NCBI GenBank assembly: GCA_030680175.1
Contig: JAUXWO010000054.1
Coordinates: forward strand, 1 to 45,053
Direction of reading: 5' to 3'
Length of the DNA stretch: 45,053 nucleotides
Source of the DNA: Vicinamibacterales bacterium
GTDB taxonomy: Bacteria; Acidobacteriota; Vicinamibacteria; Vicinamibacterales; UBA2999
The position numbers and the translations under genes were made by a program. This document shows positions 1 to 45,053 of this stretch, one piece after another; position 1 is the stretch's first letter; each line of letters begins with the position of its first letter. The notes beneath the pieces are model-generated. The model was given only the letters and a program-made list of their open reading frames with translations, was not told the DNA's origin and did not search any database.

Positions 1-87
1 TTCGGCGGGGGCGGCGGATTCGGCGGCGGCTTCGGGGGCTTCGGCGGCGGCCGCAGCGGCGGCGGCGGCGGCGGAGCCAGCTGGTGA
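1..87 (+). CDS. C-terminal end of a TPM/YgcG-type protein (partial)
   Basis: The window opens inside a reading frame that stops with TGA at 85-87. The 28 visible residues are almost only Gly, Phe and Ser, ending in Ala-Ser-Trp. This Gly/Phe/Ser-rich tail is typical of the C-terminus of TPM-domain (YgcG-like) membrane proteins, which are often encoded next to LemA, and a lemA gene follows here on the same strand. Only the tail is visible, so the family call rests on the tail composition and the neighbour. Any other glycine-rich tail protein is possible. Confidence 0.5.
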   Translation, partial: FGGGGGFGGGFGGFGGGRSGGGGGGASW

Positions 88-90
88 TTC

Positions 91-123
91 ATTGCAGATT
101 GAAGATTGCAGATTGCAGATTGG
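91..123. repeat. GCAGATT short-word tandem repeat
   Basis: Four imperfect copies of an 8-9 bp word (ATTGCAG / ATTGAAG) directly follow the preceding stop codon. The same word array recurs at 9163-9194. Just downstream a 14-bp word beginning CCGGAGAGATG occurs twice (around 124 and 151). Confidence 0.75.
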
Positions 124-192
124 ACCGGAGAGATGATTTCCGGATCGAGTCCGGAGAGATGATTGGGTGCGGGCTTTGGAAGGACTAGTGAG

Positions 193-756
193 ATGGTGAA
201 GCGAATTGCGATGATCGTGGCGCTGGTGGCCGTGGGCGTGTCCAGCTCGGGATGTTCCTACAACACCTTCGTCAGCCAGGAAGAGGCCGTCAAGGCGCAG
301 TGGGCGCAGGTCGAGAACCAGCTGCAGCGGCGCAACGACCTCATCCCCAACCTCGTCGAGACGGCCAAGGGCTTCGCCGAGCAGGAACGCGACGTCTTCG
401 GGGCGATCGCCGAGTCACGCGCGCGGCTGGCCGGCGCGCAATCACCGCAGCAGACGATGGAGGCCGCCAATATGCAGTCGAGCGCGCTGGCGCGGCTCCT
501 GGTCGTGGTCGAGAACTACCCGGAGCTCCGGTCCAGCGAGACGTTCGCCCGCCTGATGGACGAACTCTCCGGCACGGAGAACCGCATCGCGGTGGAGCGG
601 ATGCGCTACAACGAGCGCGTCCAGGTGTACAACACCGCCCGCCGCCAGTTCCCCGGCAACATCACGGCAGGGCTGTTCAGCTTCGACGAATACCCGCTCT
701 TCGAGGCCCCCGAGTCCGCCCGGCAGGTCCCCGCCGTGGATTTCAAGCGACAGTAG
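193..756 (+). CDS. LemA family lipoprotein
   Basis: LemA proteins are envelope-anchored helical proteins of unclear molecular role. The 187-residue product starts with a short signal peptide and a lipobox ending at Cys21 (Ser-Ser-Gly-Cys). It continues with the characteristic Gln/Arg-rich helix (VENQLQRRNDLIPNLVETAKGF) and a second half with the YNERVQVYN and FPGNITAGLF stretches. I chose ATG 193 because GGAAGGA lies about 9 bases upstream; a TTG at 163 in the same frame has no such site and would bury the signal peptide. It lies downstream of the TPM-like gene on the same strand, a common pairing, but a repeat array separates the two. Confidence 0.9.
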   Translation: MVKRIAMIVALVAVGVSSSGCSYNTFVSQEEAVKAQWAQVENQLQRRNDLIPNLVETAKGFAEQERDVFGAIAESRARLAGAQSPQQTMEAANMQSSALARLLVVVENYPELRSSETFARLMDELSGTENRIAVERMRYNERVQVYNTARRQFPGNITAGLFSFDEYPLFEAPESARQVPAVDFKRQ

Positions 757-766
757 TTCCAACCCT

Positions 767-1384
767 TTGCGGGGCGCCGCCATCCAACCTCCTGACGGAG
801 AGAGCGACGCCCTGGCCCCAATCGTGACCCCAATCGACCGTCCGCCGCCGGCCGGTGCCGACGGCGACGTCGCCCTGGCGGCCGGGGGCGATACGGCCGC
901 CTTCGAGCGGCTGTATCGCACGCACCTGCCGCGCATCTACAGCCTTGCCCGGCGCATGGCCGGGCCGGAGGCTGCCGATGAGCTGGTCCAGGACATCTTC
1001 GTCAGGGCCTGGCAGAAGCTCGGCACGTTCCGGGGGGATGCGTCGCTCGCCACATGGCTGCACCGGCTCGCAGTCAACGTCATCGTCGAGCGCTTCCGGA
1101 CGCTCGGGACGCGGCGCGACCGGTTCCTGCCCGACGGGGAGGCGGTGCTCGAGCGGCTCCCGTCGAGCCGCCCGGACGCGCGGGTGGATCTGCAGATGGA
1201 TCTGCACGCCGCCATCGAGCGGCTGCCGCCCGGCGCCCGGGCCGTGTTCGTCCTGCACGATGTCGAGGGCTACCGGCACCACGAAATCGGCGGGCTCCTG
1301 GGGGTCTCGACCGGTACGTCGAAATCGCAATTGCATCGCGCGCGCATGACGCTGCGCGCCTTGCTGGGACGAGGGGACGCGTAA
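767..1384 (+). CDS. ECF sigma-70 family RNA polymerase sigma factor
   Basis: Region 2 is clear (AFERLYRTHLPRIYSLARRM, then DELVQDIFVRAWQKL and TWLHRLAVNVI). Region 4 follows with an HTH (LPPGARAVFVLHDVEGYRHHEIGGLLGVSTGTSKSQLHRAR). It would direct core polymerase to an envelope- or stress-type regulon. The next gene is a zinc-type anti-sigma factor overlapping by one base (TAATG), so the two are surely co-translated. The start is uncertain: TTG 767 opens the longest frame, while GTG 824 lies behind a GGAGAG at an unusually long distance and also keeps all of region 2. Confidence 0.93.
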   Translation: MRGAAIQPPDGESDALAPIVTPIDRPPPAGADGDVALAAGGDTAAFERLYRTHLPRIYSLARRMAGPEAADELVQDIFVRAWQKLGTFRGDASLATWLHRLAVNVIVERFRTLGTRRDRFLPDGEAVLERLPSSRPDARVDLQMDLHAAIERLPPGARAVFVLHDVEGYRHHEIGGLLGVSTGTSKSQLHRARMTLRALLGRGDA

Positions 1385-2061
1385 TGGATCCGTGGACCGA
1401 TCGGCTCTCGGAGTACATCGACAACGAGCTCACGCCCGCCGATCGGGCGGCCTGCGAGGCGCACCTGGCCGGCTGCGCCGGCTGTCGCGACACCGTCACC
1501 GCGATCGTCGCGCTCACGGCGCACGCCCAGCGCCTGCCGGATCGGGGACCCGGCGTGGATCTCTGGCCGGCGGTGCTGGCGAGGCTCACGCCGGTGGCGC
1601 CCGCCGCCACGCCGATGGCCGCGCGGCGCTGGTCGCTCTCGCTCGGCGAACTGGCGCTGGCGGCCACGCTGCTGATGGCCGTCTCGGCAGGGCTTGGGTG
1701 GCTGGCGGCGCAGCGGCCAGGCGGCGGCGGGCAGGAAGACGCCGTGATCGCGGTCAGCGAGCCCTCGACGGTGTCGGATGATGTGCAGCTGGCGAGCTTC
1801 GCGGACGAAGACTACGACGCGGCCGTCACGGACCTCGAGCTCGTGCTCCTCGAGCAGCGCGACGAACTCGACCCGCAGACGGTGCGGGTGATCGAACGCA
1901 ACCTCCAGACCATCGACGAGGCCATCCGCCAGGCGCGACAGGCGCTTGACGACGACCCGGCCAATCCGTACCTGCACTCGTATCTCGTTGACTCACGCCG
2001 CCGCAAGCTCGATCTGCTGCGGCGGGCCACCCTGCTCACGACCGTGAGCCAAGGAGACTGA
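1384..2061 (+). CDS. Zinc-finger (zf-HC2) anti-sigma factor
   Basis: The N-terminal ZAS/zf-HC2 motif is present as His27-x3-Cys31-x2-Cys34 after the usual acidic helix. One membrane helix spans about residues 86-109, and the roughly 115-residue periplasmic part has an acidic coiled-coil-like helix. The expected role is to hold the preceding ECF sigma at the membrane and release it on an envelope or redox signal. ATG 1384 overlaps the sigma stop codon. The frame stays open far upstream but only as antisense noise. The 225-residue length is long for a minimal anti-sigma, so the periplasmic domain is probably the sensor. Confidence 0.9.
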   Translation: MDPWTDRLSEYIDNELTPADRAACEAHLAGCAGCRDTVTAIVALTAHAQRLPDRGPGVDLWPAVLARLTPVAPAATPMAARRWSLSLGELALAATLLMAVSAGLGWLAAQRPGGGGQEDAVIAVSEPSTVSDDVQLASFADEDYDAAVTDLELVLLEQRDELDPQTVRVIERNLQTIDEAIRQARQALDDDPANPYLHSYLVDSRRRKLDLLRRATLLTTVSQGD

Positions 2062-2064
2062 CGG

Positions 2065-3468
2065 ATGACGCGCATTGCTTGTTGGCTGTCCCTCGGCTGC
2101 GTGCTGCTCTTCGCACCGCCGGCGCTGGCACAGGAAAGCGTGGGCGACGGCCAGCCGCCCGTGCAGGCGCGGCCCGGCGGGCCCGACGATTCGCCGAGCT
2201 CGGATGAGACGGTGGACGTCGCACGCGGCACGCGGCTCGTCATGTCGAACAACGCCGGCGAGGTCCACGTGCGCACGTGGGACCGCGATGCCGTCCGTGT
2301 CGAGGCCGTCCATGGCCCGCGCGAACGCATCGAGGTACAGGTCGCCGAGATGACCGTGCGCGTCCGTGCCCGGACGGAGCGCGGGCCACAGGGGCTCATC
2401 GACTACCGCCTCACCGTACCGCGCTGGATGCCGGTGAACCTCTCGGGCACCTACCTCGAGGCCACGGTGGAGGGCACGGGCGCCGAGGTCACCATCGAGA
2501 CCGTCCGCGGGTCGGCGCGCGTCCGTGGCGGGTCGGGCACCATCTCGGTCCGCTCGGTGCAGGGCACGGTCTCGGTCGAGGGCGCCAGCGGCCGCGTCAC
2601 CGCGAGCTCGGTCAACGAGGACATCCACCTGGCGGACCTGTCGGGCGACGTCAGCGCCGAGAGCACCAACGGCAACGTCTTCCTCCGCGGCATCAAGTCC
2701 TCGATCGTCGACGTCTCGACCGTCAACGGCCACGTCGCGTTCGAGGGCGGGGTGCAGGACAAGGGCGCGTATCGCATCACGACCCACAACGGCGACATCC
2801 GCGTGGGCCTGGGCGGGGCCGCCAACACCACCGTGTTCGTCAGGACGTTCCGTGGGCGCTTCGGCGCCGACTTCCCCGTCACGCTCCCCGAGGGGCAGGC
2901 CGGCAATCGCGGCAGCATGCGCTTCAACTTCACCCTCGGCAGCGGAAGCGCGCGGATCGAACTGCAGTCGTTCGGCGGCAACATCTTCATTGCACGCAAC
3001 GCCCTCCCGACGGACGACCGCCGTCAGCGCGGACGCGGCCTCACGCCGCCCGCACTCCCGACACCGCCCGCGCCACCACGGCCGCCCGGCGACGACTGGG
3101 ATCACGGCGATTGGACCGAGGCCGACTGGGACGGGGCGTGGGATCGCGCGTGGGATCTCACGTGGAACCACGTCGATCCGCACGGGTGGTCCGCCGAGGA
3201 GATCGGCGCCTCCGTTGAGGCCGCGATTGCGGGTGCCGACATCGACGCCACGATCGCGGCCGCGGTCGCGGGTGCCAACATCGACGCCACGATCGAGGCC
3301 GCCCTCGCGGGCGCGGGCATCTCGGCGACCATCGGCGCCGCGCTGACCGGCGTCAACGTCGGCGCCACGATCGACGCGGCCCTGGCCGGCATCAACCTCG
3401 ACGCCGTGCTCGAGGCCGCCCTCGACGCCGTCGTCGTACCCACGCCGCGCGTCCGCACGCCGCGGTAG
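2065..3468 (+). CDS. DUF4097 family secreted beta-repeat protein with C-terminal 13-residue repeats
   Basis: A Sec signal peptide (cleaved near Ala-Leu-Ala-Gln) precedes a right-handed beta-type DUF4097 region at about residues 50-310, with recurring Val-x-Val and Asn-Gly-Asn turns. A Pro-rich linker and a Trp/Asp-rich segment (about 344-377, eight Trp) follow. About five copies of a 13-residue Ala/Ile-rich repeat (core ATIxAALAGxNID) then run to near the C-terminus. AAGGAG lies 9 bases before ATG 2065 and the anti-sigma stop is 3 bases upstream, so this is the third gene of the sigma operon and a likely regulon member. The role is unknown; surface or periplasmic location is inferred. Confidence 0.85.
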   Translation: MTRIACWLSLGCVLLFAPPALAQESVGDGQPPVQARPGGPDDSPSSDETVDVARGTRLVMSNNAGEVHVRTWDRDAVRVEAVHGPRERIEVQVAEMTVRVRARTERGPQGLIDYRLTVPRWMPVNLSGTYLEATVEGTGAEVTIETVRGSARVRGGSGTISVRSVQGTVSVEGASGRVTASSVNEDIHLADLSGDVSAESTNGNVFLRGIKSSIVDVSTVNGHVAFEGGVQDKGAYRITTHNGDIRVGLGGAANTTVFVRTFRGRFGADFPVTLPEGQAGNRGSMRFNFTLGSGSARIELQSFGGNIFIARNALPTDDRRQRGRGLTPPALPTPPAPPRPPGDDWDHGDWTEADWDGAWDRAWDLTWNHVDPHGWSAEEIGASVEAAIAGADIDATIAAAVAGANIDATIEAALAGAGISATIGAALTGVNVGATIDAALAGINLDAVLEAALDAVVVPTPRVRTPR

Positions 3469-3473
3469 GGCGA

Positions 3474-4016
3474 TCAGGCCGGGTCGAGCGGCAACTCGGC
3501 CCGGAGCACCTGCGGGTCGCCCTTCACCGCGCGCACCGTGAACCCGGTGCGCCGCGCGACCGCCAGCATCGAGTCGTTCTCCGAGAGGATCTCCCCCACA
3601 ATCCGCCGGACGCCGATGCGGCGCGCATGCACCTCCAGGCGCCGCATCAATTCCTTGCCGAGCCCCTGTCCCTGGTAGGCGTCCGACACGAGGAGCGCGA
3701 CCTCGGCATCGCCCGCCGCATTCGGCCGCGTCAGCCGGCCCACCGCGATGATCGCGGGCGCTCCCGCCGCGTCATCGCGTTCGACGACGAGGGCCGCCTC
3801 GGTCGCGGGATCGACCGTACAGAGGCGCGCGAGCCGCTCGTGCTTGACGCGCTGGTCCAGCTTCGTCAGGTGGAAGTATCTGAGGAACACCGTCCGATCG
3901 GACAGGTACCGGTGAAACTCGACGAGCAATGGCTCATCGTCCGGCCGGATCGGCCGAATCCGCGCGGCCGTGCCGTCGCGCAGGATCCACGGGTCAGCGG
4001 TTGGTGGGGACGACAT
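3474..4016 (-). CDS. GNAT family N-acetyltransferase (Pat-like domain)
   Basis: The 180-residue protein carries a GNAT fold with the acetyl-CoA loop as [13 protein letters not shown] and a following Val-Gly-Glu-Ile strand. The N-terminal part ([20 protein letters not shown]) resembles the acetyltransferase domain of Pat-type protein lysine acetyltransferases, without their CoA-binding domain. The substrate could be a protein lysine or a small amine. ATG 4016 is the last start before a minisatellite that stays open in this frame as a Cys-Pro-x polymer but offers no start codon. It converges tail-to-tail with the DUF4097 gene with 5 bases between them. Confidence 0.88.
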
Positions 4017-4048
4017 CTCTCTCGGGCACTCCGGCACCCCGGCACGCC

Positions 4049-4318
4049 GGCACCTTGGGCACCTTGGGCACCCTGGGCACCGTGGGCACCGTGGGCACCC
4101 TGAGCACCGTGGGCACCGTGGGCACCCTGAGCACCTTGGGCACCGTGGGCACCCTGGGCACCCTGGGCACCCTGGGCACCTTGGGCACCTTGGGCACCCT
4201 GGGCACCCTGAGCACCTCGAGCACCTTGGGCACCCTGAGCACCTTGGGCACCGTGGGCACCTTGGGCACCGTGGGCACCTTGGGCACCGTGGGCACCCTG
4301 AGCACCCTGGGCACCCTG
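4049..4318. repeat. 9-bp minisatellite, 30 units of GGCACCNTG
   Basis: Exactly thirty 9-bp units can be laid end to end in phase. Variation is mainly at position 7 (T, C or G), with a few units reading AGCACC. Degenerate versions of the word extend left to about 4025. The array fills nearly the whole spacer between the divergent GNAT and DinB genes. Because the unit is a multiple of three and contains no stop, all six frames remain open through it, which creates spurious reading frames. Confidence 0.95.
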
Positions 4319-4322
4319 CCCC

Positions 4323-4328
4323 TAGAAT
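4323..4328 (+). promoter_or_regulatory. -10-like hexamer TAGAAT for the DinB gene
   Basis: TAGAAT ends 6 bases before the ATG at 4335, so transcription would start at or next to the A of the start codon (leaderless). The matching -35 position would fall inside the minisatellite. Confidence 0.45.
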
Positions 4329-4334
4329 ACCCCC

Positions 4335-4832
4335 ATGCGCATCATCGAATGGCTCCTGCCCGAGTACGACCGCGAGATGGGCCTGACGCGGCGGGCCCTT
4401 GCGCGCGTCCCCATGGACCGCGCGGACTTCCGGCCGCATCCGCGGTCCATGACGCTCGGCGCCCTGGCCACGCACCTCGCCACCATGCCGAGTTGGGCGA
4501 CGGAGACGATGACGCGCACGGAGCTCGGCCTGCGGTCGAGTGAGCGCATCGACCCGCTCGCGACGCGGGAGGCGCTCGTCGCCGCCTTCGATGGCCACGT
4601 CAGCCGTGGCCGCACGCATCTGGCCAGCGCCAGCGACGCGGAGCTGATGGTCCCCTGGTCGTTTCTCGTCGATGACGAGGTGCTGTTCACGATGCCGCGG
4701 CTGGCGGTGCTGCGGACGTTCGTCCTGAACCACACCGTGCACCACCGTGGGCAGCTGACGGTCTACCTGCGCCTGCTCGACGTGCCGGTCCCGTCGCTGT
4801 ACGGCCCAAGCGCCGACGAGGGCACCCGCTAG
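4335..4832 (+). CDS. DinB family protein
   Basis: This is a 165-residue four-helix DinB/YfiT-type protein. Metal-ligand histidines are visible in the helix THLATMPSWA and in the C-terminal NHTVHHRGQLTVYL motif typical of the family. These proteins are diverse: some are thiol-dependent S-transferases (bacillithiol or mycothiol type), many are uncharacterised. No ribosome-binding site is seen; a -10-like element sits right before the ATG instead. The substrate cannot be told from sequence. Confidence 0.88.
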   Translation: MRIIEWLLPEYDREMGLTRRALARVPMDRADFRPHPRSMTLGALATHLATMPSWATETMTRTELGLRSSERIDPLATREALVAAFDGHVSRGRTHLASASDAELMVPWSFLVDDEVLFTMPRLAVLRTFVLNHTVHHRGQLTVYLRLLDVPVPSLYGPSADEGTR

Positions 4833-4864
4833 GCTTTTCGGGTATCCTCCCCGGTGGAGGCCCC

Positions 4865-6166
4865 ATGCCCGCATCGACCCGCGCCCGGTCCACCGTCAGC
4901 CGCCGCGATTTCGCCCGCCTGTTCGCCGTCGGCGGGTCAGCCGCGCTCTTTTCGTCTCCGGCGTGGGCGCGCGAGGCCGGCCGGGCTCCGGCGCTGCCCC
5001 AGGGCGTGCCGGCGAGCGAGGCCGACTGGGCCGCGGTCCGCGCGCAGTTCGTGATGCCGCCGGACCTGACGGTGATGAACGCCGCGAACCTCTGCCCCGC
5101 CTCGCGTCCCGTGCTCGAAGTGCTCACGCGGGAGACGCGCTCGGTCGACGAGGACCCGTCGCCGATGAACCGCGCGCGGCTGTATCCGGAGAAGGAGCAG
5201 ACCCGCCGCGCGCTCGCCGAGTACCTGCGGGCGACGCCGGACGAGATCATCATCACGCGCAACACCAGCGAGTCGAACAACCTCGTCTCGAACGGGCTGG
5301 ACCTCGGCCCGGGCGACGAGGTGATCGTGCACGCCGACAACCACCCGAGCAACCTCCAGGCCTGGCACGCCAAGGCCACGCGCTACGGCTACACCGTCGT
5401 CGTCGTCGAGCAGCGCAACCCGCACCCGGGGATGGCGTACTACGTCGACGCCTTCACGCGCGCCATGACCCCGCGCACGAAGGTGCTGGCGTTCACGCAC
5501 CTGTCGAGCACCGTCGGCGACCTGTTCCCGGCGGCGGAGCTCTGCCGGGTGGCGCGCAGCCGCGGCGTGCTCACGCTGGTGGACGGCGCGCAGACGTTCG
5601 GCCTGCTCGACGTGGACCTGGCGGCGATGCAGCCCGACTTCTACACGGGGAGCGCGCACAAGTGGCCGTGCGGCGCGCGGGAGTGCGGGGTGCTGTACGT
5701 GCGCGCCGATGTGCAGGCGCGCCTGTGGCCGACGATCTACAGCGCCTATCCGGGCGCGACCGGCTTCTCGCGGTCGTTCGAGGGATTCGGCCAGCGCGAC
5801 GAGGCGACGATGATCGCCTTCCGCGAGGCACTGGCGTTCCAGACGACGATCGGGCGGGCGGCGATCGAGCAGCGCGCCCGGGCGCTCGCGGCACAGTTGC
5901 TGTCGGGGCTGGCCGGGCTGCCGGGCGTGCGGGTGTGGACCACGCCGACGCCGGCGCTCCATGCGGCGGTCGTGTCCTTCGTGCCGGGTACGCTCGACGC
6001 GGGGCGGCTCGCGACCGCGCTCTACGAGCGCGACCGCATCGCCATCACGACGCGCGGCGGCCAGGACCGTCCCGGCCTGCGCGTGTCCCCCCACTTCTAC
6101 AACTCCCCGGCCGAGATCGACCGCCTCCTCGCCGCGCTGGGGCGTTACCTCAAGACCGGCGTCTGA
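4865..6166 (+). CDS. Tat-exported class V aminotransferase-fold PLP enzyme
   Basis: The N-terminus has a twin-arginine signal (SRRDFARLFAVGG, then an Ala-rich hydrophobic stretch and Ala-x-Ala). The rest is a class V aminotransferase-like domain similar to isopenicillin-N epimerase and cysteine desulfurase relatives: TRNTSESNN phosphate loop, HADNHPSN, the Asp of LVDGAQTFG, and the PLP lysine in SAHKWPCG. GGTGGAGG sits 5 bases before ATG 4865. Tat export fits a protein folded with its PLP before crossing the membrane, so the reaction probably occurs in the periplasm. The substrate (amino acid or peptide) is unknown. Confidence 0.88.
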   Translation: MPASTRARSTVSRRDFARLFAVGGSAALFSSPAWAREAGRAPALPQGVPASEADWAAVRAQFVMPPDLTVMNAANLCPASRPVLEVLTRETRSVDEDPSPMNRARLYPEKEQTRRALAEYLRATPDEIIITRNTSESNNLVSNGLDLGPGDEVIVHADNHPSNLQAWHAKATRYGYTVVVVEQRNPHPGMAYYVDAFTRAMTPRTKVLAFTHLSSTVGDLFPAAELCRVARSRGVLTLVDGAQTFGLLDVDLAAMQPDFYTGSAHKWPCGARECGVLYVRADVQARLWPTIYSAYPGATGFSRSFEGFGQRDEATMIAFREALAFQTTIGRAAIEQRARALAAQLLSGLAGLPGVRVWTTPTPALHAAVVSFVPGTLDAGRLATALYERDRIAITTRGGQDRPGLRVSPHFYNSPAEIDRLLAALGRYLKTGV

Positions 6167-6170
6167 CGTC

Positions 6171-6315
6171 ACGTACGTGCAAACACGAAGGACACGAAGG
6201 ACACGAAGACGCACACAGAAGCTTCTCTCAAGGGATCCGGTGGCGAACAGGATCCATTGAATGACCTATTTCATGCGTCCTTCGTTCCCTCGTGTCCTTC
6301 GTGTTGTGTACGTGC
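6171..6315. repeat. CACGAAGG inverted-arm element, copy 1a
   Basis: The left arm starts at ACGTACGTGC and runs as three CACGAAGGA words. The right arm is their inverse (CCTTCGTG words ending GTGTACGT). Between them lies a 37-bp core (6218-6254) containing GGATCCGG, which is repeated identically in copy 1b. The element sits between the convergent aminotransferase-like and M20 genes. Confidence 0.85.
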
Positions 6316-6453
6316 TGTGAACTCGTGAAGGCCACGAAGACGCACGAAGAAGCTTCTCTCAAGGGATCCGGTGGCGAACAGGATCTCTTGAGTGAACCTC
6401 CCGTACGTTCTTCGTGGCCTTCGTGGCCTTCGTGTCCTTCGTGTTTGTACGTC
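6316..6453. repeat. CACGAAGG inverted-arm element, copy 1b
   Basis: This second copy directly abuts copy 1a in the same orientation. It has the same arms (CACGAAG words left, CTTCGTGG/CTTCGTGT words right, ending TTTGTACGT). The 37-bp core at 6349-6385 is identical to 6218-6254. Confidence 0.85.
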
Positions 6454-6464
6454 CTTCGCGTCGC

Positions 6465-8099
6465 CTACTGCTGCGACGGGGTCGTCCGCACCGTCGGGTA
6501 CTGGATGCCGAGCTGCTCGAGGTAGCTCGCGTAGCGCGACGGGTCGTAGTAGTACTTCTTCATCTCATCGCGGTACTTCGCGAGGATGGCCTCGTTCAGC
6601 CAGATCGGCGCCGGCGTGTCCTTGTCGATGAACGGGACGTACTGCTGGTCCTTGGTCTGCACGTCGCGGAAGTAGGTCCAGGCCTGCTCGACGAGCTGCG
6701 GCTTCGTCAGGAAATCGAGGATCGTCATCGCCTGCACCTTCGCGCCGGCCACGACGCCCTTGTGCGCGATGGGGGTCGCCATCGCGATGGCGCTCGACCA
6801 GTTGTGCCCGGGCAGGCCGGGGATGTTCGACGGGAAGCGCAGTGTGACGGTCGGGACGTTCCAGGACACATCGCCGATGTCGTCGCTGCCGCCGCCGCGC
6901 TTGTCCTCTTCGCGGACGTGCGTGCCGATGGCCTCGAGCTCCGTCGCCAGCCCCGGCTGCGTGGCGTTGCCGAGCTCGCGCTGGACCGCGCGCGCCAGCG
7001 TCTGGTCCGCCTCGTCCCACTGCGGCAGGCCCACCGCCTTGATGTTCTCGTACATCGTCTCGGCAACCGTGCGGTTCATGTGCTGCGGCGCCGCGGTACC
7101 GAGGATGCGGGACGTCCACTTGGTCCCCGTCATCAACGCCGCGCCTTCGGCGATCTGGTTGCCGATGTCCCACATGTTCTTGATGCCCGCGAAGTCGGTC
7201 TCGCGGAAGTAGTACCAGACGCTTGCATTGCGGGGCACGACGTTCGGCTGGTCGCCGCCGTTGGTGATCACGTAGTGGGAGCGCTGCTGGATGCGCAGGT
7301 GCTCGCGGCGGAAGTTCCAGCCGGCGTTCATCAGCTCGACGGCGTCGAGCGCGCTGCGGCCGCGCCACGGCGAGCCGGCGCTGTGCGCGGTCTCGCCTTC
7401 GAACGTGTACTCCACCGAGACGAGGCCGTTGCCGCCGCCCGAGCCCCAGGACACGCCGAGGTTGTTGCCCACGTGCGTGAAGATCGAGATGTCCACATCC
7501 TTGAAGAGGCCGTCGCGGACGAACCAGGCCTTGGACGCCACGAGTTCCTCGGCGACGCCCGGCCACAGCAGCAGGGTCCCCGGCATCTTCTCGCGCTCCA
7601 TGATCTCCTTGATGACGAGCGCGGCGGCGATGTTGAGCGGCACGCCGGCGTTGTGGCCCTCGCCGTGTCCCGGCGCGCCCTCGATGATCGGGTCGAAGTA
7701 GGCGACGCCCGGCTTCTGCGAGGCCTGCGGGATGCCGTCGATGTCGGAGCCGAGCGCGATGACCGGCTTGCCCGACCCCCAGCGCGCGGCCCACGCGGTC
7801 GGGATGCCGCTGATCCCGCGCTCGATGGTGAAGCCGTTCTGCTCGAGGACGCCCGTGAGGTACCGCGAGGTCTCGAATTCCTGGAAGCCGAGTTCGCCGA
7901 AGCTGAACACGGAGTCCACCATCTCCTGCACGAGCTTCGCCCGCGCCTGCACCTTCTCGGCGGCTTCCTTCTTGAGCGCCTCGAGACGGACGTCGGCGGC
8001 CGAGGGGCGCGCCTGGCGGCCCTGGGCGCTCGCGGGCGCGGCGCTGAGCGCCAGACCCGCTACGAGCATGAGAACGAGCGTGGATCGTACGCGTGACAT
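6465..8099 (-). CDS. Secreted M20-family amidohydrolase (AbgB-like)
   Basis: The 544-residue protein has a Sec signal peptide (to Ala-Ser-Ala-Gln) and an M20 metallopeptidase fold. Visible features are the metal-site Asp in ALGSDIDGIP, GEGHNAGVP, the Glu pair in GVAEELVAS, and the dimerisation-domain GETAHSAGSPWRGRSALDAV. It resembles p-aminobenzoyl-glutamate hydrolase subunit B and other M20D amidohydrolases cleaving aminoacyl amide bonds. A perfect AGGAGG lies 8 bases before ATG 8099. The signal peptide is the unusual part: relatives are mostly cytoplasmic, so here the substrate is likely a periplasmic or external amide. Confidence 0.9.
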   Translation of the reverse strand: MSRVRSTLVLMLVAGLALSAAPASAQGRQARPSAADVRLEALKKEAAEKVQARAKLVQEMVDSVFSFGELGFQEFETSRYLTGVLEQNGFTIERGISGIPTAWAARWGSGKPVIALGSDIDGIPQASQKPGVAYFDPIIEGAPGHGEGHNAGVPLNIAAALVIKEIMEREKMPGTLLLWPGVAEELVASKAWFVRDGLFKDVDISIFTHVGNNLGVSWGSGGGNGLVSVEYTFEGETAHSAGSPWRGRSALDAVELMNAGWNFRREHLRIQQRSHYVITNGGDQPNVVPRNASVWYYFRETDFAGIKNMWDIGNQIAEGAALMTGTKWTSRILGTAAPQHMNRTVAETMYENIKAVGLPQWDEADQTLARAVQRELGNATQPGLATELEAIGTHVREEDKRGGGSDDIGDVSWNVPTVTLRFPSNIPGLPGHNWSSAIAMATPIAHKGVVAGAKVQAMTILDFLTKPQLVEQAWTYFRDVQTKDQQYVPFIDKDTPAPIWLNEAILAKYRDEMKKYYYDPSRYASYLEQLGIQYPTVRTTPSQQ

Positions 8100-8187
8100 C
8101 GGCAGTTCCTCCTGACAGGGCCCCGCGGGCCAAAGATGCTAGAGTGTACCCGAACTGCCTCGAAACGGAACTGGTTCCGGCACCTGC

Positions 8188-9195
8188 GTGCGCGCATCCC
8201 CTGCAGCCCCGATTGCTTACGCGCCGCTGCCCCGCTGGGCGGGCGGCCACCGGATGACGTTGTACGCGTGGGCGCGCCCGCGCCGCTTTCCGGAACTCCC
8301 GGCACCCGAGGCGCGGCTCTTCGACGTCGCGCCGGACACGCGCGTCCTGGCGCACTGCCACTGGCAGCCCGCGCGCGATCGCGCGGTGACGCTGCTGCTG
8401 CTCCACGGACTCGAGGGCTCGAGCGACGGCCACTACATGCGCGGGCTCGCCGAGAAGGCGTGGCGCCGCGGCTTCAACATCGTCAGGCTCAACCAGCGGA
8501 ATTGCGGCGGCACCGAGCACCTGTCGCGCGGGCTCTACCATTCCGGGCTGACCGCCGACCCGCGCGCCGTGATGGAGGAGCTGGCCACGCGGGACGGACT
8601 CGCGCGCGTCGCCATCGCCGGCTACTCGCTTGGCGGCAACCTGGCCCTGAAGATCGCCGGCGAACTCGGCGGCGCGCACGGCGGCCGGCTGCTCGCCGTG
8701 GCCGCGGTCTCACCGGTGATGGAGCTCGGCGTCTGCGTCGAGGCCCTCGAGCGCCGTGAGAACGCGCTCTATCAGTGGCACTTCGTGCACCACCTGAAGG
8801 GACGGCTGCGGCGCAAGGCGCGCGCCTTCCCCGGCGACTGGGACCTCGGCCCCCTGGCGACGCTCCGCACGGTCCGCGAGTTCGACGAGCGGTACACGGC
8901 GCCGCACCACGGCTTCACGAGCGCCGCCGACTACTACCATCGCGCCAGCGCACGCCGCGTCCTCGAGCACATCCAGGTGCCCGCCCTCATCCTCACCGCG
9001 GCCGACGACCCGTTCGTGCCGCCGGCCCCCTTTCGCGATCCCGTCGTCGCCGCCCACCCGCACGTGACGACCGTGATCACGGAGCACGGCGGGCACTGCG
9101 GCTTCGTCGGCGCCCCGGAGGGCGACGATGGCTACTGGGCGGAGAGAACGGTGGTGGAGTGGATTGCAGAATGCAGATTGCAGATTGCAGATTGA
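8188..9195 (+). CDS. Alpha/beta hydrolase, YheT/COG0429 type
   Basis: The order of motifs matches the YheT-like esterase family: LLLLHGLEGSSDGHY, the NQRNCGGTEH loop, the nucleophile elbow GYSLGGNLALK, the acid TAADDPFVPP, and the histidine EHGGHCGFVG. The substrate is unknown; family members act on short esters. GTG 8188 is the only good start; a -10-like TAGAGT is at 8140-8145, giving a leader of about 35 bases. The last residues (ECRLQIAD) are encoded by a GCAGATT repeat array that has run into the gene and supplies its stop codon. Confidence 0.88.
   Translation: MRASPAAPIAYAPLPRWAGGHRMTLYAWARPRRFPELPAPEARLFDVAPDTRVLAHCHWQPARDRAVTLLLLHGLEGSSDGHYMRGLAEKAWRRGFNIVRLNQRNCGGTEHLSRGLYHSGLTADPRAVMEELATRDGLARVAIAGYSLGGNLALKIAGELGGAHGGRLLAVAAVSPVMELGVCVEALERRENALYQWHFVHHLKGRLRRKARAFPGDWDLGPLATLRTVREFDERYTAPHHGFTSAADYYHRASARRVLEHIQVPALILTAADDPFVPPAPFRDPVVAAHPHVTTVITEHGGHCGFVGAPEGDDGYWAERTVVEWIAECRLQIAD
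9163..9194. repeat. GCAGATT short-word repeat overlapping a gene end
   Basis: Four words of the GCAGATT type in tandem, matching the array at 91-123. The array forms the last codons of the alpha/beta hydrolase gene. A small hairpin follows (ATCCCG / CGGGAT, about 9195-9220). Confidence 0.8.
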
Positions 9196-9243
9196 TCCCG
9201 CGCAAGATCGACGGGATTTGCAGGTCGGCGCGCAGGCCAGAGG

Positions 9244-9945
9244 TCAGGCCAGGCGGTCCATCAGCAGGCGCGCGAAGGCCGGGCCCTTCCCCTCGTCTTC
9301 GTGCTTGAAGTAGACGAACACCTCGCGGCACTCGGCCGCCAGGGCGCGCACCGTGCCGGCCCAGCGATCGATATCGGCCTCGCCATACCCTTCATCGCGC
9401 AGCCGCAGGTACGCGTAGTCGGCGGTCCGCACGACCGGCGTGGATCGCGTGTCGCTGTCGGCGATACACAACGCGAGGTTGCGGGCACGGAGCCGCGCGT
9501 AGACGTCCTCGTCGAGCCACGAGTCGTGGCGGAACTCGAACGCGGCGCACACCGCCGGCGGGAGCGTGGCCAGGAACCGGTCGAAGACGTCGAGGTCCTT
9601 CTTCAGGTTGGGGGGCAGCTGGAAGAGCAGCGCGGCGAGCTGCGGGCCGAGTTCCCCGGCCGCGGCGCAAAACGCGGCCACGCTGTCGCCGACGTCCTTG
9701 AGCCGCCGGTCGTGCGTGATGCGGCGCGGCGCCTTCAGCGTGAACCGGAAGCCCGGCGGCACCTGCGCCTGCCAGCCCGCGATGGTGGCGGGCGTCGGCA
9801 TGCGGTAGAACGTGGCGTTGATCTCGACCGTGGAGAAGCGGCCGGCGTAGTACGGCAGCATCTTCGCAGCCGCCAGCCCCTCGGGGTAGAAGGACCCCTT
9901 CCACTCGGGATAGCTGTAGCCGGAAGTACCAACGAGGACGGGCAC
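9244..9945 (-). CDS. DUF72 domain-containing protein
   Basis: The 233-residue protein has the DUF72 TIM-barrel signature: GTSGYSYPEWKGSFYP at the start, FSTVEINATFYRMP, FRFTLKAPRRITH, ALLFQLPPNLKKD, FEFRHDSW, and the C-terminal VYFKHEDEGKGP. The function of this widespread family is not established; a relation to TIM-barrel endonucleases or isomerases has been suggested. It lies downstream of the RRM protein gene on the same strand, separated by an inverted-arm repeat. Confidence 0.92.
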   Translation of the reverse strand: MPVLVGTSGYSYPEWKGSFYPEGLAAAKMLPYYAGRFSTVEINATFYRMPTPATIAGWQAQVPPGFRFTLKAPRRITHDRRLKDVGDSVAAFCAAAGELGPQLAALLFQLPPNLKKDLDVFDRFLATLPPAVCAAFEFRHDSWLDEDVYARLRARNLALCIADSDTRSTPVVRTADYAYLRLRDEGYGEADIDRWAGTVRALAAECREVFVYFKHEDEGKGPAFARLLMDRLA

Positions 9946-9970
9946 GGCAGGTCAGAGGACTGAGGTCGAC

Positions 9971-10040
9971 GTTCAAAGTTCAAAGCTGGGTTCCCCGGTG
10001 CCTGTGACGCACCGTGAACCGTGCACCTTGAACTTTGAAC
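9971..10040. repeat. GTTCAAAG inverted-arm element
   Basis: Left arm GTTCAAAGTTCAAAG (9971-9985) is answered by CTTGAACTTTGAAC (10027-10040). Inside is a nested hairpin: GGTTC 9989-9993 with GAACC 10016-10020, and GGTGC 9997-10001 with GCACC 10009-10013. A related single arm occurs at 36802-36820. The element may also act as a terminator for the RRM gene. Confidence 0.85.
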
Positions 10041-10050
10041 TGACCGGGAT

Positions 10051-10383
10051 CTACCAGCGCGGCTCGCGACGGCCGCCGCCGCCACCACCGCCGCCATATC
10101 CGCCGCCGCCGCCGCGGCCGCCGAAGTCGCCCTGCGGCTTGGGCCGGGCCTCGTTGACGACCAGCGCGCGGCCCTCCATCGGGTACTCGTTGAACTCGTC
10201 GATGGCCTTCTGGGCATCATCGTCGGACGCCATTTCGACGAATGCGAAGCCGCGCGCGCGGCCCGTCGCCGTGTCCCGCATCACGCGAACATTGTCCACC
10301 GTGCCCGCCCGGCTGAAGAGCTCCGTGAGTTCCTCGTCCGTCGCCTTGTAGGGGAGATTGCCGACGTAAAGCCTCCGACCCAT
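10051..10383 (-). CDS. RRM-domain RNA-binding protein (glycine-rich, cold-inducible type)
   Basis: A single RRM covers residues 1-80 with RNP2 LYVGNL and RNP1 RGFAFVEM, followed by a Gly/Arg-rich tail of about 25 residues. The 110-residue size matches bacterial and cyanobacterial Rbp proteins, which bind single-stranded RNA and are often cold-induced. AGGAG lies about 10 bases before ATG 10383. A TATACT at 10538-10533 (minus strand) would give a leader of about 145 bases, long enough for post-transcriptional control. Confidence 0.93.
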   Translation of the reverse strand: MGRRLYVGNLPYKATDEELTELFSRAGTVDNVRVMRDTATGRARGFAFVEMASDDDAQKAIDEFNEYPMEGRALVVNEARPKPQGDFGGRGGGGGYGGGGGGGGRREPRW

Positions 10384-10532
10384 ACCGTTCCGACTCCTGA
10401 CATGCGCGCACGGACCTGACGCCGGCCCCCGCGCGCGGGGGGCGGCACCCGAGAAAGCTCACTGACGGTTCGCGGAAGACTCGTGTCCGGCGCGCGGTCG
10501 CTGCGGGCTTTCACTGCCACCGAAGATGGCGA

Positions 10533-10538
10533 AGTATA
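10533..10538 (-). promoter_or_regulatory. -10-like TATACT for the RRM gene
   Basis: Reading leftward, TATACT is a 5/6 match to the sigma-70 -10 consensus. No clear -35 is seen. It implies a 5' leader of about 145 bases before the RRM start codon. Confidence 0.4.
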
Positions 10539-10600
10539 GCAAATGGCCCGGACGCCATTCCGGAAATCGGGTCCGCCCCAGAACGGGCGTTCGGTCGTGG

Positions 10601-10606
10601 TAGATT
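10601..10606 (+). promoter_or_regulatory. -10-like TAGATT for the SCO gene
   Basis: TAGATT ends 6 bases before ATG 10613, the same spacing as in front of the DinB gene, implying a leaderless or near-leaderless transcript. Confidence 0.4.
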
Positions 10607-10612
10607 CGAGAC

Positions 10613-11482
10613 ATGCGCTGTCTGATCGCCTGCCTGCTGCTCCCGGTCTTGACCCTCGCGGCCTGCGCGCCCGCCGCGGCGCCCCCACGGGAGTACGAGC
10701 TGGCCGGCCAGGTCCTCGCCGTCCGCGCGGAGTCGAACGAAATCCTCATCCGGCACGGCGATATCAAGGACTTCATGCCCGGGATGACGATGCCGTTTCG
10801 GGTGCGGGACCAGGCGCTGCTCGGCGGGGTGGCGCCAGGCGATCTGGTTACGGCCACCCTCGTCGTGGGCGACGAGGCGTCGTACCTCTCCGCGATCACG
10901 CGCACGGGCTCGGCGCCTCTGCCCGAGGACGCCACGGGGTTCCCCGCGGGGACCGGCGTGCACATCCTCCAGCCGGGGGATGAGGTGCCGGACACGGCGC
11001 TCAGCGACCAGGAGGGGGACGAGGTCCGGCTGCCCGACTGGCGCGGGCAGGCCGTCGCCGTCACCTTCATCTTCACCCGCTGCCCCCTGCCGGAGTTCTG
11101 TCCGTTGATGGACAAACGGTTCGCCGAAATCCAGCAGGGCGCCGCCGCCGACCGCGCGCTGGCGGGGCGCGTCCGGCTCCTGTCGGTGAGCTTCGATCCG
11201 GACTTCGACACGCCCGAGGTGCTGAAGGCGCATGCCGGGCGGCTCGGCGCGGATCCGGCGGTGTGGCGGTTCGCCACGGCGCCGGTCGACATCGTCGATC
11301 GCTTCGCCGCGGAGTTTGGCGTCAACGTGATCCGGGAGACCGATGGCGGCATCACGCACACCCTGCGCACGGCCGTGATCGGCCCCGACGGACGCATGGT
11401 GTCGGTCTACTCCGGCAACCTGTGGACGGCCGCGGAGATCCTGGACGACCTGCGCAGCACGCGGCCGGGCACCACTCGCTAG
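10613..11482 (+). CDS. CusF-like / SCO1-SenC fusion copper lipoprotein
   Basis: A lipoprotein signal ends at Cys18 (Leu-Ala-Ala-Cys). Residues about 28-97 form a CusF-type copper-binding barrel with the diagnostic HGDIKDFMPGMTMPF segment. Residues about 120-285 form a SCO1/SenC thioredoxin-fold domain with Cys157 and Cys163 and the copper-ligand His249 in GGITHTLRT. SCO proteins deliver copper to cytochrome oxidase or reduce its CuA cysteines. Here the two cysteines are spaced C-x5-C (CPLPEFC), not the usual C-x3-C. No oxidase genes are nearby. Confidence 0.88.
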   Translation: MRCLIACLLLPVLTLAACAPAAAPPREYELAGQVLAVRAESNEILIRHGDIKDFMPGMTMPFRVRDQALLGGVAPGDLVTATLVVGDEASYLSAITRTGSAPLPEDATGFPAGTGVHILQPGDEVPDTALSDQEGDEVRLPDWRGQAVAVTFIFTRCPLPEFCPLMDKRFAEIQQGAAADRALAGRVRLLSVSFDPDFDTPEVLKAHAGRLGADPAVWRFATAPVDIVDRFAAEFGVNVIRETDGGITHTLRTAVIGPDGRMVSVYSGNLWTAAEILDDLRSTRPGTTR

Positions 11483-11494
11483 CCCTCGCCAGCC

Positions 11495-12220
11495 GTGACG
11501 CCCGCCCTCCCCGTCCGTCCCGTGACGCCCGCGTCGCAGCTCCGCGTGCCGTCCGCGGCGCCGTCGCGCGACGCGTTCACGCCACGCGAACGCCGCTTCA
11601 TCGAGACCCACCGCACGCCGCTCGCGATCCAGCGCTGGCTGAACGACCTGCCGTACAACGGGGAGCACGCCGGCGAGACGCTGCGCACCTTCCGCGGGGT
11701 CCTGCGCGACGGGCGCGCGCACTGCCTCGAGGCGGCGCTCACGGCCGCAGTGGTGCTCGAACAGCACGGGTGGCCGCCGCTGGTGCTCAGCTTCGAGTCA
11801 GTCGATCGCCTCGACCACGTGATCTTCGCCTACCGGACGGCGACGGGCTGGGGTTCGGTGGCGCGTTCGCGCGACCCGGGACTGCATGGCCGCCGGCCCG
11901 TGTTCCCGACGGCGCGCGCGCTCGCCCGCAGCTACGCGGATCCCTACGTGGACTTCACCGGACGCGTCACGGGCTATGCGGTGGTGAACCTGAACGTCCT
12001 TGGCGGCTACGACTGGCGGCGGTCCGCCGGCAACGTCTGGAAGGTCGAGCGGCTGCTGATCGACTGGCCGCACCATCGCCTGCCGATGGCCGAACACCGC
12101 TACCGCGCGCTGCACGCCCGCTACGTGGACTACCGCGGCCGGCACGGCCGCAAACCCGTCTACTACGAGGGACGCCACGCCTGGACACCCCTGCCTGGGG
12201 AGTTTCGCAAGGCGCCGTGA
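11495..12220 (+). CDS. Transglutaminase-like cysteine protein, function unknown
   Basis: The 241-residue protein is not one I can assign by name. The middle holds GRAHCLEAALTAAVVLEQHG followed about 25 residues later by RLDHVIFAYR. A Cys at the start of a helix followed by a strand His resembles the transglutaminase-like core, with Asp possibly supplied later (near VDFTGRVTGYAV). No signal peptide is seen. GTG 11495 or GTG 11522 could start the gene; neither has a good ribosome-binding site. It starts 12 bases after the SCO gene and converges with a small zinc-ribbon gene at its end. Confidence 0.65.
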   Translation: MTPALPVRPVTPASQLRVPSAAPSRDAFTPRERRFIETHRTPLAIQRWLNDLPYNGEHAGETLRTFRGVLRDGRAHCLEAALTAAVVLEQHGWPPLVLSFESVDRLDHVIFAYRTATGWGSVARSRDPGLHGRRPVFPTARALARSYADPYVDFTGRVTGYAVVNLNVLGGYDWRRSAGNVWKVERLLIDWPHHRLPMAEHRYRALHARYVDYRGRHGRKPVYYEGRHAWTPLPGEFRKAP

Positions 12221-12523
12221 TCAGTCGAGGTCGAACCCGCGCAACGGCTTCGAGGCCGGCTCGTCCTGGGCCTGCTTCAGGGCCTCCTCGAAGCGCTTCG
12301 ACAGCGCATCGCCGCGGTTCTTCTCGGCCACGACCGACTGCTCGAACAGCGCGTCGCGGCGCGCCGCCTGCTGCTGCAGGATGCGGTGCGCCTCGTCGAG
12401 TTCGGGCCGCGGGCCACCCGGGGCCGCCGCGTGAGACACCACGCGGCCGAGGTTGACGTCGACCACCAGCGTGGCGCCGCAACAGGGGCACGGCACTTCG
12501 AGTTCACTGTCGAGTTTGGCCAT
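12221..12523 (-). CDS. Small hypothetical protein with N-terminal CxxC knuckle
   Basis: The 100-residue protein begins with a Cys-Pro-Cys-Cys motif in a zinc-ribbon-like strand (VPCPCCGATLVVDVN), then a highly charged helical stretch of about 60 residues that could be a coiled coil. Only one CxxC is present, so metal binding would need a partner or a dimer. ATG 12523 has GGAG about 9 bases upstream; the longer open frame to 12931 is antisense to the next gene. The role is unknown. Confidence 0.7.
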   Translation of the reverse strand: MAKLDSELEVPCPCCGATLVVDVNLGRVVSHAAAPGGPRPELDEAHRILQQQAARRDALFEQSVVAEKNRGDALSKRFEEALKQAQDEPASKPLRGFDLD

Positions 12524-12650
12524 GGTCGAGGACTCCGCGCGGCGCGACTTGCAGTCCCGCGCCCGCCTGCACCAGACTAACAGCAGGCGGCCCGTTCTGC
12601 ATGCCGTATTCCGGCGCGTGCCGGCCGACTGAACCCCCTGCCCCCCGCCG

Positions 12651-13388
12651 ATGCCCCACGACGACGCGAAACGGAGCCGGACCCTGCGGGTGGCGACGTA
12701 CAACATCCATCGGTGCCGCGGACTCGATGGCCGGACGCTGCCCCACCGGATTGCGGCGGTACTGGCGGACATCGACGCCGATGTGATTGCGTTGCAGGAG
12801 GTGGTGGGCGCCAGCGCCCTCCGGCCCGGGCAGGCGGCGGAGATCGGCGCGGCGCTCGGCATGGGCTGGGTCATGGCGCCCACGCGGCAGCTGCGCGGCG
12901 CGCTCTTCGGTAACGTCGTCCTGGCGCGCATGCCGGTGCGCCAGCATCACCAGTACGACCTGTCGTGGAAGACGTGCGAGCCGCGCGGCGTGCAGCGGGT
13001 CGACATCGGCGTCGACGACTTCACGCTGCACCTGTACAACGTGCACCTCGGCACGTCACTCGGGGAGCGGCGCTACCAGGCGGAGCGCCTCGCGGGCATC
13101 GTGCACGACCGGCGCATCTCGGGCCCCAAGGTCGTGCTCGGCGATTTCAACGAATGGGCGCGGGGGCTGGCGACCGACGTGCTGGCGGAGCGGCTGCAGA
13201 GCATCGACCTGCGCACACACCTGAAGCGCCGCAGCACCTACCCCGGCTTCTTCCCGATCCTGCACCTCGACCACATCTACTACGAGGGCAAGGTGGAGGT
13301 GACGCGCGTCGCCCTCCCCCGCACCCGCCTGACGATGGTCGCGTCGGACCACCTGCCCCTGGTGGCCGATCTGAAGATCAGGTTCTGA
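12651..13388 (+). CDS. Endonuclease/exonuclease/phosphatase (EEP) family hydrolase
   Basis: All core EEP motifs are in order: ATYNIHRC near residue 15, ALQEV, YNVHLGT, GDFNEW, LDHIYY and the C-terminal SDHLPL. The family cleaves phosphodiester or phosphomonoester bonds with Mg; this short (245-residue) version resembles cytosolic EEP enzymes sometimes encoded near cardiolipin synthase genes. No signal peptide is present. A weak CCTGCCT / AGGCAGG stem (13395-13401 with 13429-13435) just after the stop could end the transcript. Confidence 0.9.
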   Translation: MPHDDAKRSRTLRVATYNIHRCRGLDGRTLPHRIAAVLADIDADVIALQEVVGASALRPGQAAEIGAALGMGWVMAPTRQLRGALFGNVVLARMPVRQHHQYDLSWKTCEPRGVQRVDIGVDDFTLHLYNVHLGTSLGERRYQAERLAGIVHDRRISGPKVVLGDFNEWARGLATDVLAERLQSIDLRTHLKRRSTYPGFFPILHLDHIYYEGKVEVTRVALPRTRLTMVASDHLPLVADLKIRF

Positions 13389-13533
13389 CGAGGCCCTGCC
13401 TCATAAGAACACGTGGAGCCCCGGGAGCAGGCAGGAGGTGAATCCTGCGCCTGCCCGGGTCATCCTGCACGAACGCGACATGGCGCCGCCGTCGGCCGCC
13501 GACGACCAGCCACGCAATCAGCACATCAGGGTT

Positions 13534-13797
13534 CATCCGCAGATTCCGCAGAGGACGCAGATGCCGCCCGCTGGCAGGTCCCGGGGCTGCCGGTCATGTG
13601 ACCGGCAGCCCCGGCTCGCGGCCGAAGGACGCCGGGGTGAGTGAGCCCAGGCAAGAACCGCTCACTCACGCCGGCCTCCTCAGGCCGCGAGACCGGTCGG
13701 CCACAGCCGACCGCGGGACATGACAGAGCTGCGTTCTGCCCCTCCACATCGCCGCGTCGTCTGTGGGATCTGCGTCATCTGCGCCATCTGCGGATTG
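13534..13797. repeat. CGCAGAT inverted-arm element with three inner hairpins
   Basis: The left arm (about 13535-13562) and the right arm (about 13769-13796) are inverse copies matching at roughly 25 of 28 positions and are built of CGCAGAT words. Inside are three hairpins in a row. The first is a perfect 16-bp stem with a 2-base loop (13581-13614). The second is compound: CTCGCGGCC 13615-13623 with GGCCGCGAG 13683-13691, enclosing a 16-bp stem with one mismatch, 13631-13646 with 13660-13675. The third is CGGTCGGC / GCCGACCG with loop CACA (13694-13713). No gene is visible in 13389-13956. Confidence 0.85.
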
Positions 13798-13956
13798 TCG
13801 AGAGCCCGTCAAGGAATCACTGTGACATTCCGGCCGTCGAGGCATCCCGCCTCGCAGAAACGCCCGCTCGACCGGCCGCCCGGTGGACACCACGACGTCC
13901 TCGATGTCGATTGTCCCGCTGCGGCGGGCGAGTGGACTGTCTCGACTGAAGTGGTT

Positions 13957-15246
13957 CTACCGAAGGTCATCGCCGGCCCGGGCGAGCGTCAGGTGCAGCA
14001 GGCCGAGGTCGCGCGTCCGGAACGCGGCCTCGCATGTGGCCAGGTAGTACTCCCACATGCGCACGAAGCGGTCGTCGAAGCCGAGCGCGCGCACCTCGTC
14101 GAGACGCTCGAGGAAGCGGCCGCGCCAGTCGCGGAGCGTCCGCGCGTAGTCGAGCGGGCGGTCCTCGAGGCCGATGACGCCGAGGCGCGTGTGCCGGGTC
14201 ATCACGGTGCTGATCTCGCGCAGTGACGGGAGCAGGCCGCCGGGGAAGATGTACTTCTGGATCCAGTCGCAGTGCTTCGCGTAGTCGTCGAAGCGGTGAT
14301 CCACCATCGTGATCGCCTGGAGGCCCACGCGCCCGCCCGGCGCCAGCACCTCGTCGATCTTCCGAAAGAACGCGGGCCAGTACTCGCGGCCCACCGCCTC
14401 GATCATCTCGATCGAGATGACGCGGCTGAACTGCCCGGTGACGTCACGGTAGTCGCAGAGCCGCAGGTCCACCAGGTGCTCCAGGCCCGCGGCGCGCACT
14501 CGGTCGCGTGACAGCGCCAGTTGCTCGGCGGAGACCGTGATGCCCGTCACACGGCAGCCGTAGGTGCGCGCGGCATGCATCGCGAAGCCGCCCCAGCCCG
14601 ACCCAATCTCGAGGACGTGATCCGTGGGCCCGAGGGCGAGCCGTCCGGCCCACGCCGCGAACTTCGCGGCCTGCGCGTCCTCGAGCGTGTCGGCCTCGCC
14701 CGTGTAGACCGCGCTCGAGTACGCCATCGACGGGTCGAGGAAGGTCTCGAAGAGCGCGTTACTCAGGTCGTAGTGCGCGTGGATGTTGCGGCGGCTGCCG
14801 TCGCGCGTGTTCCGGCGGAGCCGGTGCAGGAGGTCGTTCGAGAGGTTGGCCAGCCGGCTGAGCGGCGAGGCCAGCGGGAGGTGCGATTGATTGCGCAGCA
14901 CGAGCTCGACGAACCGCGCCAGGTCGTCCGTGCGCCAGTCGCCGTCCATGTACGACTCACCCGCCCCGAGGTCGCCACCGAGCGCGAACTTCCGGAAGAA
15001 GGCGTCTCGCTCGATCCAGAGCGTCGCGTGCGGCTCGGCGTCCGCGCGGCCGGCCACGATCTCCGTGCCGTCGGGCAGGTGCACCGTCACACGGCCGGCC
15101 TGCCAGCCGGCGAGCGCGTCCATGAGGCGCCGGCGCGCCATCGGCGCGACCAGCCGGTCCACCCAGCCGGGCGAGTGCCCCTGCCCGGCGCGGCCGTTCG
15201 TGCTACCGGCCGTACGGGTGGCCGCGTGTTCGTGCGAAGTCATCAT
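13957..15246 (-). CDS. Cyclopropane-fatty-acyl-phospholipid synthase family methyltransferase
   Basis: A SAM-dependent methyltransferase of the CFA synthase family: N-terminal SCP2-like region, then the conserved NIHAHYDLSNALFETFLDPSMAYSSA block, the SAM motif VLEIGSGWGGFAMHAA, and the family motif SIEMIEAVGREYW. CFA synthases methylenate double bonds of membrane phospholipid chains. ATG 15246 is chosen because GGAAGAGAG precedes it; the GTG at 15276 lacks that. It is the last gene of a three-gene leftward operon with DUF1365 and an FAD oxidoreductase. Confidence 0.92.
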   Translation of the reverse strand: MMTSHEHAATRTAGSTNGRAGQGHSPGWVDRLVAPMARRRLMDALAGWQAGRVTVHLPDGTEIVAGRADAEPHATLWIERDAFFRKFALGGDLGAGESYMDGDWRTDDLARFVELVLRNQSHLPLASPLSRLANLSNDLLHRLRRNTRDGSRRNIHAHYDLSNALFETFLDPSMAYSSAVYTGEADTLEDAQAAKFAAWAGRLALGPTDHVLEIGSGWGGFAMHAARTYGCRVTGITVSAEQLALSRDRVRAAGLEHLVDLRLCDYRDVTGQFSRVISIEMIEAVGREYWPAFFRKIDEVLAPGGRVGLQAITMVDHRFDDYAKHCDWIQKYIFPGGLLPSLREISTVMTRHTRLGVIGLEDRPLDYARTLRDWRGRFLERLDEVRALGFDDRFVRMWEYYLATCEAAFRTRDLGLLHLTLARAGDDLR

Positions 15247-15295
15247 CTCGTCTCTCTTCCGCGGCCGCGGGCTCACCCCGAACCGCCAGGTGTGA

Positions 15296-16093
15296 TCAGG
15301 CGTCGGTGTGCAGGCGCGCGAGTTCAGGGTCGTAGACCGGCTTGGGCACGTAGCCCACGCCCTTCAGCCACAGCCGCAGCGCCTGCCAGTGAATGGCCGC
15401 GACGACGCGGAGCGTCATCATCGGGTAGCGCACGAGCACCTGCAGCAGCCCGGCGTCGGTCAGCGGCTGTCGATCGAGCGACAGCCGCGAGACGAACACG
15501 GGACGGCCGTCGCGGTGCAGGTCGATGCGGATGTCGAGATGCGCCTCGGCAATCGCGAACTGGAAGCGGTAGGTGCCGTCGAGCGTCAGGAAAGGCGAGA
15601 CGTGGAACGTCTTCTTGTCGTGCCAGACACGCGGCGCCGCCGCGCCTGCCGGGCCGTCGGCCGGTGACGCCGGAAGGACGTAGCAATGCTGCTCGCCGAA
15701 GGTGTTGTGCACCTCGGCCACGATCGCGCACAGCGCGCCGCCGTGGTCGTAGCAGAGGTAGAAGCTGACCGGATTGAAGACGTAGCCGAGTACGCGGCAC
15801 TGCGTGACGAGTTCGATGCGCGCGATCGGCGCGGTGATCCCGTGCGCCCGGAGGCGCGCCTCGACGTTCGCTCGCGCTCCACCCGCCGCCGGACCGAGGT
15901 GATCGGCATCGTGGAACGCCACGGGGCGCCACCGGTTGACGCCAAAGAGCCGCAACCCGCGGTCGAGCGCCGGCAGCTCGTCCAGGTCGATCCGGTGCAT
16001 GTAGATCGGATAGCGGAACCCGTGCGCGACGGGCGCCAGGCGCTGGTGCATCACGCGACCGACGAGCAGCGACGACCGCCAGCCGCGGGTCAT
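15296..16093 (-). CDS. DUF1365 family protein
   Basis: The 265-residue protein matches DUF1365: GRVMHQRLAPVAHGFRYPIYM at the start, FNPVSFYLCYD, EVHNTFGEQHCYVL, the KTFHVSPF block, and a C-terminal PMMTLRVVAAIHWQALRLWLKG. The family is almost always encoded with an FAD oxidoreductase and a CFA-like methyltransferase and is thought to help make modified membrane fatty acids; its reaction is not established. ATG 16093 overlaps the preceding stop codon by 4 bases (ATGA), so translation is coupled. Confidence 0.92.
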   Translation of the reverse strand: MTRGWRSSLLVGRVMHQRLAPVAHGFRYPIYMHRIDLDELPALDRGLRLFGVNRWRPVAFHDADHLGPAAGGARANVEARLRAHGITAPIARIELVTQCRVLGYVFNPVSFYLCYDHGGALCAIVAEVHNTFGEQHCYVLPASPADGPAGAAAPRVWHDKKTFHVSPFLTLDGTYRFQFAIAEAHLDIRIDLHRDGRPVFVSRLSLDRQPLTDAGLLQVLVRYPMMTLRVVAAIHWQALRLWLKGVGYVPKPVYDPELARLHTDA

Positions 16094-17385
16094 GCGGTCA
16101 CCCGCAGGCGCGCCACGGCGGCCGGCTCCACCCGGTCCAGATCGATACCAAAGGCCCGGGTCACGGCGAGCGCTGACATCACGCCGTCCTCGTGGAAGCC
16201 GTAGCGCAGGTGCGCGCCGCAGTAGAACGTCCGGCGCTGGCCGTTCAAGCGCGCCACGCGCGGCTGCGCCGCAAACGCCGCCCCATCCAGAATCGGGTGC
16301 GTGTAGGCCATCTCGGCCAGCACTTCGCCGCCGATCGGCACGACGCTGTTGAGCGAGGCCAGGATCGGACGCGTGGCGGCATGGCCCTGCAGCCGGTCCA
16401 GGTCGTACGTGACCGACACGGCCGACGCCTCGTCGCGGCAGTCCGCGAGATCGCAGTTCCACGAGGCCCGGGCGGCGCGCGCCGCCGGCAGCAGTGCCCC
16501 GTCGGTGTGCAGCACCGTGCGGTTCGTCGAGTAGCGGAAGGCGCCGAGCGCCTCGCGCTCCGCATCGCTCGGGTCGGCGAGCAGCGCCAGCGCTTCGTCG
16601 GCGTGCGTCGCCATCACGACCTGATCGAACATGGCCCGCACGCCGCTGGCCAGCTGCACTTCGACCACCGTCGCGCCGCGCCTGACCTGGCGGACCGGGG
16701 CGGCCACCTGGACACGGCCGTCGAGCGCCCGTGCGATGGCGCCCACATACGCCTGGCTGCCGCCGACGACGGTGCGCCAGACCGGCTGGCCGGCGGGGGC
16801 GAGCAGTCCGTGGTTGTCGAAGAAGCGCAGGAACGACTCGGCCGGAAACGCGCGCATATCGGCGCTCGACGCCGACCAGATCGCGCCGCCCATCGGCAGC
16901 AGGAAGTGCCGCATCAGCGCGGTGGTGTGGCGGCCGCGCGCGAGGAACTCGCCAAGCGACTGCCCGGCCGCGGTGCCATCGGCCAGCGCGCGGCGCCCGC
17001 GCCGGAAGAAGCGCAGCACGTCGGCCAGCATCACGAGGTGGCGCGGATCCGCCACGCGCCACGGCTGGGCGAAGAGGCCGCGCGCGCCGACGCTCGAGAA
17101 CTCGAGGCCGCACCGGCGGCAGCGCACGCTGAACGACATGTCGCTCGGCCGGCTGGCCACGCCGAGCCGCGCAAGCAGGCGGATGAAGTTCGGGTAGGTG
17201 CGCTCGTTGAACACCATGAAGCCGGTGTCGACCGGCAGCGTGCGCGCCCCGTCCTGGACGGCGTGCGTGTGCGCGTGGCCCCCCAGGCGCGGCTCGCGCT
17301 CGAAGAGCGTGACGTCGTGGGCCTGGGCCAGCAGATAGGCGGCCGACAGCCCGGAGACGCCCGCGCCAATCACGGCAATCTTCAT
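16090..17385 (-). CDS. FAD-dependent oxidoreductase (amine-oxidase fold)
   Basis: The N-terminus has the dinucleotide-binding GAGVSGLSAAYLLAQ and the following Glu of LFEREPRLGGHAHT. The rest follows the NAD(P)/FAD-binding amine-oxidase/desaturase-like family seen in CFA-DUF1365 operons. The likely substrate is a fatty acyl chain of a phospholipid, by context. It is the first gene of the leftward operon. An 80-base spacer separates it from the divergent SDR gene at 17466. Confidence 0.9.
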   Translation of the reverse strand: MKIAVIGAGVSGLSAAYLLAQAHDVTLFEREPRLGGHAHTHAVQDGARTLPVDTGFMVFNERTYPNFIRLLARLGVASRPSDMSFSVRCRRCGLEFSSVGARGLFAQPWRVADPRHLVMLADVLRFFRRGRRALADGTAAGQSLGEFLARGRHTTALMRHFLLPMGGAIWSASSADMRAFPAESFLRFFDNHGLLAPAGQPVWRTVVGGSQAYVGAIARALDGRVQVAAPVRQVRRGATVVEVQLASGVRAMFDQVVMATHADEALALLADPSDAEREALGAFRYSTNRTVLHTDGALLPAARAARASWNCDLADCRDEASAVSVTYDLDRLQGHAATRPILASLNSVVPIGGEVLAEMAYTHPILDGAAFAAQPRVARLNGQRRTFYCGAHLRYGFHEDGVMSALAVTRAFGIDLDRVEPAAVARLRVTA

Positions 17386-17465
17386 CGCGCGCCCCCCGGG
17401 CGGGTCGCGGCATCCCCGCCAATCCGGCCGGGACGGCCGGGGCGAGGCTGGCGTCTAATCGAAGG

Positions 17466-18269
17466 ATGTCCCACGCAGTAGAAGAACACCGCCAGCCCCG
17501 CCGCTATTCCCGCAGCCCCCTTCGCGAGGCCCGCGTCTGGCTGACGGGGGCCAGTTCCGGCATCGGCGAGGCCCTCGTCCCCGAACTGGTTGCGCGCGGC
17601 GCGCGGGTGGCCATCAGCGCCCGGCGGGCAGGCGCCCTCGAGGCGATCGCCGCCCGGTTCCCCGAAGGAGACGTGGTGCCGGTGCCCGTGGATGTCACCG
17701 ACCGGGCCGCGGTGAGGGCTGCGGCGGCCGAGATCGAGGCACGCTGGGGTGGGATCGACCTGGCGGTCTTCAATGCCGGCACCCATCGTCCGGTCTCCGG
17801 CCTCACGCTGGACGCGGCCGACTTCGAAGCGCTGATGACCGTCAACTACCTGAGCGTGATCTACGGCGTCGAGGCGGTCGTTCCGGGTATGCTGGCGCGA
17901 GGCACGGGACACATCGCGGGCGTGGCGAGCCTCGCGGGGTACCGCGCGCTGCCGACGGCGGCCGCGTACGGCGCGTCGAAGGCGGCGGTGATCCTTGCGC
18001 TCGACGCGCTGCGCTTCGACCTCGCCCCCCGCGGCATCGACGTCACCGTGGTGAACCCCGGATTCGTGCGGACGCCGCTGACCGACTTGAACGAGTTCCA
18101 CATGCCGATGCGCATCGACGCCGACGCGGCCGCACGACTCATCGCGCACGGGCTCGAGCGCCGTGCGCGGGAGATCCACTTCCCGGCCCGCTTCTCGTGG
18201 CTGATGAAGACCCTGCGCATCCTGCCCTACCCGCTCTATGCCGCCCTGGTCGGGCGGACGAAGTCGTAG
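17466..18269 (+). CDS. Short-chain dehydrogenase/reductase (SDR)
   Basis: A classical SDR of 267 residues: TGASSGIGEAL cofactor loop, FNAGTHRP, the catalytic Ser in GVASLAGY, the YGASK Tyr/Lys pair, and the VNPGFVRTPL loop. It has about 20 extra N-terminal residues. The substrate is unknown, but SDRs are frequent partners of the CFA/DUF1365/FAD trio that diverges from it, so a lipid-related carbonyl is plausible. A TCTAAT hexamer ends 6 bases before the ATG and GAAGG touches the start codon. Confidence 0.9.
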   Translation: MSHAVEEHRQPRRYSRSPLREARVWLTGASSGIGEALVPELVARGARVAISARRAGALEAIAARFPEGDVVPVPVDVTDRAAVRAAAAEIEARWGGIDLAVFNAGTHRPVSGLTLDAADFEALMTVNYLSVIYGVEAVVPGMLARGTGHIAGVASLAGYRALPTAAAYGASKAAVILALDALRFDLAPRGIDVTVVNPGFVRTPLTDLNEFHMPMRIDADAAARLIAHGLERRAREIHFPARFSWLMKTLRILPYPLYAALVGRTKS

Positions 18270-18274
18270 GGCGC

Positions 18275-19621
18275 ATGCGCGAACGGCTCGCCTATGGCGC
18301 CCCGGCATTCGCCCTGGCGCTCTTCGGCGTGCCGGTGTTCGTCCACCTGCCGAAGTTCTACGCGGATGTGGTCGGCGTGCCGCTCGGCGCCCTCGGGATC
18401 GCGATCCTGCTGACGCGCTCCTGGGACGCGCTGCTGGATCCGTTCATCGGCGTGCTGAGCGACCGCACGCGCACGCGGTGGGGACGGCGACGGCCGTACC
18501 TGATGTTCGCGCCCGTGCCGCTCGCGCTCGCGGTGCTCCTGCTGTTCGCGCCTCCGGAGGGCAGCGGCGTCTGGTGGTTCGCCGGAACGATGACCGTGGC
18601 GTTTCTGGCGTGGACGCTGGTGCAGATCCCGCACCAGGCGCTCGGCCCGGAGCTGACCGCCGACCATCACGAGCGCACCTCGCTCTTCGCCGTCCGGGAC
18701 GGGCTCTGGATCGCGGGCACGATGGTCGCCGCGGCGGGTCCGGCGATCGTCGCGCGTGCCCTCGGCGCCGGGCAGGACGACGAGGGCGCGCGGCACACGT
18801 TTGCGGCGCTCGGCGTGATCTATGCGGGCCTGCTCGTCGCGTTGCCCTGGCTGTGCGCCTTCGTGGTCCGTGAGCGGTTCGTCGTGCCCGCGAAGGCCAC
18901 GGCGATCGCCACCACGCCGCGCCACACGCTGCGCGAGGCGCTGGCCAACCGTCCCTTCCGGCTGCTGCTCGCGGCCTATGCCGTGGGGGCGCTCGGGGGC
19001 GCGCTGCCGGGCACGCTGCTCTTCTTCTACGTGGAGCATGTGCTGCGGGCGCCCGCCTATACGGACCTGTTCCTCGGCCTGTACTTCCTGTCGGGCTTCG
19101 TCTGCCTCCCCCTCTGGACCGCGGCGGCGCGACGGTTCGGCAAGAAGGAAGCGTTCGTGTCCGCGATGGCGATGTCGGTGGTCGTCTTCTCGGGGGCGTT
19201 CGTGCTGGGCCCGGGCGACACCGACTGGTTCACCGCGATCGTGGTGCTGTCGGGCGCGGGGTTCGGCGCCTCGCTCGTGCTGCCCTCGTCGATGCAGGCC
19301 GACACCATCGATCTGGACGAACTGGAGACGGGCACCCGGCGCGAGGGGCTCTTCCTCGGTCTGTGGAGCGTGGTGACGAAGGCCTCGGCCGCCGTCGGGG
19401 CCGGGGTGGCGCTGCCGATCCTCGGCGCGGCGGGCTACGTCGCGGGAGCGCCACAGAATGCGGACGTCGTGCTCGTCCTCCGTCTCCTCTACTGCCTCGT
19501 CCCCTGCGCCTGCTACGCCGCCGCCCTCCTCATCGTCGTCCGCTACCCCCTGGACGAGGCGGCGCATGCCGGGATCCGCGCCGCCCTCGATGCGAGGAAG
19601 GGGATGGACGCGCCCGCTTGA
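18275..19621 (+). CDS. MFS transporter, GPH/MFS_2-like
   Basis: The 448-residue protein has about 12 hydrophobic segments and the cytoplasmic loop DPFIGVLSDRTRTRWGRRRPY, which is the hallmark of glycoside-pentoside-hexuronide:cation symporters and the related MFS_2 group (including lysophospholipid carriers). ATG 18275 lies 5 bases after the SDR stop, so the pair is an operon. The neighbouring lipid genes make a lipid or lipid-like substrate as plausible as a sugar. Confidence 0.88.
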   Translation: MRERLAYGAPAFALALFGVPVFVHLPKFYADVVGVPLGALGIAILLTRSWDALLDPFIGVLSDRTRTRWGRRRPYLMFAPVPLALAVLLLFAPPEGSGVWWFAGTMTVAFLAWTLVQIPHQALGPELTADHHERTSLFAVRDGLWIAGTMVAAAGPAIVARALGAGQDDEGARHTFAALGVIYAGLLVALPWLCAFVVRERFVVPAKATAIATTPRHTLREALANRPFRLLLAAYAVGALGGALPGTLLFFYVEHVLRAPAYTDLFLGLYFLSGFVCLPLWTAAARRFGKKEAFVSAMAMSVVVFSGAFVLGPGDTDWFTAIVVLSGAGFGASLVLPSSMQADTIDLDELETGTRREGLFLGLWSVVTKASAAVGAGVALPILGAAGYVAGAPQNADVVLVLRLLYCLVPCACYAAALLIVVRYPLDEAAHAGIRAALDARKGMDAPA

Positions 19622-19674
19622 CACGCGAGATTCCAGAGTGACATCACTTCCGTATCACCAAGGAGGCTCGCTGC

Positions 19675-20544
19675 ATGATCCGAGAAATCGAACGGAACGG
19701 GTTGTCGGGAATACCGGTGCTCCTCGCCCTGCTCGTCGTCCTCGGCCTCCTGACGTGGGGTTTCATCACCGGCGCGCAGCTGGGCGAGCCGGCGTGGCTG
19801 ATCGGCGCGGGCCTTGGGTGGGTCGTCAGCGCCTTCCTGCTCGCGGGGCTCTTCATGGTCAACCCGAACGAGGGCCGCGTGCTGCAGCTGTTCGGCCAGT
19901 ACGCAGGCACGGCCAGGACGGCCGGGCTGCGCTGGGCCAACCCGTTCCTCACCAAGCGGCGCGTCTCGATGCGCGTGCGCAACTTCGAGAGCTCGCGCAT
20001 CAAGGTGAACGACAGCGACGGCAACCCGGTGGAGATCGCCGCGGTCGTGGTCTGGAAGGTCGTGGACACGGCGGAGGCGGTCTTCGAGGTGGACGACTAC
20101 GAGAACTACGTCCACGTCCAGAGCGAGGCGGCGCTCCGCAACCTCGCCACGAGCTACCCGTACGACGTGCATGACGAGGAGACGACGTCGCTCCGCGGCC
20201 ACACGGCGGTCGTCGCCGCGCACCTGCAGCGCGAAATCCAGGACCGGCTCGCGAAGGCCGGCGTGGACGTGATCGAGGCACGGATCAGCCACCTCGCCTA
20301 CGCGCCCGAGATCGCCGCGGCGATGCTGCAGCGGCAGCAGGCCGGCGCGATCATCGCCGCCCGCACGCGCATCGTCGAAGGCGCGGTGTCGATGGTGGAG
20401 ATGGCGCTCGAGCAGCTCTCGACCAAGGCGATCGTGCAGCTCGACGAAGAGCGCAAGGCGGCGATGGTGAGCAACCTGCTGGTGGTGCTCTGCGGCGAAC
20501 GCAGCACGCAACCCATGATCAACACCGGCACCTTCCACCAGTAG
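19675..20544 (+). CDS. SPFH (stomatin/prohibitin-like) membrane protein
   Basis: Two N-terminal membrane helices (about residues 12-31 and 44-62) precede an SPFH domain starting at [15 protein letters not shown] and running through [18 protein letters not shown], and a C-terminal helical region ([23 protein letters not shown]). SPFH proteins form membrane scaffolds, often with proteases. AAGGAGG lies at good distance from ATG 19675. The next gene codes a tiny Arc-like protein on the same strand. Confidence 0.92.
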
Positions 20545-20578
20545 GGCGCGCGACTGCGCGGCGGCGCGCGCCGCTTTC

Positions 20579-20609
20579 GGCTGTCGGCTGTCAGCGCTCG
20601 GCTGTCAGC
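20579..20609. repeat. GGCTGTC short-word repeat
   Basis: Three copies of GGCTGTC (with C or A after) arranged in tandem between the SPFH and Arc-like genes. The TCGGCT word family recurs as an inverted-arm element at 44082-44159. Confidence 0.7.
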
Positions 20610-20702
20610 TTCCTCCGGCCGGGCGCGCTGCGCGCCGCGGCGTACGAGGTCACAACCGTACCGGGCAGCGGTGCCAGACACGCTCCGGGGTGCACGGAAG
20701 AC

Positions 20703-20876
20703 ATGGCGGAACGAAAAGCATTTCTGCTTCGGATCGATCCGGCTGTGCTGGAGGCGGTGCAGCGGTGGGCCAACGACGACCTGCGCAGCCTGAACGCGCA
20801 GGTCGAGTTCCTGCTGCGCGCCGCCGTCCGGAAGGCGGGGCGCCTGAAGACCGACGGCGAGCCGAACAAGTCGTAG
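20703..20876 (+). CDS. Small Arc-family-like DNA-binding protein
   Basis: The 57-residue product starts [40 protein letters not shown], a ribbon-helix-helix pattern: a beta strand with Leu-Arg-Ile, then two helices around Leu-Arg-Ser-Leu-Asn. Such mini Arc-like proteins are often annotated as Arc family or TA-like and occur next to SPFH genes. A GGAAG sits just before the ATG. No toxin partner is seen. It probably binds DNA as a dimer and may control the SPFH operon. Confidence 0.75.
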
Positions 20877-21020
20877 ACGTACGTACAAACACGAAGGTCA
20901 CGAAGGCCACGAAGACGCACGAAGGACGTTCTTCTCAACGATCCGGTCCGGAACCGGATCCTTGAACCTGAGACGTTGCTTCGTGCGTCCTTCGTTTCTT
21001 CGTGACCTTCGTGTTTGTCC
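20877..21020. repeat. CACGAAGG inverted-arm element, copy 2
   Basis: Arms start right after the stop codon of the Arc-like gene (ACGTACGTACAAAC, CACGAAGG words) and end with inverse words and GTGTTTGTCC. The inner core is a different sequence from copy 1 but keeps a hairpin, GATCCGGT / ACCGGATC around 20940-20960. Confidence 0.88.
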
Positions 21021-21043
21021 GTTGACTGTGGCAAGCTGATCGG

Positions 21044-21517
21044 ATGCGCTTCCGCCTCCGCGATGCCACGGCCGATGACCGGCCCGCCCTCCTCGCCCTC
21101 CTGCCCCGTCTGGCCGCCTTCGAACTCCCCACCGACCGCCGCGCCGAGGATCTCTGGCACGGTGATGCGCAGCTGCTGGAGCGGTTCCTCGACGGGCACG
21201 CCCCGGACTGCTTCGCGCTCGTCGCCGTCCCTGACGACAACAGTGCGCGCGAGGTGTGGGGGCTGGCCTTCGTGCGGCTGCAGCCGGAGCCGCTCAGTCA
21301 CGACCCGTCAGCCCACCTCGAGGCGCTGGTGCTCGCGCCGTCGGCGGAGGGACAGGGCATGGCGCGCGCGCTCATCGCGGCCGCGGAAGACCGCGCGCGT
21401 GAACGGGGCGCGCAGCACATGACGCTGCATGTCTTCGAGAGCAACACCCGCGCGCGGGGGCTCTACGACAGAGCGGGCTACGCAGCGGAGATTCTCCGGT
21501 ACCGCAAGACGCTCTGA
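21044..21517 (+). CDS. GNAT family N-acetyltransferase
   Basis: A single GNAT domain of 157 residues. The acetyl-CoA region reads EALVLAPSAEGQGMARALIAAAEDRARERG, followed by the strand MTLHVFESNTRARGLYDRAGY typical of motif B. The start RFRLRDATADDRPALLAL fits the usual N-terminal beta strand. The substrate cannot be predicted. It converges with the desaturase gene across an element with inverted ends. Confidence 0.9.
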   Translation: MRFRLRDATADDRPALLALLPRLAAFELPTDRRAEDLWHGDAQLLERFLDGHAPDCFALVAVPDDNSAREVWGLAFVRLQPEPLSHDPSAHLEALVLAPSAEGQGMARALIAAAEDRARERGAQHMTLHVFESNTRARGLYDRAGYAAEILRYRKTL

Positions 21518-21552
21518 CTGCATGCTGGCATGCCAGCGCACCGAGGCGCCAA

Positions 21553-21797
21553 TCCCGAGCGGCACTTGAATTGGCGTCGTGGAGGCCGACTTGGGACGCG
21601 CGCGTGGGCGTCAGTACGCAACGTGCGCCGCAGGGAGCGTGCGCTTTCGAGCGCCGGCGCCGTAGGCCCAGCCGCAGGGGGGCCGGGTAGGCGCGGCGCG
21701 ATGGGCGTCAGCACGAAAGCGCTCGCGGACGGAGGCGCAGGTTGCGCGCGCGCGCTCCCGGAGGCCGGAGCGACGGCAATTCAAGTGTCGCTCGGGA
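21553..21797. repeat. 245-bp element with 27-bp inverted terminal repeats
   Basis: The ends 21553-21579 and 21771-21797 are inverse copies matching at 25 of 27 positions, centred on CACTTGAATTG. The interior has no convincing gene; it contains GGGCGTCAG twice and GCGCTTTCGAGCGC-like inverted words. The right end touches the stop codon of the desaturase gene. It has the form of a MITE or a folded 3' element between two convergent genes. Confidence 0.85.
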
Positions 21798-22655
21798 CTA
21801 CTCAGGCACGGGGGTGCCGTGGGCGGTGGCGGGGCGTTCCGCTTCCGCGTAAATGCGGGCGGGCACGGCCTGGACGTCCCACGCCAGGCCGAGCGCGCGC
21901 ATCGCGGCGATCACGTACCAGGTCGGATCCCACTCCCACCAGTAGAACCCGTTGCGCGCGGCGCGCTGATAGCGGTGGTGGTTGTTGTGCCAGCCCTCGC
22001 CCACCGCGAAGAACGCCGTCACGGGGTTGTTGCGGGAGTCATCCTCGGTCGCGAACCGCCGCGTCCCCCACAGGTGGTTCACGGTGTTGATCGCGAACGT
22101 CGCGTGCGCGAGCGTCACCGTGGGCAGGCAGAAGCCCCACGCCAGCCACGGCAGCCCGCCGTAGAGGAAGAGCCCGAGCGCCAGCACCAGCGGCGGCACC
22201 ATGTAGTAGCGATCGAGCCACGCGATCTCCGGCACGCGGCCGAAGTCGCGCACGACCGGGTTCGACGCCGGCAGCGTGTCGTGCTGCGCGTCGTTCAGGA
22301 ACCAGCCGATGTGCGCGTAGTAGAACCCGCTGACGGCGGGGCTGTGCGGGTCGCCCTCGCGATCGGCGAAGCGATGATGGTTCAGGTGATGCCCGGCCCA
22401 CCACAGCGGTCCCTTCTGCATCGCCGCCGTGCCGAGCAGCGCCCAGACGAGGCGCGCGCCGCGCGACATCTGGAACGCCCGGTGCGCGAAGTAGCGATGG
22501 AAGGCCAGCGTGAGCCCGATGGCGCGCAGGAAATGCGACACGGCCCAGAGCGCCACGAGGCTCCAGGCGAACGGGACGAAGAAGACGGTGATGGCCGAGG
22601 CCTGGACCAGCCAGAAGACGGCCACGGCGATGGCGGGGGGGAGGGTGCGGGACAC
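21798..22655 (-). CDS. Fatty acid desaturase (acyl-CoA delta-9 type)
   Basis: The membrane di-iron desaturase signature is complete: HRYFAH (residues 53-58), HHLNHHR (89-95) and GWHNNHHR near residue 225, with four hydrophobic segments around them. It would introduce a cis double bond in acyl-CoA or acyl-lipid chains, giving substrate to CFA-type enzymes such as the one at 13957-15246. GTG 22655 has GGAAGG about 8 bases upstream. The length (285) is normal for bacterial delta-9 enzymes. Confidence 0.93.
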   Translation of the reverse strand: MSRTLPPAIAVAVFWLVQASAITVFFVPFAWSLVALWAVSHFLRAIGLTLAFHRYFAHRAFQMSRGARLVWALLGTAAMQKGPLWWAGHHLNHHRFADREGDPHSPAVSGFYYAHIGWFLNDAQHDTLPASNPVVRDFGRVPEIAWLDRYYMVPPLVLALGLFLYGGLPWLAWGFCLPTVTLAHATFAINTVNHLWGTRRFATEDDSRNNPVTAFFAVGEGWHNNHHRYQRAARNGFYWWEWDPTWYVIAAMRALGLAWDVQAVPARIYAEAERPATAHGTPVPE

Positions 22656-22707
22656 GGGGCTCGCCTTCCACTACGGGTGAAGGCGCGCGGCCCGGGGGGG
22701 CGAACGG

Positions 22708-22929
22708 CTAGCCTTCTTCCTCGAACTCTTCCTCTTCGAGCGGGAGGGGCCGCGTCGCGGGGCGCAGCGCCTCGCGGTAGTCGAACAGCGGCAGCGCACG
22801 CACGTGAATCGGCACGGTGCAGACCGGCGACTTGACGTCGATCACCACCGTCACGGGACTGCCCCCCTCGCCCTCACGGAACGAGACGCGGCAGCCGCAG
22901 GCGAGTCGAGCGTGCGTAAATCCCTTCAT
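22708..22929 (-). CDS. Small hypothetical protein with CGC motif
   Basis: The 73-residue product has ACGCRVSFREGEGG near its start, one further Cys, and an acidic tail (EEEEFEEEG). I do not recognise the family. ATG 22929 is chosen over an upstream start at 22995 because a TATGAT hexamer (22948-22943) lies between them, which would put the upstream start outside the transcript. It is last in the leftward series sigma, anti-sigma, TlpA, but may have its own promoter. Confidence 0.6.
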   Translation of the reverse strand: MKGFTHARLACGCRVSFREGEGGSPVTVVIDVKSPVCTVPIHVRALPLFDYREALRPATRPLPLEEEEFEEEG

Positions 22930-22942
22930 GGCGCTACCGGGG

Positions 22943-22948
22943 ATCATA
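22943..22948 (-). promoter_or_regulatory. -10-like TATGAT before the small CGC protein
   Basis: TATGAT on the minus strand matches 5 of 6 sigma-70 -10 positions and ends 13 bases before ATG 22929. It overlaps the TlpA stop region (gene end 22949). Confidence 0.4.
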
Positions 22949-23569
22949 CTACAGCAGCGCTTTGATCTCCCGTTCGAACTGCGCCTTGGGCGCAATGCCC
23001 ATGTGCTTCTTGCAGACCCGGCCGTCGCGCGAAATCAGGAAGGACGTCGGAATGCCCCAGATGGGCCCATACGCCTCCTGCACCTCGTCGTGGCCGAGGC
23101 CGAGCAGCACCGGGTAGTTGATCTTGTATTCGTCGGCGAACGCCTGCGCCTTCTCGCGCGTGTCGTCCACCGAGAAGCCGACAATGACGAGGTCGTCGCG
23201 GTACTGCGCCTGCAGTTCCACGAACATTGGGACCTCGGCCTTGCACGGGCCGCACCACGTCGCCCAGAAGTTCAGCAGGACGACCTTGCCCTTGAAGTCG
23301 CTGAGCGGCACCTGGTTGCCCTGCAGATCCGGCAACACGAAGTCCATGTTGGCCGCCTTCGGGTTCGCCATGCACGCGCCGGTGCCCTGGGCCTCGTCAC
23401 CCTCGGCGTCGGCCACGTCGTGCGCCGCGACCGGCGTCATCACGCCCGCCGCGCCCGGCCCGGCATCCACACCCTGATTCATCAGGAACGGCACGCTCAG
23501 GACGACGAGCGCGAGAACAGTGGCGGCGATGGCCGCCAGGCGCACCTTGGAAGCAGTGGGCTGATCCAT
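22949..23569 (-). CDS. TlpA-family thiol-disulfide oxidoreductase
   Basis: An N-terminal membrane anchor (about residues 11-30) is followed by a thioredoxin-fold domain of the AhpC/TSA-Redoxin-like TlpA family: VLLNFWATWCGPCKAEVPMF active site and the cis-Pro loop WGIPTSFLI. It would reduce or exchange disulfides in the periplasm. Three extra cysteines lie outside the active site (Cys in GACMANP, in RVCKKH). ATG 23569 is 4 bases past the anti-sigma stop with GAGG upstream; ATG 23587 is also possible and would overlap that stop. It belongs to the sigma/anti-sigma operon. Confidence 0.9.
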   Translation of the reverse strand: MDQPTASKVRLAAIAATVLALVVLSVPFLMNQGVDAGPGAAGVMTPVAAHDVADAEGDEAQGTGACMANPKAANMDFVLPDLQGNQVPLSDFKGKVVLLNFWATWCGPCKAEVPMFVELQAQYRDDLVIVGFSVDDTREKAQAFADEYKINYPVLLGLGHDEVQEAYGPIWGIPTSFLISRDGRVCKKHMGIAPKAQFEREIKALL

Positions 23570-23573
23570 CGTG

Positions 23574-24341
23574 TTATTGTGCCTCATTCCCCATGTGCCG
23601 TGCTACGTCCGTCAGCGCGGCCGGGTTACCCGACGGCATCACCAGCACATAGGTGATGTTGTCCCGGCTCCACATCCGTGAAGCCTGGCCAAAGGCCGCC
23701 ACCTCATCCGGTGTCCGCGTCATGTCGGGCAGCATGAAGAGCGAGACGGGCTGTCCCTGGTGCCGGTACAGCACGTGCGCCGCCCGTCCATCGCCGTAGA
23801 GGCAGCGCCGCACCGCGACCACACGCAAGTCGTCCTCGGCGGATCCTTCCGGCACCTCGAGGTCCCATCCGTAGAGATCGGACAGCTGCCGTTCGGCCTC
23901 GTCGGTGGTCATGCCCGGCAGATGCACGTGGCCGTCGATGACGAAGCACTTCAGGTGATCGAGCGCGAGCTGCGCGGCGAACAGGACGTTGGAGTACGAC
24001 GTGAGGACCGACAGCGAGCCCGCGGCCACCGCGAGGACCAGCACGGCGGCGGCGCTGAACGCGGCGAGCCGCCCACGCCAGCCGAGCGCCGGGACGGCCG
24101 CGCGCGCGCGTTCGTCACGCGCCGTGGCGACGATGCGGGTGCGGAGTCCGGGAGGGGCAGGCGTGGCCAGCGCCGCGGTGCGCGACTGGACCAGGGTCCG
24201 GCAGGCCACCTGCTCGGCCACGGTCTGGCGGCACACGGGGCAGGCGTCCAGATGCCCCTGCACGGCGGCCCGCGTCTCGGGCGGAGCCTCCCCGTCCACG
24301 AAGGTGGGCAGCAGCGACTCCAACTTGCGACACTCACTCAT
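23574..24341 (-). CDS. Zinc-finger (zf-HC2) anti-sigma factor
   Basis: The ZAS motif is HLDACPVC (His-x3-Cys-x2-Cys) after ECRKLESLLPTFVDGEAPPE. One membrane helix follows (FSAAAVLVLAVAAGSLSVL), then a periplasmic domain of about 140 residues with DGHVHLPGMT and two further cysteines that could be redox-active. ATG 24341 has AAGGGG 5 bases upstream. Position between an ECF sigma gene and a TlpA gene suggests sensing of redox or envelope stress. This fold with a periplasmic Cys pair resembles redox-type anti-sigmas; that is inference. Confidence 0.88.
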   Translation of the reverse strand: MSECRKLESLLPTFVDGEAPPETRAAVQGHLDACPVCRQTVAEQVACRTLVQSRTAALATPAPPGLRTRIVATARDERARAAVPALGWRGRLAAFSAAAVLVLAVAAGSLSVLTSYSNVLFAAQLALDHLKCFVIDGHVHLPGMTTDEAERQLSDLYGWDLEVPEGSAEDDLRVVAVRRCLYGDGRAAHVLYRHQGQPVSLFMLPDMTRTPDEVAAFGQASRMWSRDNITYVLVMPSGNPAALTDVARHMGNEAQ

Positions 24342-24380
24342 CACAGCCCCTTCGAGCCCCCCGAGGGCGCCCGTGTCCCT

Positions 24381-24968
24381 TTAGACGTCGCCCGGCCGCA
24401 TCGGTTGCGCCCCGGCCGCGCCCCTGGCGGCGGTGAGGCTCGCATACAACTGCTTCCGGCCCCTGGAGATGCGCGACATGACGGTGCCAATCGGCACCGC
24501 CAGGGCCTCGGCAATCTCCTGATAGGAGAGTTCCTCGACGTCTCGCATCCAGACGGCCTCGCGAAACGCCTCGGGCAAGGCCTCGAGGGCGGCCCGCAGG
24601 TCCTCGTCCATCACGCCGACCAGGAGCGCCTCCTCGGGGGAGGCGGCCATCGGGGGCGCCGTGCCCGCCCCTTCGGCGGCGAGATCCACGGCCTCGCTGT
24701 CGAAGTCCACCCGGCTGCGCGCGCGATCCCGGCGCCGGTTGCGCCACGTGTTGTGGAGGATCGTGAACAGCCAGGCCTTCAGATTGGTGCCGGCCGCGAA
24801 TCGTGCCTCGGCGCGGAACGCCTTCAGGAACGTCTCCTGGACCAGATCCTGCGCCGCATCGGCGTCGCGGGCGAGCCGCAGCGCCGTGCCGTACAGGCTG
24901 TCGAGATGCTCCAGCGCGTCGCCGGCGAATCCGTCGGCCGGCGGTGCGCTTCGTCTTCGCCCAAACAA
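24381..24968 (-). CDS. ECF sigma-70 family sigma factor
   Basis: Region 2 reads LYGTALRLARDADAAQDLVQETFLKAFR and TNLKAWLFTILHNTWRNRRR. Region 4 reads ALPEAFREAVWMRDVEELSYQEIAEALAVPIGTVMSRISRGRK. The only possible start is TTG 24968, because a stop codon lies just upstream in frame; AGGA is 8 bases before it. A TATACT at 25074-25069 would give a leader of about 100 bases. It heads the operon sigma, anti-sigma, TlpA. Confidence 0.93.
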   Translation of the reverse strand: MFGRRRSAPPADGFAGDALEHLDSLYGTALRLARDADAAQDLVQETFLKAFRAEARFAAGTNLKAWLFTILHNTWRNRRRDRARSRVDFDSEAVDLAAEGAGTAPPMAASPEEALLVGVMDEDLRAALEALPEAFREAVWMRDVEELSYQEIAEALAVPIGTVMSRISRGRKQLYASLTAARGAAGAQPMRPGDV

Positions 24969-25138
24969 TATGCGTGTCCTGGGCCTCTAAAGGTTGGTAA
25001 CCCCTTGACCGGCCCGATTATTCCTGCCCGAGCGAAGGCGCCACGGTGACCGCCGTGGGTTCGTCCCAAGTATAGGACAAGGAACCGCGGTCTGGTTCTT
25101 GCTTCGCCATTCGCCACCGGAACCCTGCACCCGTGCGA

Positions 25139-25168
25139 TTGCGACCGTCGTCACAGGGACAGTAAGAT
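25139..25168 (+). promoter_or_regulatory. Candidate sigma-70 promoter TTGCGA-N18-TAAGAT
   Basis: TTGCGA at 25139-25144 and TAAGAT at 25163-25168 are 18 bases apart and precede the large peptidase-barrel gene by about 80 bases. It is a fair match on both hexamers. Confidence 0.4.
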
Positions 25169-25247
25169 GCACACGAGCCTCGGTGCCCTGCACACAGTCA
25201 CGCCTGGTGGGGATCGCGCCCCCCGCCGTCTGCGAGGAGTAACGTCT

Positions 25248-28200
25248 ATGCGCATCCGCCCTCAGGGGGGATTTCTCGCGATCGCGGTCGTGGCCCTGGC
25301 CACGGCCCTGTCCATCCCCGCCGTCGCCGAGGCCCAGACGGGGTTCGTGCCGTACTACGGCAAGAACCAGATCCGCTACGACCGGTTCGACTGGCAGATC
25401 TACACGACCGATCACTTCGAGATCTACTACTACCCGGAGATCGAGCCGCACCTCGAGCGGATGGCGGGCTACGCCGAGAGCGCGTACCAGCACATCAGCT
25501 CCGAGCTGAAGCACGACCTGGCGTCGAAGGTCCCGCTGATCCTCTTCCAGACCAGCAGCGAGTTCTTTCAGCAGAACGTGATCCCGGGCGCCGCGCAGGA
25601 AGGCGTCGGGGCGTTTGCCGAGCCGAGCCGCAACCGCATCCTGATGCCGATGGACGAGCCGCCGGACCTGCTCTACCGGCTGATGGTGCACGAGCTGACG
25701 CACGTGTTCCAGTTCGACATCATCCCGATGTCGCTGCTGCGCTCGAACATGCCGCTCTGGGTCATGGAGGGCATGGCCGACTACCTCACCGGCATCTGGC
25801 GTCCGCTCGACATCATGACCGTGCGCGATGCGGCGGTCGCCGACGTCGTGCCGCAGATGAGCCGGCTACAGGGCTACGGCTCTTCCGGCAACCCGCGCCT
25901 CATCTACAACCTCGGCCACGCCGCGTACGAGTTCATGGAGGCGCGCTGGGGCAAGGAAGGCGTGCGCCAGTACATCTTCGCGCTCCGCAAGAGCGTGATC
26001 GGCGGCGGCGATGATGCCTACCAGGACGCGTTCCAGCTGTCGCCCGAGGAATGGGACCAGCAGTTCGATCGCTACCTGAAGGAGCGCTTCAAGCCGTTCC
26101 GCGACAAGGAGCGGCCGGCCGACTACGGCCGGAACCTGGCGCCCGACGCCGAGCGCTCGCGGTTCGCGCAGGCGCTCTCGATCGAGCCGTCACCCTCCGG
26201 CGACCTGCTCGCGACGATGAGCGTCAACCGGCGCGATCGCGAGATCGACATCATCCTCGTCTCCGCCAAGGACGGCGAGGTCGTCCGCAACCTGACGAGC
26301 GGCTTCTCGCAGAACTCCGGCTACGAGTACATCGTGACGCCCGGCGGCCGGTGGAATTCGGTGCCGTGGATGTCGTGGTCGCCGAGCGGCGACCGCCTCG
26401 CCTACTTCGTGCGCACCGAGAAGGACCGTTCGCTGATCCTGCGTGACGTGGTGACGCGGCGGGTCGAGGTCCGCATTCCGCTGAACCTCGACGCGCCGGA
26501 ATCCCCCGACATCTCGCCGGATGGACGGGAGGTGGCCTTCTCGGCGATGACGAACGGCGTGGCCGACATTCATATCGTCGATCTGGCCACGCAGACGGTC
26601 CGCAACCTGACGCGTGACGCCTTCTCGAACTACGCCCCGACCTGGGCGCCGGACGGCCGGTCCATCGTCTACATGGCGCGCATCAGCGGCAGCGAGAAGC
26701 TGTTCCGCATCGACGTGGCGTCCGGCGAGAAGACGCAGCTGACCTTCGGGACGCACGACGACGCCGCCGCGCAGTTCCTCGACGCCAACACGCTCATCTT
26801 CTCGTCGACGGCCACCAACCCGGAGGTCCCCCTCGACCCTGATGTGGCGCGCAACGGCAACATCTACAACCTCTGGACGCTCAACCTCGAGACGAAGGAG
26901 CTGCGGCAGTTCACCGACGCGGTCACCGGCAATGTGTCGCCGGTGGTCCTGCGCGCCGATGCCGCGCGGCCGCAGATCGCGTTCGTCAGCTACTACAAGG
27001 GCGACTACGGGCTGCACGTGCTCGACCGGCCGGATCCGATCGAGACGGTCGCCTCCGACGACTTCGGCTCCCCCGGCCCGGTGATCGACTTCCAGGCGCC
27101 GCTCACGCACACGCTTGTGGCGGACAACTCGAAGCCGAAGGGCCGCTTCGAGAAGATGTTCCTGGACGGCCGGCCGCCGGTGAACCTCGGCGTGACGAGC
27201 GGCGGCGACGTGTTCGGCGGCACCGCGATTTCGTTCACGGACGTGCTCGGCGACCAGCAGTTCAACCTCTTCGCCGCCTCCGTCTCCCAGTACCGGACGC
27301 TCTCGGTGAGCTACCTGAACCTCGAGCGGCGCTTCCAGTACGCGCTCCAGGGCTTCTCGAACACCCAGTTCTTCTACGGGCAGCTCGAGAATCTCTTCTA
27401 CGACCCGCTGTTCTCCGGCGTCATCGACCGCGACTTCGCGGTGGCCACCCGGACGACGCGCGGCGGCACGGCGTTCGGCATCTACCCGCTCGATCGCTAC
27501 CGCCGGGTCGAGCTCTACGGCGGGCTGGTGCAGTACAACGAGCGGTTCGCGGATCCGGGCCTCGAGCAGTACTCGCTCGACTACCAGCAGCAGCAGTTCG
27601 GCCGGCAGCTGTTCAACAACGGCACCGTCGTGCCGCTCGGCGTGACGTTCATCCAGGAGACGACGATCTTCCGGGAGTTCGGCCCGCTCGCCGGCAACAC
27701 CATGCGCCTGGCGTACGAGTACGCGCCGAAGATCGGCGACAACACGCTGTCACGGCAGACGGCGGACCTCGACGCCCGTTACTACCTGCGACTCGGAGGC
27801 TCGGGCCTGCTCGCGTTCCGTGGCCGCGGCTTCAAGAGCTGGGGCGAGCACCCGGACTACTCGTTCTTCGGCGGCAACTCCGAGATGCGCGGCTACGACT
27901 ACCTGTCGTTCGTGGGGCAGGATGCCGGCTTCGCCAACGTCGAATTGCGCTTCCCGCTCATCGAGGCGATGCTGACGCCGCTCGGCGTGCTGGGCGGGGT
28001 GCGCGGCGGGCTCTTCTTCAACGTGGGCGGGGCCTCCTGGGAGAACCAGTCCTTCACGGCCTACGCGCGCGACACCACGGTCGAGGCGCCGGTCCTCGGA
28101 TTCCTGCCTGGCGCCACGCAGTTCGATCCGTCGGTGCCGGTGTTCGGCGAACCGCGTGTCATCAGCGGTTTCCGGCTCGTGGATGCGCGCGCGTCCTACG

Positions 28201-28364
28201 GCATCAGCCTGCAGACGTTCGCGCTCGGCTTCCCCATCCACTTCGACTGGTCCTGGCGCACGCTGTTCAATCGCGCCTGGGAGGACGTCGTCTTCGCCCG
28301 CGAGGGTGGCAGCGAAACGTTCCGCAAGCCGCGCTTCAGCATCTGGATCGGCTACGACTTCTGA
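25248..28364 (+). CDS. Peptidase MA-like / beta-propeller / Omp85-type barrel fusion protein
   Basis: This 1038-residue outer-membrane protein joins three parts. After a signal peptide (Ala-Glu-Ala-Gln) comes a gluzincin peptidase domain with HELTH at 148-152 and Glu174 in WVMEGMADYLTG. Then follow TolB/PD40-type propeller blades at about 300-620 (recurring SPSGDRLAY, SPDGREVAF, APDGRSIVY). The last 390 residues form an Omp85/BamA-type barrel with FFGGNSEMRGYDYLSFVGQ and the terminal aromatic Phe recognised by the Bam machinery. ATG 25248 has GAGGAG 9 bases upstream. All zinc ligands are present, so an active surface or periplasmic protease is plausible. Relatives occur in Acidobacteriota and Gemmatimonadota; the substrate is unknown. 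Confidence 0.88.
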   Translation: MRIRPQGGFLAIAVVALATALSIPAVAEAQTGFVPYYGKNQIRYDRFDWQIYTTDHFEIYYYPEIEPHLERMAGYAESAYQHISSELKHDLASKVPLILFQTSSEFFQQNVIPGAAQEGVGAFAEPSRNRILMPMDEPPDLLYRLMVHELTHVFQFDIIPMSLLRSNMPLWVMEGMADYLTGIWRPLDIMTVRDAAVADVVPQMSRLQGYGSSGNPRLIYNLGHAAYEFMEARWGKEGVRQYIFALRKSVIGGGDDAYQDAFQLSPEEWDQQFDRYLKERFKPFRDKERPADYGRNLAPDAERSRFAQALSIEPSPSGDLLATMSVNRRDREIDIILVSAKDGEVVRNLTSGFSQNSGYEYIVTPGGRWNSVPWMSWSPSGDRLAYFVRTEKDRSLILRDVVTRRVEVRIPLNLDAPESPDISPDGREVAFSAMTNGVADIHIVDLATQTVRNLTRDAFSNYAPTWAPDGRSIVYMARISGSEKLFRIDVASGEKTQLTFGTHDDAAAQFLDANTLIFSSTATNPEVPLDPDVARNGNIYNLWTLNLETKELRQFTDAVTGNVSPVVLRADAARPQIAFVSYYKGDYGLHVLDRPDPIETVASDDFGSPGPVIDFQAPLTHTLVADNSKPKGRFEKMFLDGRPPVNLGVTSGGDVFGGTAISFTDVLGDQQFNLFAASVSQYRTLSVSYLNLERRFQYALQGFSNTQFFYGQLENLFYDPLFSGVIDRDFAVATRTTRGGTAFGIYPLDRYRRVELYGGLVQYNERFADPGLEQYSLDYQQQQFGRQLFNNGTVVPLGVTFIQETTIFREFGPLAGNTMRLAYEYAPKIGDNTLSRQTADLDARYYLRLGGSGLLAFRGRGFKSWGEHPDYSFFGGNSEMRGYDYLSFVGQDAGFANVELRFPLIEAMLTPLGVLGGVRGGLFFNVGGASWENQSFTAYARDTTVEAPVLGFLPGATQFDPSVPVFGEPRVISGFRLVDARASYGISLQTFALGFPIHFDWSWRTLFNRAWEDVVFAREGGSETFRKPRFSIWIGYDF

Positions 28365-28517
28365 TCACGTCCGCCTTCGTTCGCGATGAGGCGCGGGCGA
28401 ACTACGGCGAGACCTCGCTGTAGCTCGAGGAGAGCACCAGTCGAGCGCAGGCGGGAAGGTCACGAAGGGCGCGAAGAGGTCCGGGGCGTCGTGACGCACA
28501 TGGCTGGGGGCATGGAC

Positions 28518-28523
28518 TACACT
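28518..28523 (+). promoter_or_regulatory. -10-like TACACT for the thioesterase gene
   Basis: TACACT ends 9 bases before ATG 28533. The 28365-28532 gap otherwise holds a GAAGGTCACGAAGG remnant of the CACGAAGG family but no second arm. Confidence 0.35.
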
Positions 28524-28532
28524 CGGTAGCCT

Positions 28533-29021
28533 ATGCCCCTCATCCCCAAACGCTGGCAGGACTCGGCCACCGAGACCGTCCAGGTCGTTCTCCCGAACGA
28601 CTCCAACCCGCTCGGCTTCATCCTCGGCGGGACGGTGATGCACCTGATCGACATCACCGGCGCCATCGCGTGCCACCGCCACACCAACACGCTCGCGCTG
28701 ACGGCCGCCGTCGACGGCCTCGAGTTCGTGCACCCGATCAAGGTCGGGGACATGATCATCCTGAAGTCGCGCGTGACCGGAACGTTCCGCACGTCGCTCG
28801 AGGTGGAGGTGGAGGTGTTCTCGGAGGAGATCCTGACCGGGGCGCGCCGCCTGACCAGCCGTGCCTACCTGACCTTCGTCTCGATCGACGCCGAGGGACG
28901 GCCGCAGCCGGTGGCGCCGCTCCTGATCGAGACGCCCGAGGACGAAGCCCTGTCACGTGACGCCAACGCCCGCCGGGTCGAGCGGCTCGCCAGACGCCAC
29001 AAAGGGGCCGCCAGCGCCTAG
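28533..29021 (+). CDS. Acyl-CoA thioesterase (hotdog, YciA/ACOT type)
   Basis: A single hotdog domain of about 130 residues with LGFILGGTVMHLIDITGAIACHRH on the central helix and the strand RLTSRAYLTFVSIDAEG matches the BFIT/YciA acyl-CoA thioesterases, which hydrolyse acyl-CoA to free acid and CoA in the cytoplasm. The last 30 residues are charged and helical. The stop codon lies in the loop of a strong hairpin shared with the convergent protease gene. Confidence 0.9.
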   Translation: MPLIPKRWQDSATETVQVVLPNDSNPLGFILGGTVMHLIDITGAIACHRHTNTLALTAAVDGLEFVHPIKVGDMIILKSRVTGTFRTSLEVEVEVFSEEILTGARRLTSRAYLTFVSIDAEGRPQPVAPLLIETPEDEALSRDANARRVERLARRHKGAASA

Positions 29022-29037
29022 GCGCGAGCGGCCCCTT
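29002..29037. terminator. Bidirectional hairpin at the thioesterase end
   Basis: AAGGGGCCGC (29002-29011) pairs with GCGGCCCCTT (29028-29037), with an inner GCGCC / GGCGC stem at 29014-29025. The thioesterase stop lies inside. There is no long T-run, but an A/T pair at each stem end gives both strands a weak tail. Confidence 0.6.
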
Positions 29038-29048
29038 CGGGGAATCCG

Positions 29049-29071
29049 CACCAGCCCGCAGCGGGCCGGTG
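29049..29071. terminator. Hairpin adjoining the aspartic protease stop
   Basis: CACC-GCCCGC (29049-29059) pairs with GCGGGC-GGTG (29061-29071), interrupted by one A/C mismatch. It ends at the base before the protease stop codon on the minus strand, the usual place for a terminator. Confidence 0.5.
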
Positions 29072-30583
29072 TCAGTCCGCCTTCGTCATCCGCACCTCGC
29101 TGCGCTCGAGGTCGAGCGACACGCGATACGGGCTCAGGAACCGGTGGCCGACGATGCCGCTGACCTGGAAGCCGAGCAGGACGCTCGGGGCGCGCAGGTT
29201 GAGCACGACGACCGAGAAGTTGTCGTAGGCGATGTCGCTGAAGCGCAGGTTGAGTCCCTGCAGCAGGAACGCGTCGCGATCCCACCCGGAGGTCCCGTAC
29301 ACCCGCAGGCCGATCTTCCGGCCGCCAACCGGCTGCGCCTCGAGCGCATCGGCCATGGTCTGGCTGATCGAGATGACCTCGCCGCCCGTATCGACCACGA
29401 AGTACCCGGGGCGGTCGTTGACCTTGCCGCGCACCATCGCCAGGCGATGGAGCCGCATGGGCAGCGTGATGCCGGCCGCCTCCTCGGGCAGGGACTCGCC
29501 GATGATGAGCTGCCGGCTGGCGTAGTCGATCGTCATCGACAGGCCCAGCGCCAGCGGCGAAAACGCCTCGATCTCGGCGCGCGGGAGCCCGGTGAGCCCC
29601 GGGTTCTTGATCATCGCCGGGACGTTCGAGACCTTCAGCGTGCCCACCTCGAACGTGTCCATGCGCGTGAGCATCAGGCCGCGGAGGCCCACCTCGCCGA
29701 CGCCGGCGCTCAGGGTATAGGTGATGGGCCGCGCCCGCGCCTGCTCGGCGGTCTCGCGCGAGATGGTCGTGAGCTCCGAGCCGGTGTCGAGCACGAAGTC
29801 ACGCGCGCGCCCGCCGTTGACCTTCCCCTGGACGACCACCTTGTCGCCATCGAGCCGGAAGGCGATGGTGTGCAGCTTGCCGCGTGAGGCCTCGTCGAGG
29901 GCCAGCGGCTCACGGCCGCGGAAGGCATCGAGGAACCGGATCTGCGCGCGCGACCACAAGGCCTTGTCCGACCGGTCGCGGTTCGGCAGCAGGTTCATGA
30001 AGTTCGTGTAGGCGCCCGCGGCCTCGTCGAAGCGGTGCATCTTCTCGTAGATGGCGCCGACGGTGTGGTGAATCTCGCCATCACGCGGGGCGAGCTTGAG
30101 GGCCGCCTGCGCCTCGTTCAGCGCATCGGCGAGACGCCGCTGCGACGCCAGGGACCGGGCGAGGCCGTGACGCCCGCGCGACAGCTCCGGCTCGATCGCC
30201 AGCGCCTCGCGGAAGGCCGCCTCGGCTTCGTCGAAGAGCCCCGCCGACCAAAGGGCGTCGGCGTGCAGGGCGATGGCTTCGGGATTGCGCGGGGCCGCGT
30301 CGCGCATGACCGTGGCTTCGCGGTGCGCCTCGTCGAACTCGGCGACGCGCAGGGCCGAGCGGACCAGCCCCATTCGCGCCCGCAGCGACACGCGCGTATC
30401 GCCGGACGCGGCCGCCTTGCGGTAGGCCTCGAGCGCTTCCTGGTAGCGGGTATCGTCGTAGAGCAGGCTGGCGAGCTGGAACTGCAGCTCGGCGTCACGG
30501 TCGGGGGAACGGCTTTCAAGGACCAGACCGAGGCCCGCCGCGGCCGCCAGGGTCACCAACGCAACGCGCAGTCCGATCTTCAT
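29072..30583 (-). CDS. TPR protein with two retropepsin-like aspartic protease domains
   Basis: A signal or anchor segment (residues 7-22) is followed by about four TPR repeats at 35-200. Two retropepsin-like halves follow, each with its own catalytic triad: FVLDTGSELTTIS (Asp266) and FVVDTGGEVISIS (Asp398). Hydrophobic flap-side strands follow each, with VSGIVGHRFL near the C-terminus matching the second conserved motif of the family. Two D-T-G motifs in one chain are like the two-lobed pepsin layout, so the chain could be active as a monomer. Location is probably the periplasm; the target is unknown. Confidence 0.85.
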   Translation of the reverse strand: MKIGLRVALVTLAAAAGLGLVLESRSPDRDAELQFQLASLLYDDTRYQEALEAYRKAAASGDTRVSLRARMGLVRSALRVAEFDEAHREATVMRDAAPRNPEAIALHADALWSAGLFDEAEAAFREALAIEPELSRGRHGLARSLASQRRLADALNEAQAALKLAPRDGEIHHTVGAIYEKMHRFDEAAGAYTNFMNLLPNRDRSDKALWSRAQIRFLDAFRGREPLALDEASRGKLHTIAFRLDGDKVVVQGKVNGGRARDFVLDTGSELTTISRETAEQARARPITYTLSAGVGEVGLRGLMLTRMDTFEVGTLKVSNVPAMIKNPGLTGLPRAEIEAFSPLALGLSMTIDYASRQLIIGESLPEEAAGITLPMRLHRLAMVRGKVNDRPGYFVVDTGGEVISISQTMADALEAQPVGGRKIGLRVYGTSGWDRDAFLLQGLNLRFSDIAYDNFSVVVLNLRAPSVLLGFQVSGIVGHRFLSPYRVSLDLERSEVRMTKAD

Positions 30584-30723
30584 GAGCTACCCCGCACACC
30601 TGGCGGCGCCGGCCAGGCGGACACTATGCCCGACCCCTGATCTAGCGCCCGACCGGCGGCGTTTGTCAACCAGGAACGGTCCTGTTCCGGGAGTCGTCCC
30701 GCCGCCAGCCCAGCCGCTCCGCC

Positions 30724-30984
<261 letters not shown>

Positions 30985-31044
30985 GAGCGGTCAGATCCTC
31001 CGATGTGATAACGACGATGCCGACAATGAACGTGCGTTCTTCCG

Positions 31045-31794
31045 CTACGCGGTGTCCTCGAGCACGGACGAGGGGAGATAGCCGAGGCGCATCGAGATGC
31101 GGCGCGCCAGGTCCCAGGCGCCGCGATGGTGCTCGGTGTAAAGCGGCCGGTCGTCGCCCCCGTGGGCGAAGAGCCCGACACGCGCCACTTCCTGCCCCGT
31201 GTAGTCGCGCACGGGCGCGCAGGTGCACAGGAGCCGCTGCGTCCCGGCGGGCGTCGCGGCGGCCCCGAGCCTCCAGACCAGCGATTCGGCGCGCGCCACC
31301 TCATCAGGCTCGCTCAGCTTCAGGCAGCTGAGCCGGCGCGCCTGACGGGGCGTGAAGTAGATCGAGCAATGGCTCGGCATGTCCTTGCCGTAGACGGTCC
31401 GCATGGCCACTTCGTCCGGCCCCGTCGACCAGATGTAGGACACCTCGCCCATCGCGGGAATCGCGATAAACCCGCGATCGCCGCTCCTGAGCACGTACTC
31501 ACGCATCAGGGGATAGGCGTGCAGCCGCAGCTCGGAGCGTCCGAGCGCACGGAAGCTCAGGTCCAGCATCTTGAGCGTCAGCCCGTACCGCTGGGTGTCT
31601 TCGTCCTGCCGCACGTAGCCGCGCCGCTTCAGGACGCCGAGCAGCCGGTGCACCGTCGAGGCCGGCTGCTTCAGCGCCCGCGCCAGATCCGACAGGCTCA
31701 TCCCGCGCGGCGACGCGCTCACCACCTCGCACACCTCGAGCGCCTTGTCGATCGAGGTGGTCTGCGAACGGACGGGAGCGGCTTCTCGTTCCAC
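31045..31794 (-). CDS. IclR family transcriptional regulator
   Basis: The winged HTH (KALEVCEVVSASPRGMSLSDLARALKQPASTVHRLLGVLKRRGYV) is followed by the IclR effector domain. IclR proteins control aromatic and acetate catabolism, fitting the position directly downstream of a 3-hydroxyacyl-CoA dehydrogenase gene. I chose GTG 31794: a TTG at 31851 extends the frame but is itself part of a TTGACA-N18-TACAGT promoter, so it would lie upstream of the transcript. GTG 31794 has no clear ribosome-binding site. Confidence 0.88.
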   Translation of the reverse strand: MEREAAPVRSQTTSIDKALEVCEVVSASPRGMSLSDLARALKQPASTVHRLLGVLKRRGYVRQDEDTQRYGLTLKMLDLSFRALGRSELRLHAYPLMREYVLRSGDRGFIAIPAMGEVSYIWSTGPDEVAMRTVYGKDMPSHCSIYFTPRQARRLSCLKLSEPDEVARAESLVWRLGAAATPAGTQRLLCTCAPVRDYTGQEVARVGLFAHGGDDRPLYTEHHRGAWDLARRISMRLGYLPSSVLEDTA

Positions 31795-31821
31795 TATTCG
31801 GAATTGCTTTTCAACATACTG

Positions 31822-31851
31822 ACTGTATCGGTCAAGCTCGACCGCTGTCAA
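31822..31851 (-). promoter_or_regulatory. Promoter TTGACA-N18-TACAGT for the IclR gene
   Basis: Reading leftward, a perfect -35 TTGACA (31851-31846) and TACAGT (31827-31822) are 18 bases apart. It starts 22 bases past the end of the upstream dehydrogenase gene (31873), so the regulator and ferredoxin can be expressed separately from the box genes. Confidence 0.6.
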
Positions 31852-31872
31852 ACGGGACGGGCCTCTTTGGCC

Positions 31873-32718
31873 TTAGTACTCGTAGACCCCCCTGCCGACC
31901 TTGCGCCCGAGGCGCCCCGCCTTCACGTGCTGTTCGAGCAGCGGGCAGGGACGGAACTTCTCGCCAAGCGTGCGGTGGAGGTACTGCAGGATGCTGAGCC
32001 GCGTGTCGAGCCCGACGAGGTCGACGAGCTCGAAGGGCCCCATCGGGTGGTTCAGGCCGAGCTTGAGCGCCTTGTCGATATCGCGCGCCGAGGCCACACC
32101 CTCCTGGAGCATGTAGAAGGCCTCGTTGCCGATCATCGCGTTGATGCGGCTCGTGATGAAGCCGGGGGACTCGCGGATGAGGACCGTCTCCTTCCCCATC
32201 TGCCGCGCCACGTCCTCCATCACGGCGAGGGTCTCGGGCGTCGTCTCGAGCGCGCGCACGACCTCCACGAGCTTCATCTTGTGCACGGGATTGAAGAAGT
32301 GCATCCCGCCGGCGCGGCCGGGCGCCGCGAGGACGGCCGCCATCTCCGTGATGCTCAGGGCCGAGGTGTTCGACGCGATGACGGCGTGCGCGGGCGCGTG
32401 GGTTTCGACCTCGGTGAGCAGCGCCAGCTTCAGGTCCATCTTCTCGGGCGCCGCCTCGATCACGAGGTCGGCGTCCGCGACGGCGGCCTTCACCTCGGTC
32501 GTCGTCACGAGCCGCGCCAGGATCGCGTCGGCCTCGGCCGCGCTCACCTTCCCGAGTTCCACGCCCTTCCGGACGATGCCGTCCACGACCCCGCGGGCCT
32601 TGGCGAGCTGTGCCTCGGACACGTCGTACAGCCGGGTCGCGAACCCCGCCGCCATCGCGGCGTGCGCGATCCCATGCCCCATCGTCCCCGCCCCGAGCAC
32701 CGCGACCACCTTGACCAT
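31873..32718 (-). CDS. 3-hydroxyacyl-CoA dehydrogenase (3-hydroxybutyryl/3-hydroxyadipyl type)
   Basis: A Rossmann-fold N-domain (VVAVLGAGTMGHGIAHAAM) and the C-terminal domain with the catalytic His in GMHFFNPVHKMKLVEVV and GPFELVDLVGLDT give a standard 281-residue PaaH/Hbd enzyme. It oxidises (S)-3-hydroxyacyl-CoA with NAD. In the box context the likely substrate is 3-hydroxyadipyl-CoA from ring cleavage. GAGGAG lies 7 bases before ATG 32718; a longer frame upstream only reads through a CACGAAGG repeat. Confidence 0.93.
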   Translation of the reverse strand: MVKVVAVLGAGTMGHGIAHAAMAAGFATRLYDVSEAQLAKARGVVDGIVRKGVELGKVSAAEADAILARLVTTTEVKAAVADADLVIEAAPEKMDLKLALLTEVETHAPAHAVIASNTSALSITEMAAVLAAPGRAGGMHFFNPVHKMKLVEVVRALETTPETLAVMEDVARQMGKETVLIRESPGFITSRINAMIGNEAFYMLQEGVASARDIDKALKLGLNHPMGPFELVDLVGLDTRLSILQYLHRTLGEKFRPCPLLEQHVKAGRLGRKVGRGVYEY

Positions 32719-32736
32719 CACAACACTCCTCTGATC

Positions 32737-32873
32737 ACGTACAAACACGAAGGACACGAAGGACACGAAGAAGAACGCGACAGGCTCAAGTCAGGGATCC
32801 CGTGAACCACCGGACTCCCTGCCTGTTGATTTCGAGCGTCTTCGTGACCTTCGTGTCCTTCGTGTTTTGTATG
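32737..32873. repeat. CACGAAGG inverted-arm element, copy 3, inside the box gene series
   Basis: Left arm ACGTACAAAC plus CACGAAGGA words (from 32737), right arm the inverse, ending TTGTATGTC. The inner part holds CAGGGA / TCCCTG in inverted order. The element occupies almost all of the gap between the enoyl-CoA hydratase and dehydrogenase genes. Confidence 0.88.
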
Positions 32874-32875
32874 TC

Positions 32876-33679
32876 TTATCTGCCGGTGAAGTTCGGTGTG
32901 CGCTTCTCGAGGTTGGCGGCGATGCCCTCTTGGGCATCGTCGCTCTCGAAGAGCCGCTGCTGCAGTTCGCGCTCGAGCGCCAGGCCGTCCTGGAACGACA
33001 TCTCGAGGCCCGACTGCACGGCGCGCTTGATGTGGCCCACGGCCTTGCTCGCCTTGCGCGGCGGCGTGAACTGCTTCGCGTAGTCGAGCACGGCGTCCAG
33101 GAACGGGCGGCCGGCCAGTTCGGCCTCGCCCCAGACGTGGGTGACGAGCCCGGCGTCCTTCGCCTCGTCGAACGTCAGCAGCGTGCCGGACACCAGCATC
33201 TCGATGGCGCGGGCTTTCCCGAGCAGCCGCGCGAGGCGCTGGGTGCCACCCGTGCCGGGCAGCACGCCGAGCGCGACCTCGGGCAGGCCGATCTTGCCGC
33301 CCCCCTGCCGCGCGATGCGCAGGTCGGCGGCCATCGCCACCTCGAGTCCGCCGCCGACGCAGTGCCCGTTGAGGGCCGCGATCACGAGCTTGGGCGTCTG
33401 CTCCAGCCGGCTCATGGTCTCGTTCGCGTGCAGGCAGAAGTAGTACTTGAAGGACGGATCGGCGTCCTTGAGCATGCCGATGTTGGCGCCCGCGCAGAAG
33501 AACTTCTCGCCGGCGCCAACCAGGACGATGACGTGGACGGCGGGGTCCATGCGGGCCGCCAGCACCGCATCGTCCACCTCCCGGAGCATCTCGTAGGAGT
33601 AGGTGTTGGCCGGCGGCTCGCAGAGGGTGAGGACCGCGATGCCGTCGGCCACGGCGTAGGTGATGCGCGTGTAGTCCAT
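32876..33679 (-). CDS. Enoyl-CoA hydratase/isomerase
   Basis: A crotonase-fold protein of 267 residues with the oxyanion-hole [11 protein letters not shown] and [21 protein letters not shown] followed by the catalytic-Glu region [18 protein letters not shown]. It hydrates an enoyl-CoA double bond. By context it would act on 2,3-dehydroadipyl-CoA, after BoxB/BoxC ring opening and aldehyde oxidation. The start lies 4 bases after the boxB stop, so it is in the boxCB operon. Confidence 0.93.
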
Positions 33680-33683
33680 GCGG

Positions 33684-35111
33684 CTAGGCTTCCGTCCGCA
33701 CGTACTCGAAGTCGATCGCCTGGCGGTTGATGCCGCGCGCCGGCGGGGCGATGTAGTTGGCGAACTTGCCGGGCTCGAACACCGGCGTGGCCTGAATGCT
33801 GCGCAGGTACGCCTTGTCGGCCGAGGTCGGCAGCCATTCGTGGTTGCGGCGCTCCCACTCGTCGGCGCTGATCGGGTGGCCGAGCGGGTCGAAGTGCTTG
33901 CCGGCGTAGACGCCGACGCGGCGGTTGAACTTGCGCGACGGCAGCAGGATGCGCTCCGACATGCCGTGCGCCTCGAGGACGCGCTTGTTCCAGCGGTCGA
34001 CGCCCGCCTGGCAGTCGCCGACGTACCAGTCGCGCAGCACCTCGTTGAGGGCGTTGCGCATCGGCACCTCCTGCTGGCTCATGCGGCCGCTCTCGTCGAG
34101 CATGTCGAGGATGTAGGTGTCGCTGGCCAGCACATGGTCGTCGGTGTACTTGTCCTCCTCCGCACGGCCCTTGAGGCCGTTGGCGAAGTAGGCGGCGGCG
34201 TTGCTCGAGACCTCGCTGCCGTGCAGGTCGAGGCTCTGGCTGAACCAGAAGTTGACGAACTTCTGGATGAGCGGGATGTCGATGCCGCCGAGCCTGCGCA
34301 CGTCGCCCGAGAAGCCCGACTCCTTCATCAGCTCGCACGTGCGTTCGAGGATGCGCGCGATGCCCGTCTCCCCCACGAACATGTGGTGCGCTTCCTCGGT
34401 CAGCATGAAGCGCGTGGTGCGCGCCAGCGGATCGAGCGAGCTCTCGGAGAGGGAGAGGAGCTGCGACTTGCCGTCACGGTCGGTGAACATCGTGAAGGCG
34501 AAGAAGTCGAGCCATGTGTCGATCGGCTCGTTGAACGCCTCGAGCATGCGCGGCGTGTCGGCGTTGCCGCTGTTGCGCTCGAGCAGCGCCTCGGCCTCGT
34601 CGCGGCCGTCACGGCCGAAGTAGGAGTGCAGCAGGTAGACCATCGCCCACAGGTGGCGCCCCTCCTCCACGTTCACCTGGAACAGGTTGCGGAGGTCGTA
34701 GAGGCTCGGGCAGTGCTGGCCGAGCTCGCGCTGCTGCTCGACCGACGCCGGCTCGGTGTCGCCCTGGACGACGATGAGGCGGCGGAGCGGGTTGCGGAAC
34801 TCGCCCGGCACTTCCTGCCAGGCGTCCTTGCCCTTGAAGTCGCCGAAGCCGATCTTGCGCTGCGGGGTGGGCTCGGCGAGGAAGATGCCCCAGCGGTACT
34901 CGGGCAGCTTCACGTAGTCGAAGTGGGCCCAGCCGGCGGCATCCACCGAGACGGCGGTGCGCAGGTAGACCTGGTGGTGCTGCTGGAAGCCCTGCGGCCC
35001 CATCTCGCGCCACCAGTCGAGGTACTTCGGCTGCCAGTGCTCGAGCGCCCGCTGCAGGCGCTTGTTGCCACCGAGGTCGACGTTGTTCGGAATGCGCTCG
35101 CTCGAGATCAT
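33684..35111 (-). CDS. boxB: Benzoyl-CoA 2,3-epoxidase oxygenase subunit
   Basis: The 475-residue chain matches BoxB: PNNVDLGGNKRLQRALEHWQPKYLDWWREMGPQG at the start, and two di-iron ligand stretches, NVEEGRHLWAMVYLLHSYFG and MLTEEAHHMFVGETGI. BoxB uses O2 and two electrons to make 2,3-epoxybenzoyl-CoA in the aerobic benzoate pathway. GGGGA lies about 7 bases before ATG 35111 and the boxC stop is 15 bases upstream. No boxA is seen in the window. Length is as in Azoarcus and Burkholderia BoxB. Confidence 0.95.
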   Translation of the reverse strand: MISSERIPNNVDLGGNKRLQRALEHWQPKYLDWWREMGPQGFQQHHQVYLRTAVSVDAAGWAHFDYVKLPEYRWGIFLAEPTPQRKIGFGDFKGKDAWQEVPGEFRNPLRRLIVVQGDTEPASVEQQRELGQHCPSLYDLRNLFQVNVEEGRHLWAMVYLLHSYFGRDGRDEAEALLERNSGNADTPRMLEAFNEPIDTWLDFFAFTMFTDRDGKSQLLSLSESSLDPLARTTRFMLTEEAHHMFVGETGIARILERTCELMKESGFSGDVRRLGGIDIPLIQKFVNFWFSQSLDLHGSEVSSNAAAYFANGLKGRAEEDKYTDDHVLASDTYILDMLDESGRMSQQEVPMRNALNEVLRDWYVGDCQAGVDRWNKRVLEAHGMSERILLPSRKFNRRVGVYAGKHFDPLGHPISADEWERRNHEWLPTSADKAYLRSIQATPVFEPGKFANYIAPPARGINRQAIDFEYVRTEA

Positions 35112-35126
35112 CGCGTGTCCCCTTCC

Positions 35127-36791
35127 CTACGTCCGCTTCCAGTCGAAGGACGGCCGGCCTTCGCGGCCGTAGACCATGAGGGCGCCGCGCTCCCCCACGG
35201 CGTTCGGCCGCTGGAAGATCCAGTTCTGCCACGCCGTCAGGCGGCCGAAGATCTTCGTCTCCATCGTCTCCGGCCCCGCGAACCGGAGGTTGGCTTCCAT
35301 GCCGGTCAGCGCATCCGGCGAGAAGCTCACGCGCTCCTCGATGGCCATGCGCACTTCGTCGTCCCAGTCGATGTCATCGGGGGACGAGAAGACCAGGCCC
35401 GCCTCGAGCGCGCCCGCCGCGTCGAAGGGCCCCTCGTGCGCGAGCGCCTTGCCGACGGACTCGGGCTCGCCGAGAAAGCGCGTCTCGAGGCGCGTGAGGC
35501 CGTTGCTCATCGGGTAGAGCCCGCCGCTGACCGCCGAGAGCTGCACGTGGTTCGGCGTGTCCGGGTCGTCGAGCATGTAGGCGCGATCCGCGGCCAGCAC
35601 CAGCTCGAAGAGCGTGCCGGCGAAGGCGTTGCCCGGCTCGACCAGCGCGAAGAAGGTCTTGGCCGTCAGGTCCACGCGCTTCAGCGTCCGCCGGATGAGG
35701 CCGGTGATCTCGCGCACGAGCCAGTGGCCCTTGTGCGCCAGCAGCGCGGCGTCCACGTCGAGCACGGCCTGCGGATCGCCGGTCGCGCGCAGCAGCACGG
35801 TGCCGATCTCCGGCTCGTTCAACCGCATCCGCAGCAGCGCATCGTCGAGTTCCCGGAAGGCCCGGATCGCCCAGGACTGGTCCCCGGCCGCGAGGAAGGC
35901 CTCCGGCGTCGTGGGCTGCGGCGCCTCCGGCGCGCTGATCGTCAGCGCGCAGAGGCGCTTGGCGCGGTCGATCTCCCCCGTGACGTACTTGTAGCGGATG
36001 GTATCGCCATCGATGACGGGCTCGAGCGGGCCGAAGGTGACGCCGGGGCCGCTCGCCGGCCGGTCCGACATCGCCGCCAGTTCCTGCACGCGCTTCTCGA
36101 CCGCCTCCTTGAACTGGCTGGTCGGACACACGGCGTCCACGAACCGGCCCTCGACCGCCCGCTTGCCACGGAGCCCCTCGGTGAGGGTGCTGAAGTGATC
36201 CGCGAGGTCGCGGCGCACCTTGCGCTTGTCGACGACGCGCGTGAGCCCCCCGGTGCCGGGGAGCACGCCGAGCAGCGGCGTCTCGGGCAGCGACACGGCC
36301 GCCGACCCGTCGTCCACCAGGTAGATCTCGTCGCAGGCCAGCGCCAGTTCATAACCGCCACCGGCACAGATGCCGTTGATGGCGGCCAGGAACTTGATGC
36401 CGCTGTTCGCGCTCATGTCCTCCATGCCGAGGCGCGTCTCGTTGGTGAACTTGCAGAAGTTCACCTTGAAGCCGTGGCCGGAGGTGCCGAGCATGAAGAT
36501 GTTGGCGCCGGCGCAGAAGATGCGCGGCTTGAGGCTGGTGAGGAGCACGGTGTGCACCTCGGGATGCTCGAAACGCAGGCGCTGCAGGGCGTCGGCCAGC
36601 TCGATGTCGACGCCGAGGTCGTACGAGTTCAGCTTGAGCTTGTAGTCGTCCGGACGCAGGCCGGCATCCTCGTCCACGTCCATGGCGAGCGTCGCCACCG
36701 GGCCGTCAAACGTGAGCTTCCAGTGCCGGTAGCGGTCGGGCGAGGTCTCGAACGAGACCGACGGGGACGGGGCGACGTGATCCACGGACAC
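35127..36791 (-). CDS. boxC: 2,3-epoxybenzoyl-CoA dihydrolase
   Basis: A two-part crotonase-superfamily protein of 554 residues. The first half has RIFCAGANIFML and NGICAGGGYELALACDEIYLVDD with [19 protein letters not shown]. The second half is the extra domain specific to BoxC (MRLNEPEIGTVLLRATGD and on to FGRLTAWQNWIFQRPNAVGERG). It hydrolyses the epoxide to 3,4-dehydroadipyl-CoA semialdehyde and formate. GTG 36791 or GTG 36785 could start; TGAGG fits the second better. It is the first gene of the leftward operon. Confidence 0.95.
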   Translation of the reverse strand: MSVDHVAPSPSVSFETSPDRYRHWKLTFDGPVATLAMDVDEDAGLRPDDYKLKLNSYDLGVDIELADALQRLRFEHPEVHTVLLTSLKPRIFCAGANIFMLGTSGHGFKVNFCKFTNETRLGMEDMSANSGIKFLAAINGICAGGGYELALACDEIYLVDDGSAAVSLPETPLLGVLPGTGGLTRVVDKRKVRRDLADHFSTLTEGLRGKRAVEGRFVDAVCPTSQFKEAVEKRVQELAAMSDRPASGPGVTFGPLEPVIDGDTIRYKYVTGEIDRAKRLCALTISAPEAPQPTTPEAFLAAGDQSWAIRAFRELDDALLRMRLNEPEIGTVLLRATGDPQAVLDVDAALLAHKGHWLVREITGLIRRTLKRVDLTAKTFFALVEPGNAFAGTLFELVLAADRAYMLDDPDTPNHVQLSAVSGGLYPMSNGLTRLETRFLGEPESVGKALAHEGPFDAAGALEAGLVFSSPDDIDWDDEVRMAIEERVSFSPDALTGMEANLRFAGPETMETKIFGRLTAWQNWIFQRPNAVGERGALMVYGREGRPSFDWKRT

Positions 36792-36838
36792 CTCAGATCA
36801 AGTTCAAAGTTCGGAGTTCACCGGTCAAAGTTTCCCGA

Positions 36839-36880
36839 AGTCTACACCAATTTAAACGAGCGTTCAAATCGTGGTAGACT
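36839..36880. promoter_or_regulatory. Mirror-symmetric divergent promoters with a TetR operator
   Basis: The 20-bp imperfect palindrome ATTTAAACGAGCGTTCAAAT occupies 36850-36869. Leftward to boxC: TTGAAC (36867-36862), 17-base spacer, TAGACT (36844-36839). Rightward to tetR: TTAAAC (36852-36857), 17-base spacer, TAGACT (36875-36880). All four hexamers are placed as exact mirror images about 36859/36860, and the operator covers both -35 boxes, so one repressor dimer could shut both promoters. Confidence 0.8.
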
Positions 36881-36889
36881 CCGCTTCAC

Positions 36890-37486
36890 ATGGCCAGAAT
36901 CCCGGCGACGACGACGGACCGGCGGGTGGAGATTCTGAAGAGCGCGGCGGCCGCGTTCCGGCGGCGGGGGTACCACGGCGCCAGCGTGGACGAGATCGCC
37001 TCGGCGCTCGAGATGACGAAGGGGAATCTGTACTACTACTTCCAGAACAAGGAAGAGATCCTCTTCGCCTGCCACGACTACTCGCTCGACATCCTGCTCA
37101 GCCTGCTGGCCGAGGTGCAGGCCGAACCGTCGCGGCCCGACGAGAAGCTCCGGCGCCTGGTGCTGGCCTTCGTCTCGATCCTGCTCGACGAACTCCAGGG
37201 CACGGCGCTCACGCTCGACCTGCAGGCGCTCTCGCCGCCGCTGCTCGAGAAGGTGATCGCCAAGCGCGACGTCTTCGATCAGGGCATGCGCGCGATCATC
37301 CAGCAGGGGATCGACGACGGGCTCTTCGCGCCCGGCGACCCGAAGATGCTCAGCTTCGCGATGCTGGGGGCGGTCAACTGGATCACGAAGTGGTTCGACC
37401 CGGCCGGTCCGATGACCTCCGATCAGATCGGCGACGCGTTCGCCGACTACCTCGTCGGCGGCCTGGCCCGGCCCCGCCCCTACTGA
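36890..37486 (+). CDS. TetR/AcrR family regulator of the box genes
   Basis: The HTH is complete (ILKSAAAAFRRRGYHGASVDEIASALEMTKGNLYYYFQNKEEIL). The 150-residue ligand domain is like those of acyl-CoA-responsive TetR repressors. It diverges from boxC across a shared operator, so it probably represses both and is released by an aromatic acyl-CoA (inference). A TAGACT ends 9 bases before the ATG. Its last 7 bases overlap the convergent metallo-hydrolase gene. Confidence 0.92.
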   Translation: MARIPATTTDRRVEILKSAAAAFRRRGYHGASVDEIASALEMTKGNLYYYFQNKEEILFACHDYSLDILLSLLAEVQAEPSRPDEKLRRLVLAFVSILLDELQGTALTLDLQALSPPLLEKVIAKRDVFDQGMRAIIQQGIDDGLFAPGDPKMLSFAMLGAVNWITKWFDPAGPMTSDQIGDAFADYLVGGLARPRPY

Positions 37487-38175
37487 GCGGTCTCGCCGGG
37501 CTTCAGCCGCAGCACCGCGATCCCACTCCCCGCCAGGAGCGCCTCGAGCTGGTCGGGGGTACCGGTCAGCATCGGGAAGGTGCCGAAGTGCATCGGCACC
37601 ACCTGCTTCACGCCCAGCCAGCGCGCGGCCATCGCGGCCGTGTCAGGCCCCATGGTGAACCGGTCGCCAATGGGAAGAAACGCGATGTCCGGCTTGTAGA
37701 GCTCCGCGATGAGCTTCATGTCGCCGAAGAGACCCGTGTCGCCGGCGTAGTAGATCACCTGCCCGTTCTCGAGGGTGATCACGAACCCCGCAGGCTCCCC
37801 GAGATACACGACCCCGTTGTCGTCGAAGCTGCTGCTGTGCACCGCTTCAGTCATCGTGATGCGGAGGCCCGCCGCGTGGATCGTGCCGCCCTTGTTCATG
37901 GGCTCCACGTGCTGCACGCCCTTCGTGCCCAGCCACGTCACCACCTCCCAACAGCCCACCACCGTCGCGCCAGTGGCCTTCGCCATCGCCGCCGCATCGG
38001 TGATGTGATCGCTGTGCCCATGTGAGACGAGGATGAGGTCCGCGGCCTTCGGCGTCATCCCGGCCGGAAACGACGGGTTGCCGGTGTACCACGGATCGAA
38101 CAACAAAGTCTTGCCGCCAGGCGTCTTCAGTTCGAAGGCGGAGTGGCCGAGGAAGGTGATGGAGAGGTTCTGCAT
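37480..38175 (-). CDS. UPF0173-type metal-dependent hydrolase
   Basis: The metallo-beta-lactamase fold is shown by LVSHGHSDHITD (metal ligands), YYAGDTGLFGDM and VPMHFGTFPMLT in the order typical of UPF0173/UlaG-like hydrolases. The 231-residue length is normal. The substrate is unknown. Repeats of the GATCACCA family start at the base before ATG 38175, so its 5' region is made of repeat DNA. It is convergent with, and overlaps, the tetR gene. Confidence 0.9.
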   Translation of the reverse strand: MQNLSITFLGHSAFELKTPGGKTLLFDPWYTGNPSFPAGMTPKAADLILVSHGHSDHITDAAAMAKATGATVVGCWEVVTWLGTKGVQHVEPMNKGGTIHAAGLRITMTEAVHSSSFDDNGVVYLGEPAGFVITLENGQVIYYAGDTGLFGDMKLIAELYKPDIAFLPIGDRFTMGPDTAAMAARWLGVKQVVPMHFGTFPMLTGTPDQLEALLAGSGIAVLRLKPGETAQ

Positions 38176-38345
38176 CTGGTGATCTCGTGATGTGGTGATG
38201 TGGTGATCTGATGTCAGATGTGACGACCTCGGAGATCTAGCTTCTGATCTTCAGATGTCTCGAGCTGGGATGTGGCGATCTTCTGATGTGCGATGTGCGA
38301 TGTGCGATGTGTGATGTGTGATGTGCGATGTGTGATGTGGCGATC
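38176..38345. repeat. GATCACCA/GTGATG word array
   Basis: A run of 7-9 bp words (TGGTGATC, GTGATGTG, GCGATGTG) fills the gap between the metallo-hydrolase start and the four-helix-bundle gene end. The left part (38173-38204) is the inverse of the array at about 39040-39071. Eight or more near-identical GATGTGC/T words lie in tandem at about 38285-38340. Confidence 0.85.
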
Positions 38346-38357
38346 TCAGGGTGTGGC

Positions 38358-38762
38358 CTACTTTGACCGGGTGGCGGCTGACGCGCGATGTCGGTTGCGG
38401 GCCGTGCGGTAGGCGGCGGCGAAGATGGCTCGCAACTCCGTGGCTTCCTGATACAGCCGGTCGACCAGTGGTCCTGCGGCGAGGGACGTGCCGGCGATGA
38501 ACTCCAGCCAGTAGACGGCCTCGTCGACCTCCTCGACGACCAGGCCGAGCTTGGCGATGAACTCCGCTCGGGAGCGGGCGCGGCCTGATGCCCGGTAGTT
38601 TGCCCCGACTGAGGTGGCGCAGTCCAGCAGTTGGTCGGCGGGGCGGCGCCCGCCCTCGCGTGGCCTCACGAGGGCCGACAGGGCGAACACCTCCCGCCCG
38701 AACGCCGCGCTCCGCTCCTCCAGGTCCTCTCGCGTCATGCCCCTTTCGGGTGCATCCGGCAT
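38358..38762 (-). CDS. Four-helix bundle protein (S23/IVP-like)
   Basis: The 134-residue product matches the four-helix bundle (23S rRNA intervening-sequence protein) family: REVFALSALVRPREGGRRPADQLLDCATSVGANYRASGRARSRAEFIAKLGLVVEEVDEAVYWLEF, with the ANYRAS and EEADE-type motifs. The family's function is unknown; members occur in rRNA intervening sequences and elsewhere in genomes. ATG 38762 or ATG 38738 could start; neither has a strong ribosome-binding site. The gene is bracketed by inverted GATCACCA arrays. Confidence 0.85.
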   Translation of the reverse strand: MPDAPERGMTREDLEERSAAFGREVFALSALVRPREGGRRPADQLLDCATSVGANYRASGRARSRAEFIAKLGLVVEEVDEAVYWLEFIAGTSLAAGPLVDRLYQEATELRAIFAAAYRTARNRHRASAATRSK

Positions 38763-38877
38763 GCCGCACGAAATCACTCGGCAATCCGCCACTCCCCCGC
38801 TCAGGAGGCCCCAATCGACGCAGCTTCTGCCACCCCACGCCGCCCGCCGCCCGCAGATTCTGCCCACATCGTCAACG

Positions 38878-38990
38878 GGCGGCGGCACGAGGGTGGGCGG
38901 CGGCACGAGGGTGGGGGGCGGCACGGCGATGGTCTGGAGGTACGGCGATGGCCCGGGATACGGCGATGGCCCGGGGCAAGGCGATGGACA
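38878..38990. repeat. 18-bp tandem repeats, two related blocks
   Basis: Block A repeats an 18-bp unit (core CGGCGGCACGAGGGTGG at 38880 and 38898, a degenerate third copy after). Block B repeats another 18-bp unit (core TACGGCGATGGCCCGGG at 38941 and 38959, a degenerate third at 38977). No gene is seen in 38763-39112. Confidence 0.85.
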
Positions 38991-39019
38991 TCATGAGATC
39001 AGAAGATAGATTCCTGAAG

Positions 39020-39075
39020 ATTGGCACATCGACACATCCATCACCACATCACCACATCACGAGATCACCAGATTC
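39020..39075. repeat. GATCACCA word array upstream of lipA
   Basis: CACCACATCACGAGATCACC at about 39049-39068 is repeated at about 42620-42640 and, inverted, at about 38175-38200. It lies just upstream of the lipA promoter. Confidence 0.8.
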
Positions 39076-39097
39076 TCCATCTGCCGATCTATGTTGT

Positions 39098-39103
39098 TAC
39101 ACT
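39098..39103 (+). promoter_or_regulatory. -10-like TACACT for lipA
   Basis: TACACT ends 9 bases before ATG 39113, with AGAGG between. The spacing matches that before the thioesterase and tetR genes. Confidence 0.4.
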
Positions 39104-39112
39104 AGAGGCAGC

Positions 39113-40012
39113 ATGATTGAAGCTCCCTTGCAGTTCGTGCGCCCGCGTGAGCCCAAGCCCGACTGGCTGAAGGTGCGCGCGCCCGGGTCGGAGAACTACC
39201 TCCGGCTCAAGGGCATCATGCAGGACCTGAAGCTGAACACGGTCTGCGAGGACGCGCACTGTCCGAACATCGGCGAGTGCTGGAACCACGGCACGGCCAC
39301 GTTCATGATCCTCGGCGACATCTGCACGCGGGCCTGCGCCTACTGCGCCGTCGCCCACGGCAAGCCCGCCGCGCTCGACATCGACGAACCGCGCCGCGTC
39401 GGCGAGGCGGTCGAACGGATGGCGCTCAAGTACGCCGTGATCACGTCGGTGGATCGCGACGACTTGAAGGACGGCGGCGCCGGGATCTTTGCCGAGACGA
39501 TCCGCGACATCAAGACCCGGATGCCCGAGTGCCGCGTCGAGGTGCTCATTCCCGACTTCAAGGGCGAACGCGCGCCGCTCGAGACGGTGCTCGATGCGAA
39601 GCCCGACGTGCTGAACCACAACACCGAGACGGTGCCGCGCCTCTACCGCATGGCGCGATCCGGCGGGAAATACACGCGCACGCTCGAATTGCTCGACCGC
39701 GCCCGCACCTATGCCCCCACGATCGCGACGAAGACAGGGCTGATGGTCGGACTCGGCGAGGAGCCCGACGAACTCGTCCAGGTCTTCCAGGATCTGCGGG
39801 GCGTCGGCGTGTCGATCCTCACGATCGGCCAGTACCTGCGGCCCTCACCCGACCACGCCGTGATGACGCGCTACTACCACCCCGACGAGTTCAGGGACCT
39901 CAAGCGCATCGCACTCGGCCTGGGCTTCGTCCACGTCGAAGCCGGCCCGCTCGTCCGCAGCTCCTACCACGCCCACGAACAGGCAGATGCGTTTGCGGCC
40001 AGCACCAGATAG
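39113..40012 (+). CDS. lipA: Lipoyl synthase
   Basis: A radical-SAM enzyme of 299 residues that inserts sulfur at C6 and C8 of protein-bound octanoyl groups. Both cluster motifs are present: the auxiliary cluster CEDAHCPNIGEC and the SAM cluster CTRACAYC. The C-terminal RSSYHA, whose Ser ligates the auxiliary cluster, is intact. ATG 39113 is chosen (AGAGG upstream); longer frames upstream read through repeats. The stop codon is formed in an AGATAGATAG repeat. E3 and E2 of a lipoyl-dependent complex lie 2.6 kb away. Confidence 0.96.
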   Translation: MIEAPLQFVRPREPKPDWLKVRAPGSENYLRLKGIMQDLKLNTVCEDAHCPNIGECWNHGTATFMILGDICTRACAYCAVAHGKPAALDIDEPRRVGEAVERMALKYAVITSVDRDDLKDGGAGIFAETIRDIKTRMPECRVEVLIPDFKGERAPLETVLDAKPDVLNHNTETVPRLYRMARSGGKYTRTLELLDRARTYAPTIATKTGLMVGLGEEPDELVQVFQDLRGVGVSILTIGQYLRPSPDHAVMTRYYHPDEFRDLKRIALGLGFVHVEAGPLVRSSYHAHEQADAFAASTR

Positions 40013-40021
40013 ATAGATCAC

Positions 40022-40182
40022 AGATAGATGCATCTGGCGCTCTCGTGATGTCGTGATGTGGTGATCGGATGTGTGATGTCACGATCGCCAGCGCCCCACA
40101 TCAACAGATAGATCACCACGTCGGACATCCGACATTCCATCATCCGATCACCACGTCACGAGATCATCAGATGCATCTATCT
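40022..40182. repeat. GATCACCA inverted-arm element after lipA
   Basis: Left arm 40022-40080 and right arm 40124-40182 are inverse copies with scattered differences (both read AGATAGATGCATCT at their outer ends, then CTCGTGA, GTGGTGATCGGATG words). The loop region holds CATCAACAG. It fills 40013-40224 with no gene. Confidence 0.85.
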
Positions 40183-40224
40183 GGTGATCGGCGATCTATG
40201 TGGTGATCTTGTGGATCTACCTCT

Positions 40225-40611
40225 CTACCAGGCCGTCCGCGCCGGGTACTGTGTTACCAGCGGGTCTGGCGTGAGGATCGTCAGACCATGCACGATGGCC
40301 TGCGCCACCAGCATGCGGTCGAACGGGTCGCGGTGGATCGGCGGCAGCCGTGTGACATGCAGCGCCGAGGCTTCGTCGATGGGCAGCGACGTCAGGCCAT
40401 GCGCGTCACGCTGGGCGGACACGAAGCGGTCGGGCGGCGCCGGCAGCGGCAACCGCCCGCCCTGATGTTTGAGCGCGATCTCCCAGGCCGAGGCGGCGCT
40501 CAGGAACACCTCGGTCGCCGGATCCTGGAAGATGTCGCGCACGCGCACCGGCACGCGCGGGGAGCCGGCGACGATCCAGAGGAACGTGCAGGTGTCGAGC
40601 AGGACCTTCAC
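40225..40611 (-). CDS. PIN-domain toxin (VapC-like)
   Basis: A PIN-fold RNase of 128 residues with the catalytic acids visible at LLDTCTFLW, SAWEIALKH, HRDPFDRMLVAQA and ILTPDPLV. The HxDPFDR form is common in the COG3744 PIN group paired with Phd-type antitoxins. It overlaps the antitoxin gene by 4 bases (ATGA). The toxin would cut RNA, often tRNA. Confidence 0.92.
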   Translation of the reverse strand: MKVLLDTCTFLWIVAGSPRVPVRVRDIFQDPATEVFLSAASAWEIALKHQGGRLPLPAPPDRFVSAQRDAHGLTSLPIDEASALHVTRLPPIHRDPFDRMLVAQAIVHGLTILTPDPLVTQYPARTAW

Positions 40612-40988
40612 GAGCGCCGCTTCCCCTGCGTCGGCTGGCGCCGGCCTTCGTCTGACGACGGTGGATCGTCTGCCGTTGACGCCGGCGGGCCGTACTCGAC
40701 GCCTGACTCCGCGACGTGCATGGCGCTCCCGCCCTCGCCCGCCTCCACGCCGTAGAACGAGTCGACATCCTCGTCCAGCAGGGGCTCGAAGAAGCTGTCG
40801 GGAACCTCGAAGCTCCCGGCCGCCAGGCCAAACGGCCGGCGAGCGATCCGCGCCACCGCCACCGCCCGCAGCTCCGCCACGGGCCGGTTGTGCTTGCAGA
40901 TCACGACCGACTCCCCAGCGGCCACCAGCGCGAGGTAGTGGGAAAGCCGAGCCTTGGCCTCGTTAATATTGACCGTAATCATGGTCAT
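40608..40988 (-). CDS. Phd/YefM-type antitoxin
   Basis: The N-terminal 60 residues (TVNINEAKARLSHYLALVAAGESVVICKHNRPVAELRAV) are a clear Phd/YefM DNA-binding domain. The C-terminal part, which should wrap the PIN toxin, is 126 residues in total and longer than usual, with an acidic and Pro/Arg-rich end. ATG 40988 or ATG 40982 could start it. Inverted GGTCA words overlap these start codons and are a likely auto-operator. Confidence 0.9.
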   Translation of the reverse strand: MTMITVNINEAKARLSHYLALVAAGESVVICKHNRPVAELRAVAVARIARRPFGLAAGSFEVPDSFFEPLLDEDVDSFYGVEAGEGGSAMHVAESGVEYGPPASTADDPPSSDEGRRQPTQGKRRS

Positions 40989-40998
40989 AATTCTGACC
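40983..40998. promoter_or_regulatory. Candidate antitoxin operator GGTCATAATTCTGACC
   Basis: A 5-bp inverted repeat GGTCA / TGACC with a 6-base centre lies across the antitoxin start. A third half-site GACC occurs at about 40972. Phd-type antitoxins usually bind palindromes near their own start. Confidence 0.5.
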
Positions 40999-41054
40999 CT
41001 AACATGGGGACAAGTCCAGGGCTTTCCCAGCGACAATGCGCGTTCGAAATGGGC

Positions 41055-41082
41055 TTGACTTACTACATGTAAGATCGATAAT
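41055..41082 (+). promoter_or_regulatory. PadR promoter TTGACT-N16-GATAAT with internal operator
   Basis: TTGACT (41055-41060) and GATAAT (41077-41082) are 16 apart. Between them lies CTTAC-TACAT-GTAAG (41059-41073), a palindrome like known PadR-family sites, so binding would block polymerase. The ATG at 41090 is 7 bases beyond the -10. Confidence 0.65.
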
Positions 41083-41089
41083 TGCAGCC

Positions 41090-41404
41090 ATGAACGGCGC
41101 TCTTCCACGCTTGTCCCAGACCGAGCGGATCATCCTCGAGTTGTTGGTGGCGGAGGACGAGGCGTTCGGGTTGCAGCTGGTCCAGCAGTCTGGCGGACGT
41201 CTCAAGCGGGGCACGGTGTACGTCACGCTGGGCCGGATGCAGGAGAAGGGCTACCTCGAGTCGCGCCAGGAGGCACTGTCCGAGGGGGCCATCGGCCTGC
41301 CGCGCCGCCTCTATCGACCGACGGCCTACGCCCTGCGCGTGCTCGACGCGTGGCGCGCCGCCGAGCGTGTGATGGCGGGCACCGCCCAACTGCAGGAGAG
41401 TTGA
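41090..41404 (+). CDS. PadR family transcriptional regulator
   Basis: A short PadR winged-helix protein of 104 residues: LSQTERIILELLVAEDEAFGLQLVQQSGGRLKRGTVYVTLGRMQEKGYLESRQE, then PRRLYRPTAYALRVLDAWRAAE. PadR proteins respond to phenolics or to membrane stress. ATG 41090 sits behind a strong promoter and operator; the frame's earlier start 41036 is upstream of that promoter. It shares one base with the next gene (TGATG). Confidence 0.92.
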   Translation: MNGALPRLSQTERIILELLVAEDEAFGLQLVQQSGGRLKRGTVYVTLGRMQEKGYLESRQEALSEGAIGLPRRLYRPTAYALRVLDAWRAAERVMAGTAQLQES

Positions 41405-42438
41405 TGATGCGCCCCCCCGGCACCCTTCTGATTCGCCTGGCCCGCGCGTGGTTCGACGAGGGCACGGCCACGCGCGTCTTCGAACCGCTCATCGCCGACT
41501 GGCAGCGGGAGTGGGCCGACGCGCGCACCGCCTCCCCGGCACGACGCGGGTGGATCCTGGCGACGGGACTCGCCGCGTACCTCCGCACGCTCCTCACATG
41601 TGGTGGACGCGACGTGTTCGGGGTTCCTGCAGCGAGGAACGCGGTACGGTTCGCGATCGCATTCGCAGTCGCACTGGCAGCAGGCGCGCTCGCCCACGTG
41701 GGCCCGCTGTTTCTGGCGATCAGTCGTCTCAGCCCGATGCCTTGGACCCCCGCCGCCCTTGGCCGGCTTGTCGTCGAGGCGGCGCCGTTGCTTGTCGCCC
41801 TCGCCATGCTTCCGGCCGTGGCATGGTTGCATCGAGGCGCGCTGCATCGCAAGGGGCGGACGGCCCTGCAGTTCACAGTCCTGGGCGCCCTCGCGACGCT
41901 GTTGATTGCCGGGTGGCTAGCGCCGATCGCGAATCGCCCGCTCATCCGTCAATGGATGATCGAGTACGAGCAGCACCTCGACCGGGAATCCGAGGCCCGT
42001 CGACTCACCTTGGCGCACACCGTCCGGGCGCTCCGTCCACGGACGCTCGACGAGCGTATGGCACTCGAACTCGGCATGCCTGGCCAGCGCACGTTGCCCG
42101 GCTTGTGGTCGCTGTCGGGAGAGTCGACGGCGCTCGGACGCGACCCGTTGACCACACTGGCGTTGCACCGCAGGCTGCAGTGGCCCGTGCTGGCGTTTGT
42201 TCTGGGCCTGCTCGGCTGGACCCTCTCGGCCGCGACGAAAGCCAGCCCGGCGCGCCTGGGTCTGTGGTGGACCCTGTCCAGCGTGCTGATGTTCGCGGCG
42301 ACGCGCGTGCCAACTGAAGTCAGGTTCAGCGTCTGGGGAGCGTGGATGCCGGTCGCGGTGTTTGGCGTCGCGGTGATCGCGCTCGCCGTGGGCGGTCGGT
42401 CTGGCCGAGAGACGACGCACGCCGCGCGGGCGTGTTGA
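41404..42438 (+). CDS. Membrane protein paired with PadR, function unknown
   Basis: The N-terminal 40 residues (LIRLARAWFDEGTATRVFEPLIADWQREWADA) resemble the cytoplasmic prefix of PadR-linked permease-like proteins in Acidobacteriota. Six hydrophobic segments follow with a long soluble loop at about residues 185-250. It is not a recognised transporter. Co-translation with PadR (TGATG overlap) suggests the pair acts together. Confidence 0.75.
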   Translation: MMRPPGTLLIRLARAWFDEGTATRVFEPLIADWQREWADARTASPARRGWILATGLAAYLRTLLTCGGRDVFGVPAARNAVRFAIAFAVALAAGALAHVGPLFLAISRLSPMPWTPAALGRLVVEAAPLLVALAMLPAVAWLHRGALHRKGRTALQFTVLGALATLLIAGWLAPIANRPLIRQWMIEYEQHLDRESEARRLTLAHTVRALRPRTLDERMALELGMPGQRTLPGLWSLSGESTALGRDPLTTLALHRRLQWPVLAFVLGLLGWTLSAATKASPARLGLWWTLSSVLMFAATRVPTEVRFSVWGAWMPVAVFGVAVIALAVGGRSGRETTHAARAC

Positions 42439-42442
42439 ACCC

Positions 42443-42541
42443 GCCGGCGGAAGCCGGCCTCCGGCTCGCCGATCCCCCGAGCGCCGGAGCGCGTGCCCAC
42501 AAGGGCCGCAGGCCCGAGCCCACCGCGCGCCGAAGGCGCGC
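42443..42541. other. Three short hairpins after the PadR-linked gene
   Basis: GCCGGC-GGAA-GCCGGC (42443-42458), GGGCC-GCA-GGCCC (42503-42515) and GCGCGCC-GAA-GGCGCGC (42525-42541) lie in order after the stop codon. Any may end the rightward transcript; none has a T-run. Confidence 0.5.
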
Positions 42542-42545
42542 CCCC

Positions 42546-42645
42546 ATCAACAGATCAACAGATCAACAGATCAGCAGATAGATCGCACATCTGAAGATCG
42601 CACATCAGATCTCCAGATCACCACATCACGAGATCACCAGATGCC
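42546..42645. repeat. GATCAACA/GATCACCA word array
   Basis: Three ATCAACAG words lead into GATCACCACATCACGAGATC, shared with the arrays near 38180 and 39050. It ends just before the lpdA terminator. Confidence 0.8.
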
Positions 42646-42647
42646 GT

Positions 42648-42675
42648 CAAGCCCCGCTATTTTCGGCGGGGCTTG
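42648..42675. terminator. Hairpin over the lpdA stop codon
   Basis: CAAGCCCCGC (42648-42657) pairs with GCGGGGCTTG (42666-42675), with an AT-rich loop that contains the lpdA stop. The last codons of lpdA therefore lie in the stem. No T-run follows on the minus strand. Confidence 0.6.
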
Positions 42676-44066
42676 TACACATGAGTGGCTTGCCCGAAGA
42701 ACACCTCGGCGGCTTCCATCACCGTCTCGGACAGCGTCGGGTGGGCGTGGATGGTGAGCTTCAGGTCCGAGGCCGTCGCGCCCATTTCGATCGCGAGCAC
42801 GGCCTCCGCGATCAGCTCGCCGGCGCCGGACCCGACGATGCCGACGCCGAGGACGCGTTCGGTGGCGGGGTCGATGAGCATCTTGGTCATGCCGTCGACG
42901 CGATCGATCGCGATCGCGCGGCCGGACGCGCCCCACGGGAAGCGCACGACCTCGACGGTCAGGCCCTTCGCCGCGGCCTCGGTCTCGGTGAGGCCGGCCC
43001 AGGCGATCTCCGGGTCGGTGAAGACGACGGCGGGAATCGCGAGGGGCTCGAACACCGCCTTGTGGCCGGCGATCGCCTCGATGGCGACGCGTGCCTCGTG
43101 CGACGCCTTGTGCGCCAGCATCGGCTCGCCGGCGACGTCGCCGATCGCGAAGATCGTCGGCTCGGCGGTGCGGCGCTGCGGGTCGGTCTCGATGAAGCCC
43201 TTGGCGTTCACCGTGACCTTCGTGCGGTCGAGACCGGGCACCTTCGAGTTGGGCCGGCGGCCGATCGAGACGAGCACGTAGTCGTAGGTCTGCTCCGCGG
43301 GTGCGCCCTCGCCGTCGAACGCCACCGTGATGCCCTTCTTCGCCTCCTTCATGGAGGTGACCTTCGTGGCGAGCATCACCTTCTCGAAGGTCTGCTCGAC
43401 GCGGTTGGCCAGGTACTTCACGAGATCGCGGTCGGCGCCCGGCAGCAGGCCCGGCGTCATCTCGACGACCGAGACCTTCGTCCCGAGCGCCGCGTACACC
43501 GAGCCCAGTTCCAGGCCGATGTAGCCGCCCCCGACGACGAGCATCGTCTTCGGGATCTCGGGGAGATCGAGCGCGCCGGTGGAATCGAGCACGCGGGGGC
43601 TGTCGATCGTGAGCGACGGGATCGTCGTCGGGTGCGACCCGGTCGCGAGGACGATCGCATCCACCTCGACCTGCTGCTCCCCGCCCCCCGTGAGGGCCAC
43701 GGTGAACGTCTTCGGCCCGGTGAGCGTTGCCCGCCCCTGCAGGTAGGTGACCTTGCGGAGCTTCGCCACCTGCCCCGTGCCGCTCGTCAGCTTCTCGACG
43801 ACGCGGTCCTTGTAGGCGCGGAGCTTGCCGACATCGACCTTCGGCTTCCCGAAGTCGATGCCCCACTCCGAGGCGTGGCTCGCTTCGTCGAGCACCTTGG
43901 CGACGTGCAGCAGCGCCTTCGACGGGATGCACCCCCGGTACAGGCACACGCCTCCGGGGTTCTTCTCCTCGTCAACGAGGGTGACCTCCATTCCGAGGTC
44001 GGCGGCGTAGAACGCGGCGGCGTACCCTCCCGGGCCCGCGCCAATGACGGCGATACGTGTAGACAT
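42657..44066 (-). CDS. lpdA: Dihydrolipoyl dehydrogenase (E3)
   Basis: An FAD/NAD disulfide oxidoreductase of 469 residues: FAD loop GAGPGGYAAAFYAA, redox disulfide Cys41/Cys46 in GGVCLYRGCIPSK, NAD loop VVGGGYIGLELGSVYAALG, ATG and GD motifs, and the C-terminal HAHPTLSE base. It reoxidises dihydrolipoyl groups of 2-oxoacid dehydrogenase complexes. The redox motif departs from the usual GGTCLNVGC (Val for Thr, Tyr-Arg for Asn-Val). It lies downstream of an E2 gene on the same strand. Confidence 0.95.
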   Translation of the reverse strand: MSTRIAVIGAGPGGYAAAFYAADLGMEVTLVDEEKNPGGVCLYRGCIPSKALLHVAKVLDEASHASEWGIDFGKPKVDVGKLRAYKDRVVEKLTSGTGQVAKLRKVTYLQGRATLTGPKTFTVALTGGGEQQVEVDAIVLATGSHPTTIPSLTIDSPRVLDSTGALDLPEIPKTMLVVGGGYIGLELGSVYAALGTKVSVVEMTPGLLPGADRDLVKYLANRVEQTFEKVMLATKVTSMKEAKKGITVAFDGEGAPAEQTYDYVLVSIGRRPNSKVPGLDRTKVTVNAKGFIETDPQRRTAEPTIFAIGDVAGEPMLAHKASHEARVAIEAIAGHKAVFEPLAIPAVVFTDPEIAWAGLTETEAAAKGLTVEVVRFPWGASGRAIAIDRVDGMTKMLIDPATERVLGVGIVGSGAGELIAEAVLAIEMGATASDLKLTIHAHPTLSETVMEAAEVFFGQATHVYKPRRK

Positions 44067-44081
44067 GGGAACTTCGCTGAT

Positions 44082-44159
44082 GGCTGTCGGCTATCGGCTC
44101 TCGGCTCCCAGCTGTTCGCCTCTGCCGCGCCGATCGCCGAAAGCCGAACGCCGAAAGCC
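44082..44159. repeat. TCGGCT inverted-arm element between E2 and E3
   Basis: Three TCGGCT words (44082-44106) are answered by inverse GCCGAAAG words (44135-44159). The family also appears at 20579-20609. It fills most of the 109-base gap. Confidence 0.75.
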
Positions 44160-44175
44160 TCGGCGCGGCGGGGCG

Positions 44176-45053
44176 CTAGCCCCGCAGCGCCAACGTGAAC
44201 GGTTGCTCCAGCGCGTCGATCACCCAGCGCAGGAAGCGGATGGCATCGGCGCCGTCGACCTGCCGGTGGTCGTAGGACAACGAGAGCGGCAACATGAGCC
44301 GCGGCTGGAACGCACCGTCCACCCACACGGGCTCGGTCGCGCCGCGCGAGAGGCCGAGGATCGCGACCTCGGGCCAGTTGACGATGGGCGTGAACGCCGT
44401 CCCGCCGATGCCGCCGAGATTCGTGATCGACATGGACCCGCCCGACATCTCGTCGAGCGAGAGCTTGCGCGCCTTCGCCTTCTCGGCGAGCTGCTGGATC
44501 TCGACCGACAGCTCGACGATGTTCTTCTTGTCGGCGTTGCGGATCACCGGCACGAGCAGGCCGTGTTCGGTGTCCACGGCGATGCCGACGTTGACGTACT
44601 TCTTGTAGATGACCGAGTCAGACGCCGCATCCACCGACGTGTTGAACTGCGGGAAGCGCTGCAGCGCGTGCGCGAGCACGTGCGCCACGATCGAGGTGAC
44701 GGTGAGCTTGCCGCCGGCCTTCTCGACCTCGCCGCCGAACTTCTTGCGCAGTTGCTCGAGCGCGGTGATGTCGGCCTTGTCGAACTGCGTCACGTGCGGG
44801 ATGGTGTGCCACGCGTGCGAGAGGTGCTCGGCCGTCTTGCGGCGGATGCCCGTCATCGGCTTGCGCTCGATGTCGCCCCACTTCGAGAAGTCGGGGAGCG
44901 CGGGGCCGGCGCCGGCCGGCCGGCCGGCGGCCGCCGCCTGCGCGCCGCCGAGGCTGCTCATCACCTTCCGCGAGAACTCCTTCACATCGTCCTGCGAGAT
45001 GCGCCCGCCGGGGCCGCTGCCGGGCACCTGCTGGATGTCGACGCCGATCTCGC
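44176..45053 (-). CDS. 2-oxoacid dehydrogenase acyltransferase (E2), N-terminus outside the window
   Basis: The frame is open to the window edge. The visible part starts in the peripheral subunit-binding domain (IGVDIQQVPGSGPGGRISQDDV), then an Ala/Gly-rich linker, then the catalytic domain with RKTAEHLSHAWHTIPHVTQFD and the active-site SYDHRQVDG. The lipoyl domain is missing here. It transfers acyl groups to CoA (acetyl, succinyl or branched-chain; pyruvate type is likely but not proven). With lpdA it forms part of a dehydrogenase complex operon. Confidence 0.93.
   Translation of the reverse strand, partial: EIGVDIQQVPGSGPGGRISQDDVKEFSRKVMSSLGGAQAAAAGRPAGAGPALPDFSKWGDIERKPMTGIRRKTAEHLSHAWHTIPHVTQFDKADITALEQLRKKFGGEVEKAGGKLTVTSIVAHVLAHALQRFPQFNTSVDAASDSVIYKKYVNVGIAVDTEHGLLVPVIRNADKKNIVELSVEIQQLAEKAKARKLSLDEMSGGSMSITNLGGIGGTAFTPIVNWPEVAILGLSRGATEPVWVDGAFQPRLMLPLSLSYDHRQVDGADAIRFLRWVIDALEQPFTLALRG

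Follow-up and report, generated by a model that had tools for sequence, protein, structure and literature searches.

Terminal hairpins of the parvovirus type consist of a stem with short repeats placed around smaller hairpins, and they function as folded DNA. In bacterial genomes, the small palindromic sequences known as REPs are described as palindromes of 20-40 bp that occur singly or in pairs and carry GTAG or CGTC tags (PMC3733652, PMC3116915, PMC2817692), while the BrickBuilt element of Porphyromonas gingivalis is presented in its report as a MITE that holds tandem repeats inside (PMC4596501). The multicopy sequences of Geobacter, in the main-text account of them, comprise families that are palindromic or made of short direct repeats, many of them intergenic, with one family having inverted-repeat ends (PMC2700814, PMC2996986). 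Here we compare with these systems an element found in a Vicinamibacterales genome, whose full-length copies share one fold of three hairpins while the main hairpin varies in sequence among them.

The window copy and its family

The window, that is, the whole stretch of 45,053 nucleotides that was analysed, is one contig (C137) of a 4.98-Mb genome in 143 contigs (G000). An earlier note on this DNA had described, between two convergent genes, an element with inverted arms that holds three consecutive hairpins. Our results confirmed the arms, which agree at 25 of 28 positions (31 nt at 87% in a second measurement), as well as the perfect 16-bp hairpin and the 8-bp hairpin with a CACA loop (Table 1). 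The pairing in the region taken as a compound hairpin, with a 9-bp outer and a 16-bp inner stem, was also recovered, but it belongs to one imperfect stem with mismatches at 4 of 32 positions. A short closing stem, which the earlier note had overlooked along with the 9-bp period of the arms, encloses all three hairpins and competes in this copy with the base of hairpin A. Folding of the element gave a minimum free energy of -181.8 kcal/mol on the plus strand (z -12.3) and of -191.4 kcal/mol on the minus strand (z -11.8), and on either strand none of 200 shuffled sequences folded as well.

Table 1. Coordinates of the element and its neighbouring genes in the window
Feature	Position	Strand	Evidence or remark
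Complete element, both termini included (ATCCGCAGAT ... ATCTGCGGAT)	13535..13795	.	Loss of conservation outside 62 aligned termini; arms 25/28
Left arm: ATC and three units, CGCAGATTC, CGCAGAGGA and CGCAGAT	13535..13562	+	Arm comparison, terminus alignment
Right arm, three inverted units	13768..13795	-	Arm comparison, terminus alignment
Cloverleaf core as matched by covariance model R1 (93.9 bits, E 4.9e-14)	13576..13720	+	Copy belongs to the R1 training set
Closing stem 5' side, GTCCC	13578..13582	+	
Closing stem 3' side, GGGAC	13715..13719	+	
Hairpin A, perfect 16-bp stem (13581-13596/13599-13614)	13581..13614	+	
Central hairpin, 32-bp imperfect stem (13615-13646/13660-13691), apex GTGAGTGAGC; stem sequence nearly copy-specific	13615..13691	+	
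Hairpin B, 8-bp stem, CACA loop (13694-13701/13706-13713)	13694..13713	+	
Left neighbour gene, endonuclease/exonuclease/phosphatase family (Exo_endo_phos)	12651..13388	+	PF03372, E 1.9e-17; used in empty-site comparison
Right neighbour gene, cyclopropane synthetase family, convergent	13957..15276	-	PF02353 CMAS, E 3.9e-83

A genome search for the arms, which the earlier note had proposed as a check, placed the window copy in a dispersed family. Allowing for one mismatch, the arm pattern CGCAGATNNCGCAGA is matched 132 times in the 4.98 Mb and the reversed pattern 16 times, and the 39 loci fetched yielded 27 paired elements and 8 single arms, the single arms all lying at contig ends (L078, L079, L084, L085, L086 and L088 contained no element). 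The number of paired copies is to be read as at least 27, with some ends corrected by hand. The 28-bp ends are made of three 9-bp units, CGCRGATNN, and 62 termini, themselves selected by this motif, align to ATCCGCAGATTACGCRGATTACGCRGAT with a 9-bp period and three units; just beyond the motif conservation drops sharply to a weak RGGNYC. Full copies of at least 200 bp account for 19 of the 27 (224-334 bp), and the other 8 are short (112-178 bp) and devoid of the core, with GTCCCG and CGGGAC both kept in 4 of them. Since near-identical copies are confined to a tandem array on contig C71, no recent jump is seen within the genome.

Several further repeats were observed. Eight contig ends (C7, C14, C44, C53, C56, C71, C100 and C107) lie no more than about 250 bp from an element arm, suggesting that such elements, by their hairpins or repeats, seem to break assemblies, so that copies are probably undercounted. 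Tandem expansions of 9 bp occur inside L069, L076 and L051 (for example, a GCACGTCCC-like unit repeated about ten times in L069), as if the 9-bp step were part of the biology of the element. The string CACGAAGGNCACGAAG occurs 373 times in this genome and its reversed control 0 times. Within the window, sister elements with CACGAAGGA inverted arms and a smaller core lie at 6165-6462, 20875-21028 and 32735-32875; a long inverted repeat of GTGATG-like units, with 60-nt arms that are 80% complementary, lies at 39990-40200, and a nested inverted repeat, with 27-nt arms that are 93% complementary and inner 36-nt arms, at 21553-21797.

The cloverleaf core and the level at which it pairs

When the 27 copies were each folded alone, all 19 copies of at least 200 bp folded alike into a closing stem, hairpin A, a central hairpin and hairpin B, the order being A-B or B-A depending on the strand, with the central hairpin spanning 74-91 nt on a stem of about 33 bp. 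A loose three-branch criterion is passed by all 19 and by 19 of 190 shuffled sequences. The closing stem is mostly GTCCCGC/GCGGGAC, and the best conserved part of the 19 cores is the tip of hairpin A, GCCGGTC..GACCGGC. Conserved tips in this genome comprise GGTC/GACC in hairpin A, mostly GGCC/GGCC in hairpin B, and a central apex with GAG/CTC, this apex (often GTGAGT, ATGAGC or GAGAGC) being the shared part of the central hairpin. RNAalifold applied to a MAFFT alignment of the 19 cores gave 52 pairs, 39 of them with compensated double changes. In this alignment 92.7% of 981 cells are paired (71.0% when shuffled and 37-40% when slid), 205 cells are double-changed (60 when shuffled) and the covariation score is 0.546 (0.151 when shuffled), all of these values being favoured by a consensus structure that came from the same 19 sequences and counting related copies repeatedly; G.U occupies 16 and unpaired positions 72 of the 981 cells. 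A home-made gene finder based on codon usage, which was trained on 13 open reading frames of the window and may suit other genomes less, called no gene across any of the 38 cores given to it.

The sequence of the central stem is almost copy-specific, although some copies are clear sisters with stem agreement of up to 0.79. Its two arms agree within one copy at 0.85, while the same arm agrees between two copies at 0.53 and shuffled arms at 0.47, the first value being taken from fold-defined arms of which some (L064, L240) run into a neighbouring hairpin. After trimming the 19 central stems of this genome to their paired part, 572 of 610 columns, about 94%, are Watson-Crick, and those that are not comprise 16 A.C, 10 G.T and 12 transversions, read in one orientation; because of the trimming, the lack of gaps in this count means little. 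Among stems with at least two transitions, 5 of 7 mix both kinds, so that the balance is not due to some copies being read from the other strand. Mismatches counted instead on energy folds, which favour G.T, amount to 26 G.T and 19 A.C in the own copies and to 38 and 15 in those of other genomes (41 and 40 gap columns), and a wider alignment that overruns the central hairpin gives 25 G.T, 33 A.C and 79 gaps for the own copies and 25, 22 and 66 for the others.

In a structure that is kept as RNA, G.U is expected to be common and A.C to be rare on the working strand. Judged by this general expectation, the 610 columns do not display the tolerance of G.U over A.C that an RNA should have. The orientation of the cores shows no bias to gene strand: an apparent bias (10 ++ against 1 -- in tandem contexts) was discarded as a reflection of contig orientation, and by core orientation 4 own copies are sense and 7 antisense to their tandem neighbours, with 6 and 5, respectively, in other genomes, where orientation was that of the best model strand and is ambiguous for several copies. 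Taking the symmetric mismatches together with the absence of orientation bias, we read the pairing as kept at the DNA level, a reading that fits selection on folded DNA and arm-to-arm copying alike. The folded RNA that the earlier note had suggested, and that it tied to compensatory changes among homologues, is only partly supported: such changes occur in 39 of the 52 pairs, but the symmetric mismatch classes point to DNA-level pairing. The presence of one fold across differing letters of the main hairpin suggests a mobile element kept for its DNA shape. We also considered the stem as a guide copied from elsewhere, an idea that found no support, as all matches with E < 0.1 of the 19 stems to their own genome lie inside elements.

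Other genomes, insertion sites and candidate movers

Covariance model R1 identified 20 full-length core places in G000 (E < 1e-10 on the better strand), 19 of which are its training set; all 20 have CGCAGAT-type arms, the twentieth being one-armed and at a contig end. R1 matched 8 of 162 genomes of the order, G000 included, 5 of 396 genomes drawn from the phylum and, under laxer filters, 5 of 40 genomes of the family, with G082 as the new one; because scans of more than 40 genomes were run with stricter filters, carriers may be missed. One of the five from the phylum, G381, lies outside the order and was rejected as a carrier: its 3 matches fall at 2 places that are both plain long inverted repeats, which means that R1 can respond to other GC-rich hairpins. 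Of the cores from the order search outside G000, 15 of 19 pass the three-branch test when 6-15 flanking bases are included; these belong to six genomes (G030, G045, G067, G079, G080 and G083); those failing (L226, L234, L239 and L240) include the sole core of G010. Four of six further matches obtained with the laxer filters pass as well, and the two that fail, L280 of G082 and L286, do so, as judged by eye, by a hairpin B spanning 13 nt against the set limit of 14. The arm units, also read by eye, differ among genomes (CACAGATTT, CACCGATTA and CACGAAGGA in G080, CGCAGATT in G083 and CGCGGAGGC in G067), and some copies, such as L226 and L232, have less regular arms. The same core being framed by other 9-bp units, cores and arm sequences are interchangeable between genomes.

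Relatives of the protein encoded by the left neighbour gene come mostly from metagenome-assembled genomes labelled Acidobacteria, some of them Vicinamibacterales, and on this basis Vicinamibacterales was taken as the probable order. Among 80 fetched relatives, 8 keep the convergent gene pair according to tblastn. None of these has the element, and their two genes are separated by -5 to 99 bp when the alignments are extrapolated to the stop codons, compared with 568 bp in the window. A closer comparison is offered by copy L221 of G080, where 243-275 bp separate the aligned flanks against 4-36 bp in six congeners (G077, G078, G081, G082, G083 and G084, from coordinates), a difference confirmed base by base for G082, G084 and G078; between the same points, G079 has 74 bp against 305 in G080, and G076 has 274 against 368. 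That congeners otherwise share this gene junction but have no element in it indicates that the element inserts, with the base-exact junction lying beyond resolution at this divergence. The mobile element that the earlier note had put forward beside the RNA is supported by its dispersal in 27 or more copies whose ends are defined and by orthologous sites lacking it. Its placement between convergent genes holds for the window copy but not as a rule of the family, other copies lying in tandem or divergent gaps. Around homologues of the window's genes, a 9-bp-unit element with CACAGATGA/CGCAGATGA arms was observed directly after the homologue of the left-hand gene (L111, 6749-6905), and in L113 the corresponding gene gap, after 6738, holds a CCCCAAGA-like tandem repeat.

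Examination of the 27 elements revealed no target-site duplication (mean best repeat 1.74 against 1.95 when permuted). Not every transposon duplicates its target, and this absence therefore lowers only the assignment to a classical MITE. A RAYT, or Y1, transposase was tried as the mover and rejected, as the loci of about 3.3 kb around the three Y1 transposase genes of G000 contain no arms. All 8 carriers have Y1 genes, but so do 96 of the 154 other genomes, and short blastn matches between cores and the Y1 loci (19-37 nt, E 1e-4 to 0.005) were put down to chance in GC-rich sequence. Palindromes of the GGGGTCAG type were seen near two of the three Y1 loci (L090 at 1260-1310, 2291-2345 and 3062-3106; L092 at 276-338) and are perhaps a separate REP-like family.

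Explanations and relation to described elements

On balance we regard the family as probably, though far from certainly, a non-autonomous, MITE-like mobile DNA element with structure at the DNA level. What is kept would be the fold of one DNA strand, either as hairpins in single-stranded DNA, such as might form at a replication fork, or as an extruded cruciform. The conserved hairpin tips and the 9-bp units could then be the contact points for a protein acting in trans, whereas the long central stem would hold the shape and be free to change provided that both of its arms change together. Recognition through a folded DNA strand is the best reading of these data, from which we infer the protein contacts and a single-strand step. 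More tentatively, the family may represent a distinct class of mobile element inherited by shape and not by sequence, that is, a DNA cloverleaf whose central hairpin is re-made in each lineage, with exchangeable arms of 9-bp units and a putative enzyme that reads hairpin tips and units. One stem arm would in such a case serve as template for its partner, perhaps whenever the element transposes, and the 9-bp-armed repeats with other cores (373 matches to the CACGAAGG pattern in G000) might be parts of the same larger system.

Whether the cloverleaf was instead selected as RNA, as a small RNA or an mRNA-end element that has spread as a repeat, has to be weighed against this. The strong compensated changes, the stability of the fold and the lack of any gene called across the cores would all suit such an RNA, which we nevertheless consider unlikely, and less likely than the DNA reading: G.T does not exceed A.C, G.U is rare, the hairpin loops vary, copies show no preferred orientation towards tandem neighbours, and no sigma-70-like promoter site was seen in 13300-14050. 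Moreover, neither the window nor six copy-bearing loci contain a match to an Rfam family at gathering score, the 22 weak matches being far below the cut-offs and mostly to eukaryotic microRNA hairpins. A different objection to selection on folded DNA is that the fold is not selected at all, palindromes being renewed by mutation when template switching copies one arm onto the other while copies drift apart. The far greater likeness of arms within a copy than between copies, the symmetric mismatch classes and the uncompensated decay of the window copy (4 of 32 positions) speak in its favour, but template switching alone would not keep three hairpins and a closing stem in 19 of 19 own cores and 15 of 19 from other genomes; we judge it quite improbable as the explanation, and it may act together with that of a mobile DNA structure.

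The remaining alternatives assign the element a role in transcription or an origin outside the chromosome. Of the 18 own copies for which a gene was called on both sides, 17 lie in a convergent or tandem setting, as would be expected of a REP-like bidirectional terminator or a protector of mRNA 3' ends. Such a role is very improbable given that 13300-14050 has no terminator-like site (a GC hairpin followed by a T run), that divergent genes flank 6 of the 19 copies in other genomes and that the cores have no fixed orientation relative to the gene upstream. As for a relic of a phage, a plasmid or a replication origin, repeated units with hairpins do resemble replication origins in general, and the arm pattern by itself is present in 61 stretches from putative viral contigs, which may be misassigned bacterial DNA; a paired element is present in 20 of these 61 but the core in none, the element has no match in the phage and plasmid records searched, and no gene was called in it, all of which makes this origin extremely improbable.

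Returning to the mobile DNA element with DNA-level structure, it has several of the features by which MITEs are recognised, being short, non-coding, dispersed and bounded by terminal inverted repeats (27 paired copies, 62 termini), with empty orthologous sites. We place it by behaviour in the broad MITE kind, and within the literature searched its conserved, DNA-like fold of several hairpins, its copy-specific stems and its arms of 9-bp units were found in no described member; six strings of the arm-type repeat were likewise absent from 5.39 million open papers, and a dispersed bacterial repeat with so much compensated, DNA-like change is unusual within the literature searched. If this reading is true, the family offers a series of sequences from nature that have one DNA fold in common but little of the main stem's sequence. 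Such a series could be used to study selection on folded DNA in living genomes, the persistence of pairing in palindromes and the identity of the enzyme by which elements are moved according to shape. Model R1 serves as a tag for a family that has no Rfam entry.

Placing these results beside the systems described above, the element is like the REP/REPIN/RAYT system in being palindromic, extragenic and present in many copies, with hairpin DNA plausibly the recognised form. It differs from REPs, as their cited descriptions give them (20-40 bp), in its 28-bp arms of 9-bp units ending in ATC, in its full copies of 224-334 bp with a three-hairpin core, in the absence of its arms from the three Y1 (RAYT) loci and in the different palindrome found near two of these. 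With BrickBuilt, in the terms of its report, it shares the short, gene-less, dispersed form and the inverted ends; unlike it, the ends here are 9-bp units, no matching insertion sequence was found among the Y1 genes checked, no target duplication was found and the conserved multi-hairpin core covaries. The cloverleaf core and 9-bp arms also distinguish it from the Geobacter repeats as described in the main text, of which the supplementary alignments could show similar ones. As an analogy, with no relation claimed, the element is like the terminal hairpins of the parvovirus type, in that a stem of short repeats encloses smaller hairpins and is used as folded DNA.
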